A stretch of DNA of 64,000 nt from Diphasiastrum complanatum (lineage: Eukaryota > Streptophyta > Lycopodiopsida > Lycopodiales > Lycopodiaceae). Below the pieces are notes generated by a model. That model saw nothing but the letters and a program-made list of their open reading frames with translations. It did no database searches and had not been told where the DNA came from. This document shows positions 1 through 64,000 of the stretch, piece after piece. The stretch covers positions 35,408-99,407 of the forward strand of contig MU831872.1 in the NCBI GenBank assembly GCA_029204225.1. Direction: 5' to 3'. Within the stretch, counting starts at the first letter, position 1, and each line of letters begins with the position of its first letter. The translations under genes and the position numbers were made by a program.

Positions 1-17
1 AAGGGCCCAAAGCCTGC

Positions 18-2445
18 CTATGCATAAAGTAAAGTAAATGTAAATGGACATGGTGAATGTAATGAGCCAAGTCCATAACTTGCTGCAGGTGGAGGAACTG
101 GCTGTGCAGGAGGCGAGTACAGTGGCGATATGTACTGAAAGGGGCGCTGTGGTGGCCGGTACTGGTACATTCTGGGTGCTGCCAAAGGAGGAGGATGTGA
201 TGTGGGTGCTGCCACTGGAGGAGCCACTGTGGATGTGAGCGCTGCAAGAGAAAACCTAGGCACAGATGGTGGCCTGCCATGGAGACTTGCTACTGCAGAA
301 GTGGACGGCGATGGAGGGGCTGCAGGCCTAAATGGCATCGGTGGCACTGGAGGAGCTGTGCGACGCACATACACCCTCTGAGGAGCTGGAGAAACTGTAG
401 GCACCTCATGCGGCTGCTCTGGCTGGGACTCTGTGTATGGCATGCTGGCAAGAGATGATGGGGGCGCCCTGACACTCGGCATCTGCTGGGCCTCTGAATC
501 CAATGTGGCAACCAAGTCGTCCAGCTGGGCATCCGAATACAAATGCTCTGGGCTCTGGGACTCATCCTGTGCACCAGCCTCTAAATCATCATGTGCACCA
601 ACCTCTGAACTGTCCATGAGCTCATAGACCAGTCCAAGTGTCGACCCCTCGCTGTCAGCCATGCGGAGCACAATGTAGAGTGGTCGAAGCAGTCCTGAAT
701 GTCTGTGCATCCCTCCAGAACTGGTCTCCCCTCCCCGTGGAAGAAAAGTGCTCCCCATCCTCAGTGTGCGGAAACGTACTGGCACTCCAAAGATCTTTGG
801 CAACCATCTGTAGAAGCTGGGCTCTGCACTTGATCAAACGGTCGATGACCACCAAGTCGAATGCAAAGCGTGTGGGGGCTGGCTTACGGAGGTCCAGATG
901 GCTGAACACCCGGAACATGGCAAGAACACGCCTCTTTCTGGTGACAAAAGTCACCAGGAAGAGGGCCTCCCGGACGATGGCTCTAACCCAGGGAAGTGCT
1001 CCAATGTCCCCCATCAAAAGGTCTGTCGTGGGCTGCACAGGGGGTATGAACAATATGAGGGAACTCGGCCTCTAGCAGTACACCCATCTGAATGCAATTC
1101 GTGGCATTGTCCGTCACCACCATGACGACATGTTGTGGGCCTATGGCTAGGATGGAAGACATGATGACATCAAACATGAACTCTGCAGATATGACTCTCC
1201 CCCCCTTGCTGCAATCCACTGCCCTCAAAAACTGTGTGCCCATGCAGCTGGAGACCAGTATGTTGAGGATCGGCCTCCTCCTGACATCAGTCCAGCCATC
1301 GGACATAATGCTGCAACCGTAAGTGGCGCAGTGCCGACGTAGAGGCTCCATCTCTCTAGACAAGGACTCAACCCTATCCCTCAGCATGTGTGTGCGGACA
1401 ACCTCTGAACTAGGGACTCTCCAGCTAGGGCTAACAGATTGTGCAAGGCGGAAGGCCCTTCTGAAGGGCTCAGAGTCGGTGATGGCAAAGGGCAGGTTCA
1501 ACTCGTAAATCAGACTGGCCACGGCCTGTGTGGCCTCTCTGTCCATGTGTGGCTGATGCGCGCCGCGAATGGTCTGCTGCACAAGGGCTCTCCCCGGTGG
1601 GTGACGGGTGGTGGACCTCCAGCACGGTGCACCAACCGTGACGGGAATGGACGATGACGCGACAGGCTGGGCACTGGTGGATGCATCGGCTGTAGACATG
1701 GAATGGGGAGAGTGGGATGCACTGGCAGGGATGGGTGCAGCAGCATAGGTGGGGTGCACTGGTGGAGGGGCAACATCTGGCATGGGGTACGAAAATTGCT
1801 GGCTGAGGAGGTCATCCGGATGGGAAGGGAAGGAAGAAGGGATCTCTTCCACATCCTCGAAAGCCCCAGCAGTAGCATCCTGGGCCCGCTCGGGTGGCGG
1901 AGAGTCCATGAGAAAGTCGTAGACTGGTGGAGCGCGAGCAACAGTGGGTGGTGGTGGAACCGCAGTGGCAACTGGCGGACGCGATGGGACGGGATCCACC
2001 GGAATCTGAGCAGATGGGGGTGCGTGAGGCAGAACTGTCTGAGGGGGATGAGGGGCAAAGGGACCGGAGGAGGATGCACTCCCTCTCCTCGTGCGTGCCA
2101 ACCAAGCAGGCAGCTACTCTGGGTCAGCCACATAAGGAGCGGTGCAAAATCGGAGAATGCCCTCCGAAATGGTGTTCTCCCCTGCCACGAGCCGCGGCCC
2201 GTAGGTGTCCAGTAGTCGCTGCCTGTCGGGGACGGTCATGCTGCCACAAGGGGCAGCATTCAAGGTGGCACCATTTTTGGCCCGTGCACCGAGCAGATGG
2301 CCTTTAAGGCGAGTGAGGGATGTAGCAAACTCGACGAGACAGTATCGGCAGCACACGATCTTTTGACCGGTCTTGTTGGCCTTGTCGGCAACCCGCCTGA
2401 CAATGTTACCTCGTCCCACAGACCGGAAAGGTCGGATTGCACCAT
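18..2445 (-). pseudogene. hAT transposase, BED finger plus DUF659, broken
   Basis: Read right to left. A BED-type zinc finger (CCRYC..., then LKGH) lies near 2280-2350. An in-frame TAG at 2114-2116 follows the sequence APYVADPE. A Pro/Ser-rich linker follows, then a DUF659 region with SDGWTDVRRRPILN, ILVSSCMGT and VVMVVTDNATNC (about 1060-1320). The frame shifts near 1020-1050 (HTPCAAHD against the expected continuation into DLLMGDIG) and again near 670-690. The DUF659 tail (LGLVYELMDSS) then runs straight into an acidic and Pro-rich C-terminus of about 190 residues, without the usual hAT dimerisation block (WW...A...L...A.S...ERNWS). The ancestral protein would be a nuclear cut-and-paste transposase; this copy cannot be active. 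Start codon uncertain. Confidence 0.85.
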
Positions 2446-2745
2446 TGCGATGGAGAAAACTAGGGACAAAACACTAGAAAAAAAACAGCAGGGTACACTG
2501 TGTGAGAGACGCTGAAAATGGGCGAAGGCAGGTTCATGCAAATCAGATGCAAGGCAGGGCGGTCTGTGGGCGAAGGGCGACGCAAATCAGACGCAAGGCA
2601 GGGAAGGCAGGGCAGCAAAACCAGTAGCGAAGGCAAGGCAACGATGGCTGGAAAAAAATTGAGAGAGAAGAAGCGAGGGGGGCGGGTAGATTAGGTTTAA
2701 AAAAATTTGAAAAAATATTAAATATTAATTCTATTAATATATTAT

Positions 2746-2826
2746 GGTACCGCGGTACCATCGTGGTACCGCGGTACCAGTACGGTCCCGCGGTACCGGG
2801 ATCCGCGGTACCCAGTACCGCGGGAC
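2746..2826. repeat. GGTACC/CCGCGG palindrome array at hAT end
   Basis: About 80 bases of overlapping palindromes: GGTACCGCGGTACC occurs at 2746-2759 and again about 18 bases later, followed by variants joined by CAGTACGG, GGGATCC and CCAGTACC. It lies directly inside the 5' terminus of the hAT element and is followed by a TA-rich stretch. The position fits a subterminal transposase-binding or hairpin region. Confidence 0.8.
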
Positions 2827-3372
2827 CTATGATATATATATACATATTATATATATACCTCTTAGAAACCCATTCCGAACGTACTGTATGTTCCAGACAA
2901 TACTTTTCGGAACGTATTGGGTCGGAACGTTTTTCCTTTTAATTAAAAAAAGCAGGACACCAATCTGCTCGCTGCTCTGCCTCCTGTTTTATCTTTTGGT
3001 TCTTGCCATGATTGTCCGATAGAAGGACTGAGTGAGTTCAGGAATCTATTTAAGTGATTACTAGATTCCATGATTGTCCAAAGTGCAGCCTTCAGCGAGT
3101 CCTTGCTTGCACGATGGTGAGACATTTGAATGCTTACCAGCTGAAGATACTCCACCATAATCTGCTGAAACCTGGGTCGGAACAGGCCCTTTGTTAAATA
3201 TTTACGTTTTCTTTAATAAAAAAATACACAATTGGCAACTATGATATAGATACATACCTAAATTCATTCATACATACATACATAGATGAGTGCTGAACTA
3301 AATTCAAAGCAACAAGTTCGAATCTTAATTTCTCATGTAAAGAGTTAAACAAAATTTGTTTCTTGATTGCAG

Positions 3373-4358
3373 AATTTGTGTACAACTGCAGCATATATGA
3401 GAATACGTGAGCTTTTGGATCAGGAAAAGAAGGTATGATCTGCATGTCTTTTTTGGTGAAGGAATGCCCTGGTCCTTACATTGTTGGTGAGTGCATTTCA
3501 ATTCTGCATTAGTAGTACAGAAATAAGGGGCCTGTTGTTTTTGAATCCTTTCCTCTCCTTGAGGTCTGGAGTTCAATTCCTCTTACAAATGCATGGATAT
3601 ACAAGTTAAATGTTTTCTGGCATGAGTAACTGCATGTGAACTCATTGATGATTATTGTGAAAGCTTATTGAGTAAGATGGGGCCATAAAAGAAACCTGTC
3701 ATGACTATATCTTCTCACTTTGGGAAATCACTTGGTACCCCAAATAGAGCTAACATTTTCTTGATTATTTTGTAGGTAAACACGATATAATTTGCATCAT
3801 AAGCAACAACTCTCTTTCAAATGAGAATAGCTTTACGTGTCAAGTAATCTTCAGAGTTTGACATTATAAAATAGAACTAAGTGCTGTGTTTTTTTTTTGG
3901 CATGAACCGACCATACTGACTGCAGGCGGAGGAGAAAGCAAGGTCTGCAGGAGCAGAGACTCCAACTCAAACGGGCGTTGCTCCTTACATACGGCCTATG
4001 ACTATGGCAGATATGCGTCAAGCCATGGAGAAGGTGAAGATGTCATGTTGCTTGTGAATGTTCTGGTTTTGTGTCTCCTATTTGTTGTTGCTTATGCTCT
4101 CATCATTGGCAGATATCCATTCTCTTCAGTAGTTCCTATCATTTTGCCCTCCGTTACACTTTCTAAGCATGATAAATGTTGAAATGGAAATATTCTTGCA
4201 CAAGATTGAGGATCATTGATGAGGTCAGCTGAAAATTCTGTCAGGTTCGCTCAAGTGTGGCATCTGATGCTGGAAGTATGCTTGAACTTCAACAATGGAA
4301 TGAACAATATGGAGAGGGAGGTACCCGAAAGAAAACCACCCTTAGTTATTTCATGTAA
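3373..4358 (+). CDS. AAA+ ATPase (At1g64110/DAA1 type), last three exons
   Basis: Three phase-0 exons with GT..AG borders: 3373-3432 (NLCTTAAYMRIRELLDQEKK), 3926-4033 (AEEKARSAG... RPMTMADMRQAMEK) and 4245-4358 (VRSSVASDAG... LQQWNEQYGEGGTRKK... YFM, stop TAA 4356-4358). Together they give the last 93 residues. The segment matches the extreme C-terminus I know from plant P-loop ATPases of the At1g64110/At4g28000 group: the NLC.TAAYRP.REL helix at the end of the AAA lid, a Lys/Glu linker, the RPLTMEDM.QAK..V helix and the ending QWNELYGEGGSRKK..LSYFL. The AAA core (Walker A and B, arginine finger) must lie left of base 1, because the space between is filled by the hAT element. The usual YRP is YMR here. 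The cellular role of the family is not well fixed, so I give none. Confidence 0.88.
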
Positions 4359-5046
4359 AGGGCGAGATGGAATGACGCAGATACTAAGATGCAGTGAAAA
4401 TGGCTAGTGCCTGCAGTGTCTTTTTTTGAGGGTATCACCTACTTATCAATACAGAAGCCTAACTAAGCAAGTATTCTGTAGATGATTTGCCAATTTTTTC
4501 CTATTTTTTGCTATCTGGTCCAATCCCCAGAGGCCTAGTACAAACAAAGAGGAACAGTCTTCGGAATAAGTGACTTTTTTCACCAAATATATAACGCTGT
4601 GAAACAAATCTGCACTGCAATGTATGAAATTTTTTGTGCCTGGCCCATCAATGTTAAAAGCAATGAACAAATGTGAGGCTGGTTGCACTTATTGAGTTTC
4701 AGTTTAAGCTTTCTCTTTTAGTTCCTGTCCACCAAATATGCATGGTCTTCAATACGTCGAGATCTTACATGCAAAGGCATGAGTTTGCATTAGACCATAT
4801 CTTCCTCTTACACACAGTATATTCTTCCATTGGCATCTGGGTAGTTGAAAATAACCCATCAAGGGAGAAGCATAGCTGCCCATGAAGCTTTTAAGGTTAA
4901 TATATTTTATCAGTTTCATATAAATCTGTGGGCTTTTTGGCAGCACATCTCATTACGGATATTGGTGTCATGATGAGAATAATAGACGTTTTTTCACAAC
5001 TTGCTCCGCAAGCACCTAAATAAAATGGTTGCTTTGCAAGATGATG

Positions 5047-5290
5047 CACTTGAAATCATTCGCTTTTAGTGCTTAAGAATCAAAACTTTGTTTTATCATG
5101 ATGTGAATACCAGTGACTCTTCGAATGTGAGCAGCAAAATGCCACTGCAAGATGATGCGATATTTTTGTTGTCATATGGTTCGGTCCACTTGAAATCATC
5201 CGCATTTAATGCTTAAGAATCAGGATTTTGTTTTATCATGATGTGAATACTACTGACTCTTCGAATGTGACTACCAAAATGTTATTGCAA
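5047..5290. repeat. Imperfect tandem duplication, about 140-bp period
   Basis: The segment starting CACTTGAAATCATTCGC at 5047 recurs at 5187 as CACTTGAAATCATCCGC. Both copies continue through TGCTTAAGAATCA, TTTTATCATGATGTGAATAC, TGACTCTTCGAATGTGA and AAAATG. By eye the copies are roughly 85-90% identical. Confidence 0.8.
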
Positions 5291-7194
5291 GATGGTTGCG
5301 TTCCCCAACCCTTCCCAACTTTGAAAAGTCAGTGTGTGGTGATTGGGATTTCATTGTAACATCATGTGAATAATTGAATTGTGTCCCTTCAGTAACCGTT
5401 GATACTAGTCTCGATGCTGGAATTCTAGTACAAAATCTCTTGCCCCATGTGACAATTATTTTGATCAATGCATATATGGAGCCAAGCTATTGTAAACATT
5501 GCTTGTATTAGTAGCTTTTGCAATGAATTAGTCTTCATAGCATCACATTGATGAGTTGGTGTGTCGTGCTTGAGTTGGTGGGCTTGTCCACCCAAGTTTG
5601 ATTCTTTGTGATAATCTACAAAGTTCTTATAGCAAGTCGAACTACTACAAATGGTATGTTTGATTCTATAGAGAAAAGCCAAAAGAAATTTCCTAGAAGA
5701 AAAATGCTAATCGGAGATTTAAATTCCATACCTCCTTAGCAACAAACTTCTATTATCCCTAATAACCACCACCTCATAGATCGCACTAGCTTAATCCTTT
5801 CTCGGCCCATCAATGCATTTAATGCAACTACTCGATCTATTTGAGGAGCAAAGAGGTGTTGTAATGTTTGATTGATAACCCCACATTTTTTAAAAAGTCC
5901 TCTTTCTACCATCCTTGTATCTCATTTTACACTTCATTCACATCCTTTATTTTTGCCATTGATTTCAAGCATCTCCCAATCCACTTTTTCCACCTTATTT
6001 CAATATTGGAAATTGCATCCAATTGTATTATAAGATGCCAAATCAACTTTTCCAAACATCCAAACTTAAGGATGGTAATAAGCAAAGGGAAATAAGTCAT
6101 GCTAAGCGAGCCTTGTTATCAAATAGGTTGTTTCCATGTTGTAGCTACAATTTGACTAGCATATCCAACCCTATCAACACCCATAGCAACATGGGTCCAT
6201 GAGTGTTTTGGAACTAGACTATTCATGCCTAAGTAGCCAAGTGGCTTTGTAGGGGATATGTAGGGTATATGCGCATAGAGTACTTCACTAACCACCCCTT
6301 GTGAATTTTGAATTGTTCCATAAGGTGTTGCTCAAAGTAGTTGCTTGGAACTAGGATTGGGTATTAATATAAGAAGTTTAGTTACTAGCTCTGATTGCGC
6401 GCTCAGACTAGCGATTAGTGTCCTTCCGAAGCTCCAATCTTAGCTTTTGGTAGATAATTTATATGATTTCAAAACAACCCACAAATATGGCATCACATAA
6501 GCTCAAAGAAGGTAAAGTATAAAGTAGAAAGTAAATTCCAACTATGACTAGTAAATGAATATTAGTGACGTCGTAAATGGCATATCCCCATATTCCTACA
6601 AGAATTACAATAGAGTCGCTTACAATGTAGTTAAAACTTTCATTCAACAATGGCCACAAGAATATAATAAATAAACTAGTGTCTCAACATTGCATGTTCT
6701 TTTAAGCAGACGACGTAGAGTTGGTGTATTGTCCCCCCTAAGTCAAGAGCATGTGTTGGCATAGTTTTTAATGAATTTTTTTTTTTTAAGAATAAGCTTT
6801 ATCCTTCATGTTTTACGAGCATATTCGATGAGCTTTCAAATTTTAGAGGGGCTTTAAAGCTGCCCCATAGGATGGTAGGTATGCGCACAGGTGAACTATC
6901 TTGCATAGTCACTAGGTGACATGGCATGTTGATAGGCATGGAAGATTGAACATTTATATCTTGCATTGTCATTTTGGTCTCAAATCTTTTGTTACTATTT
7001 TGTTTGTGTTCTAGTATTATTCCTTTGAATGATTTCTGATTATCTAGATTGTAGACCAACTATTTTAGCACTTCTACAAAGAGCTTTCCTAACACTAATA
7101 AAGTACTCAATAAGACCAACACAACAAAATATAATGTAGTCCTAGTTGAGTTGGTCAAAATCTTTGTCCAAATTTATCTTTCTAAAATAGCTTC

Positions 7195-7341
7195 AAGTTT
7201 ATAATAGTCAACATGATCAAGACCAAATGTCTAAGATGATATAAGTTATAATAGTCAGCATGATCGAGTGTAAACCAAATGTCTAAGATGGTATAAGCTA
7301 TAATAGTCAGCATGATTGAGATGTCTAAGATGATATAAGTT
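7195..7341. repeat. Three tandem units of about 45-54 bp
   Basis: Units begin near 7195, 7244 and 7298. Each carries TATAATAGTCA(A/G)CATGAT, then ATGTCTAAGATG(A/G)TATAAG. Spacer length varies because of small deletions. No coding content. Confidence 0.8.
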
Positions 7342-8392
7342 AAATTCTTTCCCTTGACAAATTTGAATTGTTTTTCGAGGATGACTTTGTTAAGAATAGG
7401 AGAGCCTATTTAACTAGGACTTTGGCAGCATTGTACAAGGAAGTTTTTATAACCCTAGGAGATTTGGTTTTAGAAATCATTCTAATTAGGCATTCCAACA
7501 TCCAAGGAATAGAAGCTTAGGCTTCAAAATGAGAGAGCTATTGATTATGTAAATTTGTAATCTTTTGTGTAGTTTCTAATTTCGAGGAAATGTTGATAAA
7601 AAGTGTAGTAAGATTGTAAGCTTTTATCGATTTAAAATTCATCTAAAGGAAGTGACAGGAAATGTGAAATATATTAAGCCAAGCAAAAGAGATGTGAGGT
7701 CCAACTCTACAATTGGACCAAGTGTGGTGTTCATAGCTACAAGTGATATCAACATCATCAACAAAGGAGAGCTAAAATTAGAGCTAGTTCCATTGGACAT
7801 TTTTGAAATGAAGCATAACACGCAACAACAAAAAAGGTCATTTTTTTACGTAAAATCATGAAAAAGCAATTTTTGGGACCGTGGAAAGTCCTTTTGGAAT
7901 TCGACAGATGTAAATTTAACAAGAAGTACGCATTAGCATTTTGTCGATGGCAAATTTAGTTTATACGATGCATTTTGACGAATGTAGGTTTGAGAAGTCC
8001 ACATCGAATTTGAAGTGAATGTCAAAAACAGATGTCCACATTAAATTTGACGTGCCCGTCTTAAACGTCAGATTTCAATAGAATCCATCAATGTTAGATT
8101 TTGACATCTCCTATGGTTTTCCTATGGACAAAGAAGTTTAAAATCCGTTGAAAATTTCCAACAAATGTCCAACATATTTCTTATTGGTTTTCAAAAGTGT
8201 TGGAATCTGACGAAACACAATCGTGTCAAAATCCAACATTTACTGTGGATTTTTGACATGTCCCTTGGATGTTCGATGGAATTTTTAATTCGAAATCAAA
8301 CTAATAATATTTTGGTGGATTCTGGCATTGTATGCTAGGTTTTTTTTGCAGTAGAGTTCGGAGGGTAGTTTTTTGCTCATCAAGTAAATATG

Positions 8393-8501
<109 letters not shown>

Positions 8502-8526
8502 ACTTTATGGCTATTTTATGGCTCCA

Positions 8527-8569
8527 AAACCCTAAACTATAAACCCTAACCCCAAAACTGAAACCCTAA
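8527..8569. promoter_or_regulatory. Three telo-box motifs beside the CT tract
   Basis: AAACCCTAA occurs at 8527-8535, 8541-8549 and 8561-8569. In plants this motif is bound by TRB/Myb-type telomere-repeat proteins and also occurs in many ribosomal-protein promoters. Here it lies about 30 bases from a long GA/CT tract. No gene start is visible downstream, so a regulatory role is only a suggestion; a worn interstitial telomere repeat is the alternative. Confidence 0.5.
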
Positions 8570-8937
8570 ACAAACAAAGCAATACATATAACGACACTCA
8601 CAAAATAAAACAATACATTTATCATTAAATCTCAATTATGTAACAGCATTTTAGAAAAAGCTTTTAAAAACAGCTCCCATAATTTGAGCCCAAAAACAGC
8701 ATCTCACATCTTAACAAAGTACATATTATGATTTTATTCTGATTATGTAACAAGAAGCTAAAAAAATAGTATTTGTAACATTCAAGTACAAAAAAGCCCA
8801 TAGCTATATTGTCCAAAAGGTTGTAGCAAAAATATTGACCACAATTTTTCCTTTTTGCTTTTGCATGACAGCCTATATTCTACAAGTGAAAAGAAAACAC
8901 TCTACCGCACTTAAAGCGAAGGCCCTTCAAGCTGTGT

Positions 8938-9927
8938 TTAGGACTCACAGTCACTAAGTTCCACATCTCCAACATCATTTTTGTTTGATTCATTGGCTTT
9001 TTCATCACTGCCTTCATCATCATATTCACCATCTGCGTCAAACATGTCATAGTTGTCTTCCTTATCATCAACTTCTCTATTTATTGTATGTGCAAGCAAG
9101 CTATCAAACCTTGGTACACACTGCTTGAAATATTGAAAATCTACATTCTTTAAAAAAAAAATTAACATTACATCATCTAATGTTACTACCATTGGCATCC
9201 TCATAGCTGTCCAAACAATTGTGGCCCTAGTAATGTCCATTCCTTTCCCTTGGTATGGGATCACCCACATTGCTCATGGATAATATTTTCCAGCACTTAA
9301 CATTGCTAGCAACACCTATGGGAGTGCATTATTCAGCCTAGATTTCATGTGGAAGAGTGAAAAGATGTAGGCTTTCTCAAACAAATTAGTTGGAGTCAAC
9401 ATGACTCGATTTTTCATCTTCAGTGCTCCATATTTAATATACTCATTCATTCTCTTATTTATATCATCCTGACTAACACCATGGATCACACACTGGAAGT
9501 GTCTTTACCCAAATCATTCATACAATAGCCTATTTTACCATGCCAGGTATGTATGTTAATGGACAAACCTACATAGTACTAAGTTACCATGTGGGAGTAT
9601 CCTTTGACCAATCTAGATAGTGCTTGATTAAATGATTTAATTTCAAGACAGTAGATGCAAAACACTTGCAAATCATCTAAAAATGAAAATGCTTCAAACT
9701 CCACCTCTCTCTAAAGAACAAACCCTTGCTATCACACTCAACAACTTAGAATCCACATCAATTCTTGCTACTCCAATTGTGATACTCAACTCAAGCTTCC
9801 TTTTTGGTTTTTCATACTTTTTCACTAATGCAAAAAGTGTGTGCTTATTTTCCTTAGAACCATTATCTTGTTGATTAGTGTTGCATTCATCAGCAACATT
9901 GTTTTCCCATTCCAAGAACCTACACAA
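8938..9927 (-). pseudogene. Unrecognised degenerate coding remnant
   Basis: Reverse-strand frames at 9694-9927 (77 aa, with KKYEKPKRKLEL) and 8938-9270 (110 aa, ending in an acidic Asp/Glu/Ser tail, DMFDADGEYDDEGSDEKAN) can be linked by frameshifted segments such as INKRMNEYIKYGALKMKNR and FEKAYIFSLFHMKSRLNN. The composition looks like former protein with several stops between. I do not recognise the family. A decayed transposon ORF is most likely given the neighbourhood. Confidence 0.35.
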
Positions 9928-10237
9928 ATGCTATAGAAACACTCAATCGTACCTACAAAGAAACATTAGTGATGTCAAATAAGGTAGCAACATTAGAGGA
10001 GCAAGGGAACACTAGCAGGTACCAATGTTAGAGGAAGAGCAAAAGAGACAATGTCAAATGAAAAGCAGAGGAACAGTAGTAGCTACCAACGTTAGAGGAA
10101 GACCTATGAGCAGCAATGTCAAAGGAAGAGTAGAGATTTGCATCCCACATGCTTGATTCTCAGACCAACAGTCTTGAAACAGACACAAAACAATATTTCA
10201 AAACTAAACAAAGAGTTCATATGTAAATAGAATATTT

Positions 10238-10455
<218 letters not shown>

Positions 10456-10497
10456 CCACTCTATCACACATGCTCTTTTCCACGCCCACCATCTCCT

Positions 10498-10800
10498 TCG
10501 CTCTTCACGGCAATTGTACAACTGCGCACTCTGTCGCAAAAAATGTGCCAGCATTGTATGCGGCAGAGATGTGGTGTACAAGACTATTATCTTCACACTG
10601 GTCTAGCATTTCACACTTACAGACCACCGTGTTAGCTCGCATGATCCGAGCGAAGCCCTCGGTTTCACATGAGATCATCCTTGCGGAGTTTGCCACCCCC
10701 CCCTATTCAGATTGACGCAACCTTCTAGCTTACCACGTACATCTAGAGAGCTCAGGCACTTCCTGATACAGAATGATAGCTATAAACTTACAAAGTGGAA
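10498..10800 (+). pseudogene. Possible LINE-type ORF2 tail fragment
   Basis: The plus frame gives VPALYAAEMWCTRLLS, then SHLQTTVLARMIRAKPSV and EIILAEFATPPYS, followed after a frame break by QNDSYKLTKW. The order (aromatic/AE.W segment, LQ...L..ML..K.S...ILAEFG..P, then S.R...W) resembles the region behind the RT domain in non-LTR retrotransposons. No RT catalytic motif is present and the frame is soon lost. Either a LINE remnant or a different decayed gene. Confidence 0.35.
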
Positions 10801-11806
<1,006 letters not shown>

Positions 11807-12294
11807 GTGCATCCTTGGGATGTAAATCTGACTATCCTTTGGTTTTACCTTTTAATTCTGATTCATCTGCTAACTTAGGTCTTTTTTATATTTATTCCTT
11901 AGGTTGGTTTCAGGATGCCGTCACCTTGGATTATGGGGAATCCCTTCCTCCATCTAGCCGTTTTATTCAAACCTTGATATGTTGCATGAAAAAGGTCGCT
12001 ACTATGCATGACTTTATCATTGGAATTGATCGGGCTACATGTCTTACTGCTAGACCTGAAGATAAAGTCCTATGTTTTATTAATCTACTTGATACTTTGG
12101 ATTGGGTTAGGATATATCTAGATTTATTAAGAAAAATGATCCACTGGCTGTCGTGGAAACCCTATTTGGTAATATTACTATGTTTGCGAAAAAAATTTGA
12201 GGAATAAGAGAGGTTTTTTAACTCACATATTAGAAATGTTTTTGCATGTCTAGAAAAAGAAAATGGTACTTCTTCTACTGATCCTGCCACTTCG

Positions 12295-12945
12295 TGTGAA
12301 GGATTTCAGATCATCAAGATCCAATCCATGTCCCTGATCTTTGGTTACAACAAGGAGCAAACCAACAATCCTGCCAATGTAGAAAAATCAGCATCTACAT
12401 ACAAAATGAGATGCAAACTCTAAGAGATACTGATCAAACATGAACCAAAACATAAAATATGGTTGCTTTCCATACAATTATAGTACCCTACTGTATTTCA
12501 CATGTGTAAAACCGAAATCAAAATATGAGCATTCTACATGCAAGCTTGCAAGATATCATCAAGAGAGTGCAACAATGAGTAGTAGAACCCAAAGAGAACC
12601 ATGTATAATGATGAAATGAGAGAGAGAAGAGAGAAGATGTGTCTCTCCATGAGTTTCCTCCTTTTATAACAGGTCCAAACCCTATTTGGCCACTTGGCTT
12701 TCCCTCCAAAATGTAAACCCTACTATTTTTGGGTCTAGATTCAAAGTACCCAACATTCAAATTTGAAACTCTCTCAAAATTGACTACCTACTTTCCCACA
12801 CTTTCAATAAGTGTTTATTCAATGTTTTTTAAACCAATATAACTTCAAAAAGTTTATCTCTAAGTTCAAAATGAGTTTTGGCCTCATATTAAACAATTTA
12901 CCAAAATATGACTAAACTAGACTAAACTTGTTGAAATCTCTCACA
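12295..12945 (-). repeat. 3' LTR of the minus copia copy
   Basis: 651 bases, bounded on the reverse strand by TGTGAGAGATTTC... and ...GATTTCCTTCACA-type ends (TGTGA/TCACA inverted). It aligns over its whole length with the two LTRs of the plus copy, with scattered substitutions. The polypurine stretch (read AGAGGGAG on the reverse strand) adjoins it at 12946-12955. Confidence 0.88.
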
Positions 12946-13273
12946 CTCCCTCTTCAACCACACATTCACATGAAATAGCTCAAACATGAGATAGAACAAG
13001 TAAAGTAAACTTTAACAACACTTCCTTGCTGCTCCTTTGACCTTACTTGAGTATGAAATCTCCTGCAAAAATAGATCCATAACATTTTGCCAAACAACCT
13101 TCCTTTGATGCTCTTGACTAGCTTCAAATTGTCACCTTTCCTTTTATGTTGTTGAAGCCCTTTGAAACCAACCTCTTGATCTTCCTCTTGACCATCAAAT
13201 TCATTGAACAAAATTTGTTTTCTAGATCCATTACTTGATTTTCCAGCATGAAAACCATGAGAACCAATATCCA

Positions 13274-14818
13274 CTACATAGCATCATCTACACAAGAAGA
13301 TTCTCCAAAACATGTGAAGTGAGTCACTTCCACTTGCTTACCTTTCTCTTGATCATCAAAGATATCAAAGATATGAACATCTTTAGACTTGAACCTTTGG
13401 AAATACTCCCTCTCAAACATATGATCTAGATCCAACAAAATCTCATCAATGCTTGATCTCAAATTTCCACAAAGGTTAGTGAAAACAATGTCACCAATGT
13501 CACCATCATAAATCAAAAGATAGATTCCAAACTTTCCATCCAACATGAAGTAGAGTGGGTGAAGATGAGTACCAAACCTAATAAATCCAGCCTTCTTGAG
13601 TCCATAACAAACCTCAATAAGCTCACCAATGAGATCTCCCTTGCCTTGAAGAAATTGCCTCTCGATTTGCTCCATGTAGTCTTCTTCAACCAACCTTTTG
13701 CCATCTCCATCATGAGTGGTCAAATCACAATCATAGAATCCTTTGAGTTGATGAAGAGATGTGAGATCCATGCCTTGGATCTTCCCAAGAACCAATCTTC
13801 CATTGCTCTTTCCTTCATAAGACGCCCTCTTAATGATTGCATCATAAGAAGTAAAAACCTCAAAGACATTAGAAGCCATGAAAAAAATGATTAGTACCTT
13901 CAACATAAGGATTATTGAAGTACTCTATTTTTTCAAACAAGAACTTCTACTCAATGATTTAGGTAATGACTCATATGATAATGATTCTTCCTCACTATCA
14001 TTCACAATGACATCATTCAAAGTACATCCTACTTTGAACTCTTCACATACTTCTCTTCTTCTTGACTTGTGACTATCTCCCTCACCAAGTCTCTTGGTAG
14101 AACCATTTGATTTACTCTCTTTATGAAGACATGTGACTCCACTTGCTGCAAAAATGACTTTTTTGGACTCATCACAAAAGAATGTAGAAGAACCACCTTC
14201 TTCATGAATGCATCTAGCAACATCTTTTTCCATGTGATCAAGGAAATCATTAACAACAATCTTTTCCAAGGAAGAACCTTCACCACCTCCATTGATGAAG
14301 TTAGCTCTTTCCTTACCTTTTGCATGCTTGTACTTGTCATGAAGAACCATTAAAACACCATCATTATCCTCGTAACTAGCCAAGTTAGCACAAAGATGAA
14401 CATTTCCAAGAAGCATATTAGATCTTGACCTAGATCTAGCATAAGGAAGCTTGTTAGACTTTGCATAAGATCCACCAATCTTATTGATGCTAAAAGGTAA
14501 CTTTGGAAAGTTGAGACCAATCTCCTTTTCCATTCCATCCTTTTTGTTAGCCATAACAAAAGCATCAAGCTTGAAAAGTCTACCTTGTCTATTGCCCCTA
14601 TCAACCAAGATTTCTTCCTTTGTAATAAAACAAGCATCACCACCAAACTTTATCATGTATCCTTTCTCTATCATTTGACCAACACTTAGCAAATTCTTTG
14701 AAAGTGAAGGAATGTAAAGAACACCATCAAGTCTTGCTTTCCTATTAGTAGAAAGACAAATAGGAATTAAACCAATACCTTCAATCACACACTCACCACC
14801 ATTTCTTGGCTCCATCAT
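13274..14818 (-). pseudogene. Post-protease ORF with degenerate copia RT (minus copy)
   Basis: Two adjoining reverse-strand frames (13925-14818 and 13274-13906) carry the gag-pre-integrase-like segment (LYIPSLSKNLLSVGQMIEKGY), an unfamiliar Ser/Lys-rich middle, and then a segment that follows copia RT in order: LTSLHQL, EEDYMEQI, VCYGLKKAGF, GTHLHPLYF, FGIYLLIYDGDIGDIVFT. The RT catalytic YVDD is YDGD, and integrase is absent. The same replacement occurs in the plus copy, so it predates both insertions. Confidence 0.7.
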
Positions 14819-15060
14819 AAGTGACCAGAGAAGTAAAGAACTTCTTGTGACTAGTCATGTGTGAACTAGCTCCAATATCAATTCACCATGAATCTTTGTC
14901 ATTCACTTGATATTAGACTTGAAGAACACATCAAAAGAGAATCACCACCACCTAGATCCTCATCATTAGTAGTAAAGTTGATTTGCTTGCTACCTTCATC
15001 TCTTTGCTTCTTCAAACATTCATTAGCAAACTGCCCTTCGATTCCACAATAAAAGCATTT
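14819..15060 (-). pseudogene. Protease and zinc-knuckle segment of the minus copia copy
   Basis: The reverse strand near 14850-14900 reads DSW-stop-IDIGASSHMTSH where the plus copy has WWIDSGASSHMTSH. The protease active-site DSG is therefore DIG and a TGA interrupts the preceding Trp. A zinc knuckle (CFYCGIEGQFANEC, with Gln in place of the metal-binding His) lies at about 15020-15065. This copy cannot make an active protease. Confidence 0.75.
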
Positions 15061-15788
15061 CAACTTAGAATTATCTTTCTTTTTGCCAAAAGAGGAATTC
15101 TCACCTTGATCTTGACCTTTTGACCATTGCCTTTGGCTTTGCCCTTGAACTTGCCTTTGATGAACATAGCCTCCTCTTCATAATGAGATGTCGATGTAGA
15201 TCCACCTCCTCTTGATTGAAGCCTAAACTCCTTGTTCACCAAGATCTCTTGCAAATCCACAATATTTGACAAAGTTTTTTGAATAGCAAAAATTTGAACA
15301 AGATTAGCATGATCATCCAACAAGCCATTAAGTATAACTTGAACCAGTTCTACCTCCTTAATGCTCTCATCAATACATGCTAACTCATCATTGAATGCTT
15401 TAACCCTCAATACAAAAGCATGAGTACTCTCTTCCTTCTTTTGAAAACTTTGAAAGATTTGCCTCCTAAGAGTAAGCACTCTTGAAGTATACTTGGATTC
15501 ATAAATCTTATTCAGAGCTTCCCAAGCCTCCAAATATGATGTGCACTTACCAACTTCCTTGAGAAGTTCATTGGTAACATTCATCTTTATCATATGTAGA
15601 GCTTTATCTGCTCTCTTGTCATACATCACTTGATCTTGAGGTGCTTGAGGCCTCTCCTCCACACCTGCAACAATCTCCATCAACTCATTCATCTCCAATA
15701 AGGACTCCATCCTCACATTCCAAGTACAATAGTTGATTGAGGTAAGCCTATCATTGCCTTCCAACATGGATCCACCACTTGTAGCCAT
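15060..15788 (-). CDS. Copia gag (minus copy)
   Basis: About 240 residues from ATG at 15788 (MATSGGSMLEG). It has the UBN2/copia gag signature: YCTWNVRMESLLE near the start, ADKALHMIKMNVTNELL, CTSYLEAWEALNKIYES, LRRQIFQSFQKKEES and VLRVKAFNDELA, followed by a basic Lys/Gly-rich tail leading to the zinc knuckle. It would form the nucleocapsid of the retrotransposon particle. It is less damaged than gag in the plus copy, which has a 5-6-base deletion near 17937; a frameshift at about 15060 separates it from the protease region. Confidence 0.8.
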   Translation of the reverse strand: MATSGGSMLEGNDRLTSINYCTWNVRMESLLEMNELMEIVAGVEERPQAPQDQVMYDKRADKALHMIKMNVTNELLKEVGKCTSYLEAWEALNKIYESKYTSRVLTLRRQIFQSFQKKEESTHAFVLRVKAFNDELACIDESIKEVELVQVILNGLLDDHANLVQIFAIQKTLSNIVDLQEILVNKEFRLQSRGGGSTSTSHYEEEAMFIKGKFKGKAKGNGQKVKIKVRIPLLAKRKIILS

Positions 15789-16290
15789 GTTGCAATGACC
15801 TGATCTTCCTCTTTCAATCTGTTCCAATGCACAAAGCGCTCTCTTGAATGTCAACAACTCAAGAAAAAATCACAAAGATATGGAACCTCTCAAATCTCTT
15901 CTAACACTTCTAACTAGAAAATCAACACATAGAATACTGAAATCTTGATCAACCTATGATCTATCCTCAATCTAATGATTCTTGCCACTTCCTAAGATTA
16001 AAACACACTCAAATGAAGTTCAGTAACCTCACAAAATAGATATCCAATCAAAATTAGCGTTTTGACAAAATCACAAAAGATTGAATAGCTCAAATTCTAC
16101 ATGCAATTTCTAAAAACTTGATATATCATCTTGTAGCCTCCAATGAGACCTTCCTAATGCACCAAAAATCAACTAATTCTAGTAAACCAAGTGTGAAGTT
16201 GGAATTGATCAAGTATATAACCCTATATTGAGTTTTTACCTACAAAAGATCAATCCTACATATGCAAAAATGGAGATTTTTGAGTAGAAA

Positions 16291-16551
16291 TCAATCGAGA
16301 GTGAAAATGCACATTCAATGAGTGGTGAGAAAAATGAATGATAATGAAGAGTTCATGATAAAGAAGATGAGATATCGCCAACACTCCCTTGTATCCAGAA
16401 GCATATTTTTCTTGATTACCAACAACACTTCTCCTGTTGAACTTACAAGCTATGTATTGGAGTTCTAATGGTGTTATGTCATTGTTCATATATGCATAAA
16501 CCAAAAACACATTATATTCTATCTACTTGCATGCATTCTTGGAGTGCCTCC
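16291..16551. other. Spacer between the two copia copies
   Basis: 260 bases between the truncated minus copy and the plus copy. Its last five bases (16547-16551, CCTCC) are the target duplication of the plus copy. No gene seen. Confidence 0.7.
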
Positions 16552-17204
16552 TATGAGAGATTTCAACTAGTTTAGTCTAGTTTAGTCACATTTTGGTAAA
16601 TTGTCAATAAGAGGCCAAAACTCATTTTAGACTTAGAGATAAACTTTTTGAAGTTATATTAGTTTAAAATACATTCAATAAACACTTTTGGAAAGTGTGG
16701 GAAAGTTGTTAGTCGAGTTTGAGAGACATTCAAATTTGAACTTTGGGTACATTGAATCTAGACCCAAAAATAGTAAGGTTTACATTTTGGAGGGAAAGCC
16801 AAGTGGCCAAATAGGGTTTGGAAACTCTATAAAAGGATGTAACTCGTGGAGAGACACATCTTCTCTCTTATCTCTCTCATTTCATCATTATACATGGTTC
16901 TCTTTGGGTTCTACTACTCATTGGTGCACTATCTTGGTGTTATCTTGCAATCTTGTGTGTAGAATGCTCATTTATTGCTATTTTCGGTTCCACACGTGTG
17001 AAATACAATAGGTACTGTAATTGTAGGGACAGCAAACATATTTTATGTTTTGGTTCATGTTTGATCAATATCTCTTAGAGTTTGCATCTCATTTTGTATG
17101 TAGATGCTGATTTTTCTACATTGGCAGGATTGTTGGTTTGCTCCTTATTGTAACCAAAGATTTGGGACATGGATTGGATCTTGAATGATCTGAAATCCTT
17201 CACA
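16552..17204 (+). repeat. 5' LTR of the plus copia copy
   Basis: Starts TATGAGAG (TGTGAGAG in the 3' LTR) and ends CCTTCACA. Contains a TATAAAA box at 16828-16834 preceded by a CCAAATAGGG segment, a plausible promoter for the element. Confidence 0.92.
16828..16834 (+). promoter_or_regulatory. TATA box in copia 5' LTR
   Basis: TATAAAA about a third of the way into the LTR; the same motif is at the matching place in the 3' LTR (from 21468). It probably sets the U3/R border about 25-35 bases downstream, near a CT-rich start region. Confidence 0.6.
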
Positions 17205-17216
17205 TGGTATCAGAGC
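17205..17216 (+). other. Primer binding site, initiator-Met tRNA
   Basis: TGGTATCAGAGC immediately follows the LTR terminal CA. This is the standard primer site of plant copia elements, complementary to the 3' end of tRNA-iMet. Confidence 0.95.
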
Positions 17217-17805
17217 TCTTTTGTTTCAGGTTATGAAAGGTCATCCATCTTTAGCAAGGATTTGGAGGAGTTACCAATGTTAGAGCATGCTAGATTGATC
17301 TCTACTCAAAAATCAGCATTTTTGCATGTGTAGAATTGATCTTTTGTAGGTCAAAACTCAATATAGGGTTATATACTTAATCAATTCCGATTTCACACTT
17401 GGTTTACTGGATTTAGATGATATTTGGTGCATTAGGAAGGTCTCATTGAAGTCTACAAGAAGATATACCAAGTTTCTAGAAATTGCATGTAGAATTTGAG
17501 ATATTCAATTTTTTGTTATTTTGTCAAAACCCTAATTTTGATTGGATCTCTAGTTTGTGAGGTTACTGAACCTCATTTGAGTGTGTTTTAATCTTAGGAA
17601 GTGTCAAGAATCATTAGATTGAGGATAGATCATAGGTTGATCAAGATTTCACTATTCTATGTGTTGATTTTCTAGTTAGAAGTGCTAGAAGAGATTTGAG
17701 AGGTTCCATATCTTTGTGATTTCTTCTTGAGTTCATTTGTTGACATTCAAGAGAGTGCTTTGTGCATAGGAATAGGTTGAAAGAAGAAGATCAGGTCACT
17801 TCAAC

Positions 17806-18600
17806 ATGGCTACAAGTGGTGGATTTATGTTGGAGAGCAATGATAGGCTTACCTCAATCAACTATTCTACTTGGAAGGTGAGGATGGAGTCCTTATTGGA
17901 GATGAATGAGTTGATGGAGATTGTTGCAGGTGTGGACCTCAAGCACCTCAAGATCAAGTGAGGTATGACAAGAGAGCAAAGAAAGCTCTACACATGATTA
18001 AGATGAATGTTACCAATGAACTTCTCAAGGAAGTTGGTAAGTGCACATCATATTTGGAGGCTTGGGAAGCTCTGAATAAGATTTATGAATCCAAGTCTAC
18101 TTCAAGAGTGCTTACTCTTAGGAGGCAAATCTTTCAAAGTTTTCAAAAGAAGGAAGAGAGTACTCATGCTTTTGTATTGAGGGTTAAAGCATTCAATGAT
18201 GAGTTAGCATGTATTGATGAGAGCATTAAGGAGGTAGAACTGGTTCAAGTTATACTTAATGGCTTGTTGGATGATCATGCTAATCTTGTTAAAAGTTTTG
18301 CTATTCAAAAGACTTTGCCAAGTATTGTGAATTTTCAAGAGATCTTGGTGAATGAGGAGTATAGGCTTCAATCAAGAAGAGGTGGATCTACATCGACATC
18401 TCATTATGATGTTCATCAAAGGCAAGTCCAAGGGCAAAGGCAAAGGCAAGTGGTCTAAAGGGCAAGATCAAGGTGAGACTTCTTCTTTTGGAAAAAAGAA
18501 AGATAAGTCTAAGTTGAAATGCTTTTACTGTGGAATCAAAGGGCATTTTGCAAATGAATGTTTGCAGAAGCAAAGAGATGAAGGTAGCAAGCAAATCAAC
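17806..18600 (+). pseudogene. Copia gag and zinc knuckle (plus copy, frameshifted)
   Basis: ATG at 17806 (MATSGGFMLES). It matches the minus-copy gag, but a short deletion near 17937 shifts frame after IVAGV. The frame is recovered at 17958-18458 (ALHMIKMNVTNELLKEVG, SYLEAWEALNKIYES) and shifts again near 18410-18460. The CCHC knuckle CFYCGIKGHFANEC is at about 18520-18560. Confidence 0.85.
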
Positions 18601-18669
18601 TTTATTACTAATGATGAGGATCTAGGTGGTGGTGATTCTCTTTTGATGTGTTCTTCAAGTCCAATATCA

Positions 18670-18800
18670 AGTGAAGGTGACAAAGATTCATGGTGGATTG
18701 ATAGTGGAGCTAGTTCACACATGACTAGTCACAAAGAGTTCTTTACTTCTTTGGTCACTTATGATAGAGCCAAGAAAGCAATTCACATGGCCAATGGTGG
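18670..18800 (+). pseudogene. Copia aspartic protease segment
   Basis: WWIDSGASSHMTSHKEFF carries the retropepsin active site DSG, followed by HMANGGECVIEGIGSIPI. This matches the usual copia protease layout. The frame that contains it (18352-18954) breaks near 18880, where the next segment continues in another frame. Confidence 0.82.
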
Positions 18801-18879
18801 TGAGTGTGTGATTGAAGGTATTGGTTCAATTCCTATTTGTCTCTCTACTAATAGGAAAGGAAGACTTGATGGTGTTCTT

Positions 18880-21196
18880 TCCTTCACTTTCAAAGAATTT
18901 GATAAGTGTTGGTCAAATGATAGAGAAAGGATACATGGTAAAGTTTGGTGGTGATGCTTGTTTCATTACAAAGGAAGAAATCTTGGTTGCTAGGGGCAAT
19001 AGACAAGGTAGACTTTTCAAGCTTGATGCTTTTGTTATGGCTAACAAAAAGGATGGAATGGAAAAGGAGATTGGTCTCAACTTTCCAAAGTTACCTTTTA
19101 GCATCAATAAGATTGGTGGATCTTATGCAAAGTCTAACAAGCTTCCTTTTGCTAGATCAATGTCAAGATCTAATATGCTTCTTGGAGATGTTCATCTTTG
19201 TGCTAACTTGGCTAGTCTTGAGGATAATGATGGTGTTTCAATGGTTCTTCATGGCAAGTGCAAGCATGCAAAAGGTAAGGAAAGAGCTAACTTCATCAAT
19301 GGAGGTGAAGGTTCTTCCTTGGAAAAGATTGTTGTTAATTATTTCTTTGATCATATGGAAAAGGATGTTGCTAGGTGCATGCATGAAGGAGGTGGTTCTT
19401 CTACATTCTTTTGTGATGAGTCCAAGAAAGTCATTTTTGCAGCAAGTGGAGTCACATTTCTTCATAAAGAGAGTAGATCAAATGGTTCTATCAAGAGACT
19501 TAGTGAGGGAGATAGTCACAAGTCAAGAAGAAGAGAAGTATGTGAAGAGTTCAAAGTAGGATGTACTTTGAATGATGTCATTGTGAATGATAGTGAGGAA
19601 GAATCATTATCATATGATTCATTACCTAAAACATTGAGTAGAAGTTCTTGTTTGAAAAAAGAGAGTACTTCAATCATCCTTATGTTGAAGGTACTAATCA
19701 TTTTTTTCATGGCTTCTAATGTTTTTGAGGTTTCTACTTCTTATGATGCAATCATTAAGAGGGCGTCTTATGAAGGAAAGAGCAATGGAAGATTGGTTCT
19801 TGGGAAGATCCAAGGCATGGATCTCACATCTCTTCATCAACTCAAAGGATTCTATGATTGTGAATTGATCACTCATGATCAAGATGGCAAAAGGTTGGTT
19901 GGAGAAGACTACATGGAGCAAATCGAGAGGCAATTTCTTCAAGGCAAGGGAGATCTCATTGGTGAGCTTATTGAGGTTTGTTATGGACTCAAGAGGCCTG
20001 GATTTATTAGGTTTGATACTCATCTTCACCTACTCTACTTCATGTTGGATGGAAAGTTTGGAATCTATCTTTTGATTTATGATGGTGACATTGGTGACAT
20101 TGTTTTCACTAACCTTTGTGGAAATTCGAGATCAAGCATTGATGAGTTCTTGTTGGATATAGATCATATGTTTCAGAGGGAGTATTTTCAGATGGTCAGG
20201 TCTGAAGATATTCATATCTTTGATATCTTTGATGATCAAGAGAAAGGTAAGCAAGTGGAAGTGACTCACTTTGCTTTACTCACATGTTTTGGAGAATTTT
20301 CTTGTGTAGATGATGCTATGCAAGTGGATATTGGTTCTCATGGTTTTCATACTGGAAAATCAAGTAATGGATCTGAAAAAAAAAGTCTGTTCAATGACTT
20401 TGATGGTCAAGAAGAAGATCAAGAGGTTGGTCTCAAAGGGCTTCAACAACACAAAAGGAAAGGTGGCAATTTGGAGCTAGTCAAGAGCATCAAAGGAAGG
20501 TTATTTGGCAAAGATGTTATGGATCTGCTTTTGCAGCTTATTGAAGACTCAAGTAAGGTCAAAGGAGCAACAAGAAAGTTTTGTTCAAGTTTACTTTACT
20601 TGTTCTATCTCATGTTTGATCTATTTCATGTGGATGTGTGCAAATTGTCAAGATATGGACAAACTAGCTACATTGTCTTGCAATATCTTATTGTTGGAGT
20701 TGTACTAGCATTCTTGGCTGGTTTTGCTGATGGAAATGAAGCTATTGGAGGTTCATTATCTCACTCATTCATGGCCAAGTCATCGAGGGCTGATGATATC
20801 TCTTGGCAAGATGGAGATGGAGGCTTATTCATGGAGTTTTATGGTGGAGACATATCAAGAAAGGACAAAGTTGGAGGAGACAAGCAAGCAAATGGTCATC
20901 ACTCACATCTATTGTTTGGTTGCTGTAATTCTCCAGAGATTTCAAAGTTTGAAACATGGAAGAATCATTTCATTCACATTCTATTTGGTTCTTCATGTTC
21001 TAGTTATATCTTGATGTGTAAAATTGATGTAAGAAATAGTGAAGCATCCAATTTGGACACTATTCTCTATATCAATTATGAAAGATACTTTAGAACCCTA
21101 GAAAAAGGATCTATACTTAGGATGGAGATCATTCTAAAGTTGGATCAAAGTTCTATTGTCAAAACTATGCCAAAACTAGTTGAAGAGGGAGTGTGA
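18880..21196 (+). CDS. Long ORF with degenerate copia RT in place of pol
   Basis: An open frame of about 770 residues to the stop just inside the 3' LTR. Parts in order: a gag-pre-integrase-like start (PSLSKNLISVGQMIEKGYMVK); a Ser/Lys-rich middle of unknown origin (to about 19680); a segment that tracks copia RT (LTSLHQL, EDYMEQI, VCYGLKRPGF, RFDTHLHLLYF, GIYLLIYDGDIGDIVFT; about 19800-20110) with YDGD where the catalytic YVDD should be; a DFDGQEEDQEVG acidic part; a hydrophobic stretch (SYIVLQYLIVGVVLAFLAGFADG, possibly a worn RNase H start or a membrane segment); and a C-terminus unlike anything I know. No integrase DD35E. The frame is intact despite the lost catalytic site, and the minus copy has the same arrangement. 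Confidence 0.7.
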
Positions 21197-21845
21197 GAGA
21201 TTTCAACTAGTTTAGTCTAGTTTAGTCACATTTTGGTAAATTGTCAATAAGAGGCCAAAACTCATTTTAGACTTAGAGATAAACTTTTTGAAGTTATATT
21301 AGTTTAAAATACATTCAATAAACACTTTTGGAAAGTGTGGGAAAGTTGGTAGTCAACTTTGAGAGACATTCAAATTTGAACTTTGGGTACATTGAATCTA
21401 GACCCAAAAATAGTAGGGTTTACATTTTGGAGGGAAAGCCAAGTGGCCAAATAGGGTTTGGAAACTCTATAAAAGGATGTAACTCGTGGAGAGACATAAC
21501 TTCTCTCTTCTCTCTCTCATTTCATCATTATACATGGTTCTCTTTGGGTTCTACTACTCATTGGTGCACTATCTTGGTGTTATCTTGCAATCTTGTGTGT
21601 AGAATGCTCATTTATTGCTATTTTCAGTTCTACACGTGTGAAATACAGTAGGCTACTGTAATTGTACGGACAGCAAACATATTTTATGTTTTGGTTCATG
21701 TTTTATCAATATCTCTTAGAGTTTGCATCTCATTTTGTATGTAGATGCTGATTTTTCTACATTGGCAGGATTGTTGGTTTGCTCCTTATTGTAACCAAAG
21801 ATTTGGGACATGGATTGGATCTTGAATGATCTGAAATCCTTCACA
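21192..21845 (+). repeat. 3' LTR of the plus copia copy
   Basis: 654 bases, TGTGAGAG...CCTTCACA, followed by the target duplication CCTCC. It overlaps the last codons of the long ORF. Confidence 0.92.
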
Positions 21846-21850
21846 CCTCC

Positions 21851-22440
21851 ATCATCTCTAACACATAATTCTTAGGGTTTTGCTATAATCCTTGTATATC
21901 TCAATGTGTGCATTCTTTGAGTACTATGGCTCTAGAGTCATTAATAAAATTCTTGAGAAGTTCATAGTTGGAATAGAACTTGTCTACCATAAACCCTTAA
22001 ACACTCTATATTGTTTTTTAAATCATATGTTTATGCACTCAGTTTTATGACAATAATATCATTTTGCAGTCTATTACAAAAAAGAAAAATTCCTAAAGAC
22101 CATGTAATAGTCACTAAATGGAACATGGAATATATTGAGAAGGCTTGGAATGAATTATAAAATGACTCATGCATGTCTGATTGACTACATTTTGTACAGG
22201 GGTGTGCATTCAGAAAAAGATCAATGACACACACCATGATACAAAAATAATGTACAAGGACTAAATGTGCCACAAAAAGTGTCATGTCATTTTCCTATCA
22301 TGTCAGGACTACAACAATTATTCGATGCATATATTTGGCACAACAACTAATAGACTGACATACCAAAAATAGATCTAAGGATGAGGTTATGCAAGTGCCA
22401 AGTGACTCACTTATGAGGAAACATATCACTGACCAGTTGT
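21851..22440. other. No gene recognised
   Basis: AT-rich flank of the copia element leading into the CACTA remnant. Short chance frames only. Confidence 0.5.
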
Positions 22441-24400
22441 TTGAGTTTAAAAATAAACCTCGTCATTCAAGGTTTGGTTGCGGTTTGTGTTCGAGCCTCA
22501 ACATATTGGTTTCAAGGACAAAGTTAAGAACATTAATGCTTACCTAGAACCACTAATTAAAGAATTGTGTATGCTTTGGAATGGTGTCAATGTATATGAC
22601 ATCTCAAGACCTTTGCATGAAAGAAATTTCATTTTTCATGAAAGTCTAATGTGGACAACGCATGATTATCCCAATTTGAGTGACTGTTCAAGTGTGTACT
22701 ACCCTACCCTATTTTTGGAATGTCAATAATGATTATTGATTCTCGATTACCTCTCATGCATATTATTTTAATATTTTAATTCAATCACAAATGCAGTCAA
22801 CTTCTAAATACAGAGCATGCTCCATATATGGGCTAAATTTGGAAAGTCATTGTAGTACAAATTTGTTGAGAAAAGTGGTATACCAATCGACCACCCTTTG
22901 CAAACAATCCAAAGGCGATCTTGGGGAGGATTGAAAGGTGGCCCTTTAATTAGACCTCCAACCCCACGAATGGGAGTAAAAGATTGGTACAACAAGTGGA
23001 TTAAGCACCATGATGTATATGACCCTTGGGATAAATCAAATTGAAGGCATAAGGAGACTGTCAATATTTTGGCAATTACCCTATTGGAACAATTTCTTGA
23101 TTGATCACCTCTTGGATCCTATGCACATATAAAAAAATAAGGGTGAATCTCCACGGAAACATATAATTGGTGAAAAACATAATGTTGTAGCATGTCCAGA
23201 CTTGGAAGTGGCTAAGGTAAAGATAATCTATTGGATTCAAAATTATGAAAGTGGGGCGATAAGTATACCTAATGTGCAATGGATTCAACAAAGAGACAGA
23301 GCTTTCACATGTCCAGGATTTCATGGACAAATAAGAACTCCAATTGAATATGCACATTCCTTGTGTAACTCATTCACCAAAGATGACAAATTAAGTGGAT
23401 TTAAATCTCTCGATTGGCTAAAGATGTTGCAATTCATGCTTTTGATTTCTATTCGAGGTTGTTCATGAGACAATCTATGAAGCACATTGTATAAATTACA
23501 GTCAATGGTAAGGTATTTTCAAAACTCATTTGAGACTATGGACCTTAGAAAAGACATGACATTCTAAAGTCATCATAATACTTTATTTGTAACTGATTTT
23601 GTGTAATGTCAATCTTGTAGGTGAATCACCTCAAAAGAGATCAATTGGAGTGAAGTGCAATCAAAACAACAAGAAATGACTGAAACAACGTGCTTGTTGG
23701 AAAGAGATTTCTAACTTCATTCATGGACACACTAGTTTATCTTTTCACGCATTTGGTTCAAGAAAATTTCATTGTTGGTCCCATGCACTAGATGGATGTT
23801 GTACCTTGATCTTTTTATGAAAGTGCTAAAAGACTTCAGGACAAAAGGCTAGAAACTAACAACATAAAAGGTTGGCTTGTTCAAGAATCCTTGTTTTACA
23901 TCATATAATATATCTCATAAATACATGCTAGTGCACCAAGGTTATGCATGATAAAGCAGATGGATTTGTTAAAAACAAATTATTGCAAGAAAAAGATGAG
24001 ATAAGAAATCTATGACCATTACTACCTAAAAATATTGAAACGTTCATGTTGTATGATTGCAGACAAATGGAAAACGGATTCAAAGTATGGAATTGAAACG
24101 TAAAAAATAAAAATACTCATTTAGAAGAACAAACAGGACAACAAGTCACCATTTGTGAGAAAAAAAATGAAAAATCAATACGATGCACATGTGAATGATA
24201 CTCTCAAAATAACAACATAAAATGGTGAACATGTGACAAAAGAATAGTGGGAAATACTTGATTTTTGATGTGTAATGGTCCAAAGTTAACTATCGTGAAA
24301 AAAATGTCATGGTTAGAAAGAATTTGTCTGGCTTCTTTGCAATTGACTCAACCAAAGTGATACCAATGAAGTCATACGACATGTTTCTATTGCCACAACA
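22441..24400 (+). pseudogene. CACTA (En/Spm) tnp2 transposase remnant
   Basis: 22478-22729 reads FEPQHIGFKDKVKNINAYL, LIKELCMLWNGVNVYDISR and HERNF...WTTHDYPNLSDCSSV, the Transposase_21 (tnp2) block. Further pieces are in broken frames: MHIEKN near 23110; IRTPIEYAHSLCNSFTKDD and KLSGFKSLDWLKMLQ (23320-23440), matching the tnp2 segment that ends LSGLKSHD.HVLMQ; and a worn V..Y..RYLK-like part near 23800. Many stops, no single frame over 90 residues. I could not find the CACTA termini. An ancient class II element, not active. Confidence 0.75.
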
Positions 24401-24648
24401 TTGTGAATAGGTGTAAGTACTTTGAAAATTGTAGTCTAAATTACATGAGCCATTCATATGATTACTTTCAATTCATAAACATGTTGTCCAATTACGCATT
24501 AATTTTACTTTGCAATTTGTCTATTATAGATCATATTTTGTCCAGATCGAGATATTGCATCATATATGGCAAACGACTTGCACAAGGATGTCATATTTCT
24601 TACATAATGGATAGAGCCTGGACCCTTGATCCGAGTTCCAATTGATGT

Positions 24649-25124
24649 TGTTGGAGGGTTTCTGGATCCCGAGGCAACCATAACCCTAGCTAATAAGTGA
24701 GAGGGATTTGGCACCCTTTGTATGTGTAAGTCCAACCCGATGATTACATAGTTATTTGATAATTAGAAAGTCATTAAAAGGACTTTAGGCCTTTTTGCGG
24801 GATTTTTAATGTCGCGGGGCCTAAATGTCAAGTTAGTGATTAAAGTTGGGACTCCCACCAAAATTGGTTCAAATTCAATTTCAAATTGGTTCTCTCCAAT
24901 CTAGAATGGGTTCCCACTCTTTTTTGTAGTGTTAATGGTTGTAGTGTTAACTGGTATGTTAATGGATGTTAGAGTTAGATGTGGATCTTTCATTAATGCT
25001 GAAATCTGAGATATGTTATTGCTCTCATGGGAACAAACCTACGCATGACAACTAAATTCATCTCCTTGATGCTAGAATGCTTAGATCTTGGGTTGAGGAT
25101 AGGCAAGGAAAGAAACCCACTACA
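24649..25124 (+). repeat. 5' LTR of gypsy fragment A
   Basis: TGTTGGAGGG...CCCACTACA. Compared with the 745-base LTR of element B it lacks about 270 bases internally. It shares the motif AATAAGTGAGAGGGATTTGG near its start and the GGGTTGAGGATAGGCAAGG end region. Confidence 0.85.
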
Positions 25125-25128
25125 ATTT

Positions 25129-25146
25129 TGGCACCATTGTCGGGGA
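25129..25146 (+). other. Primer binding site of gypsy fragment A
   Basis: TGGCACCATTGTCGGGGA, four bases after the LTR. This is the primer-site type of plant Tat/Ogre gypsy elements (TGGCGCCGTTGCCGGGGA), attributed to a tRNA-Arg primer as I recall. Confidence 0.8.
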
Positions 25147-26436
25147 GCTACGCCAATTTTTCGGTCTGCAGCATGTATGTTGGATGGTTAGCTTGCATTA
25201 GGCATCTTGTCGTGGCATGAATAGTATTAAATATGCATTTAGGGTTAGTTTGGAAGTGATTTTTCTTGATTTGAGTGGATTTACTTGTTTGAAATCTAAT
25301 CTGATTATTGAACAGGAGAAGCTATTCAGATCACCATATAGTTGATAACTTTTTATCCTCTTTCAAGAAACCTTCGCTGAGTTGCAGAAAGCTTCGGTTT
25401 CATTCACAAATTCTTCAAATTGAATGGCGAAGATTCATTCCTAGCAGATTTGCAGAAACATCAGAAAAACTACCAAAAAACGTCAAAAACCATCAAAACC
25501 CTAAAAAATACAGAAAAAGAACCTTCGTCCGATTCACTGTGCATAGGTGTGATTTAGATATATCTACTGCCAGGTTGGCAAATAATAATACCAAAAATAG
25601 AAGGCCAAAGTGACGAGTCATCTAGTTGTTGGTAACCTTTTGTGAAAAATTCACACCTTTTTGCAAAAATATCAATTCTTTGAGAAGAACCTTTGCCTAA
25701 ACCTTTGCCAGAATCTGTGTCAGTCCCACTTACTATTTCTGATAAAAAATAAGTTGGGCGAAGGTTTTCCAAAAGATCAGTTGTCATATTGTCATATTTT
25801 TTTCAAAAAAGTCTCTTTTTGTAAAAATATCAAGATTACTCTTGATTCTTCACCAGATCCTTCGTCGAGTTTTCTGAAGATTCTATTTATAGTAAGTTAT
25901 CAATTTTGAGTTCGACGAACGTTAATTTTATCAAGATCACAAAAAATCTCTATTTTTACCCTTGCCAAGCTACAGAAATTGTATTTCTATATGCTAGAAA
26001 CCGTCGTCGGTTTTACCCTAGATTTGGAAAAATTGCAGTTGCAATTTGATGACAAGATCAAAGTCTTGGAAGATTTCCATGGAAAAGCAAACAAGAAACT
26101 TGAGAAGTTTGCTAGGATTTTTCCTACCAGAAAAAAATGTCTGGTGTTCCATTTGTACGGGAAATAACACAACAAATGAATGTCCACAATTGAAAAAATG
26201 AATAGAAACCAGTATTTGCCATCTGTGCAATTCACCTGATCATGAAACTGCTTATTGCCATTTGAATCCTCGGATTATCCAGCAACGATATGCCCAGATG
26301 GGATATCGGAAACCCCTTTACGGAAAGGATCCTGCAGCCAAACCTCGTCTTGGGTATCCGGAGAGACTAGCTTTACCAGCTCCACCGACACAACCGGCTC
26401 CTCTTGCTAATTTGATGGAACCAGAACCTTACAGAG

Positions 26437-27181
26437 TGTAGTGGGTTTCTTTCCTTGCCTAACCTCAACCCAAGATCTAATCAATCTAGCATCAAAGAGA
26501 TGAAGTTAGTTCTCACGCATAGATTCCTTCCCATGAGAGCGATAGTATAGTTCTGATTTCAGCATGAATGGAAGATTCACATCTGACACTAACATCCATT
26601 AACCCTAAGCATTAACACTACATCCACTAACACTAGATCCACAATGAAGATAGCTTACTCTTTCTCTCTCTCCCTTTCTCCCTCAAATAAGTATAAAAAT
26701 ATGCAATCCCAATAACAATCAAATCCAACAATTAGCAAAACACAAATAAAGCATGAGAGATGGAGGAAAAGTGATAGAGAGCAAGGACATTCATAAATCC
26801 ATTTCACAAGAGAATCAATCTGCTTTATTGAAATGGAGAAATGTACATGTGTAGGAACTCGAGTTGGTCCCTTTTTATATTAGAGAGGAGGAACCTGGCC
26901 TCTGAATCCTATTGGTCCATTTCTGCCTCCCTAATTATTCAAATTTAAAAAAGAGTGGGAACCATCGAAATTGGAGGAAAACCCAACTTTATTCACTAAC
27001 TTGACATTTAGGCCCTGCAACATTAAAAGTCCCGCAAAAAGGCCTAAAACCCTTTTATTGACTTGTAACTAATCAAATAACTATGTGATCATTGGGTTGG
27101 ACTTACACACGCAGGGTGCCAAATCCCTCTCACTTATTAACTAGGGATAGGGTTGCCTTGGGATCTGCAAACCCTCCAACA
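26437..27181 (-). repeat. 3' LTR of gypsy element B
   Basis: 745 bases. On the reverse strand it begins TGTTGGAGGGTTTGC, after a purine-rich GTGGGAGATAC tract, and ends CCCACTACA. It holds a TTTTTATATTAG segment near 26870-26880 that could act as a TATA element. Confidence 0.88.
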
Positions 27182-27387
27182 GTATCTCCCACAAAAACTG
27201 GTGGCGGTCCCACAACACTTGTGAGATGCAATTACTGTGGGCTTTTATTTGCTTATCGTCAAATCTTGATTAAATGATATTGCACCTTCTCCATGAAATC
27301 AAGTTGGGCAGTGTTGAAATCCAAATTGTGCGACAAAAAATAACGATGGGCTCCGGCAATCCACTTTGAAGTTGTCCAGGACGTGAA

Positions 27388-29127
27388 TCAAGCTTCCCAG
27401 GAGCCTCCCATCATTGCGGCACGGAAATACAGTCTAGCCACTGGCAGCTGATCCTTTATGCTCTCTGAGGCCTGATCGAATGCCAAAGGAGGAAGGCAAT
27501 CAGCCCATCTCGTTGCCATGGATGCCAGCAGAGTCAAGTTTTTTGCAAAAAGCATCGATTGCCTCATTGTCGGATCGGGAGAGTATATATACTCTGGCTC
27601 GTACGCTTGTAGTGCCCGATGGAAATCTACTGAAATTCCCAACTGTAAGGTTGGTGGGATGATTGGCCAGTTTGGCGTATGGATAGTAATTTTGTCCATG
27701 GCCAATTCCAAATCCTTCCACCTATTCTTGCGCGACATTGATACGTAATATGGATCTACAAGCAATTGGCGAGGGCTAGCCACATAACTCTTGATAGATT
27801 CTGGAGTTTTCTCAAAAACTGTAACTCTCCAAGCTGGTTGCTCTCCCAATGCGGGTATTTTATCCAATTCCTTGTCGGCCTCTATTTCAGAGGTCTTAAA
27901 CTTAAGAACCCAACCACCACGCGAGGACTCATAAGGATGTTGCACTACAAAGCTCTGTATCTAGTCCTCGATGCTGATTGGTCTTCTTAACAATGGTGTG
28001 CTCCTGGATGAAGATGGACCCAGTTGCACTGCCTGTGGAACTGGCTGTTGTTCTTCAACTTCAGGGGCTCCACCCTGGTCCATGCCCGAATCCAACCCTG
28101 TATCCATAGGTGCATCAACTTGGTGTGGAGGGGAGAATTGCGACATGACCAGAACTGGAATTTGAGGCCCAGCTTCCAACACTTGAGTGGTGGCTTTTTC
28201 GTATGCATTGATGGTTACTTTAGCCTTTGCCAACTCAGTTGAAGTTGCACCTTTGAATTTGTCAAATAGGCTTTGGAATCCTTGAAGCGCCACTTTGTAG
28301 GTTTCAACCTTCTTAAACAAATACGCGATCTCAGTCGGAGTTACCGGATGATCAGACATTTGCGTCTAGAGATACGCATCATGCTCAAGGGTGGTCACAT
28401 CCAATTCACCTTGGAGACATGTGCGATCTTGTTCTGCCATCTGCAGTTGACCCTGGAGCAGCTACACTTGTTGCTTTGCATCCTGCACGACCTTGTCCAC
28501 TTGATCTTGGGCGGTTGTGAGCGCATTTTGTAGTGAGCTAACATACTCTTCTAGGCAATCAGCCAATTGTTGTGTCGTCTTCTTCTCAGCTTCAGATTTA
28601 GCTTCATGCTGCTTGGTGATCTTCAACTCTTTCCCAGCTGAACGACTTTTTGGCTAATGAGTGTATTTTTTGATCCCATATCTGAGATGCACCGTTCCAT
28701 TTTTTTTCTTATCCAGCATAGACTGGATCACTTGCGCAAGGCTTGAGACCAAACCAAGAACATCACCGTAATCTACTGTTGTGGAGGTGGTAGCAGCAGA
28801 AGGACCTCGTGGTACTATCCCTCGTTGGCATGGAGCAGGTGCCTGTGACTCTTCTTCTTCAAAGAGGTGGTCTTCTTCATAGCCCTCAGGCACTGCGGCA
28901 TCGAACTGCTTTGGCGATTTGTGCCCGGAGGCCTGTTGAGATGACTCGGCCGGTGCTTCTTCATAGATAGAAAGCACGAAATCCATACGAAACCCATGGA
29001 TTTTATTTTCAAGGTGGGAGGCTGCTAGGAGAGATAACAAAGGGCCAGCATCAAATTGTTGCTTGGTATTGCTCTTGATGGCTCGTTTGAGCTCTCCAAA
29101 AACGTTTAAAATGTTCGGGCATATCAT
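27388..29127 (-). CDS. Extra gypsy ORF: coiled-coil protein, interrupted
   Basis: Downstream of the protease in element B, where RT-integrase is expected. Reverse-strand pieces: 28654-29127 (SLLAASHLENKIHGFRMDF, Glu-rich FEEEES, DYGDVLGLVSSLAQVIQSML); a broken coiled-coil part (about 28380-28650, with LEEYVSSLQNALTTAQDQVD); 27961-28359 (MSDHPVTPTEIAYLFKKVE, then a Gln/Pro-rich end); and 27388-27945 (WVLKFKTSEIEADKELDK, YYVSMSRKNRWKDLELAMD, THTPNWPI-like, ARLYFRAAMMGGSWEA). I do not recognise the family. A second and third copy at 35640-37677 conserve the protein, so it belongs to the element family. A structural or regulatory accessory ORF, as in other Tat elements, is my inference. Confidence 0.55.
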
Positions 29128-29180
29128 GCTAGACTACCTCTACTTGTTCTTTGTCAAAAGGACTTGTCTTGGATCTTCGC

Positions 29181-29525
29181 TTAGTTAGCAAGAATTGATC
29201 GTGGAGTGGATGATTTTCGAGACGATGATGTCTTGTTAGAACTCTGACTTGTAGAATCATCCTTGACTTTTCCTTTGCCTTTATCCAATAAGGGTGGCAC
29301 ATTCTTTGAATCAATCTTTTGAGGAGGATTTTTCCATTTCAGGGTCGTATTATATTGTTTCTTGGCTTGTTTCTTTGTCATTGACCTTGTGATCCCGTCT
29401 TCTTTCAATATAACTACTTTGGGCGGTTTTATTGTTGGTTCATTAGGAACATTACGCACTCCAAATCTGGTCGGATCCATATGATTTAGAATTTGCTCAT
29501 CAGTAAGTTCTGAGGTCATTTTCAA
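29181..29525 (-). CDS. Basic linker ORF of gypsy element B
   Basis: 114 residues, reverse strand, with LNHMDPTRFGVRNVPNEP, SMTKKQAKKQYNTTLKWK and a Ser/Lys-rich tail. It lies between the protease and the extra ORF and is probably the remains of one polyprotein. It has no catalytic motif and I recognise no domain. Confidence 0.4.
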   Translation of the reverse strand: MKMTSELTDEQILNHMDPTRFGVRNVPNEPTIKPPKVVILKEDGITRSMTKKQAKKQYNTTLKWKNPPQKIDSKNVPPLLDKGKGKVKDDSTSQSSNKTSSSRKSSTPRSILAN

Positions 29526-29859
29526 TCGGATCTGGTATAGGTTCCATTGATATCCAAGCTACATTCAGCACATTCAATGGAAAAGTGATCAGTGTATCCA
29601 AGGTTCGATCCAATAATGAAATCTCGCTCAAATCTGACTGATTATCTTGTTGACACATATATCCTGCTATATAGTCAATCGTTGCAACAACTTCATTCTA
29701 GTTGATAGTATCCATTTGAGAATCATAATGAACTCCCAAATTTTTCTCTAGTCGGTCACAAGTATGATCCGTTGTTGATGAATCATCATCCTCTTTTTGA
29801 ACCATTGGTCTGATAGTCCAAGTTGCAGGATCAACATTGACTGCACGTTCACGATTTTC

Positions 29860-30170
29860 AAAAGTGATTTTTTCGGTACCCTACTTATGAACTACTTGCG
29901 CAACTCGTAACCATGGGCGTCCCAATAGGACTCGGTAGACATTTGGTGCTTCTGCTAAGTCCATTACTATGAAAGTAATGACAAACTGTACTCCCGCAAT
30001 TCTCACAGGTATATCTTCAACCATTCCTCGCGGACGAACTGTTGTTTGATCAGCTAGCTTAATGGCAAAAGTCGCAGGCTTTATCTTTGTAAGGCCCCAT
30101 TTTGCACATAGCCTTGTAGAAATAAGGTTAACTCATGAACCGCCATCTATCGTAGCTGATTCATTAGAAA
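29860..30170 (-). pseudogene. Gypsy aspartic protease, one in-frame stop
   Basis: Reverse strand: ATIDGGS-stop-VNLISTRLCAKWGL, IKLADQTTVRPRGMVEDIPV, VQFVITFIVMDLAEAP and YRVLLGRPWLR. This is the retropepsin fold of plant gypsy elements: active site IDGGSS, flap region, and the LLGRPWL signature at about 29911-29940. A TGA replaces the Ser after DGGS (near 30133), so this copy is dead or needs readthrough. Confidence 0.82.
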
Positions 30171-30749
30171 ATTGTCTATGCTGTATCGACAGAGTAATAT
30201 TTTTTTGTTTACTTTCCCAAGCTGCTTCGACATGGAGCACTTCATTAGATTCTTCAAATCCAGCACAAAAAAGGTGGCTCCTGATGGACTTTTGGTTCTG
30301 CTTGAGCTAACTTTTGTGCTAATACTTCTTTTGCTTCTGGCACCAACTTCAGGAACTCTCCCAATGAAATATTGATCTTACTAGACAAAATATTCATGAA
30401 CAGTTTTGTTTGTGGTGCTTCCGGTTCAGTCATCTTGAAGGGTTCTTCATGATGATGCAATTGAGCATTCATATTTGTATGTGAATTTTCCGGTGGCTGT
30501 TGCTTTAGCAGCTTCAAGCTCCTCTTCTTCTTGTAGATGTTTAATCCACTGTCTCATATCCTGATATCTTCTTTTTTCTGCATGAAGATTTGGATACAGA
30601 TGTTGTTGGTATATCAGTTAATGGTATAGAATTAGTAGGTACTAGATCTGCTACTGGTTCTTTCTGCTTCTATGCTCTGGTGACTACCATCAAGGGTACA
30701 CGTGGTTTATTATGAGCTACTGGTCTTTGCTTGATTGTTATCAAATTTA

Positions 30750-31340
30750 CAGGAGCTGTAGCTGGTAGTGGCTTCGGTCTTGCTGGACAGTTTTTATAGC
30801 AATGCCCATAACCACAATCACGACAGAATGGTACAATTTTTTTTTTATTTGGACATTCTGCAACTCTGTGATTTTCTCCACATGCAAAGCATCCAAGTGG
30901 TGCTCTGGTCCAGTTTCTAGATGCTTGTTGTTGCGCGGCAGCATAAATAGCATATTGTTTTGAAGATCCACCTTCTTGATCATTACCATAGTTCCATTGC
31001 TCGACACTTTTTTAAGGTTCTGGTTCCATCAAATTGGCAGGAGGAGCGGGGTGCTTTGGTGGGGCAGGTAAGGCTAATCGTTTTGGATATCCAAGAGTAG
31101 ATTGTCGAGGTCTAGCTGCTGGATTTCCTCCATAATGTGGTTCTCAATATCCCATCTGGGCATACCGTTGCTGAATTATCCGAGGATTGAAGTTGCAAAA
31201 AGCAGTCTCATGATCAGGCGAACTACACAAATGTCATATACTGATTTCCATTCATTTTTTCAATTGAGGACACTCATTCACTATGTGATTTCCTATACAA
31301 ATAGAACACTAGATATCTTCCCTAGTAGAAAAAGTCTTCG
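30750..31340 (-). pseudogene. Gag nucleocapsid part with four zinc knuckles
   Basis: Reverse strand in order: CSICIGNHIVNEC (about 31275-31313), CHLCSSPDHETAF (about 31190-31240), CFACGENHRVAEC (about 30860-30900) and CRDCGYGHCYKNC (about 30790-30830). The last three follow C-x2-C-x4-H-x4-C or nearly so; the first has x3. Several stops and frame changes lie between. Nucleic-acid binding by gag is the expected role. Confidence 0.65.
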
Positions 31341-31670
31341 CAAACTTCTCAGGTTCCTTGTTTGCTTGTCCATGGAAATCTTCCAATGCTTTGATCTTCT
31401 CATCAAATTGTGACTGCAACTTCTCCATCTGTTTCTACTGGTTCTTCCCGAGTTTCTCAAACTCATTGAGCATCATTTCTGCAGTAGCGTTGACATTCGT
31501 TGATGCAATAGTGGTGGATGTCATAGTGGTCTGTCTTGCTGTATAAGGCAATACCATTTCTCACTTTCCCATTTTAATTTTACTCTTAAAAGTAGGAAAG
31601 GGTCTTCCATAAACTTCTAAGGTTTGAACCATGTGATAAGGACTCATTTGATAGTCTCCCAATCCGTACG

Positions 31671-31958
31671 CTAAGTTTCATCTTGATTATAGTACCAATC
31701 TTGTGCTGCACCTGTTAAGGCCATAGAAAAAAGCTTAAGTTTATATTGGGAAAAAATTTCGCCATAGACTTCACAAGATTCAGAATAGATCTGAAGAAAT
31801 CTAACTGGATCTGTTAATCCATTGTATTTGGGTAGATCCAAATGGAGTGCTCTTCTAACAATGATTGGATTGACTTCTTGAGGAGCACCTCTAGGGGCAG
31901 CCATCTTCACAGATTTAAATCGAGCAGACAATGAGATTGGTTCTAGATTTTCAATCAA
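31671..31958 (-). CDS. Gypsy gag core (Retrotrans_gag)
   Basis: 95 residues, reverse strand: LHLDLPKYNGLTDPVRFLQI, then KLKLFSMALTGAAQDWY. This is the typical gag core of plant gypsy elements (P.Y.G..DP..FL...Y, then F...L.G.A..WY). It is followed by a stop and then by gag tail in another frame. It starts about 1.2 kb after the primer site, so the leader is long. Confidence 0.8.
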   Translation of the reverse strand: MIENLEPISLSARFKSVKMAAPRGAPQEVNPIIVRRALHLDLPKYNGLTDPVRFLQIYSESCEVYGEIFSQYKLKLFSMALTGAAQDWYYNQDET

Positions 31959-31969
31959 AACTATCTCAG

Positions 31970-32700
31970 ATTAGATCAGCTAGATTTTTTCCACTTGACA
32001 AGAATCAGATTTCTATATCGTGAAAAAGATTCTGAAATTCAACCAATTGATACTTCTCAAAGATGAAAAATTTCTCAGAATCAAAATCAGACTGTATCAG
32101 ATTTGACCCAAAATTTGACAAGGACTTGATTTAGAAAATTAGAACCTAAAAATAGAACTGGCGAAGGTTCCCTAGGCAAAAATTCACTCGGCGAAGGTTC
32201 AACAGTGCTATTTTTGAGAAAAAAAAAAAAACTCTCTGATCAGGTCTTTCTGACAGTTTATACTAAAATAACCTTCGTCGAACTCTCAGACTAGAAATCT
32301 AACACAAATAAAGCTAGGGTAGAACCAGCAAAGGTTTTTGGCATATGAAAACACAGTTTTTGTAGTTTGACGAGGGTAAAAATCAAGATTTTCTATGATC
32401 TGCATAGAATGAATGTTCGTCGAACTCAAAAATAGTATTCTCCTATAAATAGAATGATCTGGAAACTCGGCGAAGGTTCTAGCGAAGAATCAAGAGTAAT
32501 ACTAGTATTTTTGCAGAAAAGAGACTTTTTTGATAAAAATATGACAATATGACAACTGATCCTCTGAGAAACCTTCTATTTCTGATATTATTCTTCGCCG
32601 ACCTGGCAGTAGATAGATCTGAATCACACCTATGCACAGTGAATCGGGCAAAGGTTCTTTTTCTGTATTTTTAGGGTTTTGGTGATTTTTGGTATTTTTT
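31970..32700 (-). repeat. Gypsy leader with dispersed GGCGAAGGTT motifs
   Basis: Between gag and primer site. Copies or variants of GGCGAAGGTTC, on either strand, occur near 32161, 32190, 32276, 32330, 32414, 32469, 32587 and 32646. The same motif recurs in the leader of fragment A (25380-25920). Spacing is irregular (about 30-140 bases) and no frame runs through. Confidence 0.65.
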
Positions 32701-33124
32701 TTATGGTTTTTCTAATGTTTCTGAAAATCTGCTGGGAAGGATTGTTCGCCCTTCAAACTAAAGGTTTTGTGATTAAAACCAAAGTTGCCTGCAGTTCGGT
32801 GAACGTTTCTTAAAAGAGGGCAAAAGGTTATCAGCTCTGATGACGATTTTTGTCTTCTTTTGACCAAAATCTGATAGATTTGACCGATTTTTGTTGTTTT
32901 TTCTAATATCACAGATCCAAATGGATCTTAAGATTAGTGATTTGAATAGCTTTCCCTGTTCCACAATCAGATTAGATTTCAAACAAGCAAATCCACTCAA
33001 ATCAAGCAAAATCACTTCCAAACTAACCCTAAATGCAGATTTAACACTATTCATGCAACGACAAGATGTCTAATGCAAGCTATCCATCCAACAAACATGC
33101 TGCAAACTGAAACATTGGCGTAGC

Positions 33125-33142
33125 TCCCTGGCAACGGTGCCA
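33125..33142 (-). other. Primer binding site of gypsy element B
   Basis: Reverse strand TGGCACCGTTGCCAGGGA, four bases from the 5' LTR edge at 33147, matching the site of fragment A. Confidence 0.82.
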
Positions 33143-33146
33143 AAAT

Positions 33147-33291
33147 TGTAGTGGATTTTTTTCCTTGCCTGACCTCAACCCAAGATCTAATCAATCTAGC
33201 ATCAAAGAGATGAAGTTAGTTGTCACGCATAGATTCGTTCCCATGAGAGCGATACTATAGTTCAGATTTCAGCATGAATGGAAGATTCACA
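33147..33291 (-). repeat. Truncated 5' LTR of gypsy element B
   Basis: Matches the last 145 bases of the B 3' LTR. Similarity stops at about 33291, where unrelated sequence (ACTCGCGAGG) begins. Confidence 0.8.
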
Positions 33292-35132
33292 ACTCGCGAG
33301 GAATGAATATCTTGTTGTCAATCCTAAATCTGTGAACCCTAGTTCAATGACTCACTATTAGGATAGCAAAATTTATATCGTCCCACTCATTCTTGGTTAT
33401 AGCCCAAAAAAACATCAAAATAGCTTTACTTGTGGTAATCCATTCTAGATCAAATTGTTTCCCAGGCATTACTGGAAAAGTAACCGACGATGGAATACCC
33501 ATTCCCAAACATAGGTTCTCTTCAAATGTAAAACAATTCAATTTTCATTAAACCCCATAAAGGTTTATTTGGATTTCCAAAATTAAAGCCCTAATGCAAT
33601 GTCTATCTCACCAACACGAAAAGCTATAACCCTTGCTTTAAGGGCATGCAACCAGTATTGATGCTAACAGCCAAGCAATTAGCCCAATTGTTGACCATCC
33701 TCATGCACCAAACCAACTTTAACACCCGAAAAACAAAAATAAAATCCATGCAAAATGAAAAAAAATCATACACCCCACTCAGGCTCAAACCTAACCCATT
33801 ATCAACCCTAAAAGGGTTTTCAAATAGGATGGAAGGAGAGATGCGTTCCTATCCCTACACGGCCACCAGTCACATCCTCTGCTTATTCACTCTTCTTAGG
33901 CTGCCATCGTTGGAAGAATGCTAAATTTTGTTGTCTCTCAATTGCTCCATCGCGATTCCTAACCGTCTTCTTCAAGACCTCTAGGTGATTCTGGATTAGT
34001 TGTGCATTATCTGCTGGAAATCAACTTCCAAATGCATGTCTAGATATTTGAAGGAACACGATGAGCAAGAGTTCAACCATGGAGTGATTGCCAGACGTCT
34101 ACCGCTACCCAAAAGGTGCTTCAATCACATGAAAACTTTATGAAACAGCATGTGACAACATAGGAAACTACAGATCCATGCCACTTAGAGGTATGGCTTA
34201 CTGAAAGGATACATCTCCTTCATTCAACACAGTCCTCGCCACTCCTGTTCTCTATCGACCTCAAACAATGGCATATCTGGACTGCAAATTTTTATGTAGG
34301 GTGGAAAACAACAGTCTTCCGATGGTTATTAACAGGAATCATGCCTCATAAATGGATGCCCAGCTTACCGTTGAACAACGAGTACTGGTGATGCTAACAC
34401 ATCACACAAGCAGTCAGATAAGAACAAATCAGGGGTTTCTAATAACCTTCTTTTCCTTCACGAATTTATTTGCAGGTTCATTAACGGGGTTACATTCTCT
34501 TCCATCAAGCATTCACCAAAGATTTCACAGGTTCCAAACAAAAACAATCTACAAAACTGTTTTACAGGAAACAAAATCTCCATAATAAACATCCTAGCTT
34601 ACAATACTGCTAGCTTCAAGCATAACTGTCTCCCATCAATGTTCACACTATGCAGGTTCTAAGGAGGATTTTGGTTTAAACAGATTTCTGACCCTCCACA
34701 TGCACTCATAAAAATCATATCATAACAGTTAGCAGTTCATACACATGGGACAAATAGATTCACTCTCCATTCATCTATGAACTCAACGGATATGTTATGA
34801 CTTAGAACATTATGGCCTGAGTTAAGTTATCCCAACCAAGCAGAAAACAAGCTATTGAGCATATCATTCCAAACCATTGAAAGTTTTCTCAACCAAAACA
34901 GGGAATTAAGAATGAATTCACACCAATTCTTAGCATCTTTACCAAAACCGATCATGTAGAAGAGCACTCTACCAACAATTTCGAAAAGCATGCCTCAAGC
35001 CGGAATTAGTGAATCCAACTACGAAATTCCCTTGAGAAAACAACACTCCAACCAAGATGTAACTCCAAGTGCTCCAAGCTTCCAATTCGATGTAGAGCTT
35101 GCATCCATCATATCCAAGACCGCATCTTAGTC
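33292..35132. other. Unrecognised, probably interior of an LTR element
   Basis: 1.8 kb with no long frame. Because a reverse-strand primer site follows at 35133-35146, this may be the non-coding interior of a minus-strand LTR element (LARD-like), but no second LTR is seen. Confidence 0.35.
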
Positions 35133-35146
35133 GGGCTCTGATACCA
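35133..35146 (-). other. Primer binding site, initiator-Met type
   Basis: Reverse strand TGGTATCAGAGCCC, the copia-type primer site. It marks the inner edge of an LTR that continues to the right. Confidence 0.75.
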
Positions 35147-35640
35147 ATATAAAGACCAACAAAGACAACCCCTAAGATGAGGATAGGAGAACAGAATAAG
35201 AGAGACTATGGAGCCACGCCGCTCAACCGATCCTAGATCAAACCTGGATCTAGCCCCCAAGCCATGCCATGTGAAGCAAAAGGAGAAGAGAGAAGTTGGT
35301 AACCTAAACCCAATATGTCTACGAGAGAATCCCCACCTCATTATATAGAGAGTAGAGTCCTGTGCATGAAACCATGCAACTCCCATGCAGGTCAACTATA
35401 AATAGATCACATCTCTTCATGGAGTCCTCCTGCCTATATTTGTCACATAGACATGCAATACTCCATATGTCTCAATTAGAGTGTCTGGGTCCTCTCAAAG
35501 TAATTAGTCACAAACAGGCCTCAACATGGAATAAAATCTTGGCGTGACCAATTATCTCGAGTACTGGAGGGCCGGTCTACCATATTAGGACTATTCCAGG
35601 TCCTTAACCAAATATGGCCATAACAGATAGTGTCTGGAAC
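35147..35640 (-). repeat. Probable LTR of a minus-strand copia-like element
   Basis: Begins next to the primer site. On the reverse strand it contains a TATATAATG box-like stretch near 35340-35350. The outer end is not clear (35580-35640). No matching LTR occurs in the window, so the element is truncated or extends through 33.3-35.1 kb with its other end lost. Confidence 0.45.
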
Positions 35641-36390
35641 CCAAGCCTCACCGAACCATAAACAAGCCAAACAAGTTATTAAGCCATACATTGATACCAC
35701 AACCAACTTGTATTGGACAAATGACAGCTATCTATTAGAGGCCATTAGGGATCCTGCTATCCATGCTGCTGCTCAACTCCTCAATAATTTTCTGATGGTT
35801 GAAAACCTCAGGAAAGATGACATCTCTTCCCAAATACTGCATAGGATAGTTGAATCTCATGCCAAAATAGCTAAAGCCCCACTGAAACCATATAACTGCT
35901 TCAAAATTGTGTTTGGAGAGCTCAAATGAGCTATCAAGAGCAATACCAAGTAGTAGTTTGCTGCAAGTCAGTTATTGTCACTCCTCGCAGCCTCACACCT
36001 AGATAATAAAATCCATGGCTTCAGTATGGATTCTGTGCTCTCCATATATGAAGAGGCACCGGTTGAATCATCGCATCAAGCATTGAGTTTCCATAGTCGA
36101 CGTTGTGTACGCAACGAGATCGTCATTCCAGACTCGCTTTCCGCGACACGTCGTCGTACTAGGCAACCAAACCCACTTCGCTTCCACCCCCTGCTGCAAT
36201 ATGCACTAAGCTACTCGTCCCTCAATCCACTGATGCATCCCTCACTTCCACTTCCTCACAGGGTCAGTCTGTGACAATTGGATCTACCGTTCCAATCACA
36301 AATGCCCAGGCCGTCTCTTCCTCACAGTTTCGAGTTATTTCGCCAAACACCCAATCTTTCATGGATATGTTTGCTCACATCGTACCTTGA
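35640..36390 (+). pseudogene. Fragment of the gypsy extra ORF (plus strand)
   Basis: Plus strand: EAIRDPAIHAAAQLLNNFL, LHRIVESHAKIAKAP, FKIVFGELK, then SLLAASHLDNKIHGFSMD and SIYEEAPVESSHQA, matching the extra ORF of element B (FGELKRAIKSN, SLLAASHLENKIHGFRMD) and extending it upstream. A later part reads VISPNTQSFMDMFAHIVP. A stop lies after FGELK. Confidence 0.65.
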
Positions 36391-37677
36391 TGAGATGGTA
36401 CCACTCCATGAATTCCAGGTGCTTTGTATTGAAGTCGTGTTTGTGCGGAAAAAAACATTTATTGGCTCCGACAATCCAATTTGAAGTTGTCCAGGCTAGA
36501 AACCTTGATTTCCAAGAACCACCCAACATGGCTGCATGATAATATATTCTGGCGATCGGCAGCTGGTCTTGGACTTTATCGGATGTCATTGGAAGATTTG
36601 GATTGAATGCCAAGGGAGGTAGACAATCATTCCATCTGGTAAGGACTTTAAGTCCTCTATTGGAACTAATATGACATAGTTTGTTCTTAGGTTCAATGAG
36701 GACTTTAAATCCTCTATTGGAGCGAATAACAAGCAGTGGATGCCAACTTGGACAAATCATTTGCAAAGATAGCTGATTGCCGCACAGTTGGGTCTGGCGA
36801 GTTGCGGCACTCAGCACCATAAAATTGGAGGGCTCTGAGAAAATCCACGGATATTTGCCAAATGTATATTTGGTGAATGATGGGCCAATTTGGGGTGTGG
36901 ATGCTGATTTGATCCAATGGCACACCCAAATTTTTCCATAAATGCAATCATGCACTTGTGTCTGCAAGTAGGAATCGCGTTCAAGGATGGTTGCATCCAA
37001 TTCACCTTGAAGTCGTTCGCGTTCCAACTCGGCTAAGTCCAACTGACCTGCCAGCAACAAGACTTGCTGTTTTGAATCCTGGACCGCTTTGTCCACTTTG
37101 TCTTGTGCCGTTAAAAGTGCATTTTGAAGACTGGCCATGTAATCTTCTAGTCGTTGGGCAGACTGGTTGGCCTTCTTTAACTCAGCTTGAGATTTTGCCT
37201 CATATTGTCTGGCAATCTTTAACTCGCGGTTTAACTGAATAACCTTTTGGCTAATCAGTGTGTTCTTTGTCCCCAAATCTGCTATGCACTTGGACATGTC
37301 TTTCTTTTCATCAATCATGGTATGGATCATGCGCGCAAGGTTTGAAACTAGACCTATTGCGTCACCAAAATCCACGGTCGTCGAAACAGCAGCAGCAGAG
37401 CAACAAGAACAATGTCGGTAGGGATTGTGCTGACTGGCCTCTAGTGTGTGGCCGGTTCTTCTTCTTCAAAGATATCTGCTATTTCAAAATCCTCTGGTAC
37501 CGTGGCATCGAACTGCTTTGGAGACGGAATAACATGAATGACCCTGATGGTTTTCGGTGCGGCTTCAGCTTGATCTTGCTGGTTGATCTGGAAGGAATCA
37601 TCAAATCCAGTAGAGGTAACATGGAATTGTTCAAATCCTCTTCCAGGGGATTGGAGTGCAAACGGATCCCGAGGCAA
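36359..37677 (-). pseudogene. Second copy of the gypsy extra ORF (minus strand)
   Basis: Reverse strand: 37441-37677 has SPKQFDATVPEDFEIADIF; 36359-37375 is an open frame of about 338 residues starting DFGDAIGLVSNLARMIHTM, then a coiled coil (YMASLQNALLTAQDKVDKAV, ELERERLQGELDATILERD), then a scrambled middle, then ARIYYHAAMLGGSWKSRFLA. Compared with element B it lacks the MSDHPVT... segment, and a 39-base segment is duplicated (SNRGFKVLIEPKNKLCHIS, then SNRGLKVL). Copies agree better in protein than in spacing. Function unknown. Confidence 0.6.
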
Positions 37678-37740
37678 CCCTAACCCTAGCTAATAAGTGA
37701 GAGGGATTTGGCACCCTGTGTGTGTAAGTCCAACTCGATG
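37646..37740 (+). repeat. Gypsy LTR start fragment
   Basis: TTGGAGTGCAAACGGATCCC followed by GAGGCAACCCTAACCCTAGC and TAATAAGTGAGAGGGATTTG closely match bases 5-90 of the fragment A LTR (24653-24740). It diverges after GTAAGTCCAACTCGATGAT. It points opposite to the adjoining extra ORF, so the region is rearranged. Confidence 0.7.
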
Positions 37741-37955
37741 ATCAGATATTTTGTCATCTCCCCCTTGCTGTTATATAAGGAGGCTAACATAATTTGCTCT
37801 CTTTGAGCACTTAGTTTGTATTTTGTAAAAAAAAGTCTTTGATATATGGTTAATTATTATTAAAAAAAACCCTGAGTTTTGCAACTCAAAAAAGAAATGG
37901 AACAAATGGTGGAAAATCCAAAAGTGGAGAAAAATTAGTCATGAAGATATTGTGG

Positions 37956-37957
<2 letters not shown>

Positions 37958-38021
<64 letters not shown>
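37958..38021. repeat. (GA)32 microsatellite
   Basis: Perfect GA tract, the only long one with the purine strand on plus. Confidence 0.97.
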
Positions 38022-38022
<1 letters not shown>

Positions 38023-38970
38023 CTCGGTAAACCCCTCAAATTGAAAATGAAAGCCATTAGAGATCAAATTGCAAAGATTCAAATGAGCCCTAGCAAGAAG
38101 ACTTCTTGCTTTAGCAATAGAATGAAACAACATGATCTTTTAATCGTAATCAAAAGTTGATTTATTGTGCACTAGTAAGCTCAAGAAGCAAGTCAAATCG
38201 TTGAAAAATGCAAAAACAAAAATTCTAAGTCAAAAGGATTGAAAATAACCAAGGTGACGACGAGAAGTTTTGCTTTACACAGGGTATGTAAACCATTAAA
38301 AAACTAAAAAACAAAAGATTGCATTTAAAAGGAAATTCTAAAACTCACATAACAATGACACCTCATCTTTTAGAAAGATCACAATAGCCTACTGCAACAG
38401 GAGCGAAGCTAAAAATCAATTTTGTCATCACTTAATTAAGGCACCTAATCTTCTAGCAAATCATCACAATAGCTTATGATGTCGTTCGGTGTCCTCGTAG
38501 CAAAGAATTATAAATTAACACTTACAATATCAATCTTTTTAAGAACACATAAATGCAACCAAGTTTGCAACAACAAAACAATAAACCGAAACAATTAAAA
38601 TCCAAAATATTTCAAATTAATGAAATTAAAAATGAAATCGAACAATATGGGTTGTTCATTTTCTCTCTAAGTCTGGGGACATGAGAAAGCTAATTCCTGG
38701 TTCCACAGCCATGAACTGGCCTCGAAAACAAGCTTTGGCCCCCATGGTGCAAATTTGTGAGTATGTTCTTGGCACTACAAGAGAAACCAGTTCTTGGCTA
38801 TGGCAGCACATCTACGATACACTTTTTTGCACAAGCAAGGACTCGCTGCCTCGTCCAACTAGTGTTAGCGCTTAATGGCACGTGTCACAGGGGTAAGGGG
38901 CAGACCAATGCCAAGGCCAAGGGGCTGAAATACGCTGGGATCCACTCTTTGGGAAGTGCGAGGGACCTGC
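38022..38970. other. No gene recognised
   Basis: About 950 bases, AT-rich to 38640 and then more balanced. Short frames only. Confidence 0.5.
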
Positions 38971-38998
38971 TTTTTGGGGGGTGCGAGTAGTGGGATCC

Positions 38999-39183
38999 GG
39001 GGCTCGCACGCGCCGGGACCCAATTTTTGACGAGCCCCAACTTTCCTTGGTGTTTTGAGTTTTGGGACCACGTTTTTGCACAAGTCCCATTTTTTCGCTG
39101 GGAACCACTTTTTTGTGGGGCACGATTGATGGAATCCCGGGCTCGCACACACCGGGACCCAATTTTTCATGGGCCCCAACTTT
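38999..39183. repeat. Two diverged direct repeats upstream of COX6A
   Basis: GGCTCGCACGCGCCGGGACC (38999) and GGCTCGCACACACCGGGACC (39140) each continue through CAATTTTT, a G/C-rich stretch and CCCCAACTTT. Period about 141 bases. The open frames in three phases here follow from the repeat and low stop density. Confidence 0.7.
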
Positions 39184-39474
39184 ATCCCAACATATTCCAG
39201 ATTCCACACATTTTTTGCGAGTCCCGGGAGCCCTTTCCACGAGCATCGCTCGCCCACGCGGGGAGGTGAAGTGTTTGTTTGTGTATATATCGAAGCAGAT
39301 ACACTATTCTGGAAAACTTATGGGACATATGGTATTCAAGACACATGGCTAACACAAGAGGGGTTTTGGGCGGGCAGGAGGACGGGCAGTGGGCAGGCAC
39401 GGCGGGCAACGGGCAGGTTCCTGTGGGAACACACGACAGACAGGCTCCAAAAGGCGTCATGTGGCCAGGCCATA

Positions 39475-39498
39475 TCTCTCTCTCTCTCTCTCTCTCTC
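39475..39498. repeat. (TC)12 tract in the COX6A 5' region
   Basis: Short CT tract 260 bases before the start codon. Pyrimidine-rich 5' leaders are common in plant housekeeping genes; whether it is transcribed is not visible. Confidence 0.8.
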
Positions 39499-39758
39499 AC
39501 TAATCTTAAAGGCGCCAATAAATAAAAGCCCTCCACTGTTGGATTTCTCGAGAAACGCTCAGATTCTACCACGTTCAGATAATAGCAACCATTGAAAAAA
39601 GCCGAAGGGGCAATATGCCACTTGGCGAACATCGAAGTGTCCGGGCGCAATATATGTAGTGGGCTTAAGACTCATCCCCTCCTGACGAGCTCTTTTGAAG
39701 AACAGATCAACCCTAGCGCCTTCACAAAAGCAGAAGCAAAGTGCGAAGGCGAGAGAGC

Positions 39759-42700
39759 ATGGCGCAATCTGTGATGCGACAGAGGATGGCTTCGGCTTTG
39801 CTGCGTGGATCTATGGCAGAGCATCGACTTCCCTCTCTGCTTTCCAAGCGCTCATTTTCGGCCACAGCCGCGGGCCATGACGATGCCGGTAAGATAAGAT
39901 ATGAAAGATAAATCGTTCTATGTTATCGTTTATCAGATCATTTTGGAGGATTAATCTGATTCAGAAAATTGGAAGTCTATAGGAATCATCATTTATTTGA
40001 ATCAGATCATTTTGGAGGATTGATGTTTTTCTTTTGAACATTAACTTTCATTTAACGTAAATGTTAACTTTTCTTTGTCATTGTTTATCAGATCGGTAAT
40101 AAGATGAAATTTTATCAGAATCGGATCATTTTGGGGAATTGATGTTATGATTTCTGTACATAATCTTTAATTTGACATAAACTTTTCATTGTCATCGTTT
40201 ATCAGATCATTAATCTTTCATTTGACATAAACTTTTCTTTGTCATCGTTTATCAAATCAGTAATTAACGAAAGTTTATCTGAGTTATATCATTCTGGAGA
40301 ACTAGTGTTTTGCTTTCTGGAAATAAACTTTCATCTATAAGAAAGTTTTCTTCTCATCGTTTTGACCTACGAACGTTTATCTGAATCATATCATTTGTGA
40401 GGATTAGTGTTTTACTTTCTGATTCCACATGAAAATCTAGCATACAATCTGTATGAAAGCTTGCCAAAACTCACTTTTTACCATGATATTCAGATCTCTG
40501 ATTAGAGTTGACGGGTTCTTGTTTTGAGTAATGCAGCGGAGGCAGTTAAGTGGAGAAACATCACAATATGTGCATATATAGCGTGCATTAGTCTTGGCGT
40601 CTACAGCTTCTCCGGACATACAGAACACCATCATAATCATGAAAGACCGGTACAGCTCCACCTTCAGCTCTACGTTTGTTTGTGTTACATGCTGCTGTCT
40701 CGAAAGATATGAATGATGTAGTGAGTGTAACTAAGTTTTAGAAAGTGTCAATTGGCATTTCTATTGATGGTTTTTAGTTAGTCTCGTTTCAAAATATTAA
40801 ATATGTTGCGTGTATTTTGGTACTTTGTTTCTTTTAGATCCATACATGTTCTTCGAACAGAACATTGCTACTCATTCTTGCCAGAACGAGCTATAAGTTG
40901 ACCTGAACTTTCTGTTCACAATTTGAATCAAGAAGTTCATTTTTGAGCTTCAACTCTTACATATGATCCTAACAATTTCTGGCTATTGTTGGAAATTCCC
41001 ATCGTTGAAACCAAGCAGGACACTACATATATCAGAATTCAGGATAATCAGATCTCTTGTGACGGTGTGGCCTGTCATGTCAAGATTCAAAACAGAATTT
41101 ACAGAAATTAGAATGACATTATGACCCAACTTTAAGAGAACTGCAGTAAGTTGAAACTTGAAAGTTCAAAGTTGTAAGTTGTAACTACTAACTTGTAACC
41201 ATATCCTGGCCCAGTGGCCCCGGCCCCCTACTACCCAGGTACAAGGATCTGCTAAGTGCTCACTGGCAACTGCTTGCTAAGGAGACTCAGGACTGTGAGT
41301 GACAAGTGTGGAGTAAGTTGTAACGAGTTGGAACTTGCCAGTGGCTACTTGGAAGTTGCCGGTTGGAACTCAGGGTTTAGAAATTAGGAGCCTGGAGTAT
41401 AACTGAAATTTGAGCTCAGAGGCTAGAGCTGAATCCTGATAATAGATTATAGTTATTAGTGACCATTGACTACTTAGTACTAAGTTCTAACTACTAACTA
41501 GTGAGTCGGGACCATGGTCCACTTACTAATTTGATACAAACTACAGTGATCAGTGATATGGATAATGGCAGGCTGCAGCTACTAGCTAGGTATTAGGTAG
41601 AGTCTAGAGTCTAGACTTGGGACCGTACTACATAGTACGTAGGTACTAGGTACTAGGACTGTAGATTGTAAATTGTAATTTTGTTTCAAAGTTGAAACTT
41701 GAAAGTTGAAGTTCAAACTTATTTGCAAATTGCAATGTCGAGATCGGAGAAAAGAATAAACAAGAAGATTATGACAATGTTTGAGAAAGCCAAAAAAATT
41801 TAGGTTAGAAACTTAGATTTATCTTACATTTGTCATCATCATTCATCATTCAACATTGAAGTAAAACATTGAACATTCTATTATCTATATGACATATGTG
41901 ACTACTAAGTTCTAACTAGTAACTTCTAACATAATACATTAAAATTTAAATACCAAAATCAAAATTGTAAAACTTTAAAGTTTAAACTTTAAACCTTTAA
42001 GGCTTTAACCATTAGTAATTAGATAATTGACTAACATTAAACAGACTACATAGTACATACTACAATTAAAACTTAACTTCAGAAATCAGGAACTTGAAAC
42101 TTGAAACTAGATTCTAGAATCCATAATACATCATGATTCATGAATCATAACATAATAGTAAATACATATGCCAGGTGCCTCATGAGTTCGGTCACCAATG
42201 TAATGCACGATGTGTCTGATGATAAATCATGATGTAAACATACTACACCTTAAACAGCTCAAGGGTCAATGCTCATCTAGTGACATGAACATCTACAGAC
42301 TAGTAACTACAATGATCTAATGTACAATCATCTGACATCAATGAGCACTGAGCAGGCTGCAGTGAGCACTCTAAGCTCTCCTACGCCTGAGTCTCCTCCC
42401 ACTCGCTGGTGCTGTGGAGCCTACTATGGCCTCTCGAGTGGTAGACTCAGCTACGAAATCCTCATCAGAGGTAGAGGTACGACGCCCCGCATCCTCATCC
42501 CCGCCCTGCTCAGACTCCTTTATACTCCTCCTCTGAGGAAAGTCTTGTGAGAGAATCCTGATGGCAAGGCGACGCAATTTGGGGACATCAACCCCAAACT
42601 TCGACCACCATGACACGGGACGTAGCTGGCCTGAATCACAGTTCAAGGGGCAGTTAGTACTTACTACTAGCAAGTTGCAACCAAGTTCCAAGTTCCAACA

Positions 42701-45479
42701 AGTTACAATATGATTGACTAATTGTGCAGTAAAATGTGAAAGCGTCGGGCCAGTGGCGAACTCCAAGGTCTCCTGCCTGAAAATCTGAAGCTCATCTAGT
42801 AGGTTATCCTGCTCGTGTACATCAGGATAGACTCGGGAGATATAGGCATTCCAGCCCCATGAGCTCCCTATCTGTGAACTGCTCCTCATTCCCAATGGCA
42901 GCTCGAATATGTGAGAACATGTACTCGCCCGTGACTGCCTCCCCAGAGGTGTCGATGGATCTGAGAAACATTGTCCCCATGCACGAAGACACCAGGATAT
43001 TCAATATGTGGCGCCTCCTCGTATCGCTCCAACCATCAGATATGATGGTGCAACCATACCTAGTTGAAAGTTCACAGGTGACAAGTCAGTGGACCGTGGT
43101 CATGACTCACATTGCATTGTTGCAGTGTTGCACAACTTACAGGTGACAAAACAAGATGATAGATCCGAGAGGATAGATCTTAAATTGTAATTCAAATTTC
43201 ATGGCAAATTGCAATGATAAATGATCATTTGAATATTGACAAATTACAATCATGTATGATTCATGATTAAACATAAATAGCTAGCTGCAATTAACAAGTA
43301 ATAAGTATGCATTGCAAATTTTAACGAAAAAAATAAAAAATTTCACACGGCCGTGGGTGCCGTGGATCTGAAGCCCCACGGCACACGTGCTGTACCAAGT
43401 GCCGTGGTACGGCACTTGGAACTATGATACTATATATGTGTGTGTGTGTGTGTGATACTGTGTATATAAATATCATAGTTGCACTGTGTTTCTAGAAATG
43501 CGTCCAGAAACGTGTTCAGAAACGAGTTTCTGACATGCGTTTCTGGTTTGGGACTGTGTTGCAGCGGATAGCGATCCGCGACCTGGATCGCAAATTTTTT
43601 TTTTTTTTTTGTGGAAAAAGGAGTAATGGCCAAATATTTTTTTTTGAGTTTAATACTAACTAAATCAGTTTTGAATGGTGTTCTGATGCCAATGGTTTGC
43701 AGATCTACTGATTCCGTTTTCTGTTAGAAAATGATAGAAAGAGTTAGAACTTAGGAGCCTGCCTTAGATTGGCGGGAATTGTATACTTCTTTTGGAATAG
43801 CTGAAACAGGGGGTTCGGGGGGCGGTGCCCCCCCCCCGGAAACAGTCGGCAAACTACACAGTCATAATGCTTTCAATCAGAGCTTTCATCTGATACCCAT
43901 ATTGCCTAAAAAAATTTCAAAAAAAAAAATGATTCTGCGCGATTCTGATTTGGTGAATCTGTTGCTTACATGTTTGTGCACGATATGGGCCAAACAGGTA
44001 TTGATAGTTGAGATTTTGACGCGTTCTTCCGGATTGCATTCCGGAATGCGGACTGCAACCTTGGTTTGGGACAGCATTTCTCAGAAACGTGTTTTTTCTT
44101 TTTCTTTTTTGTGGACAATATGGGTATATTAGGTGCATCAATTCCTATTGGATTCTATCATTCCCTGTTGATTTTTAATATCCTTTTATTTTTCAGAGAT
44201 TCTGAATCCAGAAACAAGTTTCTGAGAAACGCATTTCTAGAAACGTTTTTCTCCAGAAACGCGTTTCTATGCAACTATCATATATAACAAAAAGAAATGA
44301 TTGAGTTCATGCCAGTGGAACACGTTTCGTGGCAACAATGATGCATTCTACCACCTATACTCTCTCTCTCTCTCATGCACACATGCACATCCACACATTT
44401 ATTTACACGTCCTCCTTATGGTCTCGGCTCTCCTCATCCATGTTATGCTGATTGATTATGGCTTTTTGATCCGTAAATCTAAAGTTGTAAACAAAACAAT
44501 TTCGAATAAAAGATGTTTGGAGGTGACTGGCGTGGTTTTTCATGTAGATATTTGTGCTCTATGTTCTAGTCATCATCAAACTTTTATTACTAGTTTCTGA
44601 TGTAGACAGTATCTGCAATTCCATCAATTCACAACTGCATGAAACGTATGTCAGCTGGGTGGAATGCTGTTTATTTTTAATATTACAAACGATAGCCGTT
44701 CACTTTTGTGTAAATGAACTGTAGCTCATATTTTTCTAGCCTCATTTGATCTTCATTGCAAGTGCTTGGTTCACAACAGAGTCTGGTAGATGAGGTTGGA
44801 GATGCTTAGTTTGGAGTGACGTTGTAGTGAATAATTATCTTTGATTCTAGTTGGAAAATGATAAGTATTTGTGGTTTGTTTTGACAGCAATACTCCTACT
44901 TGCACATCCGAAACAAAGAATTTCCATGGGGTATGTGTATATTGTCACACGTGCTATTTTGGCTTCTAATGCTAGTATTCTCTATGATATTATAAGGTTT
45001 TGGTCATTAGTTTCATTGAGAATGAATTGATTTGGCTGAAGTGCTGATAAGTTATGAGAAGAGCTTTTTCATTTATTAGCAGAGTGATAGTTGTTGGAAA
45101 AAAATACCTCTTATGACTTTTTGTTTATGTGGTATATGTTGGCTGTCAAACTTGATTATTCTGTTCCAAGAGGACTAGGACTTCCACAAGGCTTAAAGAG
45201 AGGCTTTTTATTAGTCGATATTAAAAGGGATTCATACCTTTAGTACTTTATTTGAAACGCTAGCATAATGTTGGATACTCTTTAAAAGAATGCAATACAA
45301 TTTAGCATGATTTGTTTTTATGTCACTTGCTTGAGGTCCTTTCAGCATATTTAGCTGTGCTTGCTGAAAATCAGGGTCTTATTTCATAAAAATTAATTTC
45401 TTTTCTGATAGTGTTTACATTTCGTGTGTTGCATGCAGGTCCAAATGGACTTTTTGAGTGGGACAAACATGAACATTAG
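39759..45479 (+). CDS. COX6A: Cytochrome c oxidase subunit 6a, four exons, complete
   Basis: Exons 39759-39888, 40537-40649, 44888-44930 and 45439-45479 join in frame to 108 codons plus TAG; all introns are GT..AG. The product is the nuclear-encoded subunit VIa of respiratory complex IV in the inner mitochondrial membrane. Visible parts: a Ser/Arg-rich presequence (MAQSVMRQRMASALLRGS, LLSKRSFSATAAG), the matrix start EAVKWRNIT, one membrane helix (ICAYIACISLGVYSFS), a His-rich stretch (HTEHHHNHERP), then the family signature YSYLHIRNKEFPWG and NGLFEWDKHEH at the C-terminus. Length fits plant COX6A (about 100 residues). Intron 1 (648 bases) has short repeats; intron 2 (4238 bases) holds hAT debris. 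The ATG follows an A/G-rich context and nothing upstream competes. Coding sequence looks intact. Confidence 0.95.
39905..40430. repeat. Degenerate repeats in COX6A intron 1
   Basis: At least four worn copies of a unit containing TCGTTTATCAGATCA, TTTTGGAGGATTGATGTTT and TTTCATTTGACATAAACTTT, each with substitutions and deletions. They fill most of the intron and leave the splice sites alone. Confidence 0.7.
41110..42370. repeat. Low-complexity ACTTG/TACTA-rich part of COX6A intron 2
   Basis: Densely filled with short words on both strands (AACTTGAAAGTT, GTAACTACTAACTTGTAAC, GGTACTAGGTACTAGG, TAACTAGTGAG). It adjoins the hAT remnant on its 3' side and may be that element's subterminal region, but I find no matching terminus. 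Confidence 0.5.
42371..43070 (-). pseudogene. hAT transposase remnant in COX6A intron 2
   Basis: Reverse strand: DUF659 piece around 42900-43060 (ISDGW, RRRHILNILVSSCMGTMFL, EAVTGEYMFSHIRAAI), then after a frame break AYISRVYPDVHEQDNLLDEL, FRQETLEFATGP and VSWWSKFGVDVPKLRRLAIR, the start of the hAT dimerisation block, ending in an Arg/Ser-rich tail. A GTAACTTG...GATTCAG interval inside looks like a former intron. The BED finger and the catalytic middle are absent, so this is an internally deleted copy. It is related to, but distinct from, the element at 1-2831: that copy keeps the front, this one keeps the back. Confidence 0.78.
43344..43426. repeat. Palindrome array and CATAG terminus of the second hAT element
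   Basis: Contains GTGCCGTGGTACGGCAC and GCCCCACGGCACACGTGC-type inverted words, and ends GGAACTATG at 43426, that is CATAGTTCC on the reverse strand. The 8 bases after it are ATACTATA. The left terminus of this element was not found. Confidence 0.7.
43474..44279. mobile_element. Outer hAT-type miniature element (GAAACG palindromes)
   Basis: Begins CATAGTTGCA and ends TGCAACTATC (9 of 10 inverted). Flanking octamers ATAAATAT and ATATATAA agree at 6 of 8 positions, a worn 8-bp target duplication. Both ends carry repeats of CAGAAACG, GAAACGCGTTTCT and TTTCTAGAAACG. With the nested element and its duplication removed the unit is about 290 bases. Non-coding. Confidence 0.75.
43554..44063. mobile_element. 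Nested inner hAT-type miniature element, 8-bp duplication GTTTGGGA
   Basis: 510 bases inserted inside the outer element. Flanks are GTTTGGGA at 43546-43553 and GTTTGGGA at 44064-44071. The ends CTGTGTTGCAGCGG and ACTGCAACCTTG are worn versions of the CATAGTTGCAGCG terminus. The interior 43842-43915 is the reverse complement of about 46400-46480 in the element at 46299-47167 (GGCAATATGGGTATCAGATG, GTTTGCCGACTGTTTC), so the two are one family. Confidence 0.88.
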
Positions 45480-45654
45480 TGAAGCTCTTGTAAAGATTAA
45501 ATTGAACTTTGTTTGATGTGTTTGTGATGTTGAAACTGAATAAGTATTTTTCAAGAATAATCAAAGATTTGCTCGCTGTAATTGTGTCTTAAGTTTGTTC
45601 TGAGCTGTTCTGGAGCATGTTGCTGGACAATTCATCTCCTTCTCAATAACAAAA

Positions 45655-45751
<97 letters not shown>

Positions 45752-46298
45752 GCTTGTAAATCGTTTTCACTGAGTTTGTAAGTTTCATAGGAAGTTCACA
45801 ACCTATATCTTGGATATATTCTGAAACATTCTTGTCTTTTTCTGCAAAAAGTTCTATCTGGAATATTTCGTACATGAGTTCATTCTTTTTTGGAGCTTGT
45901 ATCGTTTGTCCCCTTACATGGAACAAAAAATTATCATGATTCTTGGCATTTTATAGCTTTCGTTGTCTCCCTTTAGACACCTAGATTTATGCTGCCGCTT
46001 GTAAGACTACTTCAACCAACCTGTCCAAGGGGATAAATGTCTGATTTCAATCCATGCTTCATTTGGTTAATGAACTTACTTAAGAAATGTAGTGCCCATT
46101 TCCCTTGCATTTGAGTTATACATAGAGTGCTAGACAAAAATGTTAAATATGCATCTCTTGTACAACAGAAGGAAAACTTCAGCTTATGCTTCAAACTTAT
46201 GGTGTCATTAATATGTACGTTTTTCTTGTTTGAATGATCTGAAAGTTTAATCAAAAAAAGTTGATCCGTGACAATTTTTTAGCAAAATGTGAAAGGAG
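45480..46298. other. 3' flank of COX6A; one CT tract
   Basis: Presumed 3' UTR followed by AT-rich sequence. Apart from the CT tract at 45659-45745 I see nothing specific. Confidence 0.6.
45659..45745. repeat. (TC)43 microsatellite
   Basis: Perfect tract about 180 bases after the COX6A stop codon, so possibly within its 3' UTR. Confidence 0.97.
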
Positions 46299-47167
46299 CA
46301 TAGTTGCAGCGCGATTCCCGAATCGCGATTCAGAATCGCGATTCCGATTCGCGATTCGGGATTTTCCCAGAATCGTGTAGAATCGTTTTTTTTTTTTTTT
46401 TGAAATATTTTTAGGCAATATGGGTATCAGATGAAAGCTCTGATCGAGGGGATTATGATTGTGTAGTTTGCCGACTGTTTCGGGTGCGAAACACCAAAAA
46501 GTGTGTTTTCACTCGGGGAGTTGGAAGGCCAAATCATGAAAAGGCCTTACCGTCAGGGCCGGGGTCTACCGGCAGCCCCCGGACCCCGCCGTTGGGAGGC
46601 GTTGACCCCCAAACCCCCCACCAGGGGGCTACCCCCCCCCCCCCCCCCGAACCCCCCGTTTGTCGGTGGGCTACCGCCCCCCGAACCCCTTGTTTCCCGG
46701 GGGGCTACTGTCCCCTGAACCCCCTAGAGCTTCTTGCTATATAGACACAATAGATAAAAATGCCACCGCCCCCCTGTAGATAAAAATGGGGTCCAAATGC
46801 GCGCCGAGAAGGGCCCAATATTTATGCCCCCAACTGTATGTACATTGCACTCACATCTCCAGTGAACCAATTGCAAAAGTGATCATCATCCATACAGTTG
46901 ATAGTCCAAACTGTAGCATTAACATTTACTGAAAACCAGAGCAAATGACAACCGGATAGCTATTGAAAATAAGATCTGTTTGTGCCTCATCTACTGCACT
47001 TCTGAGAGGCAAAACGCTGGTTTGACCATTGATCCCCTAAAAAAATTTCAGCAATAAGCTATTTTTCCAAAAAAAAAAAAAAAAAAAATTTTTTTTTTTG
47101 CGATTCTGGGTCGCGAATCGCGATTCGCAGAATTGCGATCCGCGAATCGAGATTCGCTGCAACTATG
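46299..47167. mobile_element. hAT-type non-autonomous element, perfect TIR and 8-bp duplication
   Basis: 869 bases. The termini CATAGTTGCAGCG (46299-46311) and CGCTGCAACTATG (47155-47167) are perfect 13-base inverted repeats. The target duplication GAAAGGAG is at 46291-46298 and 47168-47175. Subterminal palindromes GAATCGCGATTC and ATTCGCGATTC are at both ends, each next to a T-run. The centre is C-rich. No coding capacity. Eight-base duplications and the TIR type place it in the hAT superfamily. Confidence 0.95.
46590..46725. repeat. C-rich tandem units inside the hAT-type element
   Basis: Three worn units of GGGCTAC + C-run + GAACCCC(C) + GTTT, including a C-run of 17. The reverse strand is G-rich with many GGGG runs and could form a quadruplex. 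The proline-rich reading frames here are artefacts. Confidence 0.75.
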
Positions 47168-47175
47168 GAAAGGAG

Positions 47176-47444
47176 ATCAATGCAAAGTTTTCAAAGCACT
47201 TTGCAGTGTAGTCAAGGATATCTTACATTCATGGGCCTATCATTGGTCCTTTTAGTCAATATTTTACTAATGTTTTGTTAATGGAGTTTTGAGCTCCGAG
47301 TTCATTTTGTTCTAGGAACTCGCAGGGTCGGGATTATAGCCCTAGTATAATGAATAGCTGCCATATCTGTGATCTGAGATCTGTGATCTGTTCTCTTAAC
47401 TTGGACCAGTCTCTGACCGGAGTCCCTTGTGCTGTAATAGCTCA

Positions 47445-47526
<82 letters not shown>

Positions 47527-50500
47527 AATGCACACCAGCCATGACTGGCTGCAACCTCCTGGTGTTGCCAGCCACACTTGCTCCCATTGTTAGGCTGCCA
47601 GCCACCTTTGCTGCCATTGTTGATGCTGCCACCCCTTATTTACCGTCTCTATTTCTAGGAATTGTGTTGGCTCCTAATCAGTTTGGGGGGCTATATCTCA
47701 ATACTTTATCAATGGCCAATTGAGTTCTTGGCCCTGAGGTTGTGGGCACTCATATAGTCTATATAAGGTTCGGGGATTTACGATTATATGAGCCTCTAGG
47801 TAGCCTCATCTAATATTCTGTCAAGGGGCTCCAATTTATTGTATATAGGATTTACAACTTATGATTATGACACCATGAGTGCCTGTAGGAGATTCTTTGC
47901 AAGCATTCCTCTGTAGGAGGGCCTACACACCAGTTTCAGGGTATTTATATGTTCTTTGTATGAGATTACTCTTTGACCAGCATTTCACTCTCTATTCATC
48001 TTGGTGTGATGACATATCTGTTGTGCATCCTCTTACTTATTTTGAGTTTTGTCACTTAAAGAACAAAAATCAAGAGGTCAATTCAAAGAACATGTTTACT
48101 AAGATTGTTGATGTTGGTAATGTTTGTTCTTGGCTTCGCTGTCTTTTGGATAATCTGCATGCAATTCATCTAGCGGTCCCCTGTTATAAATTTGAAGCTA
48201 TTGTTATGCAAAGATTGCTTTTCTCTGCTATTAATGCCCTGTTATGGCAGATGCTCAGCCGTGCATGAAGATTTCCTCGTGATACATTGGCCCCCTGATC
48301 TTCTTTTGGTAGTGTTTTGTTCAGTACCCTAATGGTTCTATCCTGAAAATCCATGTGAACTAAATTATCCCACCAGTGGCCAGATGAAAATCCGGTTCTT
48401 GGTTGATATTATCCATAAAAAGTTGCAGAGTATTGTAATATTCTATCTCTCATATTTCTATAAAGATTTTATATTCTGTAACTATGCCATGCCTCTTAAA
48501 TTGATAGGGTTTATGGTCTTTGCACCGGTGCAGATACTTTTGTAAACTAATCAAGTACTCTAGTTTTTTCTGTTACTCCATAAGAACCATGAAACTAAAC
48601 TGGTTCAAACACCAATAGATCCTATTCGACCCTGGAGGCCTACTTTTATTTCGATTTGATCCTGGACTGTCAGATTTTTGTAGACGAACTTTTTATAAGT
48701 ATGTATTTTCAAAAACAAAGTACAGTTCTTCATGCACATCTTGTACATGTTATTTCATACATGTAAATATTGGATCTAGATTGTATTTTGATCAAGAATT
48801 GATGATTTTCGCTAAAATCGATCAGTAAGAGGCACTATTGACCCAAATCAAAACTTTCAGTACTTGCATGAGATCGAATTATAGTAGTTAGGTTTGACTA
48901 CACTTGCATGTGGTTGTGATCCATCATACCATGTCTTAAAAGTCAAGAAACAGTAAAAAAAAAAAAAATTTAATGAATGCTTAGAATGTCTAATCTGGTA
49001 CTTTGTAGCAAAAGTTATAATTGTTAGAAGTTTGGCAAATTGTAGTTAATAAATTGACAAATTTTAAAAAAAATTAATTGTATGTCAAAAAGTTAAGCAT
49101 TAAGTTGCATGTCCTCTATGGAAAAATCATTTTTCAATCACTTTGTATGTCTAGGATCATAGCACCAAGAGCAAATCCTTGAAAATAGCTCACAATGCTT
49201 GAAATGTCAGAAGACAAAGAGCGCATCTCAAGAAATCTGTGAAACTACATATTAGCGTAGTTACTTACATAGATGAACATTTGTAGATTCATACCAAGAA
49301 TAAATATAACAAGCAAACACTTATATTGAGTAGGAAGTAATTCTCCATCAGCACTCCAATATGTTCAACTTGAATTATGAGTATCACATCATGATTGACA
49401 CAAAATTGTGTAAGGCATTCTATGTTAAAACCATCTCCCTTTCATAGTTTACCGTTGTAAACCCTAAACAAATCAAACAACAATAATATAATCAGCATAC
49501 ATTATTACATGGAAGTAAACAGTAGTTGGGGACTACATTAGAAGCAAAATGTTATGTACGACATAACACCACATGCATCACCATACACCCTAAGCAAACA
49601 ATTCCTTTTGCTTCCATGGAGGTAAAAGTTATAGAAATCTTGCAATTATAAACATCCACAAACAAAAAGCAAAAATCATATGACAATAGAATGTGCTACT
49701 TAATCGATTCTTCATTTATTCAACGGAAAGTGCTCTTAATAGCCACAATACATCATGTCAAAAATAAACAAAATTGATAAAGGTTTTAAGCACCCACCAT
49801 CCTTTTGGTCATCTTTTAGTAACATGCTCTTTTAGAAGGGTCATCTCAAGACTTTTAATTACTACTACTTCATTTGAGAAGGAATCCTAGCTAATCAATT
49901 GTCCCATTCATTCAACCAGAAGTGGTTTTTATAGTCACAATACATTAATGTCACAAAGAAACATATAATCATAATCTACCATTAATTACTATTCAAACAT
50001 GTTGCAAGGACTTATGACACATTGAAGAAACATTTCAAGTAGCTTTTACAATGCAAACCTAATTTATAAATGAAATGGAGCTTTTCAGATCTAGTTCTGC
50101 ATAGCTGAATTGTGTAACACATGATATGACTCCAGATACATTCGTTATGAGTCATCCATGCGAGTATCAAATGAAGATGTGAAAGCTTGACTACCGTTTT
50201 TTGCAAATTGTTTATCAAGCAACACTTTTACCAACCTGTCTCCTTTTTGCACTCCAACTGAAGTTGCTTTGTTACTCACATCATATATGGGACGAATAGA
50301 TTCATCGTCTGTTTAAGAGTCACCATCATTACAATTTTTCCATGTTCAGTGTCACACATGTTGGCCCTTTTTGAAGCCCTATTCAATGCATCTTCTATTG
50401 TTGCATGGGAGTCCTTCTACTTCAAAAAGAGCTCTCTTGTATAATAGACCATGCGAGTCTATGATTGAGGATGATGAAGCACCATTCCTTTGAATATCCT

Positions 50501-50689
50501 CTTGCAACAACATTATAATGACTCTAAATACTCAAAGGTCTTAGTGGGTCAAAATGACCATTACCCAGTTGACCATTCCTCAGGAAACATTATCGTTGGA
50601 AGATTCCATGCTACATAAAATAGGATGAAATGGCATAGCATCGTTTATCAATGGTTGTTTGAAATAATAGTATGTATGTTCTCGAAATA
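47176..50689. other. No gene recognised; one compound microsatellite
   Basis: 3.5 kb of mostly AT-rich sequence. A 129-residue open frame at 47879-48268 (SGYLYVLCMRLLFDQHFTL and so on) has no motif I know and is low confidence. 49000-50200 is very AT-rich with worn short repeats. Confidence 0.45.
47445..47520. repeat. (TC)13(AC)25 compound microsatellite
   Basis: TC run 47445-47470 passing directly into AC run 47471-47520. Confidence 0.97.
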
Positions 50690-51864
50690 TTACAACCGAG
50701 AGACAAATACTACATTGGTGGATGGATCATAAACTTTATAAGCTTTATGTTCATCAGGATAGCCAATGAAAATACATTTATTTGTCCTATGATCCAGCTT
50801 CTTCCTAAGCTGTTTAGGAATGTGAACAAAACATATACAACCAAAGATTTTTAAATGGCTGACACTAGGCTTGTGCCCATGCCAAACTTCATAAGGAGTT
50901 TTGTTGTTGATGGCTTTGGTGCTGGATCTATTCTGCACGTAACAGGCAGTGGTAGTAGCTTATGCCCAGAACTTCGCAGATAGGTGTGCTTGATGTATCA
51001 TGGATCTGGATGAGTTGAGAAGTGTTCAATTCTTTCTTTCTACAATTCCGTTTTGTTGAGGTGAATAGGAAGTGGTGAATTGTCTTCTAATGTCATGTTC
51101 AGCCATGTAGTTGGACATCTCATTAGAGAGGTATTCGCTGCCACCATCAGTTCGGAGTGCCTTTCACTTTTGTAGACATTTGTGTCTCAGCCATGGCCTT
51201 GAATCTCTTGAAGCATTCAAAGGCTTTAGATTCATGCTTAATGAACATGACTGTAGACCATCTAGAATAATTATCTATGAAAGTGATAAAATAGATTGCA
51301 TCTCCTAAGGACGGAGTTGGCATTGGACCACAAAGATCACTATGTACAAGATCCAATACATGCTTTGTTTTGATGGAATGCGATTAGGGAAACTTGCTTC
51401 TAGAGCGTTTGCCATAGCGCACGATTCACAAAAAACAGATTTCCTATCTAATGAAGAAGGGAAATACAATCCATCAACTAAGTTATTACAACACATATAG
51501 GAAAGTAATCTTGTATTCACGTGTCCAAATAGATGCTAGCTAATGCAACTGAATTAGAGAGTACGTAAAGATTTCCGACTCTAGTGCATGTAGTTAGATT
51601 AGTATCTTCCTCGAATATTGTACACTGCTTAGATGAGAAAGTAACAATGTAGCCCTCATCAGTTATCTTAGAGACTGATAACAGGTTCTTTGATAGTTGA
51701 GGAACGTGAAGGAAGTTGGGAACACAAATAGATAGATTGTTGTTGAATGTGATCTTGAATGTCCCTTTGCCTTCAACGCGTATGGTGCTTGAATCTCTGA
51801 GGTAGATAAATTGATCTCTGCTATAAGCTGCATACTCGGTAAACCATTCCTTGTGAGAGGTCAT
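50690..51864 (-). pseudogene. Copia pol fragment: protease edge, integrase
   Basis: Reverse strand, several frames: TSHKEWFTEYAAYSRDQFIY (behind the protease site), PQLSKNLLSVSKITDEGYIV (gag-pre-integrase), MDLVHSDLCGPMPTPS and ITFIDNYSRWSTVMFIKHES (integrase with its first Asp residues), GIVERKN (the Glu region), then TPYEVWHGHKPSVSHLKIFG and KCIFIGYPDEHKAYKVYDP (integrase C-terminal side). There is no RT or RNase H to the left and no gag to the right: only about 95 bases separate the protease edge from the primer site. A dead copia of a different family from the 12-22 kb pair, with a large deletion. Confidence 0.85.
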
Positions 51865-51958
51865 GTGTTGGATAGCGCCGACGAAGGGCTACCTATATGA
51901 GACATACTAATAGTAATGCAAATAGAACACACTTAATCTCTCGATTTATATGAGATAC

Positions 51959-51970
51959 GCTCTGATACCA
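51959..51970 (-). other. Primer binding site, initiator-Met tRNA
   Basis: Reverse strand TGGTATCAGAGC, next to an LTR edge (TGATGGGGCAAGG, reading right from about 51974). Confidence 0.9.
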
Positions 51971-51973
51971 ATT

Positions 51974-52790
51974 TGATGGGGCAAGGGAGATAGAAGAACG
52001 CGAACAGAGAAGAGAGCAGGAATATTGTGAAACAGCTCTCCCGTTACAATCGGCTGCTAGAAGCAAAAACAGTCTAATAGAAAGCTTATGCTAAATATAA
52101 TCACAGCTTTAAGTGTTCTAATTGCCCAACAGGATCTTTAAGAAAATTGATACTCACAAAAACAAGAGTACAGTCCACCGAAGAGATTAGAAATGGTTTG
52201 TGTGTGGTATTACTGAAGAATGGATTCAATGTGAAGTTTGGTTCTGAAATAGATGAAAGAGCAGTATGATATCGTGAGTTCCTCAGGCGTCAAAGACAAC
52301 CATCGTCTGATAAAAAACTGAGGAGTCATAGACGTCCGCGTTCTGATCAGAGTGAGTAAACAAGCGCGATCAAACAGTGATAAAGTGCATTCAATCACAA
52401 CAAGCATTCATCTACGTTATACACAGATAGAAAAGCATGCTGCTGCTATATTACACAGAAGAACAAAAAAATAACAATAAAAATAAGGAGAAACAATACA
52501 GTGAGGTGGGGAGTGACTCCATCACCCAATAGATAAGGCATGATTGACTGGACAGTTGGAGAATTTCAGGACGTGACGGATAAAGAAAAAGCGAGAGTTT
52601 TTATATGATAGTTACTCGCAATGAGATAAAAAGCTTGAAACGTCACTACTTCTTTGAAGAGTGAACCCTTTGAGAAAATTGTTGAAGGATATTTATGCTT
52701 TGTACATAAAGACGGATCGGATAGGAGGTTACCCATTACTCCACACACAACAAGTCATCTACTACAAGCTTGTTTGAGCAAGCCATAATG
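51974..52790 (-). repeat. Probable 5' LTR of the copia pseudogene
   Basis: The inner edge is set by the primer site (LTR end CCCCATCA on the reverse strand). The outer edge is not determined; 52790 is a guess, since no second LTR is available for comparison. Confidence 0.45.
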
Positions 52791-53531
52791 AAACCCTAAT
52801 GACAAAGGAAAGACAAACCACATCCACTCAATCAATCCGAAAATTAATCATCCTCACACATTCTAAAACACTCTCACAAGAATCAAGCCACACTCACCAC
52901 TCACACCCTCAACCAAATACTCAACCCATTCAATCAAACCATTGCAATCTCAACATCATACAAACTTTGGATCAAACTCTCATCACCACACTAACATTAG
53001 GCATCGCCCTTCAACTAGCACTCATCCAACAAACAAAACCTAAGAAACAAGCATCACTCATTACTAACTATGGAGCTACTAACATCAAACAACTAATTAC
53101 AAGGCACTAGCATTGAGCAACATTTAGACACAAAATGAAACTAAACAACAAGCTCAAACAAGCAAGCTCTCAAAATTGACAACTCACAAATTAACAGCTC
53201 CCAAAAGTACTAACTTTAAAAAATACTAACTCATTATTATCCAACTACATCTTAACACAAAGAGTGGCCTCCTTTTATAGTAAATCTTAAAGGTCCCACT
53301 TCAAAATGAGGCCTTGTCAATTTTCATGCCCTTCGAGCCCTTTTGTCCATTTGTCCGACACCCATTGGCAAGTACATCAAGTGGCCTCCTTGAGGGTGTA
53401 GGTGTTGGTGCCATTTAAGGCCCTCTTCCAAAGCTAGCCAAGATGCCACTTTTGTCAACGGCTAGAGGAGATATCTACCAAATTTTTCTAGCCTCCAAGG
53501 TCTTCTTGCATTTATTATCCAAAAGGTGGTG

Positions 53532-53592
<61 letters not shown>

Positions 53593-55090
53593 TTAGGTGT
53601 CCTCTATTTTCCTCAGTCCTCCATTTCCTTGGCCTTTCATTTGATTTTTCCTTGTAGTATGCACCGTCGGGCTTTTCGCTTTTGGTTTCTCGGGATTACC
53701 GACTGATTTGCGTACTTTGCCCATTTCCCGTAATTTGCCCAATTTTGCCCGTTAGGGTTTCTGCAGGTTTTCAATATTGCCCATAATTCACAGTTTGATT
53801 TTTGTCCGATAAATATTTTTCTTTGATGGCTCTTTGACAGAAGTTGACTTTTTCAACATTCATGACTAGAGCTCCCACGACAACACAGTTTCCCTGAAAA
53901 TGCACTAGGCAACCATATATTAGTAAAACCAACTCTGTACATGATGGTAGGATTTTAGCATGGCTATGCCGACTATTTTTACAACTGGCCAAAAAGCCGT
54001 AAAACATTATCACTTGCCATTTCTAAGGCCGCAAAATTTTCTCTAGCCTCATTTAGGACGGGCAACTCTAGGTGGACCCACATTTTTGGCCCAATCTTTA
54101 CAAAAATTGACCACAAAATATTTTTGACGGGTTTTTTCGAAAGTCAATTTCTTACTTTTAAACTGTATCTAGCCACTTTAGGGGCGGGCTGGGACCCAAT
54201 TCTAAGGCAAATTTGTGCCAACTTTTCTCTAATAACCGGGTTTTACATGCCAATTTTTCACTTATTGTGAACTTAAGCTTCAATATTAGTCCGATTTTCC
54301 GTGCGAAAATATCGGCGAACAAGGCCTATGTTTCTGCGCTACTGGATCTTCAAGAAGCTGCTGGTGCTGTGCTACTACTGTTGTTGTTGTTGGATCTACA
54401 AGAAACTATTTTTGCTGCTCTACTATTGCTGAAGGGCGGTCGCAATTGCCATGGGACGTGGATGCTCTTGGAAGCTCGATACCAAGTCTCTCTCTAGTTG
54501 TGATGACGGCTATAGGAGTCAAACATGGTGAAACATGGGATGTGTGTGTTTACTTTGATTTGGGAGTTTATGCTGCCTCCGCTTCAGTGGCCACTCATTA
54601 TGTACTAGGTAATGGCCATTGGGAGGCCCATTACCATAAATAATTCGGGACCCGACAGTGAGTAGGGGAGGCCACGAATTGCTCGAGGACCAGACTGTTT
54701 ATGGCAATGGCCCGACCAAATGGCCATTACCGTGCGTAATTGGTTTTCACCTAATTTTTGTGCCTATTTTTTGTGTCAGGCATAGTCACACAATGATCAA
54801 TCATTTTTTCATAATCTGTTATCACATGGGAGAACTGTCTTGAAATGAGCAGAGCCACATGGAATTTCTAAAATGTTTTATGGGTGATTCTAGAATGTTC
54901 CCGCCAGTGTCTATGTTCCATGGCGACGTGTCATGCGTAGTTCTATTTTTTAAGAGGAGCGTCGAAAACTGAAATTGGTGGATCCGTGGTTTTCACGCAC
55001 CATTCATCAACATGTATTGCATGTACGATCTCAATTCTAAATAGTTGTTGTGTAGAGTTTCGCTACCCACTCTTGGACGGTGCAAATAAA
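52791..55090. other. No gene recognised
   Basis: Includes a 103-residue frame at 52799-53110 of very skewed Thr/Gln/His/Leu composition that I take for chance, a CT tract (53535-53589), and a stretch at 53700-54700 with recurring TTGCCC, AATTTT and GGCCATTACC words. Confidence 0.45.
53535..53589. repeat. (CT)27 microsatellite
   Basis: Perfect CT tract in non-coding sequence. Confidence 0.96.
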
Positions 55091-55097
55091 CATGTGC

Positions 55098-55255
55098 AGA
55101 AGACTCTAGGTTTGCTGCCATCGGTCAGCATCGCGTTTTGATCAGAGGTAGAAAGGTTCTTGCGAATGACGTTTGGATATATGATACTATCACAAACAAG
55201 TGGAAGCAAGGAGGCTCTATGCAAGTGTCAAGATGGTGCTTCGGGAGCGTTGTCT
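55098..55255 (+). pseudogene. Possible kelch-repeat exon fragment
   Basis: Plus frame: RFAAIGQHRVLIRGRKVLAN, then DVWIYDTITNKWKQGGSM and QVSRWCFGSVV. The order fits a kelch blade as in plant F-box/kelch proteins (the D.WVYD...N.W.....M...R...G core), though the GG of the preceding strand is GR. It is cut by a CT tract at 55256 and has no partner blades, so a gene fragment is likely. Confidence 0.5.
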
Positions 55256-55261
55256 TGCTCG

Positions 55262-55310
<49 letters not shown>
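55256..55310. repeat. CT tract, near-perfect
   Basis: CT run with two G interruptions near its start, directly behind the kelch-like fragment. Confidence 0.95.
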
Positions 55311-55313
<3 letters not shown>

Positions 55314-56677
55314 ACGTAGGTCTGTATTATCGTGATACTTGAAGACATAGGGATCTGTCTTTTCAACGTGACTATTGGTTCTTCGCTGGTAGTCATCGAC
55401 CTACTGCTTATTGATGAAGTAGGCAATAGAAATATGCGGAGAGGCAAAGCTGCTAATAATGGGAGCCCTATATTATATATTATCGTGATACGCACTCTCA
55501 GGCAAGAATGAAGTAGGCAATTCGCGATAGAAATATGCAGAAAGGCAGCTCAGCTGCTAATAATCGGGCCCCAAAAGGGCCTAAAAATCAGGTGAAAGGC
55601 AATTAGGTTAGTTAAGCATGGAGCTCACTTAAAAAAGGCAACAACAAAATACACTCCTTCAATTAGTGCTAGAAGTGGTATAATTGAAGCTACTAACTGA
55701 ACCAGTTATGTTAAGTTATGTTAAGGAGGCGCCAAAATGGATATTCAAAAACATACGCATTCTCTCTCTCTCGGAGCTCTTTCCCAGTCTTCTGTGCGAG
55801 CATGTGCCGATCGATCGCACTCCTCGTCATACTATTATGCGATCAAATTTGTGTCCTGCTGCTGCTGTTCCTCTGGATTTTGATTGCTCTCATTGCCGAT
55901 TGATCAGACTCCTCTGGGAATGGCTTATTATTATTGTTTGAGAGTTTTGAGAAGAGGATGCAGTGTGATTGGGATGAATCCTCAGTTTCTGCTTCTTTGC
56001 TGCAGGGAATCATTTCATTTCCAATCGCGGGCTCTTGTTTTGTGTTGATCGAAGTGCGAGATTGCAGATATTTTGCTTCATGATGTCTTCCAAGCTGGTT
56101 TATGTTTTGTAGCATGGATTTTTGTAGTGTGAGAAAGTAGAGAAGGCTTTCTGGTTCTGATATGCAAGAAGTATTGTGCAATGCTGCAGAAGAAACAAAG
56201 AATGGGGTGGGAATGGAAGCTCAGGAGATGCATATAGCTTGGAGTTTTGGTTAGCGAGGATGATGTTGCATTTTCTCAGAGCGTAAGATGATAGCCGGAG
56301 AAGCAATATTGCAATCGCGCTTGCGCTCGTTAAATTGTTTAGAGAATTCTATCATATCAAACAGTCATAAACATTTCTTCCAAAATTTCCTCAGCAGCAG
56401 ACAAGGATTGAATAGAACTCAAGTTTGAGTTTTGGCATGCAACCTTATGGATTAAGAACATTGGAATGGAATCTATAAAAGCACATTAACATGACTTGTA
56501 TTTTCCAATTTTCAAAGCTCTGGCATTCAAGCCACTCTTCCTCTAAAACTTGTCGGATCTGCTAGATGTTTAGAACTTAATAATCAAAATCAAGTAGATA
56601 GGTCACTGAGGGGGCTCCCCCGAGGTTTAGTGCATCTGTATTTTGCTGGCATTAACGTCGTTGTCTTTGAAGTCAAA

Positions 56678-58301
56678 ATGATAAAAAATTGTGATCAAGA
56701 TCTGGCGATGGCCGTTGCTCTGGCGGAGGACAACGACGAAGTTGATGACGATTTTCAGCAGTTAGGGATAAGGGGATCTCTCAACTCTCAGAAAATTGCC
56801 TTGAAAACTTGTGGAATCACCAAAAAGCAGAATGGCTTACGTAGCAAGAAACTACCAAATAGATGCCCTGAAGATGATCCTGAGCTTAAAGGGAAGAAAT
56901 ATAAAAAGAGTCATTCGTGCGAGGAAATTAGAAGGAAAATGGAATGTTCCAGCACGGAGGAGGCACTGGATCATTCGGAAGCCAACAATTCGCTCGATGC
57001 AGTCGTTTCTGCATCAAGATATATACATGAACCTGTCGAAATTCTCAAGTCGAACCAATGCTCAAAGAATATCGCAGAGATTGCCACACAACAGTTTCAT
57101 AAAGAAACAGAGGGAAACATGTCACTGGAACCATGCATTCTTTTGAATGATGAACTTATGGAAGAGTCAAATGTTTCAGAAGGAACAGAGCAGGCCAACG
57201 TGATGCTCGAGATACCTATTGGTGAGGTTCAAAACCTTACGCATTCTGCACCCAAGGATGAACACGCATATGTGAGTCTTCACCTTTCAAATGATTCAAA
57301 TTCTATGATGTACAAAGAAAAATTCATTGCGCCGGAAAAAGGTACTCCAACAACTGGCTATGGAAGCCAGATGAGTGCGCTCTTGAGGTTGTGTAGCCTT
57401 GCCGTGAAAGAGGGCAAGGGAATGGACAAGGAACCAACGAACTCACCTTGTACAGAAGACTTCACCATTGACGTGGATGATAGCGAGGATGAGACAGATA
57501 TAACTAGTCTGATGACTCAAGTAACTAGCTCACCACGAACTTCAGAAAGGAAAACATTGAGCAAGGTTCCTGAATTGAAACTTGAAATAAAATCTCGGCC
57601 GCCAATGCAAGATATCACTAATTCTTCTAAGCACGTAGGAAGGCGTTATGCAAAAATAGATATGGAAGTGCAAATCTCGAAAAGGATGTCACAGAAGCAA
57701 CTCACGAAAGTGTCGAAGACAGACATTGAGGTGCAAAAGCATCGCAAGGATTTGGGGAACTCAGGAAAGATTTCAGGAACAAGCACTTCAAATGAGGAAG
57801 ACAAGAGACATGAATCTGATATGCATAAGACTGATTATAACAGCCTCGGAAAGGAAAACAGTACTCAAGATTTACAATCGGATGTTCTCTGTCCAGTCTG
57901 TAAGATAAGCATGAACGACATGGCACCAGCAGAGCGAGAGGCTCACAGCAATTCATGTCTTGACAGCCTCATCGATGGGCAAAAGGTAGATGTCTAACCA
58001 TTTCTTTAGCAATTTACTCAGTGCAGTAGTTTTTTCAAAAGTGGGTGGCACAAGTGAAAGAGATCAATGTCCTGTGGGGACAGACATTGCGGCATCCAAA
58101 AGGTACTGATTATGGAATTTTTGTGAACAGGAAAAGTTTCAAAACAGCTCAACAGTGGGTGATACATCAGTCCAAAGGGCATCACTGGTTGATTGTGCTC
58201 CTGTAGTTGAGTGGTTGAACAAGTTGAGTCTTGCGAGATATGCAGATATATTTATTAAGGAAGAGATTGATTGGGATACTCTGAAGTGGATAAAAGAGGA
58301 G
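56678..58301 (+). CDS. SNM1-like DNA repair protein with UBZ finger and SAM domain, first two exons
   Basis: Exon 1 56678-57985 and exon 2 58131-58301 join in phase 0 (GT..AG) to 493 residues. I start at ATG 56678 (MIKNCDQDLAMAVALAED) because the frame has no earlier ATG. The N-terminal 400 residues are acidic and Ser-rich without known fold. A CCHC UBZ4-type finger follows (LCPVCKISMNDM... EREAHSNSCLD, about residues 405-430), as in RAD18 and SNM1 proteins, then the first half of a SAM domain (PVVEWLNKLSLARYADIFIK, EEIDWDTLKWIKEE). This order matches the plant SNM1-type protein At2g45700, which continues with a metallo-beta-lactamase/DRMBL nuclease domain for interstrand cross-link repair. 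That domain and the rest of SAM are not in the window: either the next intron exceeds 5.7 kb or the gene is truncated. Confidence 0.85.
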
Positions 58302-61200
58302 GTAAGAGGGTATTGAAACATGACGATTTTTGTCAGTAAGTTTGCATATTAATGGCCATTTTTTGCTAGTTAGCCAAATGCCCTTTTAGCCTAGTTAGCC
58401 AAATGAGCAATTTCGTATTGTAGTCTGAGGAGCATGTTGCTTCTGCCTGCTGCAGGAATAGTATACTAAAACCTTGTCATTGGGGCCTTGATTATTCGAA
58501 CTAACTCTCTATTCCAGAATTCACTGAATCAGATTTTCTTAATAATCTTAAGCAAAAAGGACCAGACCGTAGGCACTTGGCCCCTCTTGAAACCAGTGCT
58601 GACTTATGCCCTGATCTTGTAACGTTCTAGAGAGTTTAGTTAAGGGCCTCAAGAACAACATACGTAGGATCTGTACGAGTCATGTTACAGTTGATGGTTC
58701 TGGTTTTGAGAGTTCTTTGTAGTAGCTCTTCTTTGTGTCTTTGCAGGAGCACTGTTCCTTGTTAGAATGGTACGCACCTAAACATACTGCTGATTGTTCA
58801 ATTAGTTGGAGATTGTTAGTTTTACGTGATGCTCTGTGTGAGAGTGATTGTCTTGTTGATGCCAAGGGAGTCTTTCAGCATGCCAAGGCTAGAAGGGAAG
58901 GAGGCTTGCAATCGATCAATATCTTATCGTCATTGTAAGGAGCAATAAATGCTCATCACGAAAGTCCGTTGTTTTACAATTGTGGTGTAGTAGCTATGAT
59001 TGTACTGGATCTGTCCACTTTTTGATATCCCACGCAATTCGGTGGGCTTTCTCTCTTTGTGTCAATAATCAGCTAGCAACTGATTTCTTCTCCCATATTA
59101 GCTTGCTGCCATCTGAATTTGGCAAATAACTATATGCCCTGTTACGTCCATGTCTAGTATAAGGGATTCAGAATCCTTGACGTGAATATTTAGTACTCCA
59201 GTGTACGAGTTTATTATTTGTTACGCCTCACCATTCTGGACTAGGGCAGAAATGTAATTAATAACCTTGTGAGGGCTCAGGCATACCCATTAGGACATGT
59301 GGAGCTAGTGCATGCCGTCTGACCACTTTTTATACATGTATAGGAGATCAAAAGCGATTGGTTGAGAATGAGCGCTTGCCACATGGCGTGCTCAATCCAA
59401 ATGCCCTCCAGTGCCAATAAGCCAAGAGGGATTTTCGAAGCCTTTCACGTGGGATATCTTCACTCTTAATACCGATCTCTTGATCCAATCACTAGCTCAT
59501 TACAAGAGCAAGGCTACATGCAACATCGAGCAAGACATAGGCGTACCAATGAGCTATGCTGGCCTTCCATTGCGCTAATGGTAGGCCTTTTGAAAGTAGG
59601 TGTGTTTCAGTTGCTAACAACAGGCAAGCTATTGATAGGCATTTTGTGCAATATTACTCATGCAGTTCTTTGAAGGGGCCTTTAGAGATGACTATTCTTG
59701 CATTTGTATATTATGCATTAGTGCAACTAGTTCCTATGGAGTGCTACCTAGCATTTATGGTCCCTTTTGATAGCTTGGAATATCTTTGTTCTTTTATATC
59801 AGTTTTGGTTGATGTGACTAGATTTGGATACATTTGGTTCAATTCTTGCTTGTGATCTCTGTCGTAGCTTACCAAACCATAATATCAGTAAAAATGTACT
59901 ATAAATGATTATCGTTCCCATGGGAGCATCATACAGAGGTATTCTGTCATTATTGGTAAGATAAAAGGATATCTTGAAGACCAGTGGAATGGAAATGTAA
60001 AACTGGTTGTCTGATGACATTTATGAGTAGGCAGCCAGTACCGCCATTGAAAATGGTACAAACAAACACCAAGTAAAATATGCAGACAGTTCAACCAAGA
60101 AATCCAGATTTTGAAGAAGAGTGAGAACTCGGAATGATTAGACATCCCCACAGCATAAAGATCACATGCTTCACAGTTCAGATCTGGACTTAGCCAAAAC
60201 AAGAATGCCACAAGGCCAAATGATTGTTGCAAGCAAATACGTTGACCCTCAACAGTCTTCATAAACTTGCTACTCACTTATTCTGGCAAGCAGTTCCAAT
60301 CACAGCATAGTTCGATTAATTTCTGGGTTCAGCTCTAATTAATAATCTATGCATAGCATAAAATCCATCATTCTGCAGAATCACCATGAATTTCCTAGGA
60401 TCAGTCAGAATAGACAATAACAGTAAAAGGTGTGATTCATTCAACCAGGAACTGAAATGCAGTATAACGTTCTTGAGAAATAGAAAGTGTCTGTCACACA
60501 CTTCTTCAGATTCCTGTGAAAATACAGTCTACACATACAAAGTTTGCGAATCACTGCATTGATTCAAGCCGACTAAGACAGCAGACAATATTTTATTCTG
60601 TCAAAAATAGCACAGACAGAAGAAGAGCAAGAACTCTACTCCTGCTTCCTACTCTGCAGAACCACGAACGAATAATTTATAATGAGCGTGGGCTTTGCTA
60701 TATGTGTTTGAGGAAGCAAGCAAACTGCCGTCTGTAAGATCTCAAACGTTGTGTTTTATGAATTTCTAATGATTTGCTGCCACGTAGAGAGAGACTCATG
60801 TGAAACGCTCCTTTTGCCATCTGGAAATGCTCTGTTCACCAGTAAATTGTTAACACGTAGCAGAGAACTGAAATGAAACAATACGCAGCCCTTCTGAAAG
60901 AAGACATGTTGAAAGGAGCCCTTCAAATAATGCGTGAAACGTGAAACGAAGACCCCATCTTCTGCCTCTAAAATGTTGAGAGAAATGAGTTGTTGAAAGG
61001 TGTCTTCAGATGTGTAAACGCAGCCTTTCAATACTTCAAATATGAAGTTCGGAGTCCCCCTAACTGCCAACTGCCTTTCAATAGGTATAAGACAGGCTTC
61101 AAACTTCACTGATAGGTGTGTTAGGTACGTTATGACGTTATGACCTGTACAGCCTTGTGTAGGACCACAAAAAGATTACATGTGGCCAGACTCCTGCCAC
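58302..61200. other. Presumed intron of the SNM1-like gene; no exon found
   Basis: I looked for the expected SAM continuation (DL..MGI..LG.R.K) and a HFH.DHY metal-binding motif and found neither. An open stretch at 58735-58938 after a plausible acceptor does not match the family. Confidence 0.5.
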
Positions 61201-61224
61201 GTAATCATGCCAATGTTGACTGGT

Positions 61225-63050
61225 CAACTCGAATATTTCTTCTTGCAGAACAAATATTTACCTGATGGTCGAATATTTAGTTGTCTGATCCTCGAATTTA
61301 TCTGTGGCTGCTGCTGAAGAAGATAGGGCGAACTGAGAAGAAAGCATTGATTCGAATAGTTCAAGGGTGTGCTTTGAAGAGATACATAAGAATGTGTCGT
61401 GCCAGATTCAACAATAGTTTGACTGAAGGAGATGATTGAGGAATAGCCATGTCAGATCTCTCGCTTGACATCAGAGGAGAGTATAATTTGCCAACTCTTG
61501 GTTACGCTGAGAAGGATCAAAGTTGAAAGTTAACACTGCCATTTGATAAGTAGCGCTTCCAAACATCGATAGTTCGGGACTAAAGATGACCACTTCTAGC
61601 TTGCCTGTTATAATAGAAAGTAGAGACCTGCTAGAAGGAAAACAATTTTGTCATGAAGGTAGCACCATGGATCGTCAACTAGGTGACGGCAGCCCGCTAG
61701 CTCAAATCATTTGTTTGAAACATTTATCTTCTGACTGTTTGCTGGTGTTTTGATAGCTCGAAGGATAAAAGAGAGAGTAGGCGGAACTGCCAAGGGAAAT
61801 ATGCGTTGATTTGCATTCTGAACGGATTTATACACACGATAAAGATATGTTAGATAGAATGTATGGAAGCAGTCAACCTGTCGCTAGAAATGTGCTTGAA
61901 TAATAGCCATAAAAGAACTTGTTTACTGCCGCTGGAGAAGCATTGAAGGCTGTCTGCCTGGTTTCAAATGTAAAGGGAGAATGACAATTGGAATAGTATT
62001 CGAAGGAAGAGAACACTTCCAACGCTTCGAAGAGAAAGAGTGAGTAATTCGAATCTTCCTCATTCGAATAGAGAGACTGTCGCTGCAAGAGGCCTTCATG
62101 CCTTCGCTGCATTTTGAATACGTGGAGGTGTGCTGATGGCTATCTAAAACCTGCCCGATATTTCGCCACATTCCGAATTCATTGCATCTCGAATTCTGGC
62201 CTAAGAAACTGTTTTAATGTTAACAGAAGATCGTTGGATCCTGGCTCAGAACAGTTGAAGGCAGGGTACAAAATCTGAATCTGCCTCACAACAGTCACTG
62301 GAAGATATTCATGGCTAAAACCATTCCTTCAGAGCTGCAAAAAAATGGAAAATATTTCCGTAGAAAATCAGGGTCGTCAGATGATATCTATCGCTCCTTT
62401 CCATAACACCATAGCAGTCTTCATCCCTCAGATAGAAAGAGGAGATCGATAAAGAGAAAGGAATCCGACGGCCTATCGCTGGAAACATACTTGGAGAATA
62501 CGCTGGCTGCCTTCAAAGAGAGTGAGAGAGCTCGAATCCTTCAAACTGACTCGAAGAAGAAAAGATTATGTTCTGAGTTGATAATAATTCGATGGCTGCC
62601 TTAGCAAGAACGTTAGCAAGAACGCTCGAAGAATAAATGTTCGCTTCAAACTGGCTCGAACACGAAGGAGAGAACATCTAATCGGTCTTCGAACTGGCTC
62701 GAAGAAGAAATATTCGTCTGGGGAAAGACGCCAATCTGCTTCTCTGGCTGCCTTAGCAACGAAGAATAAATGTTCGTTTCAAACTGGTTCGAACATAAAA
62801 GCAAGCAGTTAGGGCTCGAAACGCAGTTAGGGCTCGAAACAGAAGTCAGCCGCGAATGCGAATCTGGATGGTAGCTAAACATAGAGGCTGGTCGAATATA
62901 GACCTTAGTGTAAGGCACTAATGCATGCTTGCACTCTAACTTCAAGGAGTGCCCATAGAGACAACATGTAAGCAATGCATTAACCTTAGGCCTGGCCTTA
63001 AATGTAGCTAATGAATAAGTTGTATAGCCCACCACATTTAGGAGCTCGAA
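61225..63050. repeat. Cluster of TCGAA motifs
   Basis: About 21 occurrences of TCGAA (many as CTCGAA, TTCGAA or TTCGAAT) in 1.8 kb, with local direct repeats at 62620-62840 (CGAAGAATAAATGTTCG and TTCAAACTGG(C/T)TCGAAC twice, GCAGTTAGGGCTCGAAAC twice). No coding frame. It resembles the subterminal motif arrays of class II transposons, but I could not find termini. Confidence 0.6.
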
Positions 63051-64000
63051 TATTACCATGAACAATAATTTTTCATGTACAAATGCCGACTGTAGGTTCA
63101 AATAGTTGACACTTAAAACTTCTTGTGGGCTTGAACATTATCCTTAATACAAGGCAGCCCATAGATATATCTTTATTTTAGGCTACTTAGCATTAGGCCT
63201 CCTCCACAATTAAATGGCCTCCACCCATGTAGTTAGCACAACATTGGAACTTAGGATAATAGCTTGCTATCTTCGAATGCCAACAAAAGTATAACTTAAG
63301 CTTAGGAACGACTCAGCACAGAGTGTCGATAAGCCGAAAAAGGTGCCTCCGAAAATATATAAGGACCTTCAGTAATAAAAACGCTCATAGCCAATGCCAT
63401 GTATGTTATATCTTGATCTTAGGACTGGGCCTCAAATAGGCCTTGCCGACATATCGTGACAGTACCATGATAAATAACAGCATAAATAAGTGACAACTCC
63501 ACCAACAAGTACTGAATCAATTAGCAAAACCACTGACTTTATGACAGAATGGTCAATAAAATTGACCATTATAAAATTCAGTGTATCACAATCTCTATTT
63601 GTATTTTCGTATTCCTAGGACTCTTTTTCTACTAGAGTAGCTCAATGGAAGTGTGGTTGTAATTTTACATTCCTCTAGTACTATTGGTGCTTCAAGTTGG
63701 CTTGGTGTGTGTGTGATTACCTTGTGACATCTTTCACTTCATGCAACACATTGCCCATTGAACAGCTCTTCTTGTAGAAACATGCTATCATTGATGGAGT
63801 TTATGGAGTGCCTTTTCTTTGGCATTTTTAGTCCATTATTATAGCTTGACATAGCTTTATATGTGATAGCTATTTTTGATTATACAACATTTATTTCATG
63901 TTTCAGCGTATTGTAAGGCATTGATAATATTCAATTATGCAATCAACATATGCATTTTTGTGGTCTCCTATATGACATGATTTCGTGTAGTACCTTCTTT
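63051..64000. other. No gene recognised
   Basis: AT-rich, no exon or repeat structure that I can support. Confidence 0.5.

What the first reader, a model, noticed from the sequence alone, without database searches (positions are those of the whole stretch)
18880..21196. Copia family with decayed RT kept inside a long open frame
The frame behind gag/protease follows copia RT in order (LHQL, YMEQ, YGLK, FDTHL, IYLLIY) but has YDGD instead of YVDD, no integrase, and long unfamiliar segments. Both copies share this form, so it spread after RT was lost. An ORF of about 770 residues without catalysis suggests the protein is kept for another role (packaging, dimerisation with a helper RT, dominant interference) or that too little time has passed for stops to build up.
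Basis: partly seen in the sequence, partly recalled or inferred. Interest (0 to 1): 0.72.

Follow-up and report, generated by a model that had tools for sequence, protein, structure and literature searches.

The report
Jumping gene with dead, open tail
A plant copia-type retrotransposon family has lost its copying enzymes but still carries, behind a shell gene that remains under selection, a long uninterrupted frame whose amino acids drift freely, which suggests that keeping the frame open may matter more than what it encodes.

Summary
Window 16552-21845 is a young Ty1/copia element. Behind gag/protease lies a stop-free 770-codon tail with faint, colinear integrase and RT similarity. The catalytic motif is YDGD here, and YVDD in 0 of 21 rows. 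Pfam finds no RVT_2 or integrase.

In the youngest copies gag, protease and tail form one frame: 41 of 42 places sharing one gag score have 1086-1203 open codons.

The proposed protein role (packaging, dimerisation, interference) is not supported: tail dN/dS is 0.95, against 0.44 for gag/protease in the same four copies (Fisher p=0.0065). 'Too recent' also fits badly: simulated neutral decay gives a mean of 7 stops already at 81% identity. Copies with one gag score carry several tail types and lengths; all 30 measured spans are in one phase.

Best reading: a semi-autonomous copia that supplies gag/protease, is copied in trans, and keeps a dead tail translatable without keeping its sequence. 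It resembles wheat RLG_Sabrina_SA and RLG_Quinta, which are gypsy. A new variant of a known kind. The helper, and why the frame is kept (for example escape from nonsense-mediated decay), are inference.

The parts
16547..16551 (.). Target-site duplication CCTCC, left copy (right copy 21846-21850)
   Evidence: Sequence
16552..17204 (+). 5' LTR of element A (starts TA where the 3' LTR starts TG; ends CA)
   Evidence: 98.0% identical to 3' LTR over 652 bases
17205..17216 (+). Primer binding site TGGTATCAGAGC (initiator-Met tRNA type; label recalled)
   Evidence: Sequence
17806..18561 (+). gag with zinc knuckle; frame broken by small indels in this copy
   Evidence: Pfam Retrotran_gag_2 3.9e-17, zf-CCHC 2.7e-5; frames
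18691..18879 (+). Protease region (label from a recalled motif), Pfam Pol_BBD
   Evidence: Pfam Pol_BBD 6.6e-14
18884..21196 (+). Tail: 770 sense codons without stop, TGA formed by 3' LTR start
   Evidence: 50 places cover nearly all of it (two of them the window and its probable allele)
19058..19519 (+). Faint integrase-like stretch (codons 59-212)
   Evidence: Local score 82 vs shuffles 47.6+-8.5, 1 of 1000 reaches it; frame control passed by 3 of 6 copies
19841..20221 (+). Faint RT-like stretch (codons 320-446)
   Evidence: hhalign E 9.5e-4; score 90 vs 46.4+-8.8, 1 of 1000; frame control passed in 18 of 18
20078..20089 (+). YDGD in place of catalytic YVDD
   Evidence: Sequence; 0 of 21 rows have YVDD
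20639..20803 (+). Exchangeable tail module: replaced by unrelated but open sequence in another subfamily
   Evidence: Alignment with L053; that module: 40 of 40 scored places at 98-100%, one being the query itself
21182..21191 (+). Polypurine tract GAAGAGGGAG
   Evidence: Sequence
21192..21845 (+). 3' LTR of element A
12295..16303 (-). Element B: second, 5'-truncated, broken copy in inverted orientation; its 3' LTR is 12295-12945
   Evidence: 93.3% identical to A internally, lacks counterpart of 20641-21178

Best explanation
It is a semi-autonomous Ty1/copia element. The family keeps gag and protease under purifying selection and encodes one long polyprotein frame whose C-terminal tail probably descends from pol (integrase-RT) but has lost all catalytic identity. 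Copying and integration must come in trans from an autonomous copia (inferred). The tail stays open in the lineages that give rise to new copies, while its amino acids drift freely and modules are exchanged. The selected trait is therefore most likely translatability up to the 3' LTR, for example because an early stop would leave a long 3' UTR open to nonsense-mediated decay, or because tail length matters, and not a specific tail function. Shown: anatomy, dead active site, dN/dS contrast, long frames in the youngest copies, tail variants in phase. Inferred: pol descent (likely), helper in trans, reason for frame keeping, template switching as the route of tail exchange.
For: Anatomy. No RVT_2, INT or RNase H in Pfam. 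RT/INT similarity. gag/protease w 0.44 (nd 62, sd 36) vs tail w 0.95 (135, 36) in two independent pairs, Fisher p 0.0065; codon positions 29/25/46 vs 56/69/49, p 0.0037. gag/protease of copy L050 vs four others: 0.36-0.56; vs autonomous relative L019: 53.4% identity, w 0.16 with saturated dS. Shared tail variants: 103 non, 32 syn, 3 stop type in 15 copies, w 1.19; 74, 26, 1 in 13 copies. Stops expected in the tail from its own base make-up by codon position: 36.6; seen 0. Youngest copies: 42 of 134 gag places share one score, 41 of them with 1086-1203 open codons; 30 of the 42 have a listed tail partner, of 2 types and 5 lengths, every gag-to-tail span in the same phase. Neutral decay simulation: 0 of 200 runs stop-free at each of 0.1, 0.2, 0.3, 0.4 and 0.6 substitutions per site.
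Against: Inside the recent burst stops are not clearly depleted (shared 3 seen, 4.7 expected; single 4 seen, 7.7 expected), and many places have short frames. The dN/dS contrast rests on four copies; in the A-B pair alone the gag part gives 0.84 and only the protease part 0.38, and tail values against the window copy range from 0.53 to 1.15. The tail keeps a coding-like G+C pattern by codon position (0.45, 0.33, 0.32; relative's pol 0.44, 0.36, 0.37), which long unconstrained drift should erase and which fits past constraint on amino acids. Pol descent is statistically weak, and the 'long drift with frame kept' argument leans on it. No helper, RNA or protein was examined; DNA of the youngest copies could not be fetched, except three gag pieces and one tail piece that are not from the identical-score sets.
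Confidence: 0.5

Rival explanations
1. The tail protein has a sequence-specific function (packaging, RT dimerisation, interference with a helper, or another new role), now or until recently.
For: Long frames in the youngest copies; coding-like G+C by codon position; a fast-evolving protein can show dN/dS near 1.
Against: Tail w 0.95 against 0.44 for gag/protease in the same copies; flat codon positions; part of the tail is replaced by unrelated sequence in abundant young copies. AlphaFold on codons 281-640 alone gives pLDDT 37.7, uninformative.
Confidence: 0.2
2. Simple recent decay: pol was lost shortly before the burst and stops have not yet accumulated.
For: Tail evolves about neutrally within the burst; many places have short frames; the window copy's LTRs are only about 2% apart.
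Against: No Pfam pol domain at E up to 10; about 26% identity over 104 residues in the RT part to a relative whose gag/protease is 53% identical; simulated decay to 81% identity already gives 7 stops on average; length variants among the youngest stay in phase.
Confidence: 0.13
3. The tail is not decayed pol but captured host or foreign coding sequence fused behind gag/protease, openness being inherited from the captured genes.
For: A module is exchanged for unrelated open sequence; long stretches without Pfam match; wheat RLG_Sabrina shows such replacement (PMC9744471, passages).
Against: INT-like and RT-like stretches in copia order and in the sense frame (with the exceptions given). No cellular source was seen, but none was properly sought: host genes would be hidden below the best-scored copies.
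Confidence: 0.1

Closest known systems
RLG_Sabrina_SA and its variants, wheat (PMC9744471; passages and sections 11 and 17 read)
   Same: Semi-autonomous LTR element with intact GAG-Pro, no RT/INT, very high copy number; related variants carry swapped coding segments
   Different: Gypsy, not copia; there the GAG-Pro region is replaced, here gag-PR stays and the tail behind it changes within one frame
RLG_Quinta, einkorn centromeres (PMC11302176; abstract and passages read)
   Same: Non-autonomous, one ORF with GAG plus a domain of unknown function (DUF1), supposed to supply GAG and be mobilised by RLG_Cereba
   Different: Gypsy, centromeric; no protease or pol remnant described in the passages read, and no dN/dS of DUF1 there
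Non-autonomous RLC_Angela, wheat (PMC9744471, section 11 read)
   Same: Copia, non-autonomous, bursts in step with an autonomous partner
   Different: Its coding sequence is full of frameshifts and stops; here the frame is open
Tos17 (PMC3977881, abstract read) and BARE2 (as described in PMC9744471, section 17)
   Same: Copia elements lacking gag function, supposed to be moved with help in trans
   Different: They lack gag; here gag-PR is kept and pol is lost
TR-GAG elements (search listing only; definition recalled)
   Same: LTR element with gag and no pol
   Different: Here protease and a long tail remain in frame

Membership tests
Ty1/copia LTR retrotransposon | LTR pair, TSD, PBS, PPT | tested here: met
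   PBS label recalled
Ty1/copia LTR retrotransposon | copia-type gag and protease region | tested here: met
   Retrotran_gag_2, zf-CCHC, Pol_BBD above cut-off
Ty1/copia LTR retrotransposon | integrase before RT in pol | tested here: inconclusive
   Faint INT-like then RT-like stretches in that order
Autonomous copia element | RVT_2 reverse transcriptase with YVDD | tested here: not met
   No Pfam match; 0 of 21 rows with YVDD
Semi-autonomous element (RLG_Sabrina_SA type) | GAG-Pro frame kept, no RT/INT | tested here: met
   gag/protease w 0.44 in four copies; long frames in young copies; the window copy's own gag is broken
Semi-autonomous element (RLG_Sabrina_SA type) | Gypsy superfamily | tested here: not met
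   gag is copia type in Pfam; so it works like, but is not a member
Semi-autonomous element (RLG_Sabrina_SA type) | Autonomous partner with shared LTR ends, PBS and PPT | not tested
   L019 is an autonomous relative, but blastn of the LTR finds no match in it; no closer partner was found or fetched
LARD or TRIM (definitions recalled) | No coding capacity | tested here: not met
   Open frames of about 1,100-1,200 codons
TR-GAG (definition recalled) | gag only | tested here: not met
   Pol_BBD region and tail present

The most novel reading that the evidence does not exclude
Frame without sequence: the element is selected to be readable up to its 3' LTR, whatever the tail says, because translation to the end protects or marks the RNA for packaging. 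Tails are interchangeable spacers, and any open sequence serves.
Probability: 0.3. Interest if true: 0.75.

Novelty: new variant of a known kind. Interest (0 to 1): 0.5.

Why it matters
Some non-autonomous plant retrotransposons carry ORFs of unknown function (DUF1 of RLG_Quinta, the RLG_Sabrina segments), and an open frame is easily read as a sign of function. Here the same copies give a built-in control: gag/protease is constrained, the tail is not, yet it stays open in the youngest copies. If confirmed, it makes a general and testable point: an ORF can be kept for being open and not for its product.

Tried and rejected
Rejected: the I-HmuI match in the tail (E 0.06, below cut-off) as chance. 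A Protein Data Bank search of the RT-like part gave one match at E 2.2, not used. The AlphaFold model of codons 281-640 has mean pLDDT 37.7, too poor for a fold search, so none was made. No similarity was found between codons 441-640 or 641-770 and the relative's RNase H part (198 and 950 of 1000 shuffles reach the score), nor between codons 55-260 and the 3' part of its integrase (417 of 1000). Shuffle tests on longer stretches are only moderate (whole tail 5, 6 and 0 of 300; codons 111-770 3 of 500). A plasmid tblastn found nothing, as expected. Rows dropped: L036 and L044 because only part of the element is there, L039, L041, L045, L048 as duplicates; one search's site counts also dropped L038 and L046. 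L051 was used only in part (first 600 bases left out, unrelated DNA). Codons with a stop or gap were left out of NG86 counts. dN/dS of L053 against the window tail (1.11) is not used, because it includes the unrelated module. One search was a script error, repeated; two searches were input errors. Paper searches: (listings); none was aimed at frame keeping without sequence constraint except, loosely, so I make no claim that this is not in print.

Full report
What is there. Window 16552-21845 holds a complete LTR retrotransposon on the plus strand: LTRs of 653 and 654 bases, 98.0% identical over 652, flanked by the duplication CCTCC, with a Met-tRNA-type primer site behind the 5' LTR and a polypurine tract before the 3' LTR. 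Pfam gives copia gag, a zinc knuckle and Pol_BBD. In this copy gag/protease is broken by small indels. Behind it, 18884-21193 is open for 770 codons; the stop is formed by the first bases of the 3' LTR. At a recalled plant rate of 1.3e-8 per site and year the LTR difference means roughly 0.8 million years, more if the plant is slow. A second copy, B, lies on the minus strand at 12295-16303; it is truncated, has stops and shifts, and lacks the part matching 20641-21178.

Is the tail decayed pol? Pfam sees no RVT_2, integrase or RNase H at E up to 10, whole or in five pieces. One of 20 sampled 10-kb stretches held a nearly intact autonomous copia, L019 (two overlapping frames), whose gag/protease is 53.4% identical to family copy L050, dN/dS 0.16 with saturated dS. 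Against L019, codons 59-212 of the tail align to integrase (score 82; 1 of 1000 shuffles reaches it) and codons 322-431 to RT (90; 1 of 1000), while the RNase H part and the C terminus do not align. hhalign puts codons 320-446 on RT with E 9.5e-4. For RT the sense frame beats the other five frames in 18 of 18 comparisons; for INT in 3 of 6, one antisense frame scoring 1-8 points higher in three near-identical copies. So pol descent is likely, not proven. The active site is dead: 0 of 21 rows have YVDD.

The family. A search with 801 bases gave 3989 first-look candidates, of which only the best 40 were scored: the window itself, one near-identical place that is probably the other allele, and 38 at 95-96%, most at exactly the query's length. 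I fetched the tail of 20 of the 38. Differences between pairs of the 15 kept copies are mostly 70-110 in 2310 bases, with two close groups at 4 and 12-25, so the burst is star-like. A protein search scored 58 candidates of 53,853: 50 places cover nearly all of the tail, 21 of the 50 have no stop (window and allele included), and 8 of those 21 have an open frame of 1140 codons or more, that is, gag, protease and tail in one frame. These are the best-scoring places, so the share of open frames is biased upwards.

Selection. Between two independent pairs of copies, gag/protease shows 62 nonsynonymous and 36 synonymous differences (dN/dS 0.44; codon positions 29, 25, 46), the tail 135 and 36 (0.95; 56, 69, 49); Fisher p 0.0065 and 0.0037. 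Copy L050 against four others gives 0.36-0.56 for gag/protease. Not all cuts agree: in the A-B pair alone the gag part gives 0.84 and the protease part 0.38, and tails of single copies against the window give 0.53-1.15 (rows L036 and L044 included). Among 15 tail copies, variants seen once: 186 non, 52 syn, 4 stop; shared variants: 103 non, 32 syn, 3 stop type, i.e. dN/dS 1.37 and 1.19; stops expected 7.7 and 4.7. With 13 copies shared variants are 74, 26 and 1, which is about 1.05 if one search's neutral ratio is used (my arithmetic). So there is no sign of purifying selection on the tail's amino acids within the burst, and only a weak shortage of stops, too small to count. Against free drift over a longer time stands the tail's coding-like G+C by codon position (0.45, 0.33, 0.32).

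Why not simply recent? Simulated neutral substitution of the relative's pol gives on average 3.8 stops at 90% identity (2.5% of 200 runs stop-free) and 7 at 81% (none stop-free), and none of 200 runs is stop-free at any larger distance tried. From its own base make-up by codon position the tail should hold about 37 stops; it has none. A pol that has drifted out of reach of Pfam while free of stops was therefore not drifting without constraint on the frame. This argument needs pol descent.

The youngest copies. Another subfamily has, in place of window 20639-20803, an unrelated stretch that is also open, followed by 3' sequence nearly identical to the window's; that module gave 1318 first-look candidates, and 40 of the 40 scored are 98-100% identical. 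A protein search with this C terminus scored 150 places; 25 share one score, and 23 of the 25 have frames of 1140 codons or more; frames in the whole list run from 188 to 1228 codons, so frames seem to decay after insertion. A gag search scored 134 of 121,599 candidates; 42 share one score, 41 of the 42 with open frames of 1086-1203 codons, one of 867; no frame in the list exceeds 1203. Of the 42, 3 carry the window's tail type, 27 the other C terminus in five lengths (spans 3386, 3389, 3392, 3395, 3560), and 12, with frames of 1086-1090 codons, have neither tail in the lists. All 30 measured spans are equal modulo 3. These 42 were picked by gag score alone, and tail places were listed in whatever frame they lie, so phase was not selected by the search. 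Equal scores suggest, but do not prove, identical sequences.

Reading. The simplest account is a copia element that still makes gag and protease, is reverse-transcribed and integrated by another copia's enzymes, and exchanges tails, probably by template switching between co-packaged RNAs. Its source lineages remain open to the 3' LTR although the tail sequence is free. Escape from nonsense-mediated decay, or a need for translation or length, would do this; which one is not tested. Precedents are RLG_Sabrina_SA and RLG_Quinta of wheat and einkorn, both gypsy; non-autonomous RLC_Angela of wheat has a broken frame.

Odds.

Noticed in passing
L027:1166-1509 and C20:17.1-20.1 Mb: A fragment 80.5% identical to the tail region has 24 places at 92-100% clustered on contig C20 (one more at 38.55 Mb), which suggests a large duplicated array; other copies form inverted pairs 2047 bases apart on C1999 and C8.
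   Followed up: no
L027:6603-6795: A piece 87% identical to the 3' part of the tail lies at the end of the RNase H frame of a different copia element, a possible recombination product or shared 3' sequence.
   Followed up: partly
window 50669-51529, minus strand: Remnant of another copia integrase, 33-46% identical to ORFs of host copia elements.
   Followed up: no
window 12295-21845: Two copies of the same family lie in inverted orientation about 250 bases apart; B is cut off in its leader near the left end of A.
   Followed up: partly
window 24980-25334 and 32937-33291; 26025-26431 and 31013-31427: Further diverged inverted repeats (89% and 80%), perhaps a fold-back or nested element.
   Followed up: no
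window 8395-8498, 10241-10453, 11701-11804: Three perfect CT/TC dinucleotide tracts of 104-213 bases within 3.5 kb.
   Followed up: no
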